DNA from: Vicingus serpentipes
GTDB taxonomy: Bacteria; Bacteroidota; Bacteroidia; Flavobacteriales_E; Vicingaceae
NCBI GenBank assembly: GCA_024103385.1
Contig: JAGFIT010000040.1
Coordinates: 1-64,000 of the forward strand
Reading direction: 5' to 3'
Length of the DNA: 64,000 nucleotides
Shown in pieces: positions 1-64,000 of the stretch. Position 1 is the first letter of the stretch. Each line of letters begins with the position of its first letter. Under the pieces are notes generated by a model. It was not told the DNA's origin and made no database searches. It saw only the letters and a program-made list of their open reading frames with translations. The position numbers and the translations under genes were made by a program.

Positions 1-126
1 AAAACTATGGAAGAATTATTATCAAAAAAAACCTATACTTGTAAACGAGTTTTAGGATTAGTTTTAAACTGTAAACTTATATCAGGATTATCTAACTAAA
101 CTGTAAACTTTTTTCAGGACGAGACA
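1..126. mobile_element. Terminal part of an insertion sequence (one end only)
   Basis: Three degenerate direct repeats, each TGTAAAC followed by about 14 bases ending in AGGA, begin at 40, 70 and 102 (spacing 30 and 32 bp). Read on the minus strand the segment begins TGTCTCGTCCTGAAAAAAG at 126, like a transposon end, with the CCTGA...GTTTACA unit repeated inward. Multiple spaced repeats inside the terminus are a known property of IS21-type ends, but the family cannot be proven from this fragment. An open frame enters from the window edge and stops at 97-99; it could be the last 32 residues of a transposase, but I do not recognise it. Immediately to the right the sequence changes to Pro-Thr coding DNA of an unrelated gene. 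The other IS end lies outside the window. Confidence 0.55.
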
Positions 127-127
127 C

Positions 128-748
128 CTTTCACCAACTCCCACGCCTACACCCACACCAATCCCTGCGTCCACACCCACACCACAAACATCTACATTCT
201 ATTTCAATGGAACCTTTGATGGGACTTCTGTGATTATTTCAGATGGGGGGTATAGTGGAATAGCACCAACTTATGTTGAGACGGTATTATCTACAGGAAT
301 GGTTACATCATCACATTGTCAGATAAGTTATGCGACATCCATAGAATCGACTAGTTCAACTGAAACAAGCCCTGGGTTTTATATAGAGTTTGCTAATTAT
401 TATACAGCACCAATGGGAAGTTGTACGGAGCCCTCATTAACAACTACTTTTGTTGGAGGGTCTGATCATAGTAGTAACCTTCAGTTTTTATCATCTAATA
501 TGGTTACTGGCTTGGAAAGATATATTAATGTTAAGTACTCTATGTCTACATGTGATGGATGTGCAATAGAATGGTTTGAATCGCAAAACGGAGATAATAG
601 CTCATCATCCTTAACAATAACCAACGCAGAGATGATCCAGAATTATATACATTTGAAAGGAACATTGAATTGTACAGTTTATAATTCAACAGGAACGGCA
701 AAAACGTTACAGGGTGACTTTTCAATGTATTTCAGTTCGTGGTTTTAA
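128..748 (+). pseudogene. 5'-truncated secreted or lipoprotein-like gene interrupted by the IS
   Basis: The reading frame is open from just after the IS end to the stop at 748. It begins with a Pro-Thr linker (PTPTPTPTPIPASTPTP) followed by a roughly 180-residue domain rich in Ser, Thr and aromatic residues, predicted to be beta-rich, with paired cysteines. Proline-threonine linkers of this kind usually join an N-terminal signal or lipobox to an extracellular domain. No start codon or signal peptide precedes the linker here. The only later start, a GTG at 230, lies inside the folded domain. The simplest reading is that the IS split the gene in the linker and the N-terminal part lies left of the window. 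I do not recognise the domain and assign no function. Confidence 0.6.
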
Positions 749-882
749 TCTTCCGTTTCTTTTTTTGTACGGCTTTAGATAATAAAAGAACCTTTGTTTA
801 TAACTCCGAAATATTTTTGGTGATACATTCGATTGTGTGAATAAGAATGGTTATTTCTATTAGAAAACTTTAAAAATATAAT

Positions 883-890
883 TACTTTTG
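883..890 (+). promoter_or_regulatory. Bacteroidota -7 box for the PurF-like gene
   Basis: TACTTTTG matches the Bacteroidota sigma-A -7 consensus TAnnTTTG and lies 28 bases before the ATG at 919. No clear -33 TTG was assigned. Confidence 0.5.
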
Positions 891-918
891 TGCTTCATTT
901 CACGGCTAAAAAAATAAA

Positions 919-2817
919 ATGAGTGACGCTATCAAGCACGAATGTGGTATTGCATTAGTAAGACTTTTAAAACCATTAGATTACTACATTAAAAAGTACG
1001 GAACAGCTACATACGGGTTAGATAAAATGTACTTGCTGATGGAAAAACAGCACAACCGTGGGCAAGACGGAGCGGGAATAGCGAATATTAAATTTGATGT
1101 GGCACCAGGAGAGCGTTACATTAGTCGTTATCGATCCAATGATTCTCAACCTATTAAAGATATATTTGAGAAAATTAATCAAAAATTCGAAGATGTATAT
1201 CACGACAATCCTATCTTGTTAAAAGATGCTAATTGGCTAAAGAAAAATGTGGCATTTACAGGAGAACTTTCATTGGGACACTTACGTTATGGGACATTTG
1301 GAGGAACCAGTATTGAATATTGTCACCCCTTTTTAAGGGAAAACAATTGGATGACTAAAAATTTGGTAGTAGCAGGAAATTTTAATCTAACGAATGTAGA
1401 TGAATTGTTCGATTTGTTGGTAGAAATTGGTCAACACCCCAAACGAAAATCGGATACGGTTACTGTGATGGAAAAGATAGGACATTTCTTAGATGAAGGG
1501 AATAGTGTGCTGTTTAATAAATTTAAAGCAGAAGGTCATCCTCGACAAGATATTTCCAAATTAATTGCTCGTGATTTAGATCTCCAAAAAATATTAACCA
1601 AATCTGCAGAAGATTGGGATGGAGGGTATGCTATGGCAGGACTATTAGGGCATGGAGATGCTTTTGTGTTGAGAGACCCATCAGGTATTCGTCCGGCATT
1701 CTATTACCAAGATGATGAAGTGGTAGTCGTTGCATCGGAAAGGCCAGTAATACAAACAGCCTTTAATGTGCCTATTGATACGATTAATGAAATTAAACCT
1801 GGCCATGCTTTAATTATCAAAAAAGATGGGAATGTTAGTGAAAAACAGGTTAGAGAACCATTGGAGAAGAAGGCGTGTTCGTTTGAGCGTATTTATTTTT
1901 CCAGAGGAAGTGATCAGGACATTTATAAGGAAAGAAAACAACTAGGAAGAAATGTAGTTCCCCAAGTATTAAAAGCAGTTGATAATGATTTAAAAAATTC
2001 TGTTTTTTCATTTATTCCCAACACCGCAGAAATTTCTTTTTATGGAATGATGAAAGGGTTGCAAGAAACCTTGAATAATATTAAATTGGAAAAAATTAAA
2101 GCTTTAGGTAGCAACCCTAGTGATGAGGACATTCAAAAAATACTGGCACTGAGAAATCGGGTAGAAAAAATTGCCATTAAAGATGCTAAGTTGAGAACTT
2201 TTATTACACAAGATAATAGCAGAAATGATTTGGTAGCACACGTTTATGATGTTACTTATGGGAGTGTTTACCCTACCGATAACTTGGTAATTATTGACGA
2301 TTCTATTGTTAGAGGAACTACTTTAAAACAAAGTATCTTAAGAATTTTAGATCGATTAAACCCTAAAAAAATAGTGGTGGTTTCTTCTGCCCCACAAATT
2401 CGTTATCCGGATTGTTATGGAATAGACATGGCAAAATTGAGTGATTTTATTGCTTTTCAAGCAGCTATAGCTTTGCTTAAAGAACAAGGAAAAGAAAATA
2501 TTATTGAGGAAACTTACCAAAAATGTAAATTACAAGAAAATTTACCGAAAGAAGAAGTTGTTAATCATGTAAGAGCAATTTATGCTCCTTTTACAGCAGA
2601 AGAAGTTTCTAAGAAAATATCGGAACTGTTAACACCAGAAAATATCAATGCTGAGGTAGAAATTGTTTATCAAAGCATAGAAGGGTTACACAATGCTTGC
2701 CCAGACCATAAAGGAGATTGGTACTTTACAGGAAACTACCCAACACCAGGAGGTAATAGAGTAATTAATCGGGCTTTTATTTATTACGTTGAAGGAATAG
2801 ATAAACGGGCTTACTAA
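919..2817 (+). CDS. Amidophosphoribosyltransferase (PurF-like, long Bacteroidota form)
   Basis: Predicted to make 5-phosphoribosylamine from PRPP and glutamine, the first step of purine synthesis, in the cytoplasm. The N-terminal class II glutamine amidotransferase domain has Cys9 as likely nucleophile after removal of a short propeptide, NRGQDGAGI at 46-54 and GHLRYGT at 120-126. The phosphoribosyltransferase domain carries the PRPP loop LVIIDDSIVRGTT at 456-468 and PDCYGIDM at 497-504. At 632 residues it is about 130 longer than usual PurF; the extra length is around residues 90-115 and 365-435 and at the C-terminus. It is a stand-alone gene with its own promoter. A second, standard-length PurF may exist elsewhere in the genome, so this copy could be a paralogue with a shifted role. 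The family assignment is secure; the exact role is less so. Confidence 0.85.
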   Translation: MSDAIKHECGIALVRLLKPLDYYIKKYGTATYGLDKMYLLMEKQHNRGQDGAGIANIKFDVAPGERYISRYRSNDSQPIKDIFEKINQKFEDVYHDNPILLKDANWLKKNVAFTGELSLGHLRYGTFGGTSIEYCHPFLRENNWMTKNLVVAGNFNLTNVDELFDLLVEIGQHPKRKSDTVTVMEKIGHFLDEGNSVLFNKFKAEGHPRQDISKLIARDLDLQKILTKSAEDWDGGYAMAGLLGHGDAFVLRDPSGIRPAFYYQDDEVVVVASERPVIQTAFNVPIDTINEIKPGHALIIKKDGNVSEKQVREPLEKKACSFERIYFSRGSDQDIYKERKQLGRNVVPQVLKAVDNDLKNSVFSFIPNTAEISFYGMMKGLQETLNNIKLEKIKALGSNPSDEDIQKILALRNRVEKIAIKDAKLRTFITQDNSRNDLVAHVYDVTYGSVYPTDNLVIIDDSIVRGTTLKQSILRILDRLNPKKIVVVSSAPQIRYPDCYGIDMAKLSDFIAFQAAIALLKEQGKENIIEETYQKCKLQENLPKEEVVNHVRAIYAPFTAEEVSKKISELLTPENINAEVEIVYQSIEGLHNACPDHKGDWYFTGNYPTPGGNRVINRAFIYYVEGIDKRAY

Positions 2818-2825
2818 AGAGTTTA

Positions 2826-2857
2826 ATTCCTTGCGAAACGAAGTGAAGACAAGGAAT
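2826..2857. repeat. Palindromic dispersed repeat, possible terminator
   Basis: An 8-bp perfect stem (ATTCCTTG at 2826-2833, CAAGGAAT at 2850-2857) encloses the 16-base loop CGAAACGAAGTGAAGA, followed by CCTTTT. It lies between convergent genes, so it may end transcription. The loop recurs with one change at 33606-33621, which marks it as a member of a dispersed repeat family. Confidence 0.6.
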
Positions 2858-2865
2858 CCTTTTGA

Positions 2866-3177
2866 TTATAACTCTAACTCCACATTCGGATCCCAGAACA
2901 CCTTTTTAAAATTAACAATGGTATCGTTTTTTACAACAATACCTTCTTGTTGCAATAGTTTTTCCATTTGATGAGTGTCACTAAAATGCATTTTTCCAGT
3001 AAGTTGTCCATTTCTATTCACCACTCGATGTGCTGGTACCGGAGGGTTTTGTTGATGAGCGTTGTTCATGGCCCACCCCACCATTCGGGCACCTCGTTTT
3101 GCTCCTAGATAGTTGGCAATGGCACCGTAAGAAGTAGCTCTTCCTTTGGGAATTTCTCTACACACATGGTAAACCAA
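2866..3177 (-). CDS. Alkyltransferase-like protein (MGMT DNA-binding domain, no acceptor Cys)
   Basis: This 103-residue protein matches the DNA-binding domain of O6-methylguanine-DNA methyltransferase (IPKGRATSYGAIA near the N-terminus, VPAHRVV at 47-53). The alkyl-acceptor motif PCHR is changed to PAHR, so Ala49 replaces the reactive Cys. Proteins with this change are alkyltransferase-like (ATL) proteins: they bind O6-alkylguanine and hand the lesion to nucleotide excision repair instead of repairing it. The start is uncertain. No ATG is available. The TTG at 3177 is used here, but the frame stays open about 45 bases upstream and encodes DFF just before it, as in homologues, so initiation may be slightly upstream at a non-standard codon. 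The 5' extension would overlap the end of trmB. Confidence 0.8.
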   Translation of the reverse strand: MVYHVCREIPKGRATSYGAIANYLGAKRGARMVGWAMNNAHQQNPPVPAHRVVNRNGQLTGKMHFSDTHQMEKLLQQEGIVVKNDTIVNFKKVFWDPNVELEL

Positions 3178-3208
3178 ATCAAAAAAATCGGTATTTTTTT
3201 CGGAGAGT

Positions 3209-3904
3209 TTAATGGAGCTGAAATTTTAAATAATGAATGCTATGTCCTTTAGCAGAGAATAGTTTTTCGTAAAATGTTTTGATGGACAGAATTTCTTGGG
3301 TGGTGGGGTCTAATTTTTCAATGACCTCTTCGTATAAATTAAACGTACTTTCTAATAATTTAAAATTGCACCGTTCAATTTCTTCTAATGTATACCTAAA
3401 AAAACCTTCGTGGTCGGTTTTCAAGTGGATAATGCCACTAGCTTTCAAAAATTGCTGGTAACGTTCAATAAACATTGGAGAGGTTAAACGTTTTCGTTCT
3501 AGCCGATCTTTGGGTTGAGGGTCAGGAAAGGTAATCCAAATTTCATCTACTTCATTTTTAGCAAAAAAAGAAAGGATATGATCAATTTGTGTGCGGATAA
3601 AATACACGTTTTTCATTTGGTTCTCGTAAGCAGTTTTTGCTCCTCGCCAAATACGGTTCCCTTTAATATCTACTCCAATAAAATTTTTGTTAGGAAAATG
3701 TTCCCCCATTCCAACAGTGTACTCCCCTTTTCCGCAACCTAACTCTAACACGATAGGATTTTCATTCATAAAAACTTCACTCCTCCATTTTCCTTTTAGT
3801 GGGTGGTCTTTTCTTAAAACTTCATTTGTGGTGGGTTCAACCACGTTGTTAAATGTCTTCATCTCAGCCCACTTGGCTAGCTTTCCTTTTCCTCCCATGT
3901 TCAA
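3209..3904 (-). CDS. trmB: tRNA (guanine-N7-)-methyltransferase
   Basis: Transfers a methyl group from S-adenosylmethionine to G46 of the tRNA variable loop. The SAM-binding motif LELGCGKGEYT is at 53-63, and the TrmB signature TFPDPQPKDR at 125-134 is complete. The length, 231 residues, is normal. Two ATG codons are close together; the second (MGGKGKLAKW) resembles usual TrmB N-termini and may be the true start. It follows the haem-binding protein gene with a 3-bp gap and runs into the ATL gene, so the three are probably one minus-strand operon. Confidence 0.93.
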   Translation of the reverse strand: MNMGGKGKLAKWAEMKTFNNVVEPTTNEVLRKDHPLKGKWRSEVFMNENPIVLELGCGKGEYTVGMGEHFPNKNFIGVDIKGNRIWRGAKTAYENQMKNVYFIRTQIDHILSFFAKNEVDEIWITFPDPQPKDRLERKRLTSPMFIERYQQFLKASGIIHLKTDHEGFFRYTLEEIERCNFKLLESTFNLYEEVIEKLDPTTQEILSIKTFYEKLFSAKGHSIHYLKFQLH

Positions 3905-3907
3905 TCT

Positions 3908-4702
3908 TTATTCAAAATAAGTGTTATACTGATGGAGGTATTTTAGAATATCTTTTTGTAAAATGGCAGCTTCATCTTCATTCTCTATATCTTCTAAATC
4001 ACGAGACATCTTTACTAAAGGGACTAAAAAAAGATGCAATTGCTTATGGGCCTCCCCTTCCATAGTACATGTTTCAAAAATAGTTTTAATTTCTATATTC
4101 AATTGCTCTCCCATAGCTGAATACAATGAAATACGTCCTTCCTCTACATCAGGAGTAATGGCGGTGATCATTCTGTTGATCCCAGCAGTTGTTTCAATGT
4201 TAGCTACCCATTTTTTGCCATTATTGAGGTGTAAGGTTTTTTCGTTTTTCTTCTTTTTAGTAGCAGCTCTAATTTCTTTTACCCAATTGATTAGTAAGCT
4301 TTTTTGTTCTTCGGTCAATTTAGCTTCAGCATGTGTCCATGTGTATTCTTTTAAAGGCATTTCTCCTTCTTCTACCAATTCTATTATTTCCTCTAGCTTA
4401 TGGTCTTTTCTTTTCGCTTTAAATGTTCCCCATTCAGAAAAATTTAACTCTTCTCTGCCTTCATCAATATGATGTTTTAGCCACCAAGAGATAGGTGAAA
4501 CATTCGCGTACCAAGGGTATTTACTTTCGTTAGAATGACAATCATAACATGCTGATTTTAAAATTGCCGTTACTTCTTTTGGGGGTTGATTAATTTCAAT
4601 AAAGTCATTTTTAATGGTGAATTCAGGATTGGTTTGATCAATTCTAAAAAACTGAATAATGATGGCTATACCTACTAGCGCGTAAAGAATTTTCTTTTTC
4701 AT
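3908..4702 (-). CDS. Membrane-anchored haem-binding (cytochrome c-like) protein
   Basis: An N-terminal hydrophobic segment (about residues 4-18) anchors a periplasmic domain with one covalent haem site CYDCH (Cys52, Cys55, His56). The following SNESKYPWYANVSP and a downstream MPL resemble the 'haem-binding domain' family (PF14376-like) common in Bacteroidota. Residues from about 150 to 264 form an additional charged, helical region without haem motifs that I do not recognise. A role in electron transfer is inferred from the family, and no partner oxidase is adjacent. It heads the operon with trmB and the ATL gene and is transcribed from a promoter back to back with that of the glycosyltransferase. 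Confidence 0.8.
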   Translation of the reverse strand: MKKKILYALVGIAIIIQFFRIDQTNPEFTIKNDFIEINQPPKEVTAILKSACYDCHSNESKYPWYANVSPISWWLKHHIDEGREELNFSEWGTFKAKRKDHKLEEIIELVEEGEMPLKEYTWTHAEAKLTEEQKSLLINWVKEIRAATKKKKNEKTLHLNNGKKWVANIETTAGINRMITAITPDVEEGRISLYSAMGEQLNIEIKTIFETCTMEGEAHKQLHLFLVPLVKMSRDLEDIENEDEAAILQKDILKYLHQYNTYFE

Positions 4703-4740
4703 ATTATTTTACTTGATAAAGGGTTAAGTTAAGTATGCTT

Positions 4741-4748
4741 CAAATTTA
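4741..4748 (-). promoter_or_regulatory. -7 box for the haem-binding protein-trmB-ATL operon
   Basis: The minus strand reads TAAATTTG, a perfect TAnnTTTG match, 38 bases before the ATG at 4702. It lies two bases from the plus-strand box of the divergent glycosyltransferase gene, so the two promoters probably compete. Confidence 0.5.
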
Positions 4749-4750
4749 AT

Positions 4751-4758
4751 TATCTTAG
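4751..4758 (+). promoter_or_regulatory. -7 box for the glycosyltransferase; predicts a leaderless mRNA
   Basis: TATCTTAG matches seven of the eight positions of TAnnTTTG. Four bases separate it from ATC at 4763, the same spacing seen before the ATG codons at 7846 and 43357 (minus strand). Confidence 0.4.
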
Positions 4759-4762
4759 CCTT

Positions 4763-5809
4763 ATCAATACTAAAAAAAACATACTAATTTGTCCACTTGA
4801 TTGGGGATTAGGTCACGCTACACGATGTGTACCTATTATTAAAGAAATTCAACGTTTAGGGCATCAGGTGATTATTGGAGCGGATAAACAACCGTTAGCC
4901 TTTTTAAAACAAGAGTTTCTGGAGCTACCAACAGTTATCATTCCTGGTTATATGATAAGGTATGGTAAAAAAAGAGGCGCTTTAAAATTATTGTGGGAAG
5001 GTATTCGGTTTTATCAGTCGATTAAAAAGGAGCAAGAACTTGTTGATCAGCTACTAAAAGATAACAATATTGATTGTATCATTTCAGATAACCGATATGG
5101 TTTACGGAGTAAACAAGTAAAATCAATTATTATTACACATCAATTATTTGTTAAAACACCATTATTGAACAATTGGTTTCAGAAAAAAATCAAACAGTTA
5201 ATTACTCCTTTTGATGAATGTTGGATACCTGATGTTGAAGGAGAAGATAACTTTTCGGGAGATTTATCGCATATAAAAAAAATAGAGTTCACTCATCGAT
5301 TTATTGGACTTTTGAGTCGGTTTGAAAACTCGTCAAATGAAACCGAAAAATATGATGTTGTAGCCATTGTTTCTGGGCCAGAACCCCAGCGAAGTATTTT
5401 TTATAATTTGCTTTTAGCTGAATTTAAAAAAAATCAACTAAAAGCTGTGTTGGTTGCTGGAAATCCACAGGAATTACAGAAAACACAAGATGAAAATGTG
5501 ACGATTTTTTCGCATTTACCAACTCTTCAAATGCAAGATTTGATTGCGCAAAGTAAGGTGGTAATTTGCAGAGCGGGTTATTCGAGTATTATGGATTTGG
5601 TGGCTTTACGGAAAAAAGCGATATTAGTTCCTACTCCAGGACAACCAGAACAAGAGTATTTGGCGGATTATCATTATCAACAGGGAAATTTTTATACTCA
5701 AAACCAGAGAGAGTTGGATTTAGAAAAGGCTCTAATAGAGGTGGAACAATATGTTCCCCCATCTGTTAGTTCTAAGGCATTAGATTTGGATTTTTTAGAT
5801 TTCAAATAG
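4763..5809 (+). CDS. Glycosyltransferase of the GT28/MurG-like fold, probable ATC start
   Basis: The N-terminal Rossmann half has ICPLDWGLGHATR, the GT-B acceptor-side signature seen in Bacteroidota relatives of MurG. The C-terminal half has SGPEPQRS (about 204-211), CRAGYSS (about 269-275) and PTPGQPEQEYLA (about 290-301), matching the nucleotide-sugar binding side. The substrate is unknown. The GTG at 4868 would remove the whole conserved GLGHATR region, so it cannot be the real start. Upstream the frame is open to 4733 but contains no ATG, GTG or TTG. ATC at 4763 gives a normal N-terminus (INTKKNILICPLDW) and sits four bases after a promoter box. The resulting length is 348 residues. A base error at 4765 (ATG read as ATC) is the main alternative. 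Confidence 0.75.
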   Translation: MNTKKNILICPLDWGLGHATRCVPIIKEIQRLGHQVIIGADKQPLAFLKQEFLELPTVIIPGYMIRYGKKRGALKLLWEGIRFYQSIKKEQELVDQLLKDNNIDCIISDNRYGLRSKQVKSIIITHQLFVKTPLLNNWFQKKIKQLITPFDECWIPDVEGEDNFSGDLSHIKKIEFTHRFIGLLSRFENSSNETEKYDVVAIVSGPEPQRSIFYNLLLAEFKKNQLKAVLVAGNPQELQKTQDENVTIFSHLPTLQMQDLIAQSKVVICRAGYSSIMDLVALRKKAILVPTPGQPEQEYLADYHYQQGNFYTQNQRELDLEKALIEVEQYVPPSVSSKALDLDFLDFK

Positions 5810-5893
5810 ATGAATTAACGTTGATTTTCAGCAAACGGTGGCTGTTCTCCCCAATTTTATCTAAAATCAATATAAATAACGGGTTAAGTTACT

Positions 5894-5901
5894 TATATTT
5901 G
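5894..5901 (+). promoter_or_regulatory. -7 box for the 605-residue uncharacterised protein
   Basis: TATATTTG is a perfect TAnnTTTG match, 22 bases before the ATG at 5924. Confidence 0.5.
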
Positions 5902-5923
5902 CAGTTCGTATTTTTTATCATTT

Positions 5924-7741
5924 ATGGCAAAAACACATACATTTCAAATTCCTGTAATGGGCATAGGTTTTACAATTGACACTCCGTTGAAAGTAGCTCC
6001 TTTTGGAATTTCATCTGTTCTTTCTCTTGGGGATGATTTGCTAATAGAAAGAATGAGAGAGATGTACGTTAAAAAAATGGGGAAACCATTCACTCCTGTG
6101 CCCAAAACAGACAGTGATGGAAGAGCAAATAGAATTACCCTATATCTTAACCTAATGAATGAAATGGTTAAGAATAAATTTCAAGAATTAAAAGCAGCAT
6201 CTTTTGAAAAAGGGAGTGAGTTAACGAAGTATTTTGAAATGCTGCCTGACTTTTCTACGTTAAAGAAAGAGTATAATAGAATGAAAGAAGAAAACGATTC
6301 TTCTGTGGTAGAAAAAATACAGGGATGGCTAAAAGAAAACATGACGATGGGATCTATTGATGTGAACATCATGACTAAATTAGATAAAGCCAATTATACC
6401 AAATCAGGAGAACAATTACCCCAAATAATGAACGATGCTCACGCTGCGTTAAGAGGGTTTGCTAATAGTGATTTAAGCTCTGGAGTGGTATTATCAGCTG
6501 GGTTAAGCCCAAGGTTGTATACTTACATCTCTAATTTTGAAGATTTCTTTCCGGATGAAAAGGAGCAGTTAAAGAAAAAAGTCATTTTAAAAGTGAGCGA
6601 TTACCGTTCAGCTTTGGTTCAAGGAAAATTTTTAGCAAAGAAAGGAATTTGGGTGTCTGAATATCGAATAGAATCTGGATTAAATTGTGGGGGGCATGCT
6701 TTTGCTACGGAAGGTTATTTAATGGGACCAATATTAGATGAATTCAATAAAAATAGGAGCACTTTAATTAAAGAGGTGCATCAAATACTAAATGACGCCT
6801 TAAAAGGTTTAGGGAGAAAAGAGCTATCAAAACCACTAGATTTATTAGTTACAGCTCAGGGTGGAGTAGGTACAGTGAATGAACACAATTTACTTTTAGA
6901 TAAGTATAATGTAGATTTAGTAGGTTGGGGAACACCTTTTTTGTTGGTTCCAGAGGTGGTGAATATTGATGGAGATACGCTTGAAAAACTATCAAAAGCA
7001 ACTTGTGAAGATTTGTATTTAAGTAATATTTCACCGATAGGGGTGCCTTTTAATAGTTTAAAGGGAAATACAAAAGATGTATTAAAAGAAGAAAAAATAG
7101 CAACAGGTAAGCCAGGAAGCCCTTGTCCAAGCCAATTTTTAAAAATTTACAATACGGAGTTTACAGAGCGACCAATTTGTTTAGCTTCGAGACAGTATCA
7201 AAAATTAAAGATAGCAGAATTGGAAGCTAAAAATTTACCCGAAGAAGAACATCAAAAAGCATACGATAAAATAACAGTAAAATCATGTATTTGCGCGGGC
7301 TTGGTAATGACTCCTTATATAGAACATGATATGTTAAGAAGAGCAGATGGGGAAGGTATTTCTGTTTGTCCAGGACCAAATATGGCTTATTTTTCTAAAA
7401 AAACGACTTTACAAGAAATGGTAAATCATATTTATGGCAAGGTCAATTTGTTAAATGATACTTACAGACCCCATATGTTTATTAAGGAATTAGGGATGTA
7501 TATTGATTATCTAAAAAAAGAAATGGAAGAGTCAATAGAATTATTAAACTTAAAAAAGGTGAAGTACTTTGAAAAATTCAAGGATAATTTACTTTCAGGA
7601 ATTGAATATTATGAGGGTTTAATTAATGAAATGAAAGAGGAATCGGATCAATTTAAAAAGAAATTTAAGGAGGAATTAAATCATTTTAACGCTATGGTAG
7701 AAAGTATTCAGCTACCTACATTAGAAGAAAGCTTAACATAA
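5924..7741 (+). CDS. Uncharacterised conserved Cys-containing protein, possible flavin-type TIM barrel
   Basis: I do not recognise a characterised family. The 605-residue protein has no signal peptide. Its N-terminus (VMGIGFTIDTPLKVAPFGIS) and the later AQGGVGT (311-317) and GWGTPFLLVPE (334-344) resemble phosphate-binding turns of flavin-dependent TIM-barrel enzymes such as nitronate monooxygenase or the FMN domain of glutamate synthase. This is only a resemblance. Cysteines fall in tight glycine- or proline-rich motifs: NCGGHAFATEG (Cys255), SPCPSQF (Cys401), RPICLASRQ (Cys419), SCICAGL (Cys455, Cys457) and SVCPGPNM (Cys482). The last five could bind an Fe-S cluster. The region from about 525 is charged and helical, probably a coiled coil. 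The gene stands alone between its own promoter and a strong terminator. Confidence 0.6.
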   Translation: MAKTHTFQIPVMGIGFTIDTPLKVAPFGISSVLSLGDDLLIERMREMYVKKMGKPFTPVPKTDSDGRANRITLYLNLMNEMVKNKFQELKAASFEKGSELTKYFEMLPDFSTLKKEYNRMKEENDSSVVEKIQGWLKENMTMGSIDVNIMTKLDKANYTKSGEQLPQIMNDAHAALRGFANSDLSSGVVLSAGLSPRLYTYISNFEDFFPDEKEQLKKKVILKVSDYRSALVQGKFLAKKGIWVSEYRIESGLNCGGHAFATEGYLMGPILDEFNKNRSTLIKEVHQILNDALKGLGRKELSKPLDLLVTAQGGVGTVNEHNLLLDKYNVDLVGWGTPFLLVPEVVNIDGDTLEKLSKATCEDLYLSNISPIGVPFNSLKGNTKDVLKEEKIATGKPGSPCPSQFLKIYNTEFTERPICLASRQYQKLKIAELEAKNLPEEEHQKAYDKITVKSCICAGLVMTPYIEHDMLRRADGEGISVCPGPNMAYFSKKTTLQEMVNHIYGKVNLLNDTYRPHMFIKELGMYIDYLKKEMEESIELLNLKKVKYFEKFKDNLLSGIEYYEGLINEMKEESDQFKKKFKEELNHFNAMVESIQLPTLEESLT

Positions 7742-7751
7742 CAATAAAAGC

Positions 7752-7777
7752 TGCCCAGTACTTTCTGGGTAATTTTT
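7752..7777 (+). terminator. Intrinsic terminator after the 605-residue protein
   Basis: The stem TGCCCAG/CTGGGTA (7752-7758 with 7765-7771, one G-T pair) has a 6-base loop and is followed by ATTTTTT. It isolates the gene from the efflux operon downstream. Confidence 0.75.
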
Positions 7778-7810
7778 TACCTTAGATGGAAACAAAAAAA
7801 ACGAAAAATG

Positions 7811-7825
7811 TTTCCTATTAGGAAA
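7811..7825. promoter_or_regulatory. Perfect inverted repeat, candidate TetR operator
   Basis: TTTCCTATTAGGAAA is a perfect 7+1+7 palindrome ending nine bases before the -7 box of the tetR-like gene. A palindrome between the promoter elements of a TetR gene is the classical site of autorepression, so this is the likely operator controlling the whole efflux operon. Confidence 0.6.
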
Positions 7826-7833
7826 ATGTTTTT

Positions 7834-7841
7834 TATGTTTG
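7834..7841 (+). promoter_or_regulatory. -7 box of the efflux operon; leaderless geometry
   Basis: TATGTTTG matches TAnnTTTG perfectly. Only four bases lie between the box and the ATG at 7846, so transcription probably starts at or next to the start codon. Confidence 0.55.
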
Positions 7842-7845
7842 CAAT

Positions 7846-8472
7846 ATGGAAGAACAAGAAAAGGAAGAACAATTATTATTTGCAACGCTCGAGTTGTTTA
7901 TGAAGTTGGGAGTTAAGAGCCTTACCATGGATGATATATCTCAGCATTTGGGGATATCGAAAAAAACACTGTATCAATTTGTTACAGATAAAAAGGATTT
8001 GGTAAAAAAGGCCATGCAATTAGCTATTAAAAATGATCAATGTTTATTAGGAGATATTGCAGTTCAAGAGGAAAATGCAATAGATGAATTGTTAGCTATC
8101 AATGAAAAGGTAAGCGAAAAATTACAGAGTATCCAACCAGCTGTAATGTATGATTTAAAGAAGCACTACCCTGAAGCATGGTCGATGATGGAAGATCATA
8201 AGAAATGTTTTGTCTATGATATGGTGGTGAAAAACATCGATACAGGAATTCAACAAGGCTTATATCGAGAAAATGTAAATTCAGGAATCGTAGCTAGGGT
8301 ATATATAACTTTAATTGATAAAATATTTGATGCAGATATTTTCCCAGCTCATCAATATACTTTTGCGACAATACATAGAGAGATAGCTCGATACCACATT
8401 AGAGGGATTGCTAATGAAAAAGGGGTTAAATATTTAGTAAAACGACTTAAAGACAATAATCATGATTTTTAA
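7846..8472 (+). CDS. TetR/AcrR-family transcriptional regulator of the efflux operon
   Basis: The N-terminal TetR DNA-binding domain has the helix-turn-helix LTMDDISQHLGISKKTLYQF at 26-45, followed by the usual DKKDLV. The C-terminal ligand-binding half is divergent, as is normal for the family, so the inducer cannot be read from sequence. It is the first gene of an operon with a TolC-like channel, a membrane fusion lipoprotein and an RND pump. A palindrome at 7811-7825 lies in its promoter. Repression of its own operon, relieved by a pump substrate, is the expected mode. The mRNA is predicted to be leaderless. Confidence 0.88.
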   Translation: MEEQEKEEQLLFATLELFMKLGVKSLTMDDISQHLGISKKTLYQFVTDKKDLVKKAMQLAIKNDQCLLGDIAVQEENAIDELLAINEKVSEKLQSIQPAVMYDLKKHYPEAWSMMEDHKKCFVYDMVVKNIDTGIQQGLYRENVNSGIVARVYITLIDKIFDADIFPAHQYTFATIHREIARYHIRGIANEKGVKYLVKRLKDNNHDF

Positions 8473-9814
8473 AATGAAAGTATTTTTTTGGATGACTTTT
8501 GTTGCTTGCCTGATGTCAACTATTACAATGGCACAATCTCTAGAAAATTCATTTACTTTAAAAGAAGCACAAGCTTATGCATTAGAGCATAATTACGGAG
8601 CACAAAATGCAAAAAAAGATGTTCTTGCAGCTAAAAAGAAGGTTTGGGAAACAACTGCAATAGGTTTGCCACAAATAGCTGCAGAAGGAACTTTTCAGAA
8701 GTTTCTGGATATTCCAGTCAGTTTAGCACCAGCTAATTCATTTAATCCGAATGCACCCGAAGGAGAATTAACAGAGCTTCAATTTGGTTTGGAGTACAAT
8801 AATTCTTTAGCCTTGTCAGCTTCCCAACTCATATTTGATGGATCTTATATTGTAGGTTTACAAGCCGCAAAAACATACAAAGAGTTATCCATTAACAATC
8901 AAATTAAAACAGAAATAGAGTTAAAAGAAGGAGTAGCTCAAGCATACTACACGGTATTGATAGCAGAAGAAAACACCAAAACACTTACGTTATCTTTAAG
9001 TACACTTCAATCCATGTTAAAAGAAGCAGAAGCGCTATATAGTGAAGGATTAGTTGAGGAGCAAAATGTAGATCAACTAAAGCTGAATGTCAATGAATTA
9101 ACAACTGCTGTAGGTATTGCTAAAGGACAAATCGATTTTGCAACTAAGTTATTACAACTTCAAATGGGAATGGACATCGGTACGCCAATGCTGTTGACAG
9201 ATAACTTGGATACTTTTATTGGAGAACTTACAACACCAATAGTTACGCAAGAATTTAAAGTAGAAAATCATATTGATTATACCTTGATTACAACTAACAC
9301 AAGGTTAATGCAGCTTAACCATAAGAAAGAAAAATTTTCCTTTTTACCCTCAGTAAATTTATTTTTTAATCATCAACAGCAAAACATGAATAACAAATTT
9401 GACGCATTTAGTGGGGGGAAGTATTATCCTGCTACTGTTGTTGGAGCTTCTGTTAGATTGCCTATTTTGACTAGTGGTTCTCGATTAGCAAAAATGAGTC
9501 AGGCTAAAATAGAATGGGAAAAAGCATTAAATCAACAAAAAGAAGCAGAACAAGGACTGATTTATAAATCTCAATTAGCTAATTCTAACATGGAAACGGC
9601 TCATGAAACCTATCTCAATCAAAAAGAGAATATGGAATTGGCAAAAAAAATACATGATAAAACAGTAAAAAAATATAATGAGGGGATGGTATCTAGTATG
9701 GAGTTATCACAAGCTCAAAACCAATATTTAACAGCTGAAGGAAAATATATAAAGTCATTACTGGATTTGTTTACAGCAAAATCAGAATTAAAAAAATCAT
9801 ATGGAAATGAATAA
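8462..9814 (+). CDS. TolC-family outer-membrane efflux protein
   Basis: A signal peptide (hydrophobic core about 7-23, ending MAQ) precedes two repeated helical segments typical of OEP/TolC proteins, for example the N-terminal FTLKEAQAYALEHN and the C-terminal KKYNEGMVSSMELSQAQNQY. The 450-residue length is normal. It would form the outer-membrane exit duct of the tripartite pump encoded by the next two genes. The ATG at 8462 overlaps the end of the tetR-like gene by 11 bases. The ATG at 8474 (fifth codon) gives a cleaner signal peptide and a one-base gap and is an equally plausible start. Confidence 0.9.
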   Translation: MIFKMKVFFWMTFVACLMSTITMAQSLENSFTLKEAQAYALEHNYGAQNAKKDVLAAKKKVWETTAIGLPQIAAEGTFQKFLDIPVSLAPANSFNPNAPEGELTELQFGLEYNNSLALSASQLIFDGSYIVGLQAAKTYKELSINNQIKTEIELKEGVAQAYYTVLIAEENTKTLTLSLSTLQSMLKEAEALYSEGLVEEQNVDQLKLNVNELTTAVGIAKGQIDFATKLLQLQMGMDIGTPMLLTDNLDTFIGELTTPIVTQEFKVENHIDYTLITTNTRLMQLNHKKEKFSFLPSVNLFFNHQQQNMNNKFDAFSGGKYYPATVVGASVRLPILTSGSRLAKMSQAKIEWEKALNQQKEAEQGLIYKSQLANSNMETAHETYLNQKENMELAKKIHDKTVKKYNEGMVSSMELSQAQNQYLTAEGKYIKSLLDLFTAKSELKKSYGNE

Positions 9815-9836
9815 TCAGAATAACACATTAATTAAG

Positions 9837-10973
9837 ATGAAAAAAGCAGTAATATACTTAGTCGGGGCAATTTTTTTGGTTGCGTGCGGATCTTCAGAAA
9901 TAAATGAAAATGTTGCTCAATTACAACATAAAAAAGATTCCTTAAAGTTAGTCTATACTGACATTGCAAAGGCAATTGAAGCAATTGATGAGCAGTTGAA
10001 AGCGCTAGATACAACTGTTCAACTGCCTTTAGTAACTGTCAATACAATAGAACAAAAAATGTTTGAGCATTTTGTTGAGGTGCAAGGAGAAGTTGAAGTA
10101 GGCGGAAATGCTTTAGTGTATCCTGAAGTTCCTGGAAATATAATGAGTATCCGTTTTAAAGAAGGAGATAAGGTAAATAAAGGAGATTTGATGATTCAAT
10201 TGGACGCAAGTACTTTGTCATCAACAATAAAAGAGGTGGAAACAAATTATGTTTTAGCTAAAGATATATTTGAAAAACAAGAACGTTTGTGGAAGGAAAA
10301 AGTGGGATCAGAAGTACAATATTTACAAGCTAAAACCAATAAAGAAGCTTTAGAACAAAAACTCATTACATTAAGAAAACAATTGGATATGTACGCTATT
10401 AGAGCCCCTTTTTCTGGGGTGATAGATGAAATCAATCCAAAAGTTGGAGAGGCTGTTAACCCCGCTTTTCCAGCGGCAAGGGTTATCAATTACAACGATA
10501 CTTACTTAAAAGCAGATGTGTCTGAGAATTACATCTCCCTCATTAAAGAAGGAAATAAAGTGACTGTTCTTTTCCCTTCTCTTCATAAAGAGCGTATTAC
10601 TAAAATTGCTAGAGTAGGTAATTTTATTAACCCTAATAACAGAACATTTAAAATTAATATTGATTTAAATGATTTTAAAGAAGGTTTAAAACCAAACTTG
10701 TTAGCAGATATTAAAATAAGAGACTTTGTAGAAGATACTGCTATTGTTATTCCTTCTAGCATTATTCAACAGGATAGGCAAGGGAATGAATATATCTACT
10801 TGATGGAACAACAAGGGAAGAAAAAAACGGCTAAAAAAACAACCATTACAACTGGTCTTTCTTATCAAGGAAACACTATTGTATTAACTGGATTAAAGGG
10901 AGGAGAAAAGTATATTGATAAAGGCGCAAGAAGTATTCAGGATGGAGAATTAGTTGAATCAGTGAAAGAATAA
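9837..10973 (+). CDS. RND periplasmic adaptor (HlyD/AcrA-type membrane fusion lipoprotein)
   Basis: With the start at 9837 the protein begins MKKAVIYLVGAIFLVAC, a lipoprotein signal with lipidated Cys17. A start at 9801 is also open but would place twelve extra residues before the signal and overlap the TolC gene. A short coiled coil (about 30-60) is followed by the lipoyl/barrel-sandwich halves (VYPEVPGNIMSIRFKEGDKV and IRAPFSGVIDEINPKVGEAV), an alpha hairpin between them, and beta-barrel and membrane-proximal domains. It would link the TolC channel to the RND pump. The position between those two genes fits. Confidence 0.92.
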   Translation: MKKAVIYLVGAIFLVACGSSEINENVAQLQHKKDSLKLVYTDIAKAIEAIDEQLKALDTTVQLPLVTVNTIEQKMFEHFVEVQGEVEVGGNALVYPEVPGNIMSIRFKEGDKVNKGDLMIQLDASTLSSTIKEVETNYVLAKDIFEKQERLWKEKVGSEVQYLQAKTNKEALEQKLITLRKQLDMYAIRAPFSGVIDEINPKVGEAVNPAFPAARVINYNDTYLKADVSENYISLIKEGNKVTVLFPSLHKERITKIARVGNFINPNNRTFKINIDLNDFKEGLKPNLLADIKIRDFVEDTAIVIPSSIIQQDRQGNEYIYLMEQQGKKKTAKKTTITTGLSYQGNTIVLTGLKGGEKYIDKGARSIQDGELVESVKE

Positions 10974-10997
10974 AAGTACTAGCTATAATAAATAATT

Positions 10998-13900
10998 ATG
11001 CAAGAAGAAAAACTAGACAATAAAGGACTTAAACGATTTGGGTTAACTACACTTTCGGTTAAGAATAGAACTACTGTTTTTGTATTGACAGTAATTGTTT
11101 TAATTGCTGGAGCAGCGTCCTATATATCAATGCCTAGAGAAGCTTTTCCTGAAATTGTAATTCCTGAAATTTATGTAGGAACACCTTATCCAGGAAACTC
11201 CGCTGTGGATATTGAGAAATTAATTACTCGTCCACTAGAAAAAGAAATTAATGCGATTACTGGAATTGATAAAATTTCGTCATCATCTATACAGGGATAC
11301 TCTTCTATTCAGGTAAAATTTGATTTTAGTGTTACTCCTGATGAGGCGTTGAGAAAAGTAAAAGATGCTGTGGATAAAGCAAAAAGTGATGCTGATTTTC
11401 CTGATGATTTACCAGCAGAGCCAAATGTGTTTGCAATGAATTTTTCGGAACTCATGCCTGTAATGAACATTAACTTATCAGGAAACTTTTCAGGAGACTT
11501 ATTGAAAGATTACGCTGAGATTATTGAAGATAAAGTAGAAGCTCTTCCTCAAATTACGAAAGTAGACATTAGAGGAATTCAAGAGAAGGAAGTAAAAATT
11601 AAAGTAGATGCCTTAAAGATGGAATCTATGCAGATTAGCTATCAAGACATTGAAAATGCTGTTGGTTTTGAGAACATGACTATTTCTGGGGGAGATATTA
11701 TTGTAGATGGACTTAGAAGAACTGTTAGAACAACAGGTGATTTTACAGAGTGGGAAGCAATTGAAAATGTAATTATCAAACAAGAAAAGGGCAATATTGT
11801 TTATTTGAGAGATGTAGCGGAAGTGATTTTTGAGGAAAAAGATAGAGAATCTTATGCTCGAGAATTTGGTCAACCAGTAGTGATGTGTGATGTGTTTAAA
11901 CGAGGTGGAGCGAATTTATTAGATGCTTCGGACGCCATAAATGATATTATTAAGGAATTGAAGGAAACGGAGTTCCCAGAAAACTTAACAATAACCATCA
12001 CTTCTGATATGTCAGAAAAAACAAGAACGCAGGTAGGTGAATTAGAAAATAGCATCATATTTGGGATGCTGTTGGTAGTAGGAGTGCTGCTCTTTTTTTT
12101 AGGATTACGTAATGCCTTGTTTGTTGGAATTGCAATCCCTTTGTCTATGTTTATTGCATTTATGATTTTGGGAGCGGTTGGAGTTACACTAAATATGATG
12201 GTGTTGTTTTCTTTGGTATTGGCATTAGGAATGTTAGTCGATAATGGAATTGTAATTGTAGAAAATATTTATCGTTTAATGGATGAAGGATATACCCCAA
12301 TAAAAGCAGCAATTCACGGGGCAGGAGAAGTAGCTTGGCCAATTATAGCTTCAACAGCTACTACATTAGCGGCATTTTTGCCATTAGCGATATGGCCTGG
12401 TCAAATGGGAGAGTTTATGAAATTTCTACCTATTACATTGATGATTGTATTAGGATCTTCATTGTTTGTTGCTTTAGTAATTAACCCTGTATTTACGGCT
12501 GTTTTTATGAAGTTGGAAGAAAAACCTGCCAATAAACGAAAAATAATAGTGGTGTCAACAGCTTTTATTTTGTTTGGATTGTTAATTGTTGTTTCAGGAG
12601 CGATGGCTTTTGGGAATATATTAATAGCCACAGGATTAACAATACTAACTACCACTTATTTTTACAATCCAGCAACGATTTATTTTCAAGAAAAAATACT
12701 TCCTAAACTAGAAGTATTTTACCAACGGTTCTTAACTTATATTTTAAGAGGGAAGAACCCGATTAAATGGGTAGGGGGAACATTTATCTTGCTCATCGTA
12801 TCTTTTGTATTAATTGCTGTAGCTAGCCCTAAGGTGGAGTTTTTTCCTGTAAATATGCCTAATTACCTCAATATTTTTATAGACCAACCTGTAGGAACGG
12901 ATATTCAAGCAACAAATAATATCACTAAAGAAGTAGAACAGAAATTAATGAATTATTTCAATGCAGAAATTGAGGTGAGAGGAGAAAAATTGCAGAGGAA
13001 CTTTATGATAGAATCAATTATTGGACAAGTAGGAAATGGAACATCTGACCCCGCTCAGGGAGTATCTATGGGTAATACGCCTAATAAAGCACGAATTACC
13101 ATTTCGTTTGTAAAGTTTAGTGAGCGAAAGGGAATGAGTACCAATCAAATTATGAACGAAGTAAGAAGTGTTGTTAGAGGAATTCCAGGAGTACAAATAA
13201 CCGTAGATAAAGATCAGGCAGGACCTCCACAAGGAAAACCAATTAATATAGAGCTTTATGGAGACAATTATGAAGCCTTGATTGAAGAAGCTGAAAAGAT
13301 GCAACATTTTATCAATAAATCTAATATCTATGGTATAGAAGAGTTGAATTTAGATATACAAACGGGGAAACCTGAAATTATTGTAAATGTAGATAGACAA
13401 AAAGCCAAGCGATTTAATTTGTCAACAGCTCAAATTGGTTCAGCTATCAGAACTGCCTTGTTCGGAAAAGAAATTTCTAAATATAAAGAAGGGGAGGATG
13501 ATTATAAAATTATAGTAAGGATGAATGATGAATCGCGTTACAACATGGATAATTTAATCAACCAAAAAATTACATTTAGAGATCCGAGTAATGGAAAAAT
13601 TAGTCAGGTACCTATTTCTTCCGTTGCTAAAGCAGAAAAAACAACTACGTTCAGCGCTATAAAAAGAAAAGATTTGAAACGAGTTGTTACGATTCAATCT
13701 AATGTTATCGAAGGGGCTAATCCTAATGAAGTAGTTGCCAATATTAAATCAGTGCTTAAAGATTATCCAATAGATGATAAACATGAATGGATGTTTACTG
13801 GACAACAAGAAGAACAAGCTAAAGAGATGAGTTTTTTAAGCACAGCGTTAATGATTGCCGTTTTCTTAATATTCCTAATTATCGTTGCTCAATTTAATTC

Positions 13901-14432
13901 TATTTCCGCACCTGTAATCATTGTAACTTCTGTTGTGTTTAGTTTGATTGGGGTGTTGTTAGGATTAGTTGTTTTTCAAATGGATTTTGTGATAATGATG
14001 ACTATGATTGGAATTATTTCGTTGGCGGGAATTGTAGTTAACAATGCCATTGTTTTAATCGATTATACCAAGTTATTGATAGAACGAAAAAGATTAGATT
14101 TAGGACTTGAAGAAAAAGAAAAGTTGCCAATGAATGAGGTCGTTAATGCGATTATTGAAGGTGGAAAAACGAGGTTGAGACCCGTATTGTTAACGGCTAT
14201 TACTACTATTTTAGGCTTAATGCCTTTGGCTGTTGGGATGAATATTAATTTTTTTACTTTATTTTCAGACCTTGACCCTCAAATTTATTTTGGAGGAGAT
14301 AATGTGGTGTTCTGGGGACCTATGTCATGGACAATTATATTTGGGCTAACGTTTGCTACATTATTAACTTTAGTAATCGTTCCCGTAATGTTTTTATTGT
14401 TAGCCAAATTAAAAAATAGGATTGTCAGCTAG
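10998..14432 (+). CDS. RND-family efflux pump permease (AcrB/HAE1-like)
   Basis: This 1144-residue inner-membrane proton-driven exporter has the usual plan: TM1 (about 24-43), a porter loop (PREAFPEIVIPEIYVGTPYP), TM2-TM6 (about 350-505), a second large loop and the C-terminal helices. TM4 has GMLVDNGIVIVEN, so Asp415 is kept but the second proton-relay Asp is Asn416, a form common in Bacteroidota pumps. Between TM6 and TM7 there is an extra hydrophobic hairpin (about 516-550), and before the last helix a loop rich in Asp and Gly (DLDPQIYFGGDNVVFWG). Both are absent from AcrB. It is the last gene of the TetR-controlled operon. Substrates cannot be inferred. Confidence 0.92.
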   Translation: MQEEKLDNKGLKRFGLTTLSVKNRTTVFVLTVIVLIAGAASYISMPREAFPEIVIPEIYVGTPYPGNSAVDIEKLITRPLEKEINAITGIDKISSSSIQGYSSIQVKFDFSVTPDEALRKVKDAVDKAKSDADFPDDLPAEPNVFAMNFSELMPVMNINLSGNFSGDLLKDYAEIIEDKVEALPQITKVDIRGIQEKEVKIKVDALKMESMQISYQDIENAVGFENMTISGGDIIVDGLRRTVRTTGDFTEWEAIENVIIKQEKGNIVYLRDVAEVIFEEKDRESYAREFGQPVVMCDVFKRGGANLLDASDAINDIIKELKETEFPENLTITITSDMSEKTRTQVGELENSIIFGMLLVVGVLLFFLGLRNALFVGIAIPLSMFIAFMILGAVGVTLNMMVLFSLVLALGMLVDNGIVIVENIYRLMDEGYTPIKAAIHGAGEVAWPIIASTATTLAAFLPLAIWPGQMGEFMKFLPITLMIVLGSSLFVALVINPVFTAVFMKLEEKPANKRKIIVVSTAFILFGLLIVVSGAMAFGNILIATGLTILTTTYFYNPATIYFQEKILPKLEVFYQRFLTYILRGKNPIKWVGGTFILLIVSFVLIAVASPKVEFFPVNMPNYLNIFIDQPVGTDIQATNNITKEVEQKLMNYFNAEIEVRGEKLQRNFMIESIIGQVGNGTSDPAQGVSMGNTPNKARITISFVKFSERKGMSTNQIMNEVRSVVRGIPGVQITVDKDQAGPPQGKPINIELYGDNYEALIEEAEKMQHFINKSNIYGIEELNLDIQTGKPEIIVNVDRQKAKRFNLSTAQIGSAIRTALFGKEISKYKEGEDDYKIIVRMNDESRYNMDNLINQKITFRDPSNGKISQVPISSVAKAEKTTTFSAIKRKDLKRVVTIQSNVIEGANPNEVVANIKSVLKDYPIDDKHEWMFTGQQEEQAKEMSFLSTALMIAVFLIFLIIVAQFNSISAPVIIVTSVVFSLIGVLLGLVVFQMDFVIMMTMIGIISLAGIVVNNAIVLIDYTKLLIERKRLDLGLEEKEKLPMNEVVNAIIEGGKTRLRPVLLTAITTILGLMPLAVGMNINFFTLFSDLDPQIYFGGDNVVFWGPMSWTIIFGLTFATLLTLVIVPVMFLLLAKLKNRIVS

Positions 14433-14448
14433 AGTCGCGTGTTAATAT

Positions 14449-14880
14449 TTACTTTGCAAAAAGTTGATGGATATCTTTAAATGCTTTGAACTCTAATGCA
14501 TTTCCCTCAGGGTCTAAGAAAAACATGGTGGCTTGCTCTCCAATTTCACCTTCAAACCGAATATAAGGTTCGATGATAAATGGGATGTTTTTAGCTTTCA
14601 ATTTTTGAGAAAGAGACATCCATGTATCCCAATCCAAAACTACTCCAAAATGAGGGACAGGAACATTTTTTCCATCCACAGGATTGGTTATTGGTTCCTC
14701 ATCAGCTTTTTGATTAGATGGGCTTTTATGAATAACCAATTGGTGTCCAAAGAAGTTAAAATCAACCCATTTATCAGTACTTCTTCCTTCGGAACACTCT
14801 AAAACGTTGCTGTAGAAATCCCTGCATTTTTCTATATCATGTACAGGGATAGCTAGATGGAAAGGATTAATGTTTTTCAT
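14449..14880 (-). CDS. VOC-family (glyoxalase/dioxygenase-like) protein
   Basis: This 143-residue protein has two beta-alpha-beta-beta-beta modules. The first starts [20 protein letters not shown]; the second ends [16 protein letters not shown]. His8 of the first module and the Glu in ALEFK are placed like metal ligands of vicinal-oxygen-chelate enzymes. The substrate is not identifiable; members include glyoxalases, dioxygenases and antibiotic-binding proteins. It lies 17 bp downstream of the M42 peptidase gene in the same direction, so they are probably co-transcribed, and it converges on the RND gene. Confidence 0.85.
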
Positions 14881-14897
14881 TTTCTATAATATTTTAA

Positions 14898-15902
14898 TTA
14901 TTTAGTAATATAAGCCATACATAAATCAATGGTTGCTTCTATGCCTTTAATGTGTGTTCGTTCTGTACCGTGAGAAGCAGCTACCCCCATTCCTATTAAT
15001 GCTACCCTAAAGTCATGCCCAGCACGTAATGCTGCAGACCCATCAGAACCATAAAAAGGATAGACATCTACTTTGTAAGGGATATTGTTTTTCTTAGCTA
15101 AATCCACCAATTCTTTCCTAAAATTATAATCATACGGGCCAGTAGAATCTTTTGCACAGATAGAGCAACTTACTTCATTGCCTTGGCAATCGTCACCTAA
15201 CACACCCATGTCAATCACCAATAGATCCTTTACAGTTGTTGCGTATCCAGCACAAGCTCCATGTCCAACTTCTTCATAATTAGAAAAGAAGAGTTCTACA
15301 GGTAATTCTTCACCTTGTTCCTTTAACCTCCGAGCAATTTCAAATAAAACGTAACAACCTGCCTTGTTATCGATAAATCGTGATTTAATAAAACCCGTTT
15401 TTAATTCTTGATATTTTACATCCACACAAATAATATCTCCTACTTCTATTCCTAGTTGTTGTACATCTTCTTTAGTGTAAACTTCCTCATCAACTCTAAT
15501 GTGCATATTGTTAATACTTCGCTGAATTTTTTCTTTTTCGCTATTAGCATGTTTAGAAGGGTTATCTAGTAATATTGTGCCTGTATGAGATTTGCCTTCA
15601 TGGGTAATAATTTTTACATATTCTCCTTCTGCACCTGTAAGCGAAAGTCCTCCTAGCAATGAAAAAGCTAACGTTCCATTAGCCTTTACCCCAGAAACAA
15701 TTCCCCCTAAAGTGTCAACATGAGCAGCAATAGCTGTTGTAGGGTTAGTGCCTAAAGCACATTTTACAGCACCTTTGTTAGTGTATTCTGGAGAGTAACC
15801 ATAGCTAGTTAATAAGTCAAAAATATATTTGCTTGCGTTATCAGTATATCCTGTTGGGGAATCAATCGCTAACAATTCTTTCAATGTTTTGTATTTCTCC
15901 AT
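14898..15902 (-). CDS. M42-family metallopeptidase (glutamyl aminopeptidase/endoglucanase M-like)
   Basis: A cytoplasmic, co-catalytic two-metal aminopeptidase. Visible ligands and catalytic residues are AHVDT (60-64; His61, Asp63), SRFIDNKAG (174-182; Asp178), NYEEVGHG (208-215; Glu210, Glu211), VIDMG (Asp231) and ASHGTERTH near the C-terminus. The 334-residue length is typical. Family members form tetrahedral dodecamers that trim peptides. It lacks a signal peptide. It probably forms a two-gene operon with the VOC gene. Confidence 0.9.
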   Translation of the reverse strand: MEKYKTLKELLAIDSPTGYTDNASKYIFDLLTSYGYSPEYTNKGAVKCALGTNPTTAIAAHVDTLGGIVSGVKANGTLAFSLLGGLSLTGAEGEYVKIITHEGKSHTGTILLDNPSKHANSEKEKIQRSINNMHIRVDEEVYTKEDVQQLGIEVGDIICVDVKYQELKTGFIKSRFIDNKAGCYVLFEIARRLKEQGEELPVELFFSNYEEVGHGACAGYATTVKDLLVIDMGVLGDDCQGNEVSCSICAKDSTGPYDYNFRKELVDLAKKNNIPYKVDVYPFYGSDGSAALRAGHDFRVALIGMGVAASHGTERTHIKGIEATIDLCMAYITK

Positions 15903-15976
15903 GAATCTTAATTTTAAAGGAATAAAAGTAATTAGATTCTTTGACTTTTTAAGGGTAATTATTTCATGAAAATGAC

Positions 15977-16007
15977 AATCCCTTCTAGAATTATTCTAGA
16001 AGGGATT
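15977..16007 (-). terminator. Perfect 15-bp hairpin after the 996-residue cargo protein
   Basis: AATCCCTTCTAGAAT at 15977-15991 is repeated exactly in inverted form at 15993-16007, with one base at the centre. It follows the stop codon of the minus-strand gene by 25 bases. The downstream T-run is weak (TCATTTTC), so it could also act as an mRNA 3'-end stabiliser. Confidence 0.65.
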
Positions 16008-16032
16008 GGCTAAACTATTTAAAAAGAATTAA

Positions 16033-19023
16033 TTATTTGAGAAGAGTTAAAAATCCAGAATTCTTTTTAATATCTCCACTGGATGTTGTGTATTCAACAA
16101 TAAAGTAATAAGTTCCAGCAGGAACCTCAGCTCCAGAAGATGTTCTTCCATTCCAAACTTCTAATTTAGAAACTATATTTTCTAAGATACCTTTTGTTTT
16201 AAATTCATTAGCTACAACTTGCCCCCATCTGTTATAAATTGTAGCAGACAATTCTTTTATACCCATTACTTCAATAGTAAATACATCATTACTTCCATCA
16301 TTATTAGGGGTAAAAACATTAGGAATAAAAATAGAGTCACAATCTATTTTTGGGTCGTTAATGGTAATAGTATAAATGGAAGGGCATGGACTCATATCAG
16401 ATACTGTTACAGTATACGTTCCCATAATTAAATGGATTAAGGTACTATCCGTTGACCCTGAGTTCCAACTGTATGTATAAGGAGGTGTCCCTGTTAGAGG
16501 ACTTAAAGAAATACTTCCTTGACCGTTACCACAATCATCATCAGTTGTTGTTATTCCTATTGTTGGTCCAGACATCATTGAAACAGTTACGGTTGAAAAA
16601 GCTGATGGACAAGGGCTATTGGTAACAGTATAGGTGTATATTCCTGTTGGATCTACATTAGGGGCATAGACGCCCGTTCCAGAATTAAGTGTAGGTGACC
16701 AAACTCCTCCTCCATCTGGTGTACCACCTAAGGAATCAAATAAATTAAATGGAAGGTCATCGGAACAAATCATTACCAAAGAACTTGTCCCCGCGTTTGG
16801 AGGAAAAACAATCGTTAAATCAGTAGTAACGATAGAGTCACAACCACCAACACTAGCTCCAACAAGTGTGTCGGTGTAAATTCCTGTAGTGGTATAAGTG
16901 TTTCCATTAACGGTGGTAGAAAAACCATCACATTCGGTTAGTGTTTGTGCCCCGAAAACAAAAGATGAAATAGTTAGGTCTGTTGTAACAATAGAATCAC
17001 AACCATTAGCATTTCCCCCAGTAATAGTATCGGTATATATTCCTGTAGTAGTGTAAGTGTTTCCATTTATTGTGATTGAAAACCCAGTACATTCCACCAG
17101 AGTTTGAGAGCTAGAAGTAGTAGGAATAATCGTTAAATCAGTAGTAACAATAGAATCACAACCATTCGCTCCACCTCCAGTAATAGTGTCTGTATAAATT
17201 CCTGTAGTGGTATAAGTATTTCCATTAACGGTGGTAGAAAAACCATCACACTCGCTTAATGTTTGCGATCCTGTAGCTACTGGCTTAATTACAATGTCTG
17301 CAGTAGCAGAAGCAGTATCTCCATTCCCATCAGTAACCAGCACTATATAAGTAGTAGTAGTGTTTGGATTATCTGTTTCTGGGTTTCCATTATTTCCAGT
17401 AATTCCACCACCAGTCCAAGAGTAGGTATAATTTCCATCACCACCTGTAGCATTTGGGGTTAATGTACCCGTTTCTCCAGCACAAACAGTATCACCGACT
17501 AAAGTTACCCCAATAGTAACACCGCAATAATTAACTTGACATCTTTGGGTTGCAGATTTACAACCTGCGGTATAGGTAACATCAACATAATAAGTTGTTC
17601 CTACTGTAGGGCATACATTAATAGTTGCAGATGTATCTCCTGTAGACCATAAATAAGTGAAATCATTAGTTAATTCACAGCCACCTGCTTGATTAGTTGG
17701 GTTGGCGGTTAAATCCACACAGCTACCAGCACAATCAGGTACGCCACTTTCTATAATATTACAATCAAACGTAATAGGGCATGAAGGAACTACTGAAACA
17801 TCATCAAAGAAAATATAATCAACGCTACTTGTTCCAGGATTAAAATTTCCAATCACAACATATTCTTCTCCTCCTACTGCACAAAAAGAATATTTTAGTG
17901 TTGTAGGTGTTGTAGGTATAAACTCTCCTGGGGCTTGCCCAACAGTTTGAATTGCATTAACAGTCGTTCCTACGCCTAGAAAAGGAGTGCTGGCATTATC
18001 AGCAACATAATCTACAAATCCATTTCCAGAAGCAAAAGTTCTATTATGAAACCATAATCCAAAACCATCATTGGGGCCATCGCTGGGATCAGAAGCAGCT
18101 AAAACACTCACACAATATTCTTCTCCAGCTACTAAAGGCGCTGCTAGTTGTTGTTGAATATATTCAGAACTTTGACTTCCAACAAAATAAGCATGGTAGC
18201 CCATGGACCCACTTCCATTCATTAAGGGGTTCGTTCCTGAATTAGTACAGGAAGAGTTACGGTAATCTGCAGTTGGGTAACTAATGTTATTATCAATTCT
18301 TATGGCTGTTCCTAACCAGTTAGCAACAGGGGTTTGATCTAACCAAGGCCTAGGGATTTGGTTAGCAGTACCAAAAGGACCTCCAGCAACAGCACCACAA
18401 ACTGTTGGATCTGGAGTTTCAAAATCTCCATTGGTAATTACATTAGGGAAGCATACTGTGGAGGTATAGCAAGGATTACAATTTGGTCCGCCACAGTCTA
18501 TCATTATTTCACCATTATTTAAGATGCCATCACCACAGGTTTCAGGTAAAGCACAAGAAATAACAATCTTAAATCCTGGGCCAGGATCCGTAGCAAAAAA
18601 ATGAGGGTCAGTAAGATGTTCAATGGTAATACATCCATTGTTAGCTGTAATAATGTTGGTTTTAGAAGGACTATCTATATCTGAATCAAATAAAACGGTA
18701 CCCCCTGTTCCTGTTCCTGCATATATTTTTAAAATATCAACATCGCCATTAAATGCAGCACCCAACATTAATTCTTCCACAAGAATATACAACTGTGAAC
18801 CTGATGTGGCACATATTGTCATAGTATAATCAATAGCGGTTGAATAATTTCCAGAAGGGCCGCCATCATCATAAATAGTCGCATTACAGGAATTTAAAGT
18901 AGTGTTAGAAATGTTAACTGTTTGAGCGTAATTACTTTGTATTTCTACAAAAAATAGCATAATGATAAATAATTTTACAAAATGCTTGATTTTTGTGTTA
19001 GATGATTGGTGATTATTATTCAT
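16033..19023 (-). CDS. Large T9SS type-B cargo protein with CUB-like domain and repeats
   Basis: A 996-residue secreted protein. The signal peptide ends near residue 34 (NYAQ). Next come a CUB-like domain (about 35-155), a CGDGILNNGE...DCGGPNC motif, a 'NGDFE' carbohydrate-binding-like domain (about 195-415), Cys-rich Ig/PKD-like modules, three near-identical 53-residue repeats (each with SQTL.EC.GF...NGNTYTTTGIYTDT...GCDSIVTTDLTI), an SprB-type repeat, and the C-terminal 'gliding-motility-associated' sorting domain (VFTPNNDGSNDVF...IYNRWGQVV...TYYFIVEY). That domain directs export through T9SS with PorP/SprF partners. The protein probably sits on the cell surface or is released. Its specific function is unknown; adhesion is a guess. 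Confidence 0.85.
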   Translation of the reverse strand: MNNNHQSSNTKIKHFVKLFIIMLFFVEIQSNYAQTVNISNTTLNSCNATIYDDGGPSGNYSTAIDYTMTICATSGSQLYILVEELMLGAAFNGDVDILKIYAGTGTGGTVLFDSDIDSPSKTNIITANNGCITIEHLTDPHFFATDPGPGFKIVISCALPETCGDGILNNGEIMIDCGGPNCNPCYTSTVCFPNVITNGDFETPDPTVCGAVAGGPFGTANQIPRPWLDQTPVANWLGTAIRIDNNISYPTADYRNSSCTNSGTNPLMNGSGSMGYHAYFVGSQSSEYIQQQLAAPLVAGEEYCVSVLAASDPSDGPNDGFGLWFHNRTFASGNGFVDYVADNASTPFLGVGTTVNAIQTVGQAPGEFIPTTPTTLKYSFCAVGGEEYVVIGNFNPGTSSVDYIFFDDVSVVPSCPITFDCNIIESGVPDCAGSCVDLTANPTNQAGGCELTNDFTYLWSTGDTSATINVCPTVGTTYYVDVTYTAGCKSATQRCQVNYCGVTIGVTLVGDTVCAGETGTLTPNATGGDGNYTYSWTGGGITGNNGNPETDNPNTTTTYIVLVTDGNGDTASATADIVIKPVATGSQTLSECDGFSTTVNGNTYTTTGIYTDTITGGGANGCDSIVTTDLTIIPTTSSSQTLVECTGFSITINGNTYTTTGIYTDTITGGNANGCDSIVTTDLTISSFVFGAQTLTECDGFSTTVNGNTYTTTGIYTDTLVGASVGGCDSIVTTDLTIVFPPNAGTSSLVMICSDDLPFNLFDSLGGTPDGGGVWSPTLNSGTGVYAPNVDPTGIYTYTVTNSPCPSAFSTVTVSMMSGPTIGITTTDDDCGNGQGSISLSPLTGTPPYTYSWNSGSTDSTLIHLIMGTYTVTVSDMSPCPSIYTITINDPKIDCDSIFIPNVFTPNNDGSNDVFTIEVMGIKELSATIYNRWGQVVANEFKTKGILENIVSKLEVWNGRTSSGAEVPAGTYYFIVEYTTSSGDIKKNSGFLTLLK
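16811..17269 (-). repeat. Three tandem 159-bp coding repeats
   Basis: Copies begin near 16811, 16972 and 17132 on the plus-strand numbering and encode the 53-residue TYTTTGIYTDT module. The outer two copies are the most alike, including long identical DNA stretches, which points to recent duplication or gene conversion. Confidence 0.75.
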
Positions 19024-19105
19024 GCAATTTTTTTAATGAAATTAAATTATAACTTGACCCTATGAATTGATAGACGTATTTTTTTACGTTTGGTTGCATT
19101 CTTTA

Positions 19106-22100
19106 TTATTTAACAATAGAAACTCTTCCAATATATTCATGTTTTTCTCCATAAATATCTTGTAGATTAACTTTCCATACATAGGTATCTACTTGTACAG
19201 GAGTGCCTTTGTACGTTCCATTCCAACCTTCATAGTAGTCATTTGTTTTATGAATTAGTTCTCCCCATCTATCAAAGATATAAAGCGTATATTCATCCTC
19301 ATCAATAGCATGACCTTGAGGTAAGAAGATGTCATTAACCCCATCTCCATCAGGAGTAAAAGCATTTGGAGCATAAAAAGTGTACACGTCTTTAACAACT
19401 ACGAGTTTTGAAACAGAATCGGTACAGCCAAATTCATTTTCCACTCTTAACCATACTGTAAAACTTCCTGTGTCTGTATAAACATGAGCAGGATGTTGTT
19501 CTACGGCTCCTGTTGTGTCTCCAAAATCCCAAAACCATTTGTCTGCGCCTAAGGAGAAGTCAGTAAAGTTGATTAGTGGATTATAGATATCTACTATTGT
19601 TGGGTTAGCTGTAAAACGAGCATCAGGAACAGGGTGTACAGTGATGTAATTAATCCTCTTCATGGTGTCGCTACAATTATCAAGCGTTACCCTTAAACTA
19701 ACGGTATAAGAACCTGTGTAAGGATAAGTGTGATAAATAGCACTATCAGCTAAATTAGAGGAAGTTCCATCTCCGAAATCCCAAAAATAAGAGAAGCTTG
19801 GATCTAATGGCGTTGTATTATTAATGAACGTCTCATTTAGTGGTGGACAACCATTTAATTCTATTCCTACAAAATTTGCTGTAGGAACATACTTTACACG
19901 CGTAGAACGAGTAATAGTACTCACACACCCAGCTCCACTAGTAGCGATTAATGTAACAGTATAGGTTCCCGTATCAGCATAAAGGTGCTGAGGAGAAAAT
20001 ACGTTAGAATTACTTCCATCTCCAAAATCCCAAGAATAAGTGGCTCCACCAGTAGTTGTATTATTAAACTTAGAGGTTGTTCCATGACACACATCTGCCA
20101 CATTAAACCCTATAACAGGAGCTTGTTCTACTGTTACACAAACTATATCTGTACTAAAACATCCGTTTATATCCGTACCTGTTACTTCATAGCAAGTATT
20201 AGCAGCACTAGGTTGAACGAGTAATGAAGCACTAGCAGCTAAAGGAAGTCCTGTCGTTAAATCTTTCCATTGATAGGCTCCTCCTGCTCCAGCGCCTGTT
20301 GCCATTAACGTAGCAGATTCTCCAGCACAAATAGTAGTATCATTTCCTGCATTAATTGTAGGAATAGGATTAACCGTAACATTTACACTGTCATTGTTCA
20401 CACATCCATTGGCATCAGTGACCACTACATGATAAGTAGTTGTCCCCACCCCAGGGCTTACCGTATGTGGTCCTGCTCCAGTAGGAAGGCCATTGTCCCA
20501 TGCAAAACTAAAAGGACCTGTTCCTCCAGAGATAGCATTAATGGTTGTACTACTATTTAAACAAATGCTTTGGTCCATCCCTGCATTAGGAGTAGGTAAT
20601 GGATTAACTATTATAATAGCAGTAGCTGTATCAGAGTCTAAATCATCTGTAATAATTACGGTATAAGTAGTGGTAACGGTTAATCCTGTTACAGTAGGAT
20701 TGGCAATAGTAGGATCGTTCAGCCCTGTCGTAGGAGTCCATGCATACGTTACTGTTCCTGTAGTATTACTAACTGTTGTAGTTAATTGAGCAGTTGGTTC
20801 ATTGATGCAAATTTCATCTCCAGTAGCCGTCACAATAGGTGCACAAATGGCTTCAAAAGTAACCGTAGCTATTGCAGTATTTACACACCCGTTGATATCT
20901 GTTCCAGTTACTTCGTAACGTCTTGTTATGTTGGATGTTGCTGTTGGATCATCCGTAGCTACTGTTATACAAGCCGTATTGGCTGCTCCGTTAATTAATC
21001 CGCCATCTAAAGAAGCCCAAGTATAGGTATTTCCTCCTGCTCCACAAATATTAGTTGGATTGTCTTTACAAATGGAGGCATCCGCAGTAGTAATAGTCGG
21101 CAAAGGATTTACTGTAATGGTAACATCATCAGTATTTACACAGCCGTTTACGTCAGTTCCTGTTGCCGTATAAGTAGTTGTAGTGGTTGGAGACACACTA
21201 TGTGGTCCCGCTGTAGCTGGCAATCCATTATCCCAAACATAGGTAGCAGCTCCTGAAGCTGTAATATTGGCTGATGCGCCTATACATATAGCAGCATCGG
21301 TATCTGCACTTACATTTGGCAATGGGTTTACCGTTATGGTAGTACTATCCGTATCTGTTCCTAAATCATCCGTTATAGTTACAACATATATAAAAACACC
21401 ATCTACAGTTGGCGTGAATGTAGGGTTAGCAATAGTAGGGTCGTCTAGGTTAGTTGTTGGGCTCCATGCATAAATCACTGTTCCTGTAGTGTTATTAATT
21501 ACCGTTGTTAAATTAGCTGAAGGTTCATTGATACAAATGGTATCACCTGTTGCTCTGACCGTAGGTCCACAAACGGCTTCATATGTAACTGTAGTAATTG
21601 CGGTATTTATACATCCATTGGCATCTGTTCCTGTTACTTCATATTGTCTTGTATAGTCTGCTCCTGGAGCACTTAGGTCTCCTTCGACATAAACACATGC
21701 TCCCGTTGTTCCTGCATCAAATAATCCACCGTCTAGTGCTGCCCATGTATAAGTGCTTCCTCCTGCTGCACATACTTGTACTGAATCTTCCCAGCATACA
21801 GATTCATCTGCTGTGGTAATAGTTGGTAGAGGATTTACCGTAATGGTAACATCATCTGTATTTACACATCCGTTAGCATCTGTTCCTGTTGCTGTATAAG
21901 TAGTTGTCGTTGTTGGTGACACGCTATGTGGCCCTGCTCCAGCCGGAACACCGTTGTCCCAAGTATAAGTAGCTGCTCCTGAAGCGGTAATATTGATATT
22001 GTCTCCTATACAAATTGCGGCATCGGTATCGGCACTTACTGTTGGCAATGGATTCACTACTATATCAGCTGTTGCTGTATCTTTAACACCATTATTGTCT

Positions 22101-24061
22101 GTTATGATAACGGTATAAGTTGTGGTAGTAACTGGATTATCTGTTTGAGTAACGATAGATGGTTCTATTGTGCCGTTGTTAGTATTACCAGTTATTCCTC
22201 CCCCAGACCAATCGAAAGTATAATTTAATGCTCCGAGACTTCCATTAGCTGTTAACGTTCCTGTTTCCCCTATACAAATGGTATCACCAACAAGTGTTAC
22301 TGTAGGTCCACAGGTAGGCACATTAATTGGTATTGTCACATTATCTGTACAACCATTATCACTAGTAACAGTTAAGGTTACATTGAAAGTACCGCTAGAG
22401 GAGAAAGTGTGAGATGGGTTTTGTTGAGTCGAAGTTCCTCCATCTCCAAAATCCCATGCCCAAGTGGTTATAGTGGTATTTACTTCTGTAGACAAATCTG
22501 TAAAATCGAAAGGAACATTAATACACGCCATTGTGTTGCTAAAGTCTGCTGTTACTGATGTAGGGCCTATGGTTACAGTGGTATCTAATGTAATTCCACA
22601 ACCAGCCCCAGAAAAAGGAGTAATGGTTACAGAATAAGTTCCGCTTGATGGCGGAGTAATGGTTTCTGTTGTTTCTCCTGTAGACCATAAATAAGAAGCA
22701 CCACCAGGAGGAGCACTTAAGGTTGTTGGTCCACAAGGTACTTGCGACCCTGTTAAAATTTCTAAAGGCAAACAACTAACATCCACATAAGCATAACCAT
22801 AATGACCACCTTGAGAACAATCTCCCACAATAAATTCTATGGTCACATCTTGGCCAATATATGCTTGTAAAGGAACAAATACGGTAGTCCAATTTTTGTA
22901 TACTAAAGAACCTTGAGTAATCCACCCCGCTTGACCATCACCTGCTGTAGCACTATATAGACCGCAGGTGATATCATCACCATTGGAATCGTACATGTTT
23001 ACTTTAAAAAAAGGTTTTTCTCCTAAGGTGTGTCCACTAGGGTCTTGTAGTACTGCAGCATAGCTGTAATAAAAATTAGCGCTATTGGTGCTTACCCTAA
23101 AGGTTTGGATTATACTGGAAGCTTTAGCGCCTGTCCCTGTTATGTCTCCAATAAGGGCAGTACAACCACCTCCTCTAGGATCAGTTTTAGGAATAACGCC
23201 TGTTACAGCATCTGTACCAGAATTTACAATACGGTGGGCTACAGCAGCAACGCAACCACAAGCATTACAGGTACAAACCCCATTATTATACATATAACTA
23301 TTACATCCAGTTCCACATTGAATTTGACCTCCGCCAGCATCACAGCCACAACCAGGATCTGGGGGTGGAGCGTTGTAACATTGCCCTGTGGATTCACTGC
23401 AATAAGCATTGGTTGTCGTAGGGCCTAACATGGTATAAGGAGTATTGTTAACGGTTCCTGTGTACATTTCCCAGCCTGTAAAATCGCATTGTTCAAAATC
23501 AGGATTATTACATTCTTCTCCAGCAGCTTTGTCTAAAGGGGGGCTTTTTTTCCATTTGGAGGGAGAAAATTCTAACTCATCCATAGTTACCCCATCCTTC
23601 TTATAATTGTTGTAATCATTGGTAATGAGAGGAATAATATCTTTGATAATAGCTAATAAATTTGCTTTTGTAAAAACTAAATTGTTTGATCCTTGTAAGG
23701 AAGTTGAATTGGATATTCTGTCTTGAAAAACAGCCGTGTACATATAACTATTAGTAAGATAGAAGGTAGTGAGATTTTTTACTTTATAATTGTTAGATAA
23801 AGCAAAGGCAGATAATTCTCGGTAGATAGCTTCTTTAATTTCAACATTAATAAAATGATAATCACTTACTTCTTTAGCATGAATAATTGCTGTTTCGGGA
23901 AGGGCGTAAAAATCTTTAATTTGATTATTATGACTGTGATTGTTATGTTGGTGTCCCTCTTGAGCTATAATAAATGAATTCATTATTATAAAGAGAGTGA
24001 ATGCCAAAAATAGTGCTTTTTTAGTCAAAGAAAAATTCATTTTAGAAGTGTTTTGTAACAT
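19106..24061 (-). CDS. Giant T9SS type-B cargo protein with PKD and Ig-like repeats
   Basis: A 1651-residue secreted protein. The signal peptide ends near residue 34; a second ATG at codon 8 is an alternative start. The mature N-terminus is His-rich (EGHQHNNHSHNN). A region at 238-270 has eight Cys in pairs (CGC, CTC, CGC). Then follow a lectin-like beta domain (about 290-430), a PKD domain (WAWDFGDGGTSTQQNPSHTF), many Ig/SprB-like modules, three further PKD domains near the end (YSWDFGDGS, YFWDFGDGT, WFWDFGDTT) and a type-B sorting domain (APNAFTPDGDGVNDIF...IFDRWGELI). A 242-residue supermodule occurs twice. Surface attachment or large-polymer binding is plausible from the architecture but not shown. 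Confidence 0.85.
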   Translation of the reverse strand: MLQNTSKMNFSLTKKALFLAFTLFIIMNSFIIAQEGHQHNNHSHNNQIKDFYALPETAIIHAKEVSDYHFINVEIKEAIYRELSAFALSNNYKVKNLTTFYLTNSYMYTAVFQDRISNSTSLQGSNNLVFTKANLLAIIKDIIPLITNDYNNYKKDGVTMDELEFSPSKWKKSPPLDKAAGEECNNPDFEQCDFTGWEMYTGTVNNTPYTMLGPTTTNAYCSESTGQCYNAPPPDPGCGCDAGGGQIQCGTGCNSYMYNNGVCTCNACGCVAAVAHRIVNSGTDAVTGVIPKTDPRGGGCTALIGDITGTGAKASSIIQTFRVSTNSANFYYSYAAVLQDPSGHTLGEKPFFKVNMYDSNGDDITCGLYSATAGDGQAGWITQGSLVYKNWTTVFVPLQAYIGQDVTIEFIVGDCSQGGHYGYAYVDVSCLPLEILTGSQVPCGPTTLSAPPGGASYLWSTGETTETITPPSSGTYSVTITPFSGAGCGITLDTTVTIGPTSVTADFSNTMACINVPFDFTDLSTEVNTTITTWAWDFGDGGTSTQQNPSHTFSSSGTFNVTLTVTSDNGCTDNVTIPINVPTCGPTVTLVGDTICIGETGTLTANGSLGALNYTFDWSGGGITGNTNNGTIEPSIVTQTDNPVTTTTYTVIITDNNGVKDTATADIVVNPLPTVSADTDAAICIGDNINITASGAATYTWDNGVPAGAGPHSVSPTTTTTYTATGTDANGCVNTDDVTITVNPLPTITTADESVCWEDSVQVCAAGGSTYTWAALDGGLFDAGTTGACVYVEGDLSAPGADYTRQYEVTGTDANGCINTAITTVTYEAVCGPTVRATGDTICINEPSANLTTVINNTTGTVIYAWSPTTNLDDPTIANPTFTPTVDGVFIYVVTITDDLGTDTDSTTITVNPLPNVSADTDAAICIGASANITASGAATYVWDNGLPATAGPHSVSPTTTTTYTATGTDVNGCVNTDDVTITVNPLPTITTADASICKDNPTNICGAGGNTYTWASLDGGLINGAANTACITVATDDPTATSNITRRYEVTGTDINGCVNTAIATVTFEAICAPIVTATGDEICINEPTAQLTTTVSNTTGTVTYAWTPTTGLNDPTIANPTVTGLTVTTTYTVIITDDLDSDTATAIIIVNPLPTPNAGMDQSICLNSSTTINAISGGTGPFSFAWDNGLPTGAGPHTVSPGVGTTTYHVVVTDANGCVNNDSVNVTVNPIPTINAGNDTTICAGESATLMATGAGAGGAYQWKDLTTGLPLAASASLLVQPSAANTCYEVTGTDINGCFSTDIVCVTVEQAPVIGFNVADVCHGTTSKFNNTTTGGATYSWDFGDGSNSNVFSPQHLYADTGTYTVTLIATSGAGCVSTITRSTRVKYVPTANFVGIELNGCPPLNETFINNTTPLDPSFSYFWDFGDGTSSNLADSAIYHTYPYTGSYTVSLRVTLDNCSDTMKRINYITVHPVPDARFTANPTIVDIYNPLINFTDFSLGADKWFWDFGDTTGAVEQHPAHVYTDTGSFTVWLRVENEFGCTDSVSKLVVVKDVYTFYAPNAFTPDGDGVNDIFLPQGHAIDEDEYTLYIFDRWGELIHKTNDYYEGWNGTYKGTPVQVDTYVWKVNLQDIYGEKHEYIGRVSIVK
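21090..22066 (-). repeat. Two copies of a ~726-bp coding supermodule boundary
   Basis: About 250 bases starting near 21090 recur near 21816 with high identity. They encode PLPTITTAD preceded by TTTTYTATGTD.NGCVNTDDVTITVN. The offset of 726 bases equals a 242-residue supermodule. Confidence 0.65.
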
Positions 24062-24446
24062 ACGTTAGTAACTGGTTAACATCTCGATAGACGTGAATAC
24101 AATTAAGAGGGTTGCCTCTTAGAAAATTGTTGTCAATTTAATTTACCTTTACAAAGAATAAAGATACGGATTATTTTCGTTGTTTTTCAGTAATGTGTAT
24201 TCAAATATTAATTAGCTTTAATGATAAAGGAGTTGTTAAGAAATATTTATTAATAACAGAGATTTTTTTGTGTATGAGAATGTTCTTTTTTTAAAGCGTT
24301 AGAAATTTACTTGAGTGAATAGTCAGTAATTAAATGTGCTTGTTTTCTCCTTTAATGCTCAAAATAATGAATATATTTACGTGTACAGCTAAAAGAATTA
24401 GGTTGATTTCAGAAATTCAAAATGCTTTTAAAGTCTTTAATTTATT
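24062..24446. other. 385-bp divergent intergenic region
   Basis: An AT-rich spacer between the divergent 1651-residue cargo gene and the 517-residue gene. Near-consensus -7 boxes are TATATTTA at 24372-24379 (plus) and ATTCTTTG read on the minus strand at 24152-24159. I see no tRNA, no ORF with coding character and no strong hairpin. Confidence 0.4.
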
Positions 24447-26000
24447 ATGAAAAGAAATAGAAAACCACAAAGCTATCTTTATGATTTTGTTCGACAGATG
24501 AGTAAAGATGAAAAAAGATACTTTACCCAGGTGGTTAAAGGTGTTTCAGGAGGAAGAAATAATTTAGGGCTTCAGTTGTTTAAGATTATTAATGACAACC
24601 TTCAAAAAGAGAACGAAGAAATAGATGCTAAAATTACATTTACAAAAAACAAATCTAAATTAAAAAATAATTTATATCATCAGTTATTAGAAATAACCAC
24701 ATCACATTCTTTAGAAAAGAATTTGTATCCTAAGCTGAGAGTCCAATTAAATAAGATTGGATTATTGTACGATAGAGGTTTGCGTAAGGCGGCTTTGAAG
24801 TTGGTAAATGAAACGCTAAAACAAGCAGAAAGTATTGAGGCCAATAAAATATTGGTAGAATTGTATGAATATAAAATTAGCCTTGTACAGAGTCAAAATT
24901 CAAAAGTAGAGGATTCTCACCAATTAACAGAAAAAGGAAGAGAGGCGATGAAAAAAGCAGAGGAAGAGTTTGAAAGTTTTAAATTACTTTCTGATGGGTT
25001 TGTTATTCAAAGGGCTAGATCAAGGAAGAAAGAGCAATATGAAAAGTTATTTAACGAGTCATATGAAAAAGCATTAAAGCTGCAACACCCAGCTGCTTCT
25101 TTTAATACGCTTTATTATACTAACTCCTTTATGGCTTTAGCTCATAATTATAAAAATAACTCGAAAGAAGAGGAAAATGCGTCAAAAAACACTTATCTAT
25201 TGTTCAAAAATAATCCATTGATGAAAAAATATAGGGCGCATGCTTATAATGCAGCTCTCAATAATTATGCAGTGAGTAAAATGGAAAGAAAAGACTATCA
25301 AGGCGCAATAGATCTTCTTGATCAATTAGAGGACAAAGATCAAACTTATTATGAAAAAATGGTTATTTTCCAATATCGAGCAGGGAACCAATTAGGTGCG
25401 CTAGTGCAAATAGGAGAGATTGAGCATCTATCAGATTTTGTCGGCTGGGTTGAAGAAGGGTTAACAACTTATTACAGTTACCTTACTGATTTGTTTAAGG
25501 TGGTGATATTAAATAATTTATCAGAATATTATTTTTGGAAAAAAAACTATAAAAAGGCTAAACTTTATTCTAATCAGCTGCTTAATCAATCTTTTGCTAA
25601 TGTTCGAAGAGATATTTTTCGAGTAACAAATGCGTTTATTATTTTAATCAGTTTTGAATCAGGAGATATTGATTACTTGCGATATTTGTTGAAATCTTAT
25701 AAAAGCAGTAGTAAATTAAAAAATAAAACAATTGAAGAACATTGGGTGGTTCGATTTATGGAAGACGCATTAAAGGCAGGAAAGTTGTCTAATTCTTTTT
25801 TCTTACAAAAAGAGTTAGACCTATTACAAACGGTGTTGAGCTCCCAAAAATTAGCTAATCCAATAGATCTTTCTGGATTTAACCTTCTTGTATGGATAAG
25901 GTGTAAAACAGATAAACGTCCATTGAAAAAGATTTTTCATGAATATAACAACAAAGAATTGGTGGAGTATGTTGAAGAAAGAATAAAAGAGCTGTCTTAA
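24447..26000 (+). CDS. Uncharacterised helical-repeat (TPR-like) cytoplasmic protein
   Basis: I do not recognise this gene. The 517-residue product has no signal peptide or membrane segment. It is rich in Lys, Glu, Leu, Tyr and Asn, with many amphipathic helices. Segments such as AAFNTLYY...ALAHNYKNNSKEEENASK and YFWKKNYKKAKLYSNQLLNQ have the A/Y/W spacing of degenerate tetratricopeptide repeats. The N-terminal 80 residues (RKPQSYLYDFVRQMSKDEKRYF) are basic and may form a separate domain. A scaffold or regulatory role would be typical for such a fold, but there is no direct evidence. It stands alone and ends at a terminator shared with asd. Confidence 0.7.
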   Translation: MKRNRKPQSYLYDFVRQMSKDEKRYFTQVVKGVSGGRNNLGLQLFKIINDNLQKENEEIDAKITFTKNKSKLKNNLYHQLLEITTSHSLEKNLYPKLRVQLNKIGLLYDRGLRKAALKLVNETLKQAESIEANKILVELYEYKISLVQSQNSKVEDSHQLTEKGREAMKKAEEEFESFKLLSDGFVIQRARSRKKEQYEKLFNESYEKALKLQHPAASFNTLYYTNSFMALAHNYKNNSKEEENASKNTYLLFKNNPLMKKYRAHAYNAALNNYAVSKMERKDYQGAIDLLDQLEDKDQTYYEKMVIFQYRAGNQLGALVQIGEIEHLSDFVGWVEEGLTTYYSYLTDLFKVVILNNLSEYYFWKKNYKKAKLYSNQLLNQSFANVRRDIFRVTNAFIILISFESGDIDYLRYLLKSYKSSSKLKNKTIEEHWVVRFMEDALKAGKLSNSFFLQKELDLLQTVLSSQKLANPIDLSGFNLLVWIRCKTDKRPLKKIFHEYNNKELVEYVEERIKELS

Positions 26001-26046
26001 TGTGCTACCTAATGGATTAATTATAATAGAAGGACATATATAAATT

Positions 26047-26085
26047 AAAAAGGGGGTAAGTGTCAATTCATCTACTCCCCTTTTT
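26047..26085. terminator. Bidirectional terminator between the helical-repeat gene and asd
   Basis: AAAAAGGGG (26047-26055) pairs with CCCCTTTTT (26077-26085). The A- and T-runs at the two ends let it work for both convergent genes. Confidence 0.75.
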
Positions 26086-26088
26086 ATT

Positions 26089-27096
26089 TTAAGCTTCAAT
26101 AGCTGATGTTACAATTCCTTTTTTCACCAAATACTCTCCAATTTGAATAGCATTGGTAGCAGCTCCTTTTCTAAGATTGTCAGTTACCACCCATATATTT
26201 AAGGTGTTAGGTTGAGATTCATCTCTTCTTATTCTTCCAACAAAGACGTCATTTTTTCCTGCGGCATACAGCGGCATAGGATAAGTGTTGGTTGCTGGAT
26301 TATCCTGAACTACTACTCCATCAGTACGATGTAAAATCTCTCTAACTTCAGCCAAGTCAAAATCTTTTTCAAATTCAATATTAATAGATTCTGAATGTCC
26401 TCCAACAACAGGAACTCTAACAGCAGTTGCTGTTATCTTAATAGTACCATCACTTAATATTTTTTTAGGCTCATTCACCAATTTCATCTCTTCTTTGGTA
26501 TATCCATTTTCTTGAAATACATCACAATGAGGCAAACAATTTTGGTCTATTGGATAAGGATAAGCCATGTCTCCTTTAACGCCTTTTTTTTCATTCTCTA
26601 ATTGTTGCACTGCTTTTACCCCTGTTCCTGTAATGGATTGATAAGTAGAAACAATAGCTCTTTTAATTTTGTATTTTTGATGTAAAGGATTCATCACTAA
26701 CACCATTTGAATGGTAGAGCAATTAGGGTTAGCGATTATTTTATCTGATGCAGTTAATTGATCCGCATTGATTTCTGGAACCACTAATTTATGATCTGGA
26801 TGCATTCTCCATGCGGAAGAATTATCAATTACCGTAGTACCTACTTCTGCAAATTTAGGAGCCCATTCTAAAGAAGTATCTCCCCCTGCCGAAAAAATAG
26901 CAATATCAGGTCGCATATCAACAGCACTTTGTAATCCGACCACCTTAAACTGTTTACCCTTATATTCAATTTCTTTACCTATTGACTTCTCTGAAGCAAC
27001 AGGAATTAGTTCTGTTAGTGGAAAATTTCTTTCGGCTAATACTTCTAGCATAACCGTTCCTACCATTCCGGTAGCGCCTACAACTGCGACTTTCAT
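26089..27096 (-). CDS. asd: Aspartate-semialdehyde dehydrogenase
   Basis: Reduces beta-aspartyl phosphate to aspartate semialdehyde using NADPH, the branch point to lysine/diaminopimelate, threonine and methionine. GATGMVG at 7-13 binds the cofactor. The catalytic Cys is Cys126 in NPNCSTIQ, and GGHSESINIEF carries the later conserved residues. The 335-residue length is standard. It is a single-gene unit with its own promoter box (27125-27132) and terminator. Confidence 0.95.
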   Translation of the reverse strand: MKVAVVGATGMVGTVMLEVLAERNFPLTELIPVASEKSIGKEIEYKGKQFKVVGLQSAVDMRPDIAIFSAGGDTSLEWAPKFAEVGTTVIDNSSAWRMHPDHKLVVPEINADQLTASDKIIANPNCSTIQMVLVMNPLHQKYKIKRAIVSTYQSITGTGVKAVQQLENEKKGVKGDMAYPYPIDQNCLPHCDVFQENGYTKEEMKLVNEPKKILSDGTIKITATAVRVPVVGGHSESINIEFEKDFDLAEVREILHRTDGVVVQDNPATNTYPMPLYAAGKNDVFVGRIRRDESQPNTLNIWVVTDNLRKGAATNAIQIGEYLVKKGIVTSAIEA

Positions 27097-27124
27097 TTTT
27101 TATTTTTTTAAGGTTAAACGAGGG

Positions 27125-27132
27125 CAAAAGTA
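27125..27132 (-). promoter_or_regulatory. -7 box for asd
   Basis: The minus strand reads TACTTTTG, a perfect TAnnTTTG match, 28 bases before the ATG at 27096. Confidence 0.5.
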
Positions 27133-27335
27133 CGTAAAAACTAAAAAAGAAAGAGAATGAAAGGCAAATAATGAGTGGAAAGAATAATCATCTTAAAACA
27201 AAATTACCTTTACTATAATTCCCTTAAGTATAAATACTTATTTTACTAATAATCAGATATATAGAATAATTTTTATTGTGTTTAGATTCAAATATTTGCT
27301 AACATTGCTAACCTTAAAATAAATGTTGGAATAAA

Positions 27336-29141
27336 ATGACGTTAAAATATCTGATAATATTAGTGCTTACATGTGTTTCGCATATTGTTGCTGCACAATT
27401 AATTGACAATTTTTCAGATAGTAATTTTTCTGTAAACCCAGCTTGGTCTGGAGATACCAATTTCTATGAAGTGGATACTACTTATCAATTGCATTTAAAT
27501 GCCGTTGCTCAGGCTGATGTTTCTTTCCTCTCTACTCCTTCAACAGCTATTAATAATGCCACATGGGAATTTTTAGTAAAGATGGACTTTAATCCTTCAT
27601 CAAGTAATTATGCTAAAGTTTATTTGGTAGCTAATCAGGCTAACTTAAAAAACACTTTAAATGGTTATTTTGTTAAAATTGGAAATACGGCTGATGAGAT
27701 CAGTTTATATCGGCAAGATGGGTTGGTAGAAACAAAAATTATTGATGGTATTGACAATAGGCTTAACACATTAAAAGTAAACTGTAGGATAAAAGTGACT
27801 AGAGATAGCTTAGGAGCTTGGCAAGTTTTTTCTGACACTACAGGAAGTACTAATTTTACTTTAGAAGGGGGTGCTTTTGATAATACCTATAATTCTTCAC
27901 TATATTTTGGTGTTTTTTCAAAATACACCTCCACTCGATCTACTCTTTTCTATTACGATGATTTTAACGTGTTAGGAGATGGGTTTATTGATAATACTCC
28001 TCCGCAATTAGATTCTTTATTGGTAATAGATGAGAAGAATTTAGTCTTGTATTTTAATGAAGATGTGGAATTAAATAGCAGTCAAAATAATTTAAATTAT
28101 ACGGTTGATTTAGGAGTAGGAAACCCTGCAATCGCTACGAGAGATTTGGCAAATAATTCCTTAGTTCATCTCACTTTTTCAAATACCTTTACTAATGGAA
28201 CTAATTATACGCTAACCATTAATAACATAAAAGATACTGCGAATAATACAATCGTTTCTATTTCTGCACTTTTTACTTATTTAGTTCTTGATCCTCCAGT
28301 TATTGGAGATTTAATAATTAATGAGGTACTCTTTAATCCTTTTATTGGAGGTTCTGATTTTGTAGAGCTTTATAACAACTCCAATAAAATTATTAATCTT
28401 AAAGGTTGGAATTTAGCTAACTTAGAAAGAGATAGTATCGATAATTACAAATTAATAACAGATACGTTTCGACTCATTTTTCCCAAAGAATTTATTCTAT
28501 TAAGTAAAGATGTATACAATATTTCTACCGAATATGTAAATAGCGTGGAGTCAACTTTCTTAAAAATGACTAGCTTTCCAACTTATAATAATGATGAAGG
28601 AGATGTGTATCTGCTGGATGTTTCTAATCAAGTCATCGATTATTTTCACTACAGTGAAGACATGCATTTTCCACTTTTAAATAATGTAGAAGGAGTTTCT
28701 TTAGAGCGTATCAATTATAATAGACCAACAAACGAAATTACCAATTGGCATTCAGCTGCTGAAGCAGTTGGTTTTGCAACTCCTGGATATGAAAATTCAC
28801 AATATCAACAGCAAAATGACAATGATGATGAATTCTTTATTGATCCTTTAACATTTTCCCCTAACAACGATGGGGTAGATGATGTGGTGAATATTAGTTA
28901 TCATTTTTCTGACCCAGGGTATGTAGCTAATGTTGTTGTGTATGATGCTAAAGGCAGATTAGTGAAAAAATTAATACAAAATCAATTGTTGTCGGTAAAA
29001 GGAATATTTAGTTGGGATGGTGTTGATGAAAATAATGAAAAAGCGAGGATAGGTATTTACATTATTTATATAGAAGCCTTCGATTTAACAGGAAATGTAA
29101 AAAGTTTTAAAAGAACAGCAGTGTTGGCTAGTCAACTGTAA
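27336..29141 (+). CDS. Secreted lamin-tail-domain protein with FlgD/T9SS-like C-terminus
   Basis: A 601-residue protein with signal peptide (cleavage near VAAQ, residue 20). It has an N-terminal lectin-like domain (about 22-210), a Big_5-like Ig domain (TPPQLDSLLVIDEKNLVLYFNEDVE), a lamin-tail domain (LIINEVLFNP...FVELYNNSNKIINLKGW, about 325-465) and a C-terminal domain with FSPNNDGVDDVV...VVYDAKGRLVKKL...FSWDGVDENNEKARIGIYI. The last resembles FlgD-Ig/T9SS sorting domains that keep the fold of type-A/B signals. Lamin-tail proteins are frequent T9SS cargoes linked to extracellular nucleic acid or polysaccharide processing, but no catalytic domain is visible here. Likely a surface protein of unknown function. 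Confidence 0.82.
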   Translation: MTLKYLIILVLTCVSHIVAAQLIDNFSDSNFSVNPAWSGDTNFYEVDTTYQLHLNAVAQADVSFLSTPSTAINNATWEFLVKMDFNPSSSNYAKVYLVANQANLKNTLNGYFVKIGNTADEISLYRQDGLVETKIIDGIDNRLNTLKVNCRIKVTRDSLGAWQVFSDTTGSTNFTLEGGAFDNTYNSSLYFGVFSKYTSTRSTLFYYDDFNVLGDGFIDNTPPQLDSLLVIDEKNLVLYFNEDVELNSSQNNLNYTVDLGVGNPAIATRDLANNSLVHLTFSNTFTNGTNYTLTINNIKDTANNTIVSISALFTYLVLDPPVIGDLIINEVLFNPFIGGSDFVELYNNSNKIINLKGWNLANLERDSIDNYKLITDTFRLIFPKEFILLSKDVYNISTEYVNSVESTFLKMTSFPTYNNDEGDVYLLDVSNQVIDYFHYSEDMHFPLLNNVEGVSLERINYNRPTNEITNWHSAAEAVGFATPGYENSQYQQQNDNDDEFFIDPLTFSPNNDGVDDVVNISYHFSDPGYVANVVVYDAKGRLVKKLIQNQLLSVKGIFSWDGVDENNEKARIGIYIIYIEAFDLTGNVKSFKRTAVLASQL

Positions 29142-29151
29142 AAACAAATAG

Positions 29152-29159
29152 TATTTTTG
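29152..29159 (+). promoter_or_regulatory. -7 box upstream of the VWA gene
   Basis: TATTTTTG matches TAnnTTTG and lies 46 bases before the TTG start at 29206, in the 64-bp gap after the lamin-tail gene. Confidence 0.4.
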
Positions 29160-29205
29160 GCAATGTATTTGGTGATGAAACAACAAATTTAATTGACGAA
29201 AAACA

Positions 29206-30528
29206 TTGAAAAAACTACTATCAATAACAGCTGGGCTTCTTTTTTTTGGAAGCATTTTTGGACAAGTTGTTTTTAATACCTCCTATCATAATTTGGGAGA
29301 TGTGAACTCCTCGGATAAAAAATACTATGATTTCACATTAACCAATGCAGGAGAAGAAACAGCTTATTTGTTAAGAATAGAAGAGCCTTATGGTATTGAT
29401 GCTAAATTTTCTAAAAAAGAAATTTTACCTGATAGCACAATAATTGTCCGAATAAAATACACTCCAAAAAAGAAAGGAAAATTTAAAAAAGACGTGCCTG
29501 TATGGGTAAGTGTCAACAATGAGCCCATTACGTTTACTATTGAGGGAAATGCGAAAACGTTTGATATAGATGAAACGCTAGCATGTCCGGATTTTAGTTC
29601 TAATAAAGAACCAGTTGATTTAAGAGCAGATTTCAAAATAAAAGTGGTAGATATAAATACGAAAAAACCAATCAAGGATGCAACAGTTGAAATTATATGG
29701 GATGGTTTGGTGTATAAAGAATTAAACACTAACAAAGCTGGAGAAGTTGCGCAAAGCTTAAAATATGATATTTATTATTTTGTGGTTAATGCGGAAGGCT
29801 ATAGTACTAAAGAACAAGCGTTTTATGTGAATAGACAAAATGATTACATAGAGTTTGAATTAGGAAAACCAACAGCAGAAGAATTGATGGTAAAGGAGGA
29901 ACCAATAATAGAAGAACTGGTTGTTGAAATTCCTGCAGAAGATACCATTTCCACTAGTGCATTACCAGTGAGTTTGTATGCTCCCAATAATGTTGTTTTT
30001 TTAATTGATGTTTCTGTTTCAATGAAACAAGAAGGGCGATTAGATTTGTTAAAAGCCTCTATGATTGAATTGCTAAATGGATTAAGGCCTATTGATAAAT
30101 TGGCAATAGTCACTTATGCAACATCTACTGAAGTAGTCTTAAAATCAGACTATGTTAGAGATAAAGCAATGATAACAGAACTCATAAAAGGATTAACAGC
30201 TGGAGGTTATACCGCTGGAGGAAAAGGAATTAAAAAAGCCTACCAAGTAGCTCGTGCAGAGATGATTGAAGGAGGAAACAATCAAGTGATTATTGCTACT
30301 GATGGAGCTTTTATTTTAAATGGGAATGATATTTTAGAAGATGTAGCACTGAATCTTGAAAAAGGAGTTACCATTTCAGTTGTAGGAGTTAAAAATGAAA
30401 AAGGGGCTATTAAATCTATGGAATCGATAGCGGAAACGGGAGGAGGAAAATATATTCATATTCAATCTTATGCACAAGCAAAAAGTGTGTTGATGAATGA
30501 AATCAAAATGAATTCAAGAAGAAAATAA
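29206..30528 (+). CDS. Secreted von Willebrand factor A-domain protein
   Basis: The TTG at 29206 is the only start that gives the signal peptide MKKLLSITAGLLFFGSIFGQ. The mature protein has an N-terminal DUF1573/ASH-like beta domain (about 22-115), a carboxypeptidase-regulatory-like beta domain (about 140-215), a Glu-rich linker (about 222-248), and a VWA domain (about 260-430). The MIDAS metal site is complete: DVSVS (Asp268, Ser270, Ser272), Thr336 and Asp366. VWA domains bind protein partners through a metal ion. The product is likely periplasmic or surface-exposed. Three bases separate its stop from the dxr start, so dxr and rseP are probably co-transcribed with it. Confidence 0.85.
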   Translation: MKKLLSITAGLLFFGSIFGQVVFNTSYHNLGDVNSSDKKYYDFTLTNAGEETAYLLRIEEPYGIDAKFSKKEILPDSTIIVRIKYTPKKKGKFKKDVPVWVSVNNEPITFTIEGNAKTFDIDETLACPDFSSNKEPVDLRADFKIKVVDINTKKPIKDATVEIIWDGLVYKELNTNKAGEVAQSLKYDIYYFVVNAEGYSTKEQAFYVNRQNDYIEFELGKPTAEELMVKEEPIIEELVVEIPAEDTISTSALPVSLYAPNNVVFLIDVSVSMKQEGRLDLLKASMIELLNGLRPIDKLAIVTYATSTEVVLKSDYVRDKAMITELIKGLTAGGYTAGGKGIKKAYQVARAEMIEGGNNQVIIATDGAFILNGNDILEDVALNLEKGVTISVVGVKNEKGAIKSMESIAETGGGKYIHIQSYAQAKSVLMNEIKMNSRRK

Positions 30529-30531
30529 GCA

Positions 30532-31683
30532 TTGGAAAAGAAAAAAATCGCTATACTTGGTTCAACAGGGTCAATTGGAACCCAAGCATTGGAGGTGGTA
30601 GAAGAGCATGCTAATCAATTTCAAGTAGAAGTGTTAACAGCTCATTCCAATGCAGATTTATTAATTCAACAAGCGATTAAATTTAAACCCAATGCTGTAG
30701 TTATTGTTGATGAAACGAAGTATCAACAAGTTGCCGATGTGCTTTGGGAACATGACATTAAAACTTATAAAGGAGAAGCAGCTTTAGCTCAAGTTGTAGA
30801 GATGGAAAGTGTAGATGTCGTTTTAACGGCCTTAGTTGGTTATGCAGGTTTATTACCAACCATTAACGCTATAAAAGCTAAAAAAACAATTGCATTAGCT
30901 AATAAAGAGACACTAGTTGTAGCAGGGGAATTGATAACGATATTGGCTCGAGAAAATGGAGTAGTTATTTTGCCTGTAGATTCAGAGCACGGAGCTATTT
31001 TTGAGTGTTTAGTTGGGGAACATCAAAATAAAATTGAAAAAATTTATTTGACAGCTTCAGGAGGTCCGTTCAGGGGGAAATCAAAAGAAGAGTTAAAAAA
31101 TATTACCAAAGAACAAGCTTTAAAACATCCCAATTGGAATATGGGAGCAAAGATTACTATTGATTCAGCTACCTTAATGAATAAAGGGTTGGAAGTAATT
31201 GAAGCAAAATGGCTTTTTAACTTAAAGCCTGAACAAATTGATGTCATTGTTCATCCTCAATCAATTATACATTCATTAGTTCAATTTGAAGATGGTAGTA
31301 TGAAAGCACAAATAGGCCTGCCTAATATGAGACATCCTATTCAATACGCTTTATCGTTTCCGTTTCGTTTGCCTTCTAAATCTCAACGCTTCAATTTTAT
31401 GGATTACCCCCAACTTACTTTTGAAGAACCAGACAAGACAACGTTTATGAATTTGACTTTGGCTTATGAAGCATTAGAGAAAGGAGGAAACTTAGCTTGT
31501 ATTTTAAATGCAGCCAATGAGGTTGCTGTTGAAGCTTTTTTGAACGATCAAATAGGTTTCTTAGATATTGCAGAGATTAATCAAAGATGTATGCAAGAGG
31601 TATCTTTTATTCAACACCCTACCTATGAGGATTATGTAAAAACAAACACTCGGGCAAGGGAATTTGCAAAAACGCTTATTTAA
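30532..31683 (+). CDS. dxr: 1-deoxy-D-xylulose-5-phosphate reductoisomerase
   Basis: Second enzyme of the MEP isoprenoid pathway, using NADPH and a divalent metal. GSTGSIG at 10-16 binds NADPH; PVDSEHGAIFECL and ATLMNKGLEVIEA carry the metal and substrate residues. The 383-residue length is standard. It starts with TTG, three bases after the VWA stop. It is followed by rseP, the usual Bacteroidota order. Confidence 0.96.
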   Translation: MEKKKIAILGSTGSIGTQALEVVEEHANQFQVEVLTAHSNADLLIQQAIKFKPNAVVIVDETKYQQVADVLWEHDIKTYKGEAALAQVVEMESVDVVLTALVGYAGLLPTINAIKAKKTIALANKETLVVAGELITILARENGVVILPVDSEHGAIFECLVGEHQNKIEKIYLTASGGPFRGKSKEELKNITKEQALKHPNWNMGAKITIDSATLMNKGLEVIEAKWLFNLKPEQIDVIVHPQSIIHSLVQFEDGSMKAQIGLPNMRHPIQYALSFPFRLPSKSQRFNFMDYPQLTFEEPDKTTFMNLTLAYEALEKGGNLACILNAANEVAVEAFLNDQIGFLDIAEINQRCMQEVSFIQHPTYEDYVKTNTRAREFAKTLI

Positions 31684-31685
31684 AT

Positions 31686-31704
31686 CTTAACTTCGCTCGA
31701 AATT
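31686..31704. repeat. Possible dispersed repeat fragment
   Basis: On the minus strand this reads AATTTCGAGCGAAGTTAAG. Its core resembles the CGAAACGAAGTG core of the repeats at 2826 and 33606. It lies in the dxr-rseP gap. Confidence 0.35.
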
Positions 31705-31715
31705 AAAATTAACAG

Positions 31716-33050
31716 ATGGAATACATTATACAAGGAGGACAATTATTACTGAGTATATCAATATTGGTAATACTACATGAAGGAGGGCATTTTTTTGCAG
31801 CTAAGTTCTTTAAAACGAAGGTAGAGAGTTTTTACTTGTTTTTTAACCCTTGGTTTTCCATTTACAAGAAAAAAATTGGAGAAACAGAGTACGGCATTGG
31901 GTGGTTGCCTTTGGGAGGTTATGTGAAAATAGCGGGGATGATAGATGAAAGCATGGATAAGGAACAAATGGCTAAAGAACCACAACCATGGGAATTCCGT
32001 TCAAAACCTACTTGGCAGCGTTTAATTATCATGTTGGGAGGTATTATTGTTAATGTTATTGTCGGCTTCTTAATTTACAGTTTTGTCTTGATGGCTTATG
32101 GAGATAAATATTTACCCGCTAGTGAATTAAAAGATGGTATTTGGTGTACAAACGAAGCCGTTGCTAATGAAATTGGTTTAAAAACAGGGGATAAAATTGT
32201 TTTCATCAATGGAATAGCTCCAACCACTTTTTCACAAATGCAGGAAGAAATTTTTTATTCACAAACATTACAAGTAGAAAGAGATGGAGAGATAGTTGAT
32301 TTAACAATTCCTGAAAACTTAATTGAAACGTTAATTGACAACAGAACTGGACCGATGTTTATGCCTCGAGTTCCTTTTGTAATTGCAGGAGTTCGCAAAG
32401 GGGATGCTGCGGAAGTTGCTGGAATACAACTAAAAGATCAAATTGTAGGAATTAATGAGCATTCATTTAAATATTATGATGAGTTTAAATCGATACTGTC
32501 TCAATACTCTGATCGAGATGTAGAATTTCAAGTAAAGAGAAATGGGCAATTAATTTCTGTTCCTATACATATACCTGATTCTAATATTATAGGAGTTGAA
32601 ACAGCTATTTACCCAATAGCAGATTTAGATAAAACAGGTATATATAAATTAGAGCGAAAGCACTATTCATTTTTTGCTTCTTTTCCAGCAGGGTATAATA
32701 AAGCGGAAGAAAAACTAGTAAATTATTACAAACAATTTAAAATGATGCTAAACCCTAGTACAGGAGCATATAAAGGAATGGGAGGGTTTGCATCTATTAG
32801 TAAGCTATTTGGTCCAGAATGGATTTGGGAAAATTTTTGGGAAAAAACAGCATGGATTTCATTGGTATTGGCATTTATGAATTTATTACCTATACCAGCA
32901 TTAGATGGTGGTCATGTCATGTTTTTACTGTATGAAATGATAACACGTAGAAAGCCAAATGAAAAAGCAATGGAATATGCCCAGATGGCAGGTATGATTT
33001 TGTTGTTAGCTTTTATGTTGTATGCCAATACAGATTGGTTAAGGTTTTAA
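31716..33050 (+). CDS. rseP: RIP metalloprotease RseP (site-2 protease)
   Basis: An inner-membrane zinc protease that cuts anti-sigma factors and remnant signal peptides within the membrane. HEGGH at 21-25 is the zinc motif in TM1; LDGGH in a C-terminal TM segment supplies the third ligand. Membrane segments are visible near 8-28, 105-130, about 380-400 and 425-442. Two PDZ-like regions lie between (around IGLKTGDKIVFINGI and AGIQLKDQIVGINEH). The 444-residue length is normal. Co-transcription with dxr is likely (32-bp gap). No anti-sigma factor gene is nearby. Confidence 0.95.
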   Translation: MEYIIQGGQLLLSISILVILHEGGHFFAAKFFKTKVESFYLFFNPWFSIYKKKIGETEYGIGWLPLGGYVKIAGMIDESMDKEQMAKEPQPWEFRSKPTWQRLIIMLGGIIVNVIVGFLIYSFVLMAYGDKYLPASELKDGIWCTNEAVANEIGLKTGDKIVFINGIAPTTFSQMQEEIFYSQTLQVERDGEIVDLTIPENLIETLIDNRTGPMFMPRVPFVIAGVRKGDAAEVAGIQLKDQIVGINEHSFKYYDEFKSILSQYSDRDVEFQVKRNGQLISVPIHIPDSNIIGVETAIYPIADLDKTGIYKLERKHYSFFASFPAGYNKAEEKLVNYYKQFKMMLNPSTGAYKGMGGFASISKLFGPEWIWENFWEKTAWISLVLAFMNLLPIPALDGGHVMFLLYEMITRRKPNEKAMEYAQMAGMILLLAFMLYANTDWLRF

Positions 33051-33065
33051 AAGAATTCTATTCTG

Positions 33066-33080
33066 CTGGAGTTTTTCCAG
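33066..33080. terminator. Possible weak terminator after rseP
   Basis: CTGGA (33066-33070) pairs with TCCAG (33076-33080) across a 5-base loop. No clean T-run follows, so termination here is uncertain. Confidence 0.3.
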
Positions 33081-33187
33081 TAATTAACTTGTTGTTGTTT
33101 AAAAACAGTTATTTACAATTCTTCCAGTACATTGATTTCAAGTAGCTTTACTAATAGCTATTAATAGGCTATTCTAAAAATGAAATC

Positions 33188-34042
33188 ATGAAAAAAATCC
33201 TAATAATTATTACGTTTTTTGCAGCAATCACAACTGTTTTTTCTCAGAATACAACTACTGGAGATGCTTTGCATCCTGACCAGAATGGGAAACACGATGT
33301 GTTGATTATCCCTTTTGAATCCAAAATGTATTTATCAGATATTGATAGGGATATAGCGGCTAAAAATGAGATGAGCTTTGACGATATTAAGGCTAAATTT
33401 CGAGCAGCACTAGATCAAAACATTTTTATTGCATGTAAACCTTATTTTAATCCACTTTCATTTTATACTATTGAACCACAAGAAGCGCAAAAAGAATTAA
33501 GTTACATCTACAATTCTGTTGGGTACAAATATGAAGTAATGCCTGAAGAAGAAGTGGTGAAAAAAGAAAATGTAGGAACCAAATTAATAGGCAAATTTAA
33601 GAAGTCGAAACGAAGTGGAGATCCCGCATCAAGTGCGGGAACTGAAGAGGAATATATCGAAGCTGGGGTTCAAAATGGACAAGTTGTTTCTCAGGTAGAC
33701 AATAGAGAAAAATACATGAACACAAAAATATCAAATGATAACTTATTGTTGACGTTGAACAAAAAATACCAACCGAGCTACTATATTTTTGTTAACGAAT
33801 TAGATATTAAACGTAGTGCAGATAAAAGATATGTAGCTTCTTCCGAGCAATATCAACGGGAAATTAAGGTGCATTACACTATCTTTGATAATGGAGGAAA
33901 GGAAGTGAGTTCTGGAGCGGTTAAAGCACGTTTCCCATCAGGGCAAAATGATATTGATAACATCATCAAAACACATTTTCCATTAATTGCTCAAACAATT
34001 GTTGGAAAAATTGTTGGAATCAATGTGGCTGAAGCTAAGTAA
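33188..34042 (+). CDS. Uncharacterised secreted protein carrying a palindromic insert
   Basis: I do not recognise a named family. The 284-residue product has a clear signal peptide (MKKILIIITFFAAITTVFSQ). The rest is predicted alpha/beta, with HDVLIIPFESKMYLSDIDRDIAA near the N-terminus and HYTIFDNGGKEVSSGAV near the C-terminus. A low-complexity charged stretch about 120-165 (GKFKKSKRSGDPASSAGTEE) is encoded by a repeat element with a GC-rich hairpin, inserted without breaking the frame. Its stop overlaps the first base of the deacetylase ATG, so the two are co-transcribed. Periplasmic or outer-membrane association is likely. Confidence 0.7.
   Translation: MKKILIIITFFAAITTVFSQNTTTGDALHPDQNGKHDVLIIPFESKMYLSDIDRDIAAKNEMSFDDIKAKFRAALDQNIFIACKPYFNPLSFYTIEPQEAQKELSYIYNSVGYKYEVMPEEEVVKKENVGTKLIGKFKKSKRSGDPASSAGTEEEYIEAGVQNGQVVSQVDNREKYMNTKISNDNLLLTLNKKYQPSYYIFVNELDIKRSADKRYVASSEQYQREIKVHYTIFDNGGKEVSSGAVKARFPSGQNDIDNIIKTHFPLIAQTIVGKIVGINVAEAK
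33606..33640. repeat. Dispersed repeat with GC-rich palindrome inside a CDS
   Basis: CGAAACGAAGTGGAGA (33606-33621) matches 15 of 16 bases of the loop at 2834-2849. It is followed by a perfect hairpin, TCCCGCA (33622-33628) and TGCGGGA (33634-33640), much more GC-rich than its surroundings. The element is read through in frame. Confidence 0.6.
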
Positions 34043-34659
34043 TGTATTTAAAAAAATCACCACAACTGGTAAAACGCTATTATCAAAATTTACTTTGGGA
34101 CATTCCCAATGAAGAAAATAATATTTACTTAACATTTGATGATGGACCTACTCCTGAAATTACGGAATGGGTGCTAGGTGTGTTGAAACAATATCAAGTA
34201 AAAGCTACTTTTTTTTGCTTGGGGTGTAATGTTAAGAAATATCATGAAATATATCAAACTATTCAAGATGACGAACATGCGATAGGGAATCACACCTTTA
34301 ACCATTTAAATGGTTGGAAAACAGGAAATGAAACTTATTTGAATAATGTTGCTGATTGTGCTGAGATTATAGCATCATCTTTATTTCGGCCTCCCTATGG
34401 AAGGATTAGGAAAAGTCAGGCAAAAGAATTAGTTAATTCTTATAAGATAGTTATGTGGGATGTGTTAAGTGGAGATTTTGATGCGAAGACTACGCCTGAA
34501 AAGTGTTTGCAAAATGTAACAAAATTTACCAAATCAGGCTCTATAATTGTGTTTCATGACAGTGTAAAAGCATTTAAAAATTTAGAGTATGCACTTCCAA
34601 GAGCGATAGAGTATTTACTGGAAAGAGGATTTAACTTTAAAACAATATCAGGAGATTGA
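34042..34659 (+). CDS. Polysaccharide deacetylase family protein (NodB domain)
   Basis: A metal-dependent de-N-acetylase domain (CE4). Motif 1 TFDDGP is at 31-36 (Asp33, Asp34), motif 2 HTFNH at 84-88 (His84, His88), motif 3 RPPYG at 116-120, and the later WDVLSGDF and VFHDS motifs are present. All catalytic and metal residues are intact. The 205-residue protein has no signal peptide, so it is cytoplasmic or membrane-associated; the substrate could be a peptidoglycan precursor or other N-acetylated sugar. It overlaps the preceding gene by one base and the convergent purN by 12. Confidence 0.9.
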   Translation: MYLKKSPQLVKRYYQNLLWDIPNEENNIYLTFDDGPTPEITEWVLGVLKQYQVKATFFCLGCNVKKYHEIYQTIQDDEHAIGNHTFNHLNGWKTGNETYLNNVADCAEIIASSLFRPPYGRIRKSQAKELVNSYKIVMWDVLSGDFDAKTTPEKCLQNVTKFTKSGSIIVFHDSVKAFKNLEYALPRAIEYLLERGFNFKTISGD

Positions 34660-35211
34660 TTCTTCAATTACTTTTGGGAAGTATTTATATTCTAGTTCGT
34701 GAATTTTTGTTGCTAAATCTTCTGGAGAGTCATTCGTATCGACTATGCATTTTGCCTGAAAAATAATTTTCCCTTCATCGTAATGGTCATTCACATAATG
34801 GATAGTAATTCCAGATTCTTGCTCTTTTGCATCAATTACCGCCTGATGAACACGGTCTCCATACATTCCTTTTCCTCCATATTTTGGGAGCAACGAAGGA
34901 TGAATATTAATGATTTTATTCGAAAATGATTTTATGATGTTTTTTGGTATTTTTAACAAAAAACCAGCTAAAATGATCCAATTTATATCATTTTCTTTCA
35001 ATTTTTGTAATATTTTGTCATTTTCTGAAAATGCTGATTTGTCAAAAATCAACGATTTTATGCCTAATTTTTTGGCACGTTCTAATACATATGCGCTGGG
35101 ATTGTTGGTTATGATAAGTGCAACTTCTATATGTTTATTGTTGCTAAAATAATGTACAATGTTTTCTGCGTTTGATCCATTTCCTGAGGCAAATATTGCA
35201 ATCCTTTTCAT
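34648..35211 (-). CDS. purN: Phosphoribosylglycinamide formyltransferase
   Basis: Transfers a formyl group from 10-formyl-tetrahydrofolate to GAR in purine synthesis. ASGNGSN near residue 8 binds the phosphate. The catalytic triad is Asn102 and His104 (INIHPSLLP) with Asp145 (NDHYDEG), spaced as in E. coli PurN. An in-frame ATG at 35235 would add eight residues, but it overlaps the minus-strand -7 box at 35233-35240, so 35211 is chosen, giving MKRIAIFASGNGSN. Confidence 0.94.
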   Translation of the reverse strand: MKRIAIFASGNGSNAENIVHYFSNNKHIEVALIITNNPSAYVLERAKKLGIKSLIFDKSAFSENDKILQKLKENDINWIILAGFLLKIPKNIIKSFSNKIINIHPSLLPKYGGKGMYGDRVHQAVIDAKEQESGITIHYVNDHYDEGKIIFQAKCIVDTNDSPEDLATKIHELEYKYFPKVIEESIS

Positions 35212-35232
35212 AGTTTTATTATCTTCAACACT

Positions 35233-35240
35233 CAAAATTA
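35233..35240 (-). promoter_or_regulatory. -7 box for purN
   Basis: The minus strand reads TAATTTTG, a perfect TAnnTTTG match, 21 bases before the ATG at 35211. The divergent nitroreductase gene starts only 6 bp beyond the box. Confidence 0.5.
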
Positions 35241-35246
35241 AAAAAC

Positions 35247-35909
35247 ATGGAACATAAATTTATTCCCTTTTCTCAAAAAGAGTTAACAAAAGAAGAACAA
35301 TTAAGTAATAGCAGATCGTTTTTTAAATTAATGGATCAAAGACGATCTATTCGTGAATTTTCGGATGAACCTATAGCTGTTGAGGTAATTGAAAACATTA
35401 TTAAAACAGCATCTACTGCTCCATCAGGAGCTCATAAGCAACCGTGGACATTTTGTGTAGTAACTAATCCTGAGCTAAAAAAGAAAATTAGAGCGGCAGC
35501 AGAAAAAGAAGAAAAAGAAAATTATTCTACTCGAATGAGTGATCGTTGGAAGGAAGATTTAGCTCCTTTTGGAACGGATTGGGAAAAACCATTTATAGAA
35601 AAAGTTCCTTATATCATTGTTTTATTTAAGAGAGTGCATGAGACAATTGAGGGCGAAAAGAGAAACAATTACTATGTTAACGAATCAGTTGGTATTGCCG
35701 CAGGTATGTTAATAGCTGCAATCCACAATGCTGGTTTGGCAACATTAACTCACACACCAAGCCCTATGAATTTTTTGGCACAATTGTTAAATCGACCAGA
35801 AAATGAACGCGCATTTCTCTTATTACCCGTAGGACATCCGCAAAAAAATGCTCTAGTACCTGATATCCAGCGGAAAAGCTTAAACGAGGTAATGGTTTGT
35901 TATAAATAA
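35247..35909 (+). CDS. Nitroreductase-family FMN protein
   Basis: RRSIREFSDEPI near residues 31-42 and TAPSGAHKQPWTFCVV near 57-72 are the FMN-binding signatures. IAAGMLIAAIHNAGLATLTHTPSP is the second conserved stretch. At 220 residues it resembles the subgroup that includes iodotyrosine deiodinase-like and BluB-like reductases, so the substrate is open. It lies between purN and acpP with its own short divergent promoter region (TATCTTCA at 35220-35227 is a partial -7 match). Confidence 0.88.
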   Translation: MEHKFIPFSQKELTKEEQLSNSRSFFKLMDQRRSIREFSDEPIAVEVIENIIKTASTAPSGAHKQPWTFCVVTNPELKKKIRAAAEKEEKENYSTRMSDRWKEDLAPFGTDWEKPFIEKVPYIIVLFKRVHETIEGEKRNNYYVNESVGIAAGMLIAAIHNAGLATLTHTPSPMNFLAQLLNRPENERAFLLLPVGHPQKNALVPDIQRKSLNEVMVCYK

Positions 35910-35996
35910 TGATAAATAATTTTGATTATGTAGAGATAAATAATTTTCTTTGCACCGTATAATATAAAGTATAAAAACTAAATAAAACAAAATAAC

Positions 35997-36233
35997 ATGG
36001 CAGATATCGCAGGAAGTGTAAAATCAATTATCGTTGACAAATTAGGAGTTGATGAAAATGAAGTAACAATGGAAGCAAGCTTTACTAATGATTTAGGAGC
36101 GGATTCATTAGATACTGTGGAATTAATTATGGAATTTGAAAAAGAATTCAATATTGCTATCCCAGATGACCAAGCAGAAAAAATTGCTACAGTAGGAGAT
36201 GCTGTAAAATACATCGAAGATAACGCTAAATAA
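35997..36233 (+). CDS. acpP: Acyl carrier protein
   Basis: Carries growing acyl chains on 4'-phosphopantetheine attached to Ser37 in [12 protein letters not shown]. The acidic 78-residue protein is fully typical. It is followed by a strong hairpin and then fabF, so the hairpin probably lets acpP mRNA exceed that of fabF-rnc. Confidence 0.97.
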
Positions 36234-36252
36234 CAAACTTTTTAAGTTCTAT

Positions 36253-36295
36253 CCGAAAATGCTTTGAATGGAAATTCAAAGCTTTTTCGGTTTAT
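36253..36295 (+). terminator. Terminator/attenuator between acpP and fabF
   Basis: A 16-pair stem with one T-T mismatch (36253-36269 with 36274-36290), a GGAA loop and a trailing TTTAT. It lies 19 bases after the acpP stop and 23 before the fabF ATG. Confidence 0.75.
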
Positions 36296-36317
36296 ATCAA
36301 CTAAAGTTAACTAGCAA

Positions 36318-37571
36318 ATGGAATTAAAGAGAGTTGTAGTTACAGGTATTGGTGCGATTACACCATTAGGAAAAACTTTCCCTGAGACGTGGGAAAACTT
36401 AAAAAAAGGAGTGAGCGGTTGTGCGCCTATTACTCGTTATGACGCATCAAAATTCAAAACTCAATTTGCATGTGAAGTAAAAGATTACGATGTAGCAGAT
36501 TATTTTGATAGAAAAGAAGCTCGAAAAATAGACCCTTATACTCAATTTGCTTTAATAGCTTCTAAAGAAGCGGTGGCAGATTCCAAAATAGATATAGAAA
36601 CTGTTAATAAAGATAGGGTTGGAGTAATTTGGGGATCTGGAATTGGAGGTATCAAAACTTTTCAAGATGAGGTAGCTAATTTTGTTGGAGGAGATGGAAC
36701 ACCTCGTTTTAATCCTTTCTTTATTCCTAAAATGATTGCAGACATTGCTTCTGGATTAATTTCTATGGAATTTGGTTTTAGAGGGCCGAATTTTACTACT
36801 GTTGCAGCATGTGCTTCTTCAACTAATGCATTAATTGATGCCTTTAATTATATTCGATTAGGTAAAGCTGATATTATTGTTTCTGGTGGTTCTGAAGCTT
36901 CAATTTATGAAGCTGGTATGGGAGGTTTTAATGCTATGCACGCTTTATCAACTAGAAATGATTCGCCAGAAACAGCTTCTCGCCCTTTTGATAAAGACAG
37001 AGACGGTTTTGTGATGGGTGAAGGAGGAGCTGCATTAATCTTAGAAGAGTATGAACATGCAATAGCAAGAGGAGCTAAGATTTATGCTGAGGTTGTAGGT
37101 GGAGGGTTATCTGCTGATGCACATCATATGACAGCACCCCATCCAGAAGGACTAGGAGCTAACAATGTTATGAAAAATGCATTAGAGGATGCTGGAATGC
37201 AGCCCGATGAAATAGACTATATCAATGTGCATGGAACATCAACACCTTTGGGGGATATTGCAGAATCTCAAGCAATTTTGGCTGTTTTTGGAGAACATGC
37301 TTACAAGTTGAATATTAGCTCTACAAAATCGATGACAGGGCACTTATTAGGAGCTGCGGGAGCATTAGAATCTATAGCAGCTGTTATGGCGGTGAAAGAA
37401 AATATAGTTCCTCCTACCATTAATCATTTTACGGATGATGAGGCTTTTGATCCAAAATTGAATTTTACTTTTAATAAAGCTCAAGAAAGAGAAGTAAGAG
37501 CTTCATTGAGCAATACTTTTGGATTTGGAGGACATAACGCTTCAGTTATTTTTAAAAAATACAACGGCTAA
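36318..37571 (+). CDS. fabF: Beta-ketoacyl-ACP synthase II
   Basis: Condenses malonyl-ACP with acyl-ACP in fatty acid elongation. The catalytic Cys165 lies in TVAACASSTNAL. The two active His are in NVHGTSTPLGD (about 305) and TGHLLGAAGALE (about 342). The 417-residue length is standard. rnc begins directly at its stop codon, so the two are translationally close. Confidence 0.97.
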   Translation: MELKRVVVTGIGAITPLGKTFPETWENLKKGVSGCAPITRYDASKFKTQFACEVKDYDVADYFDRKEARKIDPYTQFALIASKEAVADSKIDIETVNKDRVGVIWGSGIGGIKTFQDEVANFVGGDGTPRFNPFFIPKMIADIASGLISMEFGFRGPNFTTVAACASSTNALIDAFNYIRLGKADIIVSGGSEASIYEAGMGGFNAMHALSTRNDSPETASRPFDKDRDGFVMGEGGAALILEEYEHAIARGAKIYAEVVGGGLSADAHHMTAPHPEGLGANNVMKNALEDAGMQPDEIDYINVHGTSTPLGDIAESQAILAVFGEHAYKLNISSTKSMTGHLLGAAGALESIAAVMAVKENIVPPTINHFTDDEAFDPKLNFTFNKAQEREVRASLSNTFGFGGHNASVIFKKYNG

Positions 37572-38270
37572 TTGGCGTTTTTTAATGTCTTTAAAAGAAA
37601 AACAGAATTCGCTCTAACTTTAGAGCGAATTCTTGGTTTTTTACCCCAGCATCTTCAGTTTTACCAACAAGCGTTTACACATAAATCTGTAATTAAAGAC
37701 ACCGATAAGCAGTTTTTTGAAAGCAACGAAAGGTTGGAATTTTTAGGGGATGCTATTCTGAGTGCTATTGTATCCCATTATCTTTTTAATAAATTTCCTT
37801 TTGAGGATGAAGGCTTTTTAACCCAATTACGATCACGATTGGTAAGCAGAAAAACCTTGAACGATTTAGGGGTTAAAATAGGATTAAATGCTTTTGTTAA
37901 AGCAAAATTAGATAAGGAAAGTAAAACAATCTATGGAGATGCATTAGAAGCTCTAATAGGAGCGATATATCTAGATAGAGGTTATTCTTATGCTGAAAAA
38001 TTTGTTGTCCAACAATTAATTCAAACACATTTAGATATTGATGCAATTATTCAAACCGAAACAGATTTTAAAAGTAGGGTGTTGGAATGGACTCAAAGAG
38101 AAAAACAGCCACTCGAGTTTAGAATAACGGAGCAGGAAGAAAAAAATACGAAGCTTTTTACTGCAGAATTATTTATCGATGGGGTAGGTAAAGGAAAAGG
38201 AACAGCTTACTCTAAGAAAAAAGCAGAACAATTAGCTGCAGAACAATTTTTTAAGGAAATAAAAGAGTGA
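37572..38270 (+). CDS. rnc: Ribonuclease III
   Basis: Cleaves double-stranded RNA in rRNA and mRNA processing. The signature NERLEFLGDAIL is at 52-63 and the second acidic site in YGDALEALIGAIYLDRG; a C-terminal dsRNA-binding domain ends the protein (AYSKKKAEQLAAEQFF). It starts with TTG directly after the fabF stop, with no gap. The next gene is convergent and ends 6 bp away. Confidence 0.95.
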   Translation: MAFFNVFKRKTEFALTLERILGFLPQHLQFYQQAFTHKSVIKDTDKQFFESNERLEFLGDAILSAIVSHYLFNKFPFEDEGFLTQLRSRLVSRKTLNDLGVKIGLNAFVKAKLDKESKTIYGDALEALIGAIYLDRGYSYAEKFVVQQLIQTHLDIDAIIQTETDFKSRVLEWTQREKQPLEFRITEQEEKNTKLFTAELFIDGVGKGKGTAYSKKKAEQLAAEQFFKEIKE

Positions 38271-38276
38271 GTTGAT

Positions 38277-39380
38277 TTAAATCAATTTATATAATTTTCC
38301 AGGAAGCGATTTTACAACACCATTAAACTCTAAGTTTAATAATAATGTTGCTGTTTTACTCATGGGTAATTTTGCTTGTAAAGCAAGATTATCAATACTT
38401 TCCTTTCCTTGTTGGGAAAGAATGTGAGTAATTATTTTTTCTTCTTCATTCAAATCAACAAACAACTGAGTTTGTGGAGAAGCTTCTTTTTTATTAGCTT
38501 CCCATCCCATGATGTATTCAATATCCTTAACAGATTGTATTAATGCTGCTTTGTGGTTTTTAATTAAATTATTACAACCTTCAGATTGACTATCAGTTAA
38601 TCGACCGGGCAAAGCAAAAACATCCCTGTTGTAATCATTAGCGATATGAGCTGTAATTAAAGAACCTCCTTTTTTGCTAGATTCAATAACAATGGTGAGA
38701 TCGGATAAGCCAGCAACGATTCTATTCCGTTTAGGAAAATTTTCCCGATCAGGATTGGTACCACTTTTATAATCAGAAATTAAGCCTCCATGTTCTAGCA
38801 TTTGCTTAGCTACAGATGTGTGTTGTGCTGGATAGGTTCGGTCTAATCCATGAGCCAATACAGCAGCAGTTGAAATGTTATTTTGGATTGACGCTTTGTG
38901 TGCACAAACATCTATCCCGTAAGCTAAACCACTTATAATTAAAGGGTCGTGAGGGATTAATTCATTAATAATTTTTTCACAAAACTCTTTGCCATAATCA
39001 GTTGGTTTTCGGGTTCCTACAACACTAATCACCTTAGGGTTATTAAAATTGATTTCTCCCTTTGTGTAGAGAATAACTGGGGAATCTTCACAATGCAACA
39101 AACGGTTGGGATAAGATTTATCTAAGTAAAAAAGAGGGGTAATATCGTTGCTTTCAATGAATTTAATTTCTTTTTCAGCAACAGCTAAAGCGTTATCTCT
39201 ACCCTTAGTAATACTTTCTGCATAAACACTTCCAATACCAGGTACTTTTTCGAGCAGCTGCTTTTTTTCTTTTAACACTTGTTCAGCACTACCACAATAA
39301 GCAATTAATTTTTTAGCAGTAATATCTCCTATATTCGGTAAAGAAGTAATAGCAATATTATATAGCAATTCATCGTTCAT
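38277..39380 (-). CDS. dprA: DNA-processing protein DprA (Smf)
   Basis: Binds incoming single-stranded DNA and loads RecA during transformation. An N-terminal helix-hairpin-helix region (LPNIGDITAKKLIAYCG) precedes the extended Rossmann domain with VSVVGTRKPTDYG, ISGLAYGID, ERENFPKRNRIVAGLS-like and SKKGGSLITA motifs. A C-terminal winged-helix-like domain (about 305-367) completes the 367-residue protein. Single gene, convergent with rnc. Confidence 0.95.
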   Translation of the reverse strand: MNDELLYNIAITSLPNIGDITAKKLIAYCGSAEQVLKEKKQLLEKVPGIGSVYAESITKGRDNALAVAEKEIKFIESNDITPLFYLDKSYPNRLLHCEDSPVILYTKGEINFNNPKVISVVGTRKPTDYGKEFCEKIINELIPHDPLIISGLAYGIDVCAHKASIQNNISTAAVLAHGLDRTYPAQHTSVAKQMLEHGGLISDYKSGTNPDRENFPKRNRIVAGLSDLTIVIESSKKGGSLITAHIANDYNRDVFALPGRLTDSQSEGCNNLIKNHKAALIQSVKDIEYIMGWEANKKEASPQTQLFVDLNEEEKIITHILSQQGKESIDNLALQAKLPMSKTATLLLNLEFNGVVKSLPGKLYKLI

Positions 39381-39403
39381 AGCTCAGTAAAATTAGCTAT
39401 TTT

Positions 39404-39411
39404 TATCCTTG
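39404..39411 (+). promoter_or_regulatory. Probable -7 box for kdsB
   Basis: TATCCTTG differs from TAnnTTTG at one position and lies 26 bases before the ATG at 39438. Confidence 0.35.
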
Positions 39412-39437
39412 AAGTATTTAATAAGTATCCATTAAAA

Positions 39438-40172
39438 ATGAAAATATTAGGGATTATTCCTTCACGTTATGGCTCAACTCGTTTCCCAGGAAAACCACTA
39501 ATTGATATTAATGGAAAATCGATGATACAACGCGTATATGAACAAGCTCAACAAGCAGGTCATTTAACGGACGTTGTGGTAGCAACAGATGATAATAGAA
39601 TTGTTGAACACGTAAAAAAATTTAATGGAAAGGTAATACTAACTTCTTCTCATCACGAAAGTGGAACGGATAGGTGTGCTGAAGTAATAGAAAAAGTGGA
39701 GAATGAATTTCAAGTGGTTATCAACATTCAAGGAGATGAACCTTTTATTGATCCCGAGCAAATTAATCAATTGTGCCAATGTTTTGATGATGAACAAACA
39801 GATATAGCTACGCTTATTAAGAAAATTGACAATAAAGAAGAATTATTTAATCCTAACAAACCGAAAGTAGTTATTGATGAAAATCATTTCGCGATGCTGT
39901 TCAGTAGAGCAGCCATTCCTTACCTAAAAGAGTGGGATAAGGAACTATGGTTAAATAAACATACTTATTTTAAACACATAGGTATATATGGCTATAGGGT
40001 AGAGGTGTTGAAAAAAATTGCAGTTCTACCTGTTTCTAAGTTAGAAAAAGCAGAGGGGTTAGAACAATTACGCTGGTTGGAAAATGGTTTCAACATAAAA
40101 GTGACAGAAACTACTCATGAAGCAATTTCTATTGATACTCCAGAAGATTTAGAGAAAATCACTTTTAAATAG
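39438..40172 (+). CDS. kdsB: 3-deoxy-manno-octulosonate cytidylyltransferase
   Basis: Makes CMP-Kdo for lipopolysaccharide core synthesis. The N-terminal IIPSRYGSTRFPGKPL is the nucleotide-binding signature, and INIQGDEPFIDP and FKHIGIYGYR are the conserved substrate motifs. The length, 244 residues, is standard. It shows that this organism makes Kdo-containing LPS. The next gene follows after 37 bp with its own weak promoter. Confidence 0.95.
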   Translation: MKILGIIPSRYGSTRFPGKPLIDINGKSMIQRVYEQAQQAGHLTDVVVATDDNRIVEHVKKFNGKVILTSSHHESGTDRCAEVIEKVENEFQVVINIQGDEPFIDPEQINQLCQCFDDEQTDIATLIKKIDNKEELFNPNKPKVVIDENHFAMLFSRAAIPYLKEWDKELWLNKHTYFKHIGIYGYRVEVLKKIAVLPVSKLEKAEGLEQLRWLENGFNIKVTETTHEAISIDTPEDLEKITFK

Positions 40173-40209
40173 CTACGGTTTTCTTTATTTTTATAAATTC
40201 GCAGACCCA

Positions 40210-41265
40210 ATGAAGATCGATCAATACATATCAGAATTATTGTTTCAGTACGATTGTGTTATTGTTCCTGAATTAGGTGGTTTTGTAGGGAATTATAAAC
40301 CTGCTAGTATTCAATCTATCCAAAATACGTTCAATCCCCCTTCCAAACAAATATCATTTAATAGGCACTTAAATAGTAATGATGGATTATTGGCGAATCA
40401 TATTGCGCAGAAAGAAAACGTTAGTTATGATAGAGCATGCGAAGAAATTAATGCATTTACTCTAGCTATTCAACAACGATTAAACGCTAAAGAAAGTGTT
40501 TTGATGGAAGAAGTGGGAACACTTTTTTTAGATACTGAAAATAGAATTCAATTTGAACCGAAGCTATCTACCAATTATTTGTTAGCTTCTTATGGTTTGA
40601 CTTCTTTTCAAAAATCACCTATTAAAAGAGCAACATTAGAAGATAAAATCACAAAAGAATTTAAAGATAGAACTACACCTTTAAAGGTTGTTAAAGAAGG
40701 CAATACATCCACTAAAAAATGGATGTTAACGGCTGCCATAACAATTCCTTTTATCTTTTTTTCGATATGGATACCGTCTAAATATAATTTAGGAGGAGAT
40801 ATTAATTATGCGCACCTTAATCCTTTTAAACCAACACCAGCATCAGTTTATTCGGAAAGAACGGCTGTCCCGGTATTTGAAGAAGTTGACGAAAATGACA
40901 TTCAAAGCCAGTTGCTTTCTAGCTCAGAAGACGCTTATTTTGTTAAGGTTGCGTTTGCAAAAAACGGTACACCAGTTACCATTAAACTAAAAGAGCAACC
41001 AACTATTGAAGCCGTTTCAACTTTTGTAGCTACGAACAAAAAAGAGTTGCAATATCATTTAGTTAGCGGGTGTTTTTCTAAAAAAAGTAATGCGAAACAA
41101 ATGGTAAAGAGTTTAAAAGAGGAAGGGTTTAATGCATGGATTGTCGGTAAAAGAAAAGGGTTGTGGACAGTAAGTTGTAATAGTTTTGCTACTCGAAGAG
41201 AAGCAGTAGATGCTTTAGCAGATGCAAGATTTAGTAATGTTAAAGTTTGGGTTTTAAATTACTAG
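40210..41265 (+). CDS. HU/CCDC81-like and SPOR-domain membrane protein
   Basis: The N-terminal about 125 residues (MKIDQYISELLFQYDCVIVPELGGF...) match the paired HU-like domains of the prokaryotic CCDC81 type. A single transmembrane segment follows (about 169-186), then a linker, and a C-terminal SPOR domain (about 270-351; YHLVSGCFSKKSNAKQMVKSL). SPOR domains bind denuded septal peptidoglycan. The topology suggests a cytoplasmic HU-like part linked through the membrane to the cell wall at the division site. This layout is frequent in Bacteroidota; the molecular role is not established. It ends 2 bp from the convergent lipoprotein gene. Confidence 0.85.
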   Translation: MKIDQYISELLFQYDCVIVPELGGFVGNYKPASIQSIQNTFNPPSKQISFNRHLNSNDGLLANHIAQKENVSYDRACEEINAFTLAIQQRLNAKESVLMEEVGTLFLDTENRIQFEPKLSTNYLLASYGLTSFQKSPIKRATLEDKITKEFKDRTTPLKVVKEGNTSTKKWMLTAAITIPFIFFSIWIPSKYNLGGDINYAHLNPFKPTPASVYSERTAVPVFEEVDENDIQSQLLSSSEDAYFVKVAFAKNGTPVTIKLKEQPTIEAVSTFVATNKKELQYHLVSGCFSKKSNAKQMVKSLKEEGFNAWIVGKRKGLWTVSCNSFATRREAVDALADARFSNVKVWVLNY

Positions 41266-41267
41266 AG

Positions 41268-42875
41268 CTATTCATTAATTTTCCAATTAATTTCATTGTC
41301 CCAGTTGGCTCGGATATTAATTTCTTTTTTATAAAGAATGACTTTTTCAGGCTGTTGATTTTTAAAGTAATCACCCGTATCCCATTTTCCATTTTGGTTA
41401 GTATCAATAATTAATTTTAGGTGGTATATTCCAGGACGAAGATATTTGTAAGTTGTTTTGGTAATTGTTGAATAACTATTTTCTGAAACTAGTTTCTTAT
41501 CCATGAACAGCTGTATAATATATTGTTCTTCAAAGTTAGGAGTAAGGGTTAATAATATATTACCATAATCTTCAGCACTTTTTGTTGTAAACGAAAGTGA
41601 AATACTATCATTGTGTAACCCATAAATATCTGTGGCACTAAAAGAAGGAATCAATAATTGATAGCTGGTGTTTTCTTTGAAAGCATACTGGAGCATAAAT
41701 TTTCTAGAGCTTTTATCTCTAATAGTGAAGGAGAAATTGACAGAAATACTATCTTCTAGAAGTTGAACCTTTTGCGTATCTATCTCAACAACTGGCCGAT
41801 TGGCTGTTAATAATATGGGCTGATTTAAATCAAAATTAGATGTGATATTACTTTGTATAATAAGTGCAGAATCTTTTAACTCTTGAACACGCTTAATGCG
41901 TATGGTGTCATTTAGAGTATGTTTATCAGATAATAGCAAATCTAAAAATGGGAGTTCATTATTCAATTTTAACCATAAGGTAAGGCTGTCTTCTTTTTCA
42001 TTTTTTTCCTCTAACAACGAAATTTCTTCTGGAGGAATATTCAGAGGGGTTATTTTTAAATCCTTAGGAGGCTGATTAAAAGCAATATCTACTTTACCGT
42101 ATTGTTTATGCGCCACTTCTTTGATGTATTGTTTTTGATGGGTTTCTTCAAATAAATATATTTGATTGTTGGCTTGAGAAGAAGTCAAATGAATAATATC
42201 CTCTTTAAAACCTATCTTTTCATTTGGTAAATCATACAAGTAATTACTGTTAATGTCTTTTAAAGCAAATAACTTATACTTGCCTTTAGCAATATTTGTT
42301 AGCTCATATTGCCCTTCTTTATTGGTTAGAGCGATATAATTGGGCAATTCTTTTAAAGGAACAGAATCGTGGTATTGTTTATATAGCAAAACATAAATTT
42401 TTTCTTCAGGAGCTAGATTAGAAGCATTTAGAATATTTCCGGAGTATGAAAGAGAATCTAAAAAATTTCCTGTTGAGAAAACAAATTTATAGTTAGGGAA
42501 ACTGTTGTTTTCTGTGATATCACAAATGGCATTTCCAAAATTAATGCTGTAAGTGGTGTTAGGAGCTAAATTGTTGGGCAATTTGAGGATTAACTTTTTT
42601 CCTTTTGCTAAAACTTCTGGTTTAGGATTTATTATAGGGGAAATGATGAGTTGACTGTTTAAATTCATTAATTGGATAAATTCATTAAATTCAATCGTAA
42701 TTGTTGTTACATCAAAATTTACGGATTTATTAAGAGGAACACTTCTTACTTCTTGAGGTGGAGTAACGTCTTTTTCTCCACCACTTAAAGGAACAATTTG
42801 CGCGCAGGAGTATAATAGGAGTAACAAAAAAAATAATGAATATTCAAATAAAGGGTATGAAGTTTTTTTTTTCAC
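41268..42875 (-). CDS. Ig-like-domain lipoprotein
   Basis: The GTG at 42875 starts a lipoprotein signal with lipobox LLYSC (Cys24). The N-terminal mature part is a Big_5/SbsA-like Ig domain (VTPPQEVRSVPLNKSVNF...FSTGN). A carnitine/CNA-B-like beta domain (KEGQYELTNIAKGKYKLFALKD) and further beta regions follow. The C-terminal TNQNGKWDTGDY looks like a calcium-binding loop. Bacteroidota genomes usually have one such protein, of unknown role, on the outer membrane. Its start overlaps the stop of the upstream reductase by four bases (GTGA), so the two genes are translationally coupled. Confidence 0.82.
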   Translation of the reverse strand: MKKKTSYPLFEYSLFFLLLLLYSCAQIVPLSGGEKDVTPPQEVRSVPLNKSVNFDVTTITIEFNEFIQLMNLNSQLIISPIINPKPEVLAKGKKLILKLPNNLAPNTTYSINFGNAICDITENNSFPNYKFVFSTGNFLDSLSYSGNILNASNLAPEEKIYVLLYKQYHDSVPLKELPNYIALTNKEGQYELTNIAKGKYKLFALKDINSNYLYDLPNEKIGFKEDIIHLTSSQANNQIYLFEETHQKQYIKEVAHKQYGKVDIAFNQPPKDLKITPLNIPPEEISLLEEKNEKEDSLTLWLKLNNELPFLDLLLSDKHTLNDTIRIKRVQELKDSALIIQSNITSNFDLNQPILLTANRPVVEIDTQKVQLLEDSISVNFSFTIRDKSSRKFMLQYAFKENTSYQLLIPSFSATDIYGLHNDSISLSFTTKSAEDYGNILLTLTPNFEEQYIIQLFMDKKLVSENSYSTITKTTYKYLRPGIYHLKLIIDTNQNGKWDTGDYFKNQQPEKVILYKKEINIRANWDNEINWKINE

Positions 42876-43357
42876 AAAAAAGAGGTGATTAATTGACTAA
42901 CTTCAGTTAAGTATTTTTCATCAATTTGATCAAAATTATTAAGCTCATCACTATCTATATCTAATACTAACGCTACCTCATTATTTTTGTTAAATATTGG
43001 AAGTACAATTTCAGATTTTGTAGCCGAACTACAAGCAATGTGACCAGGAAATTCATCAACATTGGGAACAATGATTACTTTTTCTTCTTTCCAAGAAGTA
43101 CCACAAACCCCTTTTCCTTTTGCAATTCGAGTGCAAGCAATTGGTCCTTGAAAAGGCCCCAGTACCAATTCCTCTTTTTTTACAAAATAAACACCTACCC
43201 AAAAAAAGTGAAATGAATATTTTAGAACAGCAATAATATTGGCAAGGTTGGCTATTAGGTCGCTTTCAGATTCAACAAGCGCTTTCATTTGAGGAAGCAA
43301 TTCCTTGTATTTTTCTTCTTTTGAAAGAGAATGGGATATAATTAACTCTTCTACCAT
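42872..43357 (-). CDS. msrC: Free methionine-R-sulfoxide reductase (GAF domain)
   Basis: Reduces free methionine-R-sulfoxide with thioredoxin. The GAF-fold protein has Cys75, Cys85 and Cys109 (GPIACTRI, KGVCGTSW, FPGHIACSS). The spacing of 10 and 24 residues equals that of the three redox Cys in E. coli fRMsr (84, 94, 118). The ATG at 43357 is chosen: an upstream ATG at 43399 would put the promoter box inside the gene. It is translationally coupled to the Ig-like lipoprotein. Confidence 0.9.
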   Translation of the reverse strand: MVEELIISHSLSKEEKYKELLPQMKALVESESDLIANLANIIAVLKYSFHFFWVGVYFVKKEELVLGPFQGPIACTRIAKGKGVCGTSWKEEKVIIVPNVDEFPGHIACSSATKSEIVLPIFNKNNEVALVLDIDSDELNNFDQIDEKYLTEVSQLITSFL

Positions 43358-43361
43358 AATA

Positions 43362-43369
43362 CAAATATA
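43362..43369 (-). promoter_or_regulatory. -7 box for msrC; leaderless geometry
   Basis: The minus strand reads TATATTTG and is separated from the ATG at 43357 by four bases, the same spacing as for tetR and the glycosyltransferase. Confidence 0.55.
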
Positions 43370-43388
43370 GTTAACGGAGTAAAAAAAA

Positions 43389-43412
43389 AGGTAAATCACA
43401 CAAATGATTTAC
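43389..43412 (-). terminator. Terminator of the 921-residue cargo gene
   Basis: GGTAAATC (43389-43396) pairs with GATTTACC (43405-43412). The flanking A-run at 43381-43388 becomes a U-run in the minus-strand transcript. Confidence 0.7.
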
Positions 43413-43434
43413 CCTTTTTCTTAGGAATATTTGT

Positions 43435-46200
43435 TTAACGTAATAAGGTTAAACTTCTAGCAATAGTTGCGTCACCTATTTTTAGAATGTAATAATAAGT
43501 TCCTTGAGGAACATCTTTTCCTGAACTTAATTTTCCATCCCATTTGTTTCCATTATTGTTTTTGTAAACCGTTGCTCCCCATCTGTTATAAATTTCTATT
43601 TCGAAACAATCTTTGAAATCTCCATCTAAATCTAATGTGAAGAAATCATTAAGACCATCATCATTTGGCGAAAACACATTAGGAGGGTTAAGATTAACAA
43701 AGTTATTAAAATCACCTAAACTAAAAGAGATACTGTTGCTTCCAGTACATCCTCCTCCTGAAGCTTCTCTAGTTAAAGTAACAGTTACTGTAGATCCAAA
43801 AGGGTATAAATGAGTTGGACTTAACTCGGTTGATGATGTTCCATCACCAAAATCCCAAGTAAAAGCATCTGTTCCTGGATTTAAACTGGTATTGGTGAAG
43901 GCAATATCAATTCCTTCACATCTAGCCATAGGAGAATAAGTAAAATTCACATCTCCTCCTGTTCCAGTAGTATCAATTTTTGCAACTACCGTATCTGTGA
44001 TAGAACAACCATTATTATCGGTAATTAAGACATAATAGGTGGTAGTTACGGATGGAGTTGCAATAGGGTTAGCAATATTAGGGTCGCTTAAAGTTCCTGC
44101 CGGAGACCATAAATAACTAGTTCCTCCATTGGCTGATAACATTGTTCCATTGGTATCACAAATAAATACCGAGTCACTCATGGTGCTAATAGGTAAAGGA
44201 TTTACTGTTAAAAGAACTGATGCCGTCTCTTGACAACCATTTGCTGCTGTTACTGTTGCAGTATATGTTGTTGTAGCCGAAGGGGTAGCGATAGGGTTCG
44301 AAATATTAGGATTATTTAATCCACTGGTAGGAGACCATAGATAATTAACACCGCCACTCGCTAGTAATTGCATATTACTGCCAATACAAACAGAGGTATC
44401 TGAAGTGATGGTAGGTATTGGAGCTGGAATTAAGGAGATATGAAGGGTGTCAATATTTGTACAACCATTAGCACCTACCCCTGTAACAGTATATGTTATG
44501 TCCGATGTTGGCGTTGCCACTGGGTTAGGAATAGCTGCATTATTTAAACCTGTGGAGGGAGTCCAAGTGTAAGAAGCTCCTCCGCTTGCTATTAATTGCA
44601 GACTCATATTATCACACAATGTGGTATCAGTACTTGGCGCAATAGTTATGGTTGGTTGAGGAATGGTTGTTATTGTTACACTATCGGTTTCTTGACAACC
44701 TGCTGCACCTACTGTTACAAAGTATTTAGTAGTTACACTTGGGGATGCTACTGGGTTGGCTATATTAGGATTGCTTAAGCCTGTGGTTGGAGACCATGAA
44801 TAAGTCGAACCTCCACTTGCATTCAATTGAGCACTACTACCTACACAAATCTGTTGATCATTACCTGCTTCTGCAATAATTGGAGAAGGAGGTGTCAACG
44901 TTACGCTACCTTGTTTGGTACAATTATTATCGTCTGTCACAGTTACTGTAGTAAGTCCAGCACAAAGAGTGTTAATAGTAGAGTCAGCAATTGGTCCACT
45001 TCCCCAATCATAAGTATAAGGAGGTGTTCCTCCATTCGCAAATGCTTCAGCTTGTCCATCACATGAATTAACACAATTTTCAGGAGTACTAGTCATACTC
45101 ACGGTCAATTCTGTTGGTTCTGGAATTGATACAGGCACTAAACCGCTCTGGCAAAAGGAAGTATCAGTAACCCTAACTAAGTAAGTGACACCGCCACATA
45201 GCCCTGTTGCAGAAGGGGTAGTTCCTTTTCCACCGCTCCACTGATAAGAAAATGGGGTAGAAACACTTCCCGAAACATTTGCCAACACTTCTCCATCACA
45301 TACTCCAAAGCATGAAATACTTGTTGTAGTATCAAAAGTAACAACAGGATTAACCCTCACGTTAATAGTGGTAACAACTGTTGTGCTAATACATGCTTGG
45401 TCAGTAACAGTAACACTATCAACAAACGGAGCACCTACAGGAGCACAAATACTATACTTCCCGAAAAGGTTTGACCCACTTAATCCTAAAGAATGCCATG
45501 TGATATCGAAAGGACCTCCTGCTGAGCTGTATAGTATCCCAATTCCTGCAGGAGACGAATCATTAGGATCTCCTATCCATCTTTGGTTACATTCTCCTTC
45601 ACATACATACCATGGAGGGCCACCTTTCCCACCATGTAAGGGATAAGAAGTCCATACATTTACATACATACTGTCACTAACCCCAGGAGAGCTGGTTCCT
45701 GTGAGTACTGTAGATTGATAACTGAATGTACAAGGTCCACTAGGGTCTGTAACAACTACATGAACAATATCACCACCACACAGATTGTTAATGGTAGGAA
45801 AAACCTCACCTACTATAGGGCTAGAAAAATCCCCATTAAGACCTCTATACCACTGGTAAGAGAGAATACCTCCCCCTCCAGTAACTGAAGCAGTTAAGGA
45901 TCCTCCACAACTTATAGCACAATCATCATTTACACGATTTATTAAAGTTACATTTAGCGGACATTTTTTGGAATGCCCAGAAGATTTATCGCTTACTAAC
46001 ATAGAGGGACCACCGTTTATAGAAATTCTATCGCTAGGGTTTTCCTGTGTAACTATTTCCTGTGTTAATACTTCGTAGTTTTTTCCATCTTCAGAAATCT
46101 GATACTGGGGCTGTTCTTCTGCATTGTCGTGGTGTGTATTTTGAGCCAATGAGACGCTATAAATAGTTATCCATAAAGTAAAAAAGATAATTCGTTTCAT
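43435..46200 (-). CDS. Large T9SS type-B cargo protein with SprB-like repeats
   Basis: A 921-residue secreted protein; the signal peptide ends near residue 19 (SLAQ). After a His/Glu-rich stretch and two beta modules come SprB-type repeats (SCFGVCDGEVLANVSG..., NCVNSCDGQAEAFANGG...). Then follow four ~77-residue modules, each with QL.ASGG..Y.W.P..GL.N..I.NP.A.P, one PKD domain (FTWDFGDGTSS) and the type-B sorting domain (PPNVFSPNDDGLNDFF...IYNRWGATVY). SprB is the mobile gliding adhesin of Flavobacterium, so a surface adhesin role is a fair inference. The last 88 residues direct export through T9SS. Confidence 0.85.
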   Translation of the reverse strand: MKRIIFFTLWITIYSVSLAQNTHHDNAEEQPQYQISEDGKNYEVLTQEIVTQENPSDRISINGGPSMLVSDKSSGHSKKCPLNVTLINRVNDDCAISCGGSLTASVTGGGGILSYQWYRGLNGDFSSPIVGEVFPTINNLCGGDIVHVVVTDPSGPCTFSYQSTVLTGTSSPGVSDSMYVNVWTSYPLHGGKGGPPWYVCEGECNQRWIGDPNDSSPAGIGILYSSAGGPFDITWHSLGLSGSNLFGKYSICAPVGAPFVDSVTVTDQACISTTVVTTINVRVNPVVTFDTTTSISCFGVCDGEVLANVSGSVSTPFSYQWSGGKGTTPSATGLCGGVTYLVRVTDTSFCQSGLVPVSIPEPTELTVSMTSTPENCVNSCDGQAEAFANGGTPPYTYDWGSGPIADSTINTLCAGLTTVTVTDDNNCTKQGSVTLTPPSPIIAEAGNDQQICVGSSAQLNASGGSTYSWSPTTGLSNPNIANPVASPSVTTKYFVTVGAAGCQETDSVTITTIPQPTITIAPSTDTTLCDNMSLQLIASGGASYTWTPSTGLNNAAIPNPVATPTSDITYTVTGVGANGCTNIDTLHISLIPAPIPTITSDTSVCIGSNMQLLASGGVNYLWSPTSGLNNPNISNPIATPSATTTYTATVTAANGCQETASVLLTVNPLPISTMSDSVFICDTNGTMLSANGGTSYLWSPAGTLSDPNIANPIATPSVTTTYYVLITDNNGCSITDTVVAKIDTTGTGGDVNFTYSPMARCEGIDIAFTNTSLNPGTDAFTWDFGDGTSSTELSPTHLYPFGSTVTVTLTREASGGGCTGSNSISFSLGDFNNFVNLNPPNVFSPNDDGLNDFFTLDLDGDFKDCFEIEIYNRWGATVYKNNNGNKWDGKLSSGKDVPQGTYYYILKIGDATIARSLTLLR
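43960..44880 (-). repeat. Four ~230-bp tandem coding modules
   Basis: The DNA encodes four modules of about 77 residues with the W/SP..GL.NPNI.NP.ATPS pattern. They are divergent enough to be old duplications. Confidence 0.6.
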
Positions 46201-46392
46201 GATAGATTAAAAATTAGATTCAGTTAAAAATATAAATTATTTCATGTGAAATGTTAATATATTCGTAATGACGAGAATAGTTAATAAAAGGTTGCATCAT
46301 CATTTTATTTTTGTATTTATCTGAATAGTAGTTAACTATCTTTTGTTTTTGAAAATTAAAAGTGGATTCTTGATGTTGCGATATGATGTTTT

Positions 46393-46400
46393 TATTTTTG
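46393..46400 (+). promoter_or_regulatory. -7 box for the small lipoprotein gene
   Basis: TATTTTTG matches TAnnTTTG and lies 26 bases before the ATG at 46427. Confidence 0.45.
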
Positions 46401-46426
46401 GAGTATAAATTATTACATTTATACTA

Positions 46427-46747
46427 ATGAAATGGTCAATTATAATTATACTAGTCTCTCTATTAGCATTTTGTTCTCCTAAGGGGCCGCAAACATTTAG
46501 CCATCCTTTTGTTGGAAAAACAAAACAAGATTTAATTATTAGTAAAGGTAACGCAAGTGAAATTCGAGTCTATGGAGAGAATGAAGCACATATTTATAAA
46601 AAAAGAGAAGAGTATTTCGGGAAAAAACCAGCCATAGAAGATGCTGACAAAGCTCCCAAACGAGTTTACTCTATTGAAGATATTTATTATATTAATCAAG
46701 AAGGAGTTATTTATAAGTATCAATTTTGGAGAAGAAGAGTGGATTAA
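46427..46747 (+). CDS. Small putative lipoprotein
   Basis: This 106-residue product begins with a lipoprotein signal (MKWSIIIILVSLLAFC, lipidated Cys16). The mature part has FVGKTKQDLIISKGNASEIRV and a C-terminal basic FWRRRVD. The segment GKTKQDLI..KG.......Y resembles the first half of SmpA/BamE-like small outer-membrane lipoproteins, which also begin with a G-x-T-x-x-x-(L/V) helix, but the match is weak. No function is assigned. Confidence 0.7.
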   Translation: MKWSIIIILVSLLAFCSPKGPQTFSHPFVGKTKQDLIISKGNASEIRVYGENEAHIYKKREEYFGKKPAIEDADKAPKRVYSIEDIYYINQEGVIYKYQFWRRRVD

Positions 46748-46784
46748 TTTTTTGTTAAAAAACCATAAAATGTACAAACATTAA

Positions 46785-46803
46785 ATGTATATACATATAT
46801 TTG
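46785..46803 (+). promoter_or_regulatory. Promoter with overlapping 12-bp palindrome for the YceI gene
   Basis: The perfect palindrome ATGTATATACAT (46785-46796) abuts the -7 box TATATTTG (46796-46803), which is 28 bases before the ATG at 46832. A repressor bound here would block the promoter. Confidence 0.5.
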
Positions 46804-46831
46804 TGAGGTACAAATTTAAAAACTATAAATT

Positions 46832-47431
46832 ATGAAAAAAATAATATTAGGTCTATCTCTTTCTGTGCTGTCTGTTTTATCTATAACTGCAGAAAAAAAT
46901 GTAAAACATAACCACGATGAATTAAATATTAATACAGAAAAAAGTAGTGTTGAATGGATTGGAAAAAAAGTAGCAGGTGCTCATAATGGAACCATTAAAA
47001 TTAAAGAAGGGAAATTACATCTTCATGATGGAAATTTAGAAAGAGGTACAGTAGTGATGGATATGACAAGTATTGTATGCTTAGATTTAGAAGGAGAGTG
47101 GAAAGGGAAATTAGAAAAACATTTAAAAAATGAAGATTTCTTTGATGTAGCAAATCATAAAACAGCGATATTATCTATTATTTCTGTAAAGCTTCAAGAA
47201 GGGAATAAATACACGGTAGCTGGGAACCTAACTATTAAAGGGATTACAAAACCTATCGAATTTCCTGCGACAATAGAAGTAAGAGATGGAAAGTTAGGTG
47301 CTTATGCTGAAGTAAAAGTGGACAGAACGTTATATGATATCAAATATGGTTCGGGTAAATTTTTTGAAGGACTTGGAGATAAAGCGATAGAGGATGAATT
47401 TACTATCAAATTTAAAGTTTCGGCTATATAA
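46832..47431 (+). CDS. YceI-family periplasmic protein
   Basis: The signal peptide (about 1-20) is followed by a His/Asn-rich start (KHNHDELN) and the YceI lipocalin-like fold: SSVEWIGKKVAGAHNGTIKI, VVMDMTSIVCLD, LTIKGITKPIEFP and VKVDRTLYDIKYGSG. Family members bind polyprenoid-type lipids in a beta-barrel in the periplasm; in some bacteria they are induced by stress. The palindrome in its promoter suggests specific regulation. It is monocistronic, closed by a very strong terminator. Confidence 0.9.
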   Translation: MKKIILGLSLSVLSVLSITAEKNVKHNHDELNINTEKSSVEWIGKKVAGAHNGTIKIKEGKLHLHDGNLERGTVVMDMTSIVCLDLEGEWKGKLEKHLKNEDFFDVANHKTAILSIISVKLQEGNKYTVAGNLTIKGITKPIEFPATIEVRDGKLGAYAEVKVDRTLYDIKYGSGKFFEGLGDKAIEDEFTIKFKVSAI

Positions 47432-47451
47432 TATAATTGAATGGTAATAAT

Positions 47452-47490
47452 AAAAAAAGGAGTCTAGAATTTTTCTAGACTCCTTTTTTT
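47452..47490. terminator. Bidirectional terminator with a perfect 18-bp stem
   Basis: Bases 47452-47469 pair perfectly with 47473-47490 across a TTT loop, giving AAAAAAAGGAGTCTAGAA and its complement. It serves the convergent YceI and adenylate cyclase genes; its last two bases fall in the cyclase stop codon region. Confidence 0.88.
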
Positions 47491-50400
47491 ATTTATATAA
47501 TTTATACCTTTCTTGAATCTCAGCTAATCGAGCATTTTTATTTTCTCTTCTTAATGCAATAGCTGTTTTCGTAAAATAAGTATGTTGTTTCAAAAATTTA
47601 ATTTGTAACTCGTCCCATTCTTTATCTGTAGATACCATATTTCTATCCATCAATTCCCTTTTAAGTTTATCAGCAATAATGTAAAACTCATCTCCTCCCA
47701 AATAATCTAAATCAGCATCACAAAGAATTTCTTCTAAATGATTACTCGGTTTTTGAGGAACTTTAGTAGCTTGTATTAATTTTCCTATCGTTTCTATTTG
47801 TTCTTTTGTGTATCCAAAACGAGGTAACACTTCTTGAGCTAATTGAGCACCAATATCTTCGTTGTTGGAATATTGATGAACAAATCCTGCATCGTGATAA
47901 AGTGCCGCTGTTTTTAGTAAAAAAATGTCATCTCCTTCAATTCCTTCCATTAGTGCTAATCGTTCAACTGCAGCACAAACATCAGTGGTATGCCTCAAAT
48001 CATGATAAAATAAATTATCGGGCAATTCTTTTTTAAGTCGTTTTACAATGTATTTTTCTGCCTTCCGGTAATTAATTCCACTGTATATATGCAGGTCAAC
48101 ATACTTTTGGAATAATTCATTAGGGACAACACCTTCTCCGTTTATTGAAAGTTCAGGTTTAATGGCGTGCACAAAGTACATGTCAATCTTTCCCTTGTTT
48201 TTGGCTTTAATTTCACCTCTGTATTCACAGGTAAAAAATTCTTTAACCAATTCATAAGTAGCTCCAGAAATGTTCACTTTTCCTACATCTCCAGCAGCTT
48301 CAATTCTACTGGCAATATTTACACTATCCCCCCAAATATCATAAGCAAACCTTTTTATACCAACAACTCCAGCAATTACTCCTCCTGTATGAATACCAAT
48401 ACGTAATCCCCATCCTTGATGCCCTTTTTCTTCTTTTTCTTTATTGTATTTCAGCATAAATCGTTGTATCTCTAATCCCGCTAAAACGATGTCTATGGGG
48501 TTACTTTTATTTCTTAAAGGAAGTCCTCCGGCACACATGTACGCATCCCCAATAGTTTTAATTTTCTCTACGTCATATTTTTGAATGATTTCATCAAAGT
48601 TTTTAAAATAATAGTCTAATTCCATTACCAAATCAACAGGATTTATTTTTTCGGCAATTTGAGTAAAGCTCTTAAAATCTGTAAACATGATAGAAGCCAT
48701 TCGATATTGCCTAGCTGTTGCTTTTCCTTTTGTTTTGAGCTCTTCTGCTGTTTCTACAGGTAAAACATTAAATAAAAGTTCATCTGCTTTATCTTTTTCA
48801 AGTTGTAACAATTCTTTTTGTTTAATTACTTCATGGGTACGTTCTCTAACCTGTACTTCCAAAAGTTGTTTTTGAGAGGTAATACGATTAATCCGTGAAA
48901 TGTAATAAGTGTAAATAAGTGTTAGAATAGCAATAATAAAGAGCACTCTAAACCACCATGTTTCCCATAAAGGAGGTTCTACAATTACTTTGACTTGCGC
49001 AATTTCATCACTCCAAATACCGTCACTATTTGCAACTTTTACCTTAAAAATATATTCACCAGGATCGAGGTTGGTATAATTAGCTCTTCTTTGATTATCG
49101 ATATAAACCCAATCTTCATCAAAGTTTTCTAATTGATAGGCATGTTTATTTTTTAGAGGATAGGAATAATGTAATGATGCAAACTCAAAAGAAATAACAT
49201 TTTGTCTATATTTTAAGACAACCTCACTTACTTTAGAAATACTGCGTTTTAAAATAGAAGATTCACCAACCCCAACGGGTTTATTAAACAAATAAAACTG
49301 AGTTATAATGGGTTTCGCTTTTGTTGTATTAACGTTTATATCTTCTGGATAGAAGATATTAAAGCCATTAATCCCTCCAAAGAACATTTGTCCAGAAATG
49401 GATTTATAATAAGCACCGATGTTAAACTCATTACTTTGTAAACCGTCACTTTCCTCATAATTTTTAAATTGAGAGGTTTGTGTATTAAAAGAAGAAATTC
49501 CTTTGTTGGTACTTATCCATAAGTTATGTTTTTTATCTTCCAGAACTCCGTAAATTACATTGTTGGCTAACCCCTCTTTTTCTGTGTATTGTGTAAATTG
49601 TTTTGTTTTAGGATTAAACTTATTGAGCCCTCCACCAAAAGTTCCTAACCATAAATTACCATCAGCAGCTTGCATAATAGAAGATATATTGTTACTACTT
49701 ATTGTATTTAATTTATCAGGATTGTTTTGATAAACCTCAAAATTCAGCTGCCCATTTTTATCAATTACTTTACACAAACCTCCCCCGTGGGTTCCTAACC
49801 ATATATTCTTTTCTTTATCAATATGTATAGCTTTAACTATATCATTAGGAAGTCCTTCTTCAGTAGAGTAATGGTGCATTGTTTTACGATTTTCATCGAT
49901 AATTAATAGCCCTTGTTTTGTGCCTACCCAAAGTCGATGTAAATGATCTTCAGTGATAGTGTAAGTTCGGTCTTCGTTGAGGTGATTTTCATGATCTGTA
50001 ATATGAATCATTTGTCCATTATTAACAAAAAACACCCCTCCATCGGTGCCTAAGAAAATTTCATTATTACTGTCTTGATATATAGCGTATACGCTACTGT
50101 TTTTATTAACGGCAGTAAACGAAAAATTAGGAGTAAGTGAATGTACTTTCCCACTAGTACTACTAAATATATTTACACCTTTTTCTGTCCCAACCCATAA
50201 TTCTTTAGTGTTGCTTTGAAATATTGCCCAAACCATATTGCTGCTAATAGTGTTTGATTTATTAGACCAATGCTGATGGTGTTTAAAATATTGTTTTTGT
50301 TTATCAAACTTATTTAATCCCGATTGCGTTCCTATCCAAATAATACCAAATACATCTTCATATATCGTATTTATTTTATTACTAGTTAAGCTAGTATTTC

Positions 50401-51295
50401 GACTAGCATCGTAAACGTAATGGTCTGCATTTCCATTCAATTTTAATTTGTACAAGCCATTATTTTCCGTGCCAATCCATATCATTCTTGATTGATCTTC
50501 GAAAATGGTTTTAATAGCTTCATCTCCTAGTATTTTATCTAATCTAAGGGCGGATTTGATTTCTCTATTTTCTATATCGAAAAAATTAATTCCTTTATTA
50601 GTAGCAATTCTTATTTTCCCTTCGGAATCTTTATGGATATCCCAAACAATATCACTTTTTAGTAAACTATTACCTGCATAATATTGTTCAGATTGCTCTG
50701 TGTTAATATTGTATGAAATAATTCCATTTCCTTCCGTAGCAATCAAAAGCAAATCTTCCTTTACGAAGAGTAATTTTCTTATTTCTATTTGTTTAGTAGA
50801 ACTACTTATTTGTAGATGGATTTTTTTGAATTCGTGGTTTTTTTTATTGATTTTAAATAACGCTTTATCTGTTCCTGCCCATAACATGTTATTGGTGTCA
50901 TTAACTAAGCACCAAACATTGGTTTTTCCAGTTTTTGCATTAAAAATATTAGTAAATGATTGAGTTGCTGTATTAAAATAATTAAGCCCATTTTCTGTCC
51001 CTACCCATAATACACTATCATTTTCTTCCATAATAGTGTGAATAAAATTGTTGGAAATAGAAGTGGAGTCTAAAAGATCGTGAGAATAAATATTAAATTT
51101 AAAACCAGTGTAAGAGTTGAGTCCATCCTGAGTACCAAACCATAATAATCCATTAGTGGTTTGTATTATAGATAACACATCACTTTGAGAAAGACCTTCT
51201 TTGATACCAATATGATCAAACTTGATACTGGTTTGTTGGGCAGTTGTGGTATTTACAATAAATACGGTTAATAGAAAGAAAAGGAGTTTTTTCAA
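47489..51295 (-). CDS. Propeller-sensor adenylate cyclase fused to an HD phosphohydrolase-type domain
   Basis: A 1268-residue inner-membrane signalling protein starting with TTG at 51295. Domains in order: signal peptide (1-20); about 14 propeller motifs of the W.GT..GL type (about 40-650), enough for two seven-bladed propellers as in hybrid two-component sensors; Y_Y_Y domain (about 690-772); one TM helix (about 780-800); coiled coil (803-845); class III cyclase (about 860-1045); HD domain (about 1060-1210). Cyclase metal ligands are Asp873 and Asp917. Lys913 and Asp986 occupy the adenine-specifying positions (Glu and Cys in guanylate cyclases). Asn993 and Arg997 are the transition-state residues, so ATP is the predicted substrate. 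The HD motif (HDLRH at 1098-1102, HD at 1134-1135, CDADLD at 1192-1197) is intact. It lies 4 bp after the PorE-like gene. Confidence 0.9.
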   Translation of the reverse strand: MKKLLFFLLTVFIVNTTTAQQTSIKFDHIGIKEGLSQSDVLSIIQTTNGLLWFGTQDGLNSYTGFKFNIYSHDLLDSTSISNNFIHTIMEENDSVLWVGTENGLNYFNTATQSFTNIFNAKTGKTNVWCLVNDTNNMLWAGTDKALFKINKKNHEFKKIHLQISSSTKQIEIRKLLFVKEDLLLIATEGNGIISYNINTEQSEQYYAGNSLLKSDIVWDIHKDSEGKIRIATNKGINFFDIENREIKSALRLDKILGDEAIKTIFEDQSRMIWIGTENNGLYKLKLNGNADHYVYDASRNTSLTSNKINTIYEDVFGIIWIGTQSGLNKFDKQKQYFKHHQHWSNKSNTISSNMVWAIFQSNTKELWVGTEKGVNIFSSTSGKVHSLTPNFSFTAVNKNSSVYAIYQDSNNEIFLGTDGGVFFVNNGQMIHITDHENHLNEDRTYTITEDHLHRLWVGTKQGLLIIDENRKTMHHYSTEEGLPNDIVKAIHIDKEKNIWLGTHGGGLCKVIDKNGQLNFEVYQNNPDKLNTISSNNISSIMQAADGNLWLGTFGGGLNKFNPKTKQFTQYTEKEGLANNVIYGVLEDKKHNLWISTNKGISSFNTQTSQFKNYEESDGLQSNEFNIGAYYKSISGQMFFGGINGFNIFYPEDINVNTTKAKPIITQFYLFNKPVGVGESSILKRSISKVSEVVLKYRQNVISFEFASLHYSYPLKNKHAYQLENFDEDWVYIDNQRRANYTNLDPGEYIFKVKVANSDGIWSDEIAQVKVIVEPPLWETWWFRVLFIIAILTLIYTYYISRINRITSQKQLLEVQVRERTHEVIKQKELLQLEKDKADELLFNVLPVETAEELKTKGKATARQYRMASIMFTDFKSFTQIAEKINPVDLVMELDYYFKNFDEIIQKYDVEKIKTIGDAYMCAGGLPLRNKSNPIDIVLAGLEIQRFMLKYNKEKEEKGHQGWGLRIGIHTGGVIAGVVGIKRFAYDIWGDSVNIASRIEAAGDVGKVNISGATYELVKEFFTCEYRGEIKAKNKGKIDMYFVHAIKPELSINGEGVVPNELFQKYVDLHIYSGINYRKAEKYIVKRLKKELPDNLFYHDLRHTTDVCAAVERLALMEGIEGDDIFLLKTAALYHDAGFVHQYSNNEDIGAQLAQEVLPRFGYTKEQIETIGKLIQATKVPQKPSNHLEEILCDADLDYLGGDEFYIIADKLKRELMDRNMVSTDKEWDELQIKFLKQHTYFTKTAIALRRENKNARLAEIQERYKLYK

Positions 51296-51299
51296 CGTT

Positions 51300-53603
51300 C
51301 TATTTTAATTTAATCACTTTAAACACAGTCCGTCTGTTTTTAGCTCTTCCTTCAGGGTTATCTTTTCCATTAGGAAATTCATTTGGAGCAACAGGTTGAG
51401 TTTCACCGTATCCTTTTGCTTTAATTCTGTTTTTATCGATTCCCTTACTTACCACATATTCTACCGCTTTTTCTGCCCTTTGTTGAGACAATTCCATATT
51501 ATAGGAATCACTTCCCTTAGAATCAGTATGAGAGCTTAATTCCACACCAATATCTTTGTTCTTTTTCAAAATTAAAACCAACTTGTTTAATTCTTGTGCT
51601 GCTAACTCATTAATTTCTGCGGAGCGATATTCATATAACACTTTTGAAATGATAAAGTTTTCATTTTCTGCAATTTTAATAACTTCATCAATTTCGTTAA
51701 TCAGCGTAATTACACTTTGATCAGAAGCTAACCTTATGTAACGATATTTTCCATCTATCAATCGTTTAGCTGCTTCTAATACATTCCCGTTTTCATCAGT
51801 AATGATAATGTTAAATTTTTCATCATCCTCTGAAAGCATAAATAAATACTGTTCATCTGGAGATAATTTATCAAATGAAAATTTACCAAACTTATCTGAC
51901 TTGGCTTTACCAATAATATTACCTTCATCATCAACTATCCAAACATCCATTCCTCCTGAATAGTCTCCTGGTAGTTTACTATAAACTTGACCAAAAACGC
52001 TTACTGTAAATAAGCTTTCATCTTCTTCTTTGAGTAATTCTAACTCATCATAATATTCGAAAGGTAAAGCTTTAATTCTGAATTTTCCTTTACTAATATT
52101 ATTGGCTAACAACACTTTTTCTCCTTTAGAATTAGTAATATATAGTTTTGAGTTTTCCAGTTTACTATCATCTTCTTCGTCCAATCGTATTAGGTAATTT
52201 TGATCTAATCCTAGTTTGTCAAATTTAAATTTTCCATATTCATCCGTAATGGCAGATTGTACTACATTATCATTTTCATCTAACAGACTCATATTTACCC
52301 CTGCAGCTGCTAATTTATCGTATTCAATAACTCCTGTTATTGACGTTTGAGGAATTAAAGCATGCCATGAGAAGCTATATATATCATCGCTCCCAACTCC
52401 TCCGTCTCTGTTGGATGAAAAATATCCACTTTCATCATCTTTATAAAAGATGCCAAAATCATCTTTAGAAGAGTTTAAAGGAGATTTAAGGTTCTCTGGA
52501 TTTTTCCACTGCTGACTTTCTTCTACACGATAAATATCTAATCCTCCATACCCAGAGTGACCTTCAGAAGAGAAATACAAAATACCTTTTCGGAAATACG
52601 GGAAAACCTCATTTTCAGGAGTATTAACCTCTTTTCCTAAGTTAATAGGCTGTCCCCAAGAATCTCCATCCTTTATGCATAGATAAATATCCATTCCGCC
52701 CATTCCTCCAGGCATATCGGAAGCAAAAAATAATTTTTTTCCATCTTCAGAAATCCAAGGATGTGCTACAGAGTAATTGGTGTTGTTATGAATAAAAGGA
52801 GTAATGTTTTTCCATTTTTTATTTTCTAAGGTTGCAGTAAATATTTTTAAGCGGTTAACATAGCTTTTTCCTAACTCCTTCTTTTCTACACGTGTAAAAT
52901 AAATGGTTGTTTTATCTGACGAGATAGATACAGGGCCATCATGGTACAGCGAGTTTAATTGAGAGGAGAACTTTTTTGCTTTCTTAAAGTCTTTATCTTT
53001 TTTAGCATAAAAAATGGACAAATAAGGTTTGCTAGATAAACCATATTGAGATTCATTAATCAAATCAATTCCTCTTTCTGAGACAAAGACTAAGCCGTCT
53101 TCATATACTAAAGGACAAAAATCGGCATCTTTTGTATTAATATTCTGAACGTTGGTTACTTCAAATGCTTTTTCCTCAACTTCCCAATTTTTAATATCCT
53201 TACATGATTGAACCATTAATTTTCCAATAAAACTATTAGGTTCTTTAGCAACAAATTTTTCAAATTGAATTTTAGCATCAGCAATTTTATTGTTGTTTTT
53301 TAAAGCTTGGCCATAATATAAATAATTAGAGCTTTCTGTGGGGTTTAATTCTGTGGCTTTTGCATAATACTTTTCCGCATTATTATAATCTTTTAATTTT
53401 CGATAAGAGAAAGCAATCTTCTGAGTTGCTTCTTGATTAGAGGGTGTTTTTTTTAATATTTTTTCATAGTTAATAATAGCATCATGATATTGTTCTAAAT
53501 CGAAGTAAGAGTTAGCTTTTTTTATTTGACCGAACAAATAACTATTTGTGAATAATATTACTATTATTACAAGTTTCACTTTCTGTATGATTTCTTTAGT
53601 CAT
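51300..53603 (-). CDS. PorE-like protein: TPR, propeller, CRD-like repeats and OmpA domain
   Basis: A 767-residue secreted protein. The signal peptide (to about 26) is followed by TPRs (about 30-130), a PD40/WD40-type propeller (about 150-420; repeated DGKKLFFASDMPGGMGGMDIY and ILYFSSEGHSGYGGLDIY), two or three carboxypeptidase-regulatory-like beta domains (DEYGKFKFDKLGLDQNYLI, SDKFGKFSFDKLSPDEQYLF), and a C-terminal OmpA peptidoglycan-binding domain (VELSSHTDSKGSDSYNMELSQQRAEKAVEYV...NRRT). This order equals that of the T9SS protein PorE, which anchors the machine to peptidoglycan. It is probably a PorE paralogue working with the PorP/SprF-like protein 7 bp upstream. Confidence 0.88.
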   Translation of the reverse strand: MTKEIIQKVKLVIIVILFTNSYLFGQIKKANSYFDLEQYHDAIINYEKILKKTPSNQEATQKIAFSYRKLKDYNNAEKYYAKATELNPTESSNYLYYGQALKNNNKIADAKIQFEKFVAKEPNSFIGKLMVQSCKDIKNWEVEEKAFEVTNVQNINTKDADFCPLVYEDGLVFVSERGIDLINESQYGLSSKPYLSIFYAKKDKDFKKAKKFSSQLNSLYHDGPVSISSDKTTIYFTRVEKKELGKSYVNRLKIFTATLENKKWKNITPFIHNNTNYSVAHPWISEDGKKLFFASDMPGGMGGMDIYLCIKDGDSWGQPINLGKEVNTPENEVFPYFRKGILYFSSEGHSGYGGLDIYRVEESQQWKNPENLKSPLNSSKDDFGIFYKDDESGYFSSNRDGGVGSDDIYSFSWHALIPQTSITGVIEYDKLAAAGVNMSLLDENDNVVQSAITDEYGKFKFDKLGLDQNYLIRLDEEDDSKLENSKLYITNSKGEKVLLANNISKGKFRIKALPFEYYDELELLKEEDESLFTVSVFGQVYSKLPGDYSGGMDVWIVDDEGNIIGKAKSDKFGKFSFDKLSPDEQYLFMLSEDDEKFNIIITDENGNVLEAAKRLIDGKYRYIRLASDQSVITLINEIDEVIKIAENENFIISKVLYEYRSAEINELAAQELNKLVLILKKNKDIGVELSSHTDSKGSDSYNMELSQQRAEKAVEYVVSKGIDKNRIKAKGYGETQPVAPNEFPNGKDNPEGRAKNRRTVFKVIKLK

Positions 53604-53610
53604 TTCTTAA

Positions 53611-54525
53611 TTAAAAATATCTTGGTGAAACAACTTTTGATTTAAATAAACTAACATCATATCCTAGAAAAAATTCTATCGATCCTGAAGAAGAATTAGC
53701 AACATCATTTGCATCAAGATCATAAGCCAATCCCATTCTCAATTTTTTTGATAAATTAATTTCGGATAGTAAAATCAAGGCATTTCTTCTCAATGAAACT
53801 CCAAATAAGAATTTATTCTTAAACAATAACCCACTATTTAGATCTGCGCTGGCACTAGTACCAGACATTCTCACTAAAAGAGAAGTCTTTAGCACTACAT
53901 TGTCATTTAAGATAAAAGCTTTCCCAACAGTTAATTTTGAATTAGCATATTTTTTAGCAGTACTATTTGTGGTATCGACACTTATCAAGTTATACTTTGC
54001 TTCATTAAGGTGTTCAGTAGAGAGCCCTAAATAAAAGGTATGGGTGTTATAATAAATTCCAAAATCAAAAGAGGGAATCATAAAACTATTGGATGCTGTG
54101 GTCGGAATGGCGTCATCTTGTTCTTTGTATTCAATTTTACCCCAATTATAGTTGTAGTTAATTACTCCTCCACTTAACCCAAATGCCAATTTTCCTCCTC
54201 CTAATTTTAAACGATATGCATAAGTCCCTTTTAATAACTGGGTTGTTTTTGGACCTATTTTATCGCTAACGATTTGTAATCCAACGCCCATGTTTTTGTT
54301 TTTTAATGGTGTGTTGATGGCGAAAGATTGTGTTTCGGGAGCACCGTCTAATCCAATCCATTGACTACGATGAATTAATACAGCACTTAATAATTCTCTA
54401 CTTCCAGCATACCCAGGATTAACACCTAAAGGGTTGAACATATATAAACTGTACTGAGGATCTTGTTGAGAAAAGCTCATTAGTGCTTCAACAAAGAATA
54501 GTATTGAAAGTAGTATTCGTTTCAT
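53611..54525 (-). CDS. PorP/SprF-family T9SS outer-membrane protein
   Basis: A signal peptide (to about 19, SFSQ) precedes QDPQYSLYMFNPLGVNPGYAGSRE, the defining N-terminal motif of PorP/SprF proteins. Then follows a 14-strand type outer-membrane beta-barrel (alternating hydrophobic strands such as LAFGLSGGVINYNYNWG). SprF-like proteins are specific partners that pass type-B cargo such as SprB through T9SS. It probably serves the type-B cargo protein encoded just upstream (54622-55365), with the PorE-like protein downstream. It starts a tight three-gene unit with the PorE-like protein and the cyclase. Confidence 0.9.
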   Translation of the reverse strand: MKRILLSILFFVEALMSFSQQDPQYSLYMFNPLGVNPGYAGSRELLSAVLIHRSQWIGLDGAPETQSFAINTPLKNKNMGVGLQIVSDKIGPKTTQLLKGTYAYRLKLGGGKLAFGLSGGVINYNYNWGKIEYKEQDDAIPTTASNSFMIPSFDFGIYYNTHTFYLGLSTEHLNEAKYNLISVDTTNSTAKKYANSKLTVGKAFILNDNVVLKTSLLVRMSGTSASADLNSGLLFKNKFLFGVSLRRNALILLSEINLSKKLRMGLAYDLDANDVANSSSGSIEFFLGYDVSLFKSKVVSPRYF

Positions 54526-54621
54526 AATTAATTTTTAATGCATTGAGGATATGATATAAGAAAAACTTAACATCTTATTATATTATCATTCATACATTTA
54601 TTCATTCTCTCATTCTTTATT

Positions 54622-55365
54622 TTACCTAGTCAATTCAACCCATCCTTTATAAGTTTTTCCACTCACTTTTGCAATATAGAAATAAGTGGCATCAGCCATT
54701 TCTTCGTTACTATTACTATTTCCTTCCCAAACTACATTTTTATTATCATAATTTTCTCCAAACCAGATTTCTCGACCCCAACGGTTAAAAATTTGTACTG
54801 TATTTTCAGGAAACAATTCAATATTGTCTATCCACCAAACATCATTTATCCCATCACCATTGGGAGTAATTCCTGAATAGAACTTTAAAACACAATTTTC
54901 ATCACTATCTAAACCAACATTAAGTGTGGTTGAGTATGAACATCCTGAAGATCCTAAAACTAGTATATCGTAATCTCCAGCACTTAGCGTGTCGGCACCT
55001 ATTTCAATAGAATCTCTTGTAGCTCTGATGATTAATTTATAAGGTCCAGGACATCCTAAGACATTATCAATATAAATAGAACCATTTTTTGCACCAACGC
55101 ATGATTCATTGATTATTTCGTAATCGAGAATAGAATCACTGGTAAGTTGAGGTTGTTGAAAACCTTGGGTAAGAATAATAGTTGATGTAGAAAAAAGAGT
55201 TTGTGTTACAGCTTCACCAACAGTTGAAGATAATGAAATGGTTGTTCCTGTAGTATGCCCTCCTGTGCTTCCAATCACTTGACGGTCTAATTGGATTTGG
55301 GAATAGGAATAGTTGGAGGCCAATAGGACAATAAGTGTTGTATATATTTTAATAGACTGTTTCAT
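54622..55365 (-). CDS. Short T9SS type-B cargo protein
   Basis: A 247-residue secreted protein with a signal peptide (to about 22, YSYS). The first domain (QVIGSTGGHTTGTTISLSSTVGEAVTQTL...LTQGFQQP) is a common small beta module in Bacteroidota surface proteins. A short SprB-like segment (CVGAKNGSIYIDNVLGCPGPYKL) and the type-B sorting domain follow (YSGITPNGDGINDVWWI...IFNRWGREIW). Unlike other cargos it has little beyond the sorting domain. It may act as an anchor or stalk for the two fibre-like proteins encoded 14 bp upstream in the same direction. Confidence 0.82.
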   Translation of the reverse strand: MKQSIKIYTTLIVLLASNYSYSQIQLDRQVIGSTGGHTTGTTISLSSTVGEAVTQTLFSTSTIILTQGFQQPQLTSDSILDYEIINESCVGAKNGSIYIDNVLGCPGPYKLIIRATRDSIEIGADTLSAGDYDILVLGSSGCSYSTTLNVGLDSDENCVLKFYSGITPNGDGINDVWWIDNIELFPENTVQIFNRWGREIWFGENYDNKNVVWEGNSNSNEEMADATYFYIAKVSGKTYKGWVELTR

Positions 55366-55379
55366 AGTAGTTTAAAGAG

Positions 55380-58139
55380 TTAGTCTGCTTGAGTTACTGT
55401 GTAGGTAAGCTTAGCTCCATATAAACGAGAATCTTGACTATTTTGCCTACCTGTGAACATTAAGAAATAAGCATAATTTTGATTGTCAATAGTAGCGTTT
55501 GCAATTGTCCCATCTGTTAAGTTTTGAACACTTGCTAGAGATGTTGCTGATAATGATTCTACTTCAGCCATTTGAGCAACAACATCACTCCCTAATTGTT
55601 GTCTATACAAAGTAACACGTACAGGATTTGTGGATAAATTATCCCATATCCATGCTTCTAAATTTGTAATAACAGCACCGTCAGGGAGGTTAACTCCTAC
55701 TGTAGCATAACCAAAGGCTGTTCCTCCAGATCTAAAGTAAGTGTAATAATCTGCAGCTAAATAAGTCCCAAAACTGTAGACGTCAGGAAGTAATGCCCTA
55801 AAAGCAGTTGGAGCATAGCTTTGGTAATGTGTTTTTACTGCTTCATAGGTATATTCTCCATCTACTTGTATGCTTCCTCCAGCATCTATATCTAATTTTT
55901 CTGATGGGGTAGTTGTTCCTATCCCTACATCTCCTGTTGAAGAAATAACCATTCTATTTGCACCGTTTGTTCCTAAATATAACGGTGAGTTTTCTCGATT
56001 TAAAATTCCCGCACTACTGCTATTAATATAAAAAGCTAATCCATCAGTAGAATTTACTCCTGTCGCAGTTCCTGCGGATATTCTAAGAGTTCCTTGAGAA
56101 TTTGATGCATCATTAATATGTAAATTAGATGTGGGGGCAGAGATTCCGATACCTACATTACCCCCCATAAATCGGAAATTTCCAGCACCATCACCATCAA
56201 TGAATAAATTAGCTCCAGCACCACCTCCGTCAATATCACCAAGTGTAACATTACGACCATTAACTTCTAGTGATCTATCTCCTCCTGAAGACTCCCTTAC
56301 CTCAAATTGTACGGTGGGGTTGGCAGAATTTATTCCAATAAATCCATTGTCAAGCACACTGAATACGGCTTGCCCAGCGTAATTTCCAATATCTAATAAA
56401 CGATCAGAAGGAGAAATATTAATATCGTGTATGTGTAGTAAGGCATTAGGATTGCTAGTTCCTATTCCGACATTTCCCGCGTTGGTGTTGTATATATCAA
56501 TTCCGTTAGGAGACCAAGAAACAGTAGGAATAATCGGCAATGGTCTCCATTCTGCATTTCCAGCAGCATCCATAGATGTTAATACGGAACCTATGGCAGG
56601 AGCAGTTCCACTCATGTTTTCTAAAAGAAGTGTGCCTGAAAGATGAAAACGAGCAGAAGGAGCACTAACACCTATACCTACATTAGCATTATTGCCAAGA
56701 ACTAGTGAGTTGTTGGCAGAAACGGAAGTATTTGCACCAATTGCTGTAGCATTAATTAAGTCTGATGCTGTAGCATCAGCATTATATCCTAAGAAGGTAT
56801 TGCTACTACCTGTTGTAATAGTCTTCCCAGCATTTTTTCCAATAGCAGTGTTATTTCCACCACTAGTTAATTGACTTCCTGAATAAGCACCTAAAAGTGT
56901 ATTGTTTAGTGCATCTGCAGCATTAAAACCTGCTTGAGCACCTATCATGGTATTATCTGATCCTATAGTGTTTTTGTTACCAGCATACCTTCCAACAAAT
57001 GTATTTCTTGTTGGAGTAGTGGTATTTTGGCCAGCTCCTTCTCCTATAAATGTGTTGTAATTCCCTGATAACCCAGTATTCATAGTTCTTCCCAGTAATG
57101 TGCTATTAGATACATCATCAATAAAAGGAGTACCACCTAATCGATATAGTGTAGAAGAATTTACATCACCTAATACATCCAGTTTATATGAGGGCGTTGT
57201 TCCTACTCCTACATTCCCAGTATTACTGTTACTTAAATCATTTCCATTTATGACCCAATCGTTATCATTTAAATCAGATAAAGGAAAAGCATGACCTACA
57301 CCAGCTTCTACGATAATGATACTATCGTTTGTTGCATTTAAAGAAAAAGTGGTAATTCTCTCATTATTCGGGTCAGAATCTGCATCATTTATGTTGTCAG
57401 TTGAATTGATAATGAAATTAGGGTAGGATCCAGAAATTACAGTTGCTCCCGCTCCTGTTATTGTAACCATCTGATCTGGAGCGGTATTGGTTATTATGTT
57501 TCCAGTTAAATCTATCCCTGATCCTGCAGTATATGACCCTGCAGCTCCAGTAAGCCCAATTGGACCTTGTATCCCTTGGGGACCAATCGGACCAGCAACA
57601 CCACTGTCTCCTCTGCAATCTAAGGCATCCCATGCACCATCATTATTTCTATCTTCGCTAGCATCTTTAATTCCATTTCCATTAAGATCCCAACAGTTCA
57701 ATCCATTTGTTCCAGGTGTTCCTGTTGAAGCTGTCCCTGCATGCAGGGCATAGGGAACAGAGAGTAATTGTGTTGCTCCCATAGGGTCTCCATTTACTTC
57801 AACATATAAATAGTAAGAACCGGAACTCCAATTGATAGTAGAAAAATTGGAAAGGACAAAAGGAGCATTAGGGCTTCCTCCTCCAATAGTAGACGTAAAT
57901 AGCCCAAATTGATTGGTTGTTGGAGTATGTGTTTCAGCGTAAACGGCAGAACCTGTTCCAGAACTTGATCTAATCTCAAAAACAACGGTTAGAGGAGAGC
58001 TTATTATAGGGTTACCTGATAAATCTCTAGCAATTGCTTGATAATTTATTTTTTGTGGAGCTTGAGCGTTTGCTTGCTTTGGCAAGGATACATTTATACT
58101 CAGAACTATTGTGATGAATAAAATTAGTTTATTTTTCAT
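55380..58139 (-). CDS. Fibre-like surface protein with collagen-like and head repeats
   Basis: The start at 58139 gives a clear signal peptide (MKNKLILFITIVLSINVSL); an ATG at 58166 would overlap the upstream gene. Domains: the Bacteroidota N-terminal module (APQKINYQAIARDLSGNPI...LLSVPYALHA, about 28-140); a Ca-loop-like DLNGNGIKDASEDRNNDG; a short collagen-like run (GDSGVAGPIGPQGIQGPIG); a series of ~23-residue repeats with NTFIG..AG / NTLLGAYSG patterns like heads of trimeric adhesins and phage tail fibres; VGIG...P.A.LH linkers; and a C-terminal beta domain (LRGAKLTYTV-like end). No T9SS sorting signal is seen. Probably a trimeric surface fibre. Confidence 0.8.
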   Translation of the reverse strand: MKNKLILFITIVLSINVSLPKQANAQAPQKINYQAIARDLSGNPIISSPLTVVFEIRSSSGTGSAVYAETHTPTTNQFGLFTSTIGGGSPNAPFVLSNFSTINWSSGSYYLYVEVNGDPMGATQLLSVPYALHAGTASTGTPGTNGLNCWDLNGNGIKDASEDRNNDGAWDALDCRGDSGVAGPIGPQGIQGPIGLTGAAGSYTAGSGIDLTGNIITNTAPDQMVTITGAGATVISGSYPNFIINSTDNINDADSDPNNERITTFSLNATNDSIIIVEAGVGHAFPLSDLNDNDWVINGNDLSNSNTGNVGVGTTPSYKLDVLGDVNSSTLYRLGGTPFIDDVSNSTLLGRTMNTGLSGNYNTFIGEGAGQNTTTPTRNTFVGRYAGNKNTIGSDNTMIGAQAGFNAADALNNTLLGAYSGSQLTSGGNNTAIGKNAGKTITTGSSNTFLGYNADATASDLINATAIGANTSVSANNSLVLGNNANVGIGVSAPSARFHLSGTLLLENMSGTAPAIGSVLTSMDAAGNAEWRPLPIIPTVSWSPNGIDIYNTNAGNVGIGTSNPNALLHIHDINISPSDRLLDIGNYAGQAVFSVLDNGFIGINSANPTVQFEVRESSGGDRSLEVNGRNVTLGDIDGGGAGANLFIDGDGAGNFRFMGGNVGIGISAPTSNLHINDASNSQGTLRISAGTATGVNSTDGLAFYINSSSAGILNRENSPLYLGTNGANRMVISSTGDVGIGTTTPSEKLDIDAGGSIQVDGEYTYEAVKTHYQSYAPTAFRALLPDVYSFGTYLAADYYTYFRSGGTAFGYATVGVNLPDGAVITNLEAWIWDNLSTNPVRVTLYRQQLGSDVVAQMAEVESLSATSLASVQNLTDGTIANATIDNQNYAYFLMFTGRQNSQDSRLYGAKLTYTVTQAD

Positions 58140-58155
58140 AACATATTTTTTTATT

Positions 58156-61100
58156 TTAATCGGCATATACTAAATGACCACTAAAAGATGATTTATCTAA
58201 ATATAAACTCATTGAGCCGCTATTGTTTAAAACTTCTATCCAAATTCTTTCCCCTGGTCCTAAATGGATTGTTGCTGCTAAGTTAGCACTATACCAACTT
58301 TGCCCGATGGAGCTAAAAAAACCATCTTCTTCAGTAATAACATTACCAGAGTTGTGCACCATTTTGATTGTAAAGTATCCTGCGTCAGCTCCTTGAAATA
58401 CTGCATTTAAATCAAAGTGGTATACTCCTTTTACGGGAGCGGTAAAATATCCAGTAGTAGGGTTAAATCCTCCGCCATGATTGAAATCAAATACTCCACT
58501 TCCATCGAATAGTAGAATAGTGGAGGTTCCTATTGTAATGGTTTGTTGGCTGGATGCTGCATCACTTCCAGTAAAAAAACTTATTTGATTCGGTTGCCAA
58601 GAAGCATCACCACTAGCGTTTGAAACCAATATTTTTCCAGTTCCTTCTGTTCCATCTTTTAGTTGAAATGTTCCTTCTACATCTAGTCTTGCGGAAGGGC
58701 TAGATGTTCCAATACCTATATTTGCGCCACTTCCTAAAACTATTGCGTCACTAATATTAACGGTTGCATTATATCCTATTGCAGTAGCATTGGTTAAGTT
58801 TCCAGATGAAAATCCAGCATTATAACCTAATGCCAGATTATAATAACCAGTTGTATTATTTTGTCCTGATTCACCACCAACAAAAGTATTTCGATATCCT
58901 GTGGTATTGCCTAACCCAGCATTTCTACCTAGAAAAGTGTTGTAAGAACCAGAAGTACTATTTGCTCCTGACTGCTCTCCAACGTACGTGTTGAAACTAT
59001 TAGTGTTACTTGTTCCAGCATAATAACCTATGAGTACATTTGAACCTCCTCCAGAACCATAAGCTCCAGCATCTCTACCAATATAAGTATTGTTTGTTCC
59101 AGTTATATTTCCATTTCCAGCATTACTTCCAATAAAAGTATTCCATGTGCCTGTATTATTTTGTCCTGCAGTTGATCCGAAAAATGTATTCCCATTATTA
59201 TAATCAATCCTTCCTGCGAGTAAGTTATTAACTTTAAAGTTTAGCGGAACATTGTCTGTTGTACCTATAAAATGAGTAGCATCTGTTGTTCCTCCATTTC
59301 CATTAATACTCCATCTAGTAATATCTTTAGGAGCTTGCCAAGTAACGTTGCCTGAAGCATCAGTTGTCATTACATCTCCAGAAGTGGTACCATCAGAGGA
59401 AGGTAAGTTATACGGATTAGCTCCATCATCAATTCTCAATGTTCCATTGTAAATGTGTAATTTCTGAGAAGGAGTTGTTATGCCCAAACCTACTTTTCCA
59501 AATCCGTCAACATTCACAAAGTCTGTTAACCCAGCTCCAGTAGCATCTGCACCACCTTTTAAGTGAAAGCCTAAATTATCAACATTTAGTTCCCAATCAA
59601 AAGCCAAAGAGTTTGTTCTCTCTAATCGGAATGTAGTTGATGTAGGGTTAGCAATAGTTAACAATTGTTGAGGATTGGGAGTTCCTATTCCAACTTTTCC
59701 TAGATTATCTATCCTAACCTTTTCTGAATTATTGGTATAGAATAACATGTTACCATTTTCAGCATTATTAAAATAAGCATCACTAGAACTAATTCCTAAA
59801 TAAACGCCATCGTTGGCTAAAGTATCAGACATAGAATTTGTGAATCTTGCAAACGTGTTTAACGTAGGCGTATTTACCTCTAAGGCATTTAAAGGAGTAT
59901 TTATTCCAATCCCTACGTTTCCGGTGTTAAAAAAGATATCAGACCCATTGGGTTTCCATGTACTACTACCTGCTAGGAGTGAAGGGTTTTTCCACACCGC
60001 TTGCCCAAATCCGTCATTTGCCAATACCCAGTTGAGGTTATTTACGTTTTTCCCTAAAACATATAAAGAATCAGTTAAAAAAGAACCTTGATTAACATTG
60101 ATAACCTGACCTCCAGCAGAATAATTAAAGATAGTATCTATTTCATTATAGATTCGTTTAGTTTGATTAAGAATCAGGTCTTGTGCAACAGTTCCAACAG
60201 TATTTCCATATAAAACAGTTGAGCTATCAGCAACAATGACTATGTGTCCACCAACAGTAGAATTAGATAGAAAAAAAGTTTTATTTGAAGGATCCATAGC
60301 CACAATACCTGAGTCGGATCCTGTAAGAAAAATTGCTCCTGTTGTCGCATTTGGATTAAGTCCTCTAACTGTTATTGCAGCAACATCAGCATTTGAACTT
60401 ATAAAATTTGAAATAATAGAATCAGTAGAAACCACCGATAATTTACTATTTGGATTAACTGTTCCGATTCCGACATTACCTGTAACACTACTACTTAGGT
60501 CATTTCCTGTAATTACCCAATCATTATCTGAAGTTGCCGTGGGTAATTTTATGAAGCCTCCATTTGTTAAAAAGATAGTATCGTTACGAAGACTTAGGGT
60601 TTGTATCTCATTTGTTGATGAAGTGTCATTTATATTGGTAGCTCCTGTAGCCCCGTTACAAACAAAAAAAGAACTCGAAACCTCTCCAGTCTCAAGAATA
60701 GTGTTAGCATTAGCATCTAACCCCATTAAAACTTGATATCCTCCATTAGGACATGAACTCCCCGCGTCAAGAGTGTCTATTAAACTGTTAAATCCTTGTG
60801 CACCAGTAGCAGCAGATTTAGCAAATAAGGCATAAGGGACGGAAAGTAATTGCGAAGTACCTAAATCTTCAAAGCCTAATCCAGCATCTACCTCTACTTG
60901 TAAATAATAAGCTCCAGCTCCCCAGTTGATAGCAGAAAATGTAGCATTATTTATACTTCCTAATTCTAAATTAATTAGACCAAATTGGTTTGTGCTAGTT
61001 GAAGATGATGGATGGGTTTCTTGAAAAACAATTGCTCCTGTTGTAGACGCTTGATGAATAGTAAAGCGAATGGCAACAGCTTGGTTAGATAGCGGCAACC

Positions 61101-61215
61101 CCGATGAATTTCTAACGACTCCTTGATAATTTATTCCTTCAGGAGCTTGGGAAAACAAGAATAGAGGAGATAGGCCTAAAATTAATCCTAAGGTAAATAA
61201 TAATAAGTTTTTCAT
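58156..61215 (-). CDS. Fibre-like surface protein with C-terminal C1q-like domain
   Basis: A 1019-residue paralogue of the next gene. The signal peptide (to about 23, LFSQ) and the N-terminal module (APEGINYQGVVRNSSGLPL...LLSVPYALFA) match it. Middle regions contain VGIGT-type linker repeats, and residues about 670-840 hold seven or eight ~23-residue NTF.G..AG.....TG repeats of the trimeric-fibre head type. The last ~140 residues (GSGVFDFNHGG...FTAPVKGVYHFDLNAVFQG...ERIWIEVLNNSGSMSLY...FSGHLV) form a C1q/TNF-like jelly roll, a trimerising binding domain. Adhesion is likely but unproven. It is the first gene of the fibre operon. Confidence 0.82.
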   Translation of the reverse strand: MKNLLLFTLGLILGLSPLFLFSQAPEGINYQGVVRNSSGLPLSNQAVAIRFTIHQASTTGAIVFQETHPSSSTSTNQFGLINLELGSINNATFSAINWGAGAYYLQVEVDAGLGFEDLGTSQLLSVPYALFAKSAATGAQGFNSLIDTLDAGSSCPNGGYQVLMGLDANANTILETGEVSSSFFVCNGATGATNINDTSSTNEIQTLSLRNDTIFLTNGGFIKLPTATSDNDWVITGNDLSSSVTGNVGIGTVNPNSKLSVVSTDSIISNFISSNADVAAITVRGLNPNATTGAIFLTGSDSGIVAMDPSNKTFFLSNSTVGGHIVIVADSSTVLYGNTVGTVAQDLILNQTKRIYNEIDTIFNYSAGGQVINVNQGSFLTDSLYVLGKNVNNLNWVLANDGFGQAVWKNPSLLAGSSTWKPNGSDIFFNTGNVGIGINTPLNALEVNTPTLNTFARFTNSMSDTLANDGVYLGISSSDAYFNNAENGNMLFYTNNSEKVRIDNLGKVGIGTPNPQQLLTIANPTSTTFRLERTNSLAFDWELNVDNLGFHLKGGADATGAGLTDFVNVDGFGKVGLGITTPSQKLHIYNGTLRIDDGANPYNLPSSDGTTSGDVMTTDASGNVTWQAPKDITRWSINGNGGTTDATHFIGTTDNVPLNFKVNNLLAGRIDYNNGNTFFGSTAGQNNTGTWNTFIGSNAGNGNITGTNNTYIGRDAGAYGSGGGSNVLIGYYAGTSNTNSFNTYVGEQSGANSTSGSYNTFLGRNAGLGNTTGYRNTFVGGESGQNNTTGYYNLALGYNAGFSSGNLTNATAIGYNATVNISDAIVLGSGANIGIGTSSPSARLDVEGTFQLKDGTEGTGKILVSNASGDASWQPNQISFFTGSDAASSQQTITIGTSTILLFDGSGVFDFNHGGGFNPTTGYFTAPVKGVYHFDLNAVFQGADAGYFTIKMVHNSGNVITEEDGFFSSIGQSWYSANLAATIHLGPGERIWIEVLNNSGSMSLYLDKSSFSGHLVYAD
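58700..59190 (-). repeat. Short tandem coding repeats (~69 bp)
   Basis: The DNA encodes the seven or eight NTF.G..AG repeats of the C1q fibre protein. The spacing is about 69 bases; it is protein-coding, not a CRISPR array. Confidence 0.6.
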
Positions 61216-61243
61216 TAGTCGGAATATTCACTTGTTTAGGCGA

Positions 61244-61251
61244 CAAATTTA
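61244..61251 (-). promoter_or_regulatory. -7 box for the fibre operon
   Basis: The minus strand reads TAAATTTG, a perfect TAnnTTTG match, 28 bases before the ATG at 61215. Confidence 0.5.
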
Positions 61252-61310
61252 AGCATCTTAAAGGTGTCAGTCAAGTTTATCTTTGACAAAAGATTTAAAC
61301 CTTTTTTTGG

Positions 61311-63098
61311 CTAAACCACATGAACTCCTAACACCAAAATATCATCAACTTGTTCAAGAGGACCTTTCCATTGTTCAATGGTATTGTTTAAAAAGTTTCT
61401 TTGGGTAGGCATACTTTTTTCCGTTAAAGAGAGCAATAATTCTCTAAATCTCTTATACATAAATTTTTTGCCTTTTGTTCCACCAAATTGATCAGCATAT
61501 CCATCAGAGAAAATATAAATAAGATCTTCTTTTTGAAGCTGTATGGTATGGTTAGTATATTTTTTTGAATGATCTTCAAAATAGGTGCCGATAGCGAATT
61601 TATCGGCTTTGATTTGAGTAATTTCGTTATTTCTAATTAAATAAAGCGGGTTATATGCTCCTGCATATTGCAATTCTTTTTTCTTTTTGTCGTAACAGCA
61701 TAAGGCCAAATCCATTCCATCTTTTGTTGTAGAACCCATTGCATTGTTGTGTAAGGTTTTACTAATACCGTGATTTAAATCATCTAAAATTTCAGCGGGG
61801 GTGTCATATTTTCGAAGAGCTTCGTTGAGAGCATTGTAACCGACTATACTCATAAATGCTCCAGGAACACCATGTCCTGTACAATCAACAGCGGCAAAAT
61901 ATATTTTATCATTTTTCTGCTCAATCCAGTAAAAATCTCCAGAAACAATATCTTTCGGTTTATATAAAATAAAGGAGTCAGGCATTATCTCATCTACCAG
62001 TTCCTTTGGAGGCAAAATGGCTTCTTGAAGACCTTTTGCATATTTAATACTATCGGTTACTTCTTCGTATAGTTCACTAATTTTTTCGTTTTGAAGCTCA
62101 ATTTCTTCTTTTTGTTTTACTACTTCAGCGGTACGTTCAATTACTTTTTGTTCTAACATTCTTTCGTTTTCAGCCAAGTCGTCACGCATTTTAATCAAAG
62201 CGATTCCTAGCGTGTCGTCTTTACTTAGCGGTTGGTATTCTGTTTCAAAATGTCCAGAACCAACAGAATTGGCAAAATCTTTAGTGCTTTTAAGTCCTGA
62301 AATCACACGATTTAAAGCATTAGTCATTTCTCCAATTTCGTCATTTCTTGCCTCAATGGAATGTAACGGAAAAATACCTTCACTGAGGGTTAATAACACT
62401 TCTTTTAATTTTCCAACGGGTTTAATAATAGATCTAGTAGTGTAAATGGCAATTAAAATTCCCCCAATAACTAAGGCAAAACCTAACCATTTTGATAACC
62501 ATTTTAAATCACTAAAAGAGCTTTGCATGTTCTCGGTAACTTTTCCAGTATTAAACTTTTGGTTATTGATTAAGTCATCTAATTGAAAAAGGATATCTGC
62601 AGTTTTAATAAAAATCTCCCCATCGTTTTCCAGGTAAAATTTCGCTAAAAATATATTTTGAGCGTCTTCATAGCTACTCCAGTCAGGGAGTAATGATTTT
62701 GCATCTTCGTGTAAATCAAATAGTTCTGATAGGTTATCAAAAACATGATTGATTTTTTTTTGGTCTTCTTCTACCCAGTGAACAGCCAGTCGTTCAATTT
62801 TTTTTCTTAAGAAAGGGTAATCTCTTTCTATTAATCGATTCAATTTCTGTTTGTCAGGATGATCAGCTTGTGATTGGATATAAACCCAATTAAATATGAG
62901 CATTTTAGAACGAACAGTCAATAATTTTAGTTCTTCTAATGAAGCTACAGAAGGATTATTGACGTCAGTAATCTCGTCATTTATCTGAATGCTTTGATTG
63001 AGGGTGGTGTAAGTGGTGTAAAATACAATAACTACGAAAAAAAGTAAAACACCGAAACCTGTTCCGATTCTTTTTCCTATTGTAAATCTAAATGCCAT
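61311..63098 (-). CDS. Membrane SpoIIE-type serine phosphatase with HAMP domain
   Basis: A 595-residue sensor-phosphatase. TM1 (about 12-30), a periplasmic helical sensor (about 31-200), TM2 (about 204-220), HAMP (about 220-272), a coiled coil (about 305-350, VIERTAEVVKQKEEIELQNEK) and a SpoIIE/PP2C domain (about 365-595). Metal-binding Asp residues lie in SGDFYW (388), DCTGHG (405), KDGMDL (460), SDGYADQ (532) and VDDI (585-586). Such proteins dephosphorylate anti-sigma antagonists or two-component-like partners, but no STAS or anti-sigma gene is near. Its coiled coil resembles that of the adenylate cyclase at 47489. It follows the TPR gene by 41 bp. Confidence 0.9.
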   Translation of the reverse strand: MAFRFTIGKRIGTGFGVLLFFVVIVFYTTYTTLNQSIQINDEITDVNNPSVASLEELKLLTVRSKMLIFNWVYIQSQADHPDKQKLNRLIERDYPFLRKKIERLAVHWVEEDQKKINHVFDNLSELFDLHEDAKSLLPDWSSYEDAQNIFLAKFYLENDGEIFIKTADILFQLDDLINNQKFNTGKVTENMQSSFSDLKWLSKWLGFALVIGGILIAIYTTRSIIKPVGKLKEVLLTLSEGIFPLHSIEARNDEIGEMTNALNRVISGLKSTKDFANSVGSGHFETEYQPLSKDDTLGIALIKMRDDLAENERMLEQKVIERTAEVVKQKEEIELQNEKISELYEEVTDSIKYAKGLQEAILPPKELVDEIMPDSFILYKPKDIVSGDFYWIEQKNDKIYFAAVDCTGHGVPGAFMSIVGYNALNEALRKYDTPAEILDDLNHGISKTLHNNAMGSTTKDGMDLALCCYDKKKKELQYAGAYNPLYLIRNNEITQIKADKFAIGTYFEDHSKKYTNHTIQLQKEDLIYIFSDGYADQFGGTKGKKFMYKRFRELLLSLTEKSMPTQRNFLNNTIEQWKGPLEQVDDILVLGVHVV

Positions 63099-63139
63099 TT
63101 TATAAACTTACAAATCTACTTCTCCTTTTCCAAATCTTT

Positions 63140-64000
63140 CTATTTATTTTCTATGGATTTGATTTCTTCTAATTCTTTTTTATACATGTCTGATTTTTCC
63201 ATATCGTTGAGGCCATAATAAATATTAGAAAGACCTAGCAATGTTTCTTCTCTCTTATAGTTTAATTGATAAGATTTCAACATATATGGAAGTCCTTTAA
63301 GGAAAATTTCAATACAATAATCTTGCACTTCATTTAGTTTCTCAATGTCCATGTCATAATCCATATTGTTAATAATTTCGGCTGCTTCATTATAATACAA
63401 TATAGCTAGATTATAATTGGCTCCAGGATTATTTGGATCTAAATCTAGAACTTCTAAATAGAGGCTAGTTATTTTTTTAGTGATTGTTGAGTCTAGAATT
63501 TGCCCATTTTCAACAGGTTGATTAAGTACAGATGCTAACGCCAATTTAAATTTAATGTCTTGAGAGTTTAAATCACTTTCAGGTTCAGTTAATAGAACTA
63601 TTTTTCTATAATGTGAATAGTTTTTAATCGCAGTCTCATATTCTTCAGAATTCAATGATCGAACAGCATCATTATATAGTGTTGAAGATAAGTACTTCAG
63701 AATTTTAAGGGAGCTTTCTTTAAACTCATTCGCGGTATCTAATTTCAATACTTTTTCAAAAGAAGTAATTGAGGTCATTCTATATGCCGAAACTTTATTG
63801 GATTTGTCTCTGTCTTTATACAGTTCTTTATAGATGAAGCCTTTGTAATACCAAGTTTTAGCACTTTCGTTTAATTGATCGTCTACCATCGATAAATCGA
63901 TATACTTTTTAGCACTATCTAATTGCTGTTTTTGCATATAGTATAATGATTTAGACAAGTTATCTCTACCGATAAATTGTCCGAATGCTACATTACTTAG
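63140..64000 (-). CDS. TPR-domain protein, 5' end outside the window
   Basis: The frame is open to the window edge. The first readable residues (LSNVAFGQFIGRDN) look like the end of a signal peptide, so only about 10-25 residues are missing. TPR motifs are seen in AKTWYYKGFIYKELYKD, SLNSEEYETAIKNYSHYRKI, LDPNNPGANYNLAILYYNEA and REETLLGLSNIYYGLNDMEK. It is probably a periplasmic scaffold. A TTG at 63958 exists but would discard the signal-like segment. Its position 41 bp before the SpoIIE phosphatase gene suggests a shared transcript; an interaction between the two is inference. Confidence 0.8.
   Translation of the reverse strand, partial: LSNVAFGQFIGRDNLSKSLYYMQKQQLDSAKKYIDLSMVDDQLNESAKTWYYKGFIYKELYKDRDKSNKVSAYRMTSITSFEKVLKLDTANEFKESSLKILKYLSSTLYNDAVRSLNSEEYETAIKNYSHYRKIVLLTEPESDLNSQDIKFKLALASVLNQPVENGQILDSTITKKITSLYLEVLDLDPNNPGANYNLAILYYNEAAEIINNMDYDMDIEKLNEVQDYCIEIFLKGLPYMLKSYQLNYKREETLLGLSNIYYGLNDMEKSDMYKKELEEIKSIENK

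Follow-up and report, generated by a model that had tools for sequence, protein, structure and literature searches.

Both synthesis and hydrolysis of a cyclic nucleotide have been assayed for the combined adenylyl cyclase and phosphodiesterase (CAPE) proteins of streptophytes, such as MpCAPE (PMC5159850, PMC8115329). In the 64,000-nucleotide stretch of Vicingus serpentipes DNA analyzed here (the window), one gene encodes a protein of similar plan, a single membrane-associated chain carrying a class III adenylate cyclase and an HD-superfamily domain that we predict to be a cyclic-nucleotide hydrolase. It departs from CAPE in that the cyclase comes first here and the phosphodiesterase (PDE) first there, in its propeller ectodomain, in an HD domain from a short bacterial family rather than PF00233, and in being known from sequence alone. 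The solved Bacteroides hybrid two-component sensors (PDB 4a2l and 3v9f) share its Reg_prop propellers, Y_Y_Y domain and one transmembrane (TM) helix, whereas its output is a class III cyclase and an HD domain instead of a histidine kinase. HD-PycTM proteins of Bacteroidota carry a homologous HD domain (~30–37% identity) with the same metal-site residues, but there it lies N-terminal to a membrane effector, with no cyclase on the chain and, often, none of class III anywhere in the genome. YpgQ-type HD hydrolases (PDB 5dqv and 2pq7), for which we know of no cyclase link, share the fold and the H...HD...D site; YpgQ itself hydrolyzes dNTP and NTP (PMC8177086). Among the titles and abstracts covered by our literature search, there was no report of a propeller-cyclase, a bacterial cyclase-HD fusion, HD-PycTM or a link between the type IX secretion system (T9SS) and cAMP.

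The gene (47489–51295, minus strand, as are its parts and the genes of the T9SS-type cluster given below; assigned from the ORF call, Pfam and orthologues) encodes 1,268 aa and starts with TTG, and sister genomes have TTG or GTG at the same position. A signal-peptide-like N-terminus, recognized from hydropathy and sequence (residues 1–20; 51236–51295), leads into the periplasmic propellers and Y_Y_Y domain (residues 21–779; 48959–51235), a single TM helix placed by hydropathy (about residues 781–802; 48890–48955) and a signaling coiled coil (about residues 803–860; 48716–48889), which is helical in the predicted model and weakly matches HNOBA. The class III cyclase domain follows (residues 861–1043; 48167–48715), and a linker and the HD domain complete the chain (residues 1045–1268; 47492–48163). 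Pfam recovers Reg_prop in 11 stretches (E 2e-46), Y_Y_Y at residues 710–772 (E 8e-18), Guanylate_cyc PF00211 at residues 861–1043 (E 1.6e-50; 171.7 bits against a cut-off of 21.9) and HD PF01966 at residues 1101–1195 (E 6.7e-5, improving to 5.5e-6 in a search of that region by itself), the last also exceeding its curated cut-off. The ectodomain resembles 4a2l (E 4e-115) and 3v9f (E 2e-83). HisKA, HATPase and receiver domains have no Pfam match in the 1,268-aa protein, which places it outside the hybrid two-component sensors; its Reg_prop repeats, Y_Y_Y domain and one TM helix are those of a propeller/Y_Y_Y one-component receptor.

These results agree with the original prediction of one polypeptide joining a periplasmic sensor with a Y_Y_Y domain and one TM helix, a cyclase and an HD domain, and with its numbering of the cyclase and HD residues; they also confirm, by profile and by predicted fold, that the C-terminal region lies inside the HD superfamily. 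Its figure of about 14 propeller motifs is only partly recovered, as Pfam gives 11, and fourteen blades remain plausible from the solved relatives, which we take to have that number. Beyond that prediction lie the wide spread of propeller-cyclase and cyclase-HD proteins in the phylum, the kinship with Pycsar effectors and the T9SS operon, which offers the best clue to what the protein senses. A chance fusion or assembly artefact is ruled out by the recurrence of the same architecture in other genomes of the order and outside it.

The cyclase domain retains the two metal-binding aspartates (D873 and D917), the adenine pair (K913 and D986) and the N993/R997 pair; the roles of these positions in class III adenylate cyclases (metal binding, adenine recognition and the transition state) are established. 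All 75 fused homologues keep K913, D917 and N993; D986 is present in 74 and D873 in 73, and R997 is kept in 68 and replaced in 7. Because these residues are kept and the chemistry of the family is known, there are strong grounds to predict cAMP as the product. Residue tables over the homologues rule out a degenerate cyclase or HD domain.

Proteins joining a cyclase to a propeller or to an HD domain are found widely in Bacteroidota. A six-frame search found HD relatives in all 46 genomes covered from the same GTDB order, 45 of which have PF00211 class III cyclases; in 28, the window genome included, the cyclase-HD fusion is the sole class III cyclase found. Two forms occur in the order, one of ~1,270 aa with the propeller and one of ~515 aa with just a TM helix and coiled coil ahead of the cyclase, and named relatives extend through Vicingaceae, Crocinitomicaceae and related genera (Brumimicrobium, Fluviicola and Lishizhenia), Bacteroidales and Chlorobiota metagenome-assembled genomes. 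Within the genus, the HD domain is as conserved as the cyclase (79–84%), and most propellers stand at 55–64%.

The case for the fused HD domain handling a cyclic nucleotide rests most strongly on the co-occurrence of its stand-alone and fused forms with cyclases. Among 395 genomes of the phylum, a class III cyclase is present in 48 of the 53 with such a form versus 157 of the 342 others (Fisher p 2e-10, kinship among genomes being ignored). In Bacteroidota, the HD family appears in propeller-cyclase-HD, GAF-cyclase-HD and TPR-cyclase-HD fusions, and well-supported branches of the HD tree require the cyclase fusion to have been gained or lost three times or more. The genes also lie together as separate units: the HD gene overlaps a propeller-cyclase gene at locus L058, and a cyclase gene directly precedes the HD gene in the same way in G017, G019, G024, G026 and G028, all of the same genus. 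Elsewhere, the HD gene comes just after a TPR-cyclase gene (L181), or a TPR-HD gene adjoins a receiver-cyclase gene (L190). Proteins of HD-PycTM length show no such link, with a class III cyclase in 42 of 73 genomes and none found in the other 31 (G070, G102, G129 and others). Because of those 31 genomes, cAMP is not the substrate of the HD family as a whole, and because the HD-PycTM-length proteins lack the link, we limit the claim of cyclic-nucleotide handling to the fused and stand-alone forms. In the cyclase-free genomes, any signal reaching the HD-PycTM-length proteins would come from elsewhere. In a few cases, the HD family has other fusion partners, a YitT/DUF2179 membrane protein and a PrmC-type methyltransferase (L184, 1483–2943; L048, 5364–6833).

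The window genome itself has a free 192-aa HD gene (L073, 6938–7516; C70), flanked by genes that we take from their sequences to be HisS-like and ABC-F-like. In G016, the same interval (L058) holds the propeller-cyclase gene and then the HD gene; in the window genome, the cyclase is missing from it and the HD gene is intact. Retention of this orphan fits an enzyme that would act on a diffusible product. Models for known cAMP phosphodiesterases (PF02112 and CpdA) matched their positive controls and nothing in the window genome; a PF00233 search also returned none there, a weak absence given that it returned none in the control genomes either. Seven stretches of cNMP-binding domain in the window genome are possible receivers of cAMP.

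With moderate confidence, we predict from these sequence comparisons that the HD domain hydrolyzes a cyclic nucleotide. The fold and profile evidence also bears on a different reading, namely that the domain is a nucleotidase like YpgQ or YfbR acting on NTP or dNTP, pyrophosphate-bearing nucleotides or AMP, and so adjusting the supply of substrate or product beside the cyclase. The AlphaFold2 model (pLDDT 96) is helical and the H...HD...D motif is present, both features of the superfamily; its best match in a fold search is YpgQ (E 1.8e-4), followed by an uncharacterized HD hydrolase and then human PDE5 and PDE4 (TMq 0.54–0.64). That search does not separate YpgQ from PDE4 and PDE5, and the predicted fold stands between those of the nucleotidase and the human cyclic-nucleotide PDEs. 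A sequence search of solved structures with the HD region alone gave no match; with profiles, HD hydrolases whose substrates are unassigned (such as 2pq7, Lin1889 and YedJ) rank ahead of class I PDEs (E ~6e-4 in a broad HD alignment), again in keeping with a nucleotidase. On the other side, the first HD motif, YH[DNGS]xxHTxDV, resembles the YHNxxHAxDV of PDE4-type enzymes. We do not class the domain as a class I PDE, because PF00233 has no Pfam match in the 1,268-aa protein, and HD relatives give only weak PDEase_I matches (14.9–18.7 bits against a cut-off of 24.8). A nucleotidase would make the repeated pairing with class III cyclases and cNMP effectors hard to explain, and we consider it an unlikely, if serious, account. 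The original suggestion that the HD domain removes the signal therefore stands in part: the cyclase fusions and operons, co-occurrence, intact metal site, PDE-like fold neighbors and failure to find a recognized cAMP phosphodiesterase in the genome favor it, but the sequence tests do not identify the substrate and the nearest solved fold is a (d)NTPase.

Alternatively, the domain could be mainly regulatory or nucleotide-binding, sensing cAMP or a metal and gating the cyclase without turnover, an allosteric role that would fit a domain placed after the cyclase in the chain. Retention of the HD region without its metal ligands is indeed seen in second cyclase-HD proteins of 614–625 aa from Bacteroidales and Chlorobiota (L175, L177 and L178), the only broken copies among 81 homologues. 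In the remaining 78, the ligands are intact (H1098, H1102, H1134, D1135, E1146, D1193 and D1195 are each kept in 78 to 81 of the 81), and the domain also exists as a free gene, kept in the window genome where its neighbor cyclase is missing; a mainly regulatory role seems to us improbable. Each broken copy has, ~3–4 kb away, a shorter cyclase-HD neighbor whose HD domain is intact; in proteins of this shorter type, cyclase residues are sometimes changed (D873N in L172, D873E in L174 and D986E in L178), which looks like a division of labor. A very improbable reading places the protein in an anti-phage (Pycsar-type) pathway, with the HD domain as a cNMP handler common to cyclase and effector. Homology to the HD domain of HD-PycTM effectors and a PADLOC PycC match to the cyclase domain (2e-13) point that way, but the PycC match spans the generic cyclase fold only, the adenine-selecting residues are of the standard kind, the gene occurs throughout the order and shares an operon with T9SS genes, and the one other HD relative found in the window genome is the free gene of 192 aa rather than an HD-PycTM. 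Membership of a Pycsar defence system was rejected for the locus itself, whose neighbors are T9SS-related and other genes with no adjacent PycTM or PycTIR effector. A possible Pycsar-type system was seen elsewhere, at L039, where an HD-PycTM effector gene (5423–6634) lies ~2.6 kb from a PycC-like cyclase gene (9218–10324).

The genes upstream offer a candidate input. A single P. gingivalis complex contains PorE, PorP and the type-B CTD protein PG1035 (PMC9143113). The cyclase-HD gene is the last of a conserved T9SS-type cluster that encodes comparable components: a small T9SS type-B CTD (CHU_C) protein (54622–55365; TIGR04131 and PF13585), the first gene of the cluster; a PorP/SprF family membrane protein (53611–54525; TIGR03519, E 2.5e-71, above cut-off, and PF11751); and, 4 bp upstream of the cyclase gene, a PorE-like TPR/PD40/OmpA protein (51300–53603). 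The P. gingivalis complex as described includes no cyclase, and the PorE-like protein matches CHU_0125_OmpA (8e-131) and T9SS_PorE (1e-106) under the curated cut-offs of both.

This linkage of type-B CTD, PorP-like and PorE-like genes to the receptor is kept in order across much of the group. Of the 32 order loci that could be tested, 28 have a PorE-like gene upstream (overlapping or no more than 105 bp away in 25) and 24 have a PorP-like gene there; the linkage of both persists at order loci without the propeller, and the T9SS operon is absent at four order loci. Outside the order, T9SS neighbors were sought and mostly not seen, and they are absent from the Crocinitomicaceae homologues. At L059, L062 and other loci of the propeller-less form, the upstream PorE-like OmpA protein is ~350 aa longer, with extra repeated segments. 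Adjoining the operon in the window is a gene for a large protein with collagen-like GPxG repeats (55380–58166), which weakly matches Bdellovibrio chimeric trimeric fibre proteins. Because of the conserved operon and the P. gingivalis complex, we propose that surface or secretion status may be what the sensor reads, a suggestion of weak to moderate strength.

Taken together, we think it fairly probable that this is a self-limiting one-component receptor that makes cAMP and breaks down a cyclic nucleotide. In such an inner-membrane receptor, which would both make and break cAMP, the propeller/Y_Y_Y ectodomain would sense periplasmic or cell-surface state, its likeliest input being the PorE-like/PorP-like/type-B CTD surface complex or its cargo. 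The one TM helix and the coiled coil would determine the subunit arrangement of the class III adenylate cyclase, a homodimer converting ATP to cAMP. The C-terminal HD domain would be a phosphohydrolase requiring metal, with 3',5'-cyclic-nucleotide phosphodiesterase its most likely activity, and could keep the signal local and short-lived or set the net output according to input. More doubtful, and offered tentatively, is the fuller proposal that a bifunctional cAMP synthase/phosphodiesterase receptor reads the T9SS surface complex to give a self-limiting cAMP pulse and that its HD domain founds a Bacteroidota hydrolase family shared by cyclases and Pycsar-type effectors.

To our knowledge, cAMP signaling in Bacteroidota has been little described. 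The cyclase-HD receptor is a real, conserved and apparently unreported bacterial arrangement, best read by analogy as a bacterial counterpart of plant CAPE if its HD domain cleaves cAMP. In that case, a single receptor would combine synthesis and removal of a second messenger, and a function would be assigned to a widespread HD family whose members also occur fused to Pycsar effectors. The T9SS operon provides a concrete candidate for the input and, with it, a possible path for a second messenger to link surface secretion with gene control. The presence of this sensor in a conserved cluster with surface-secretion genes in marine Bacteroidota suggests that the signal is self-limiting and linked to the cell surface.
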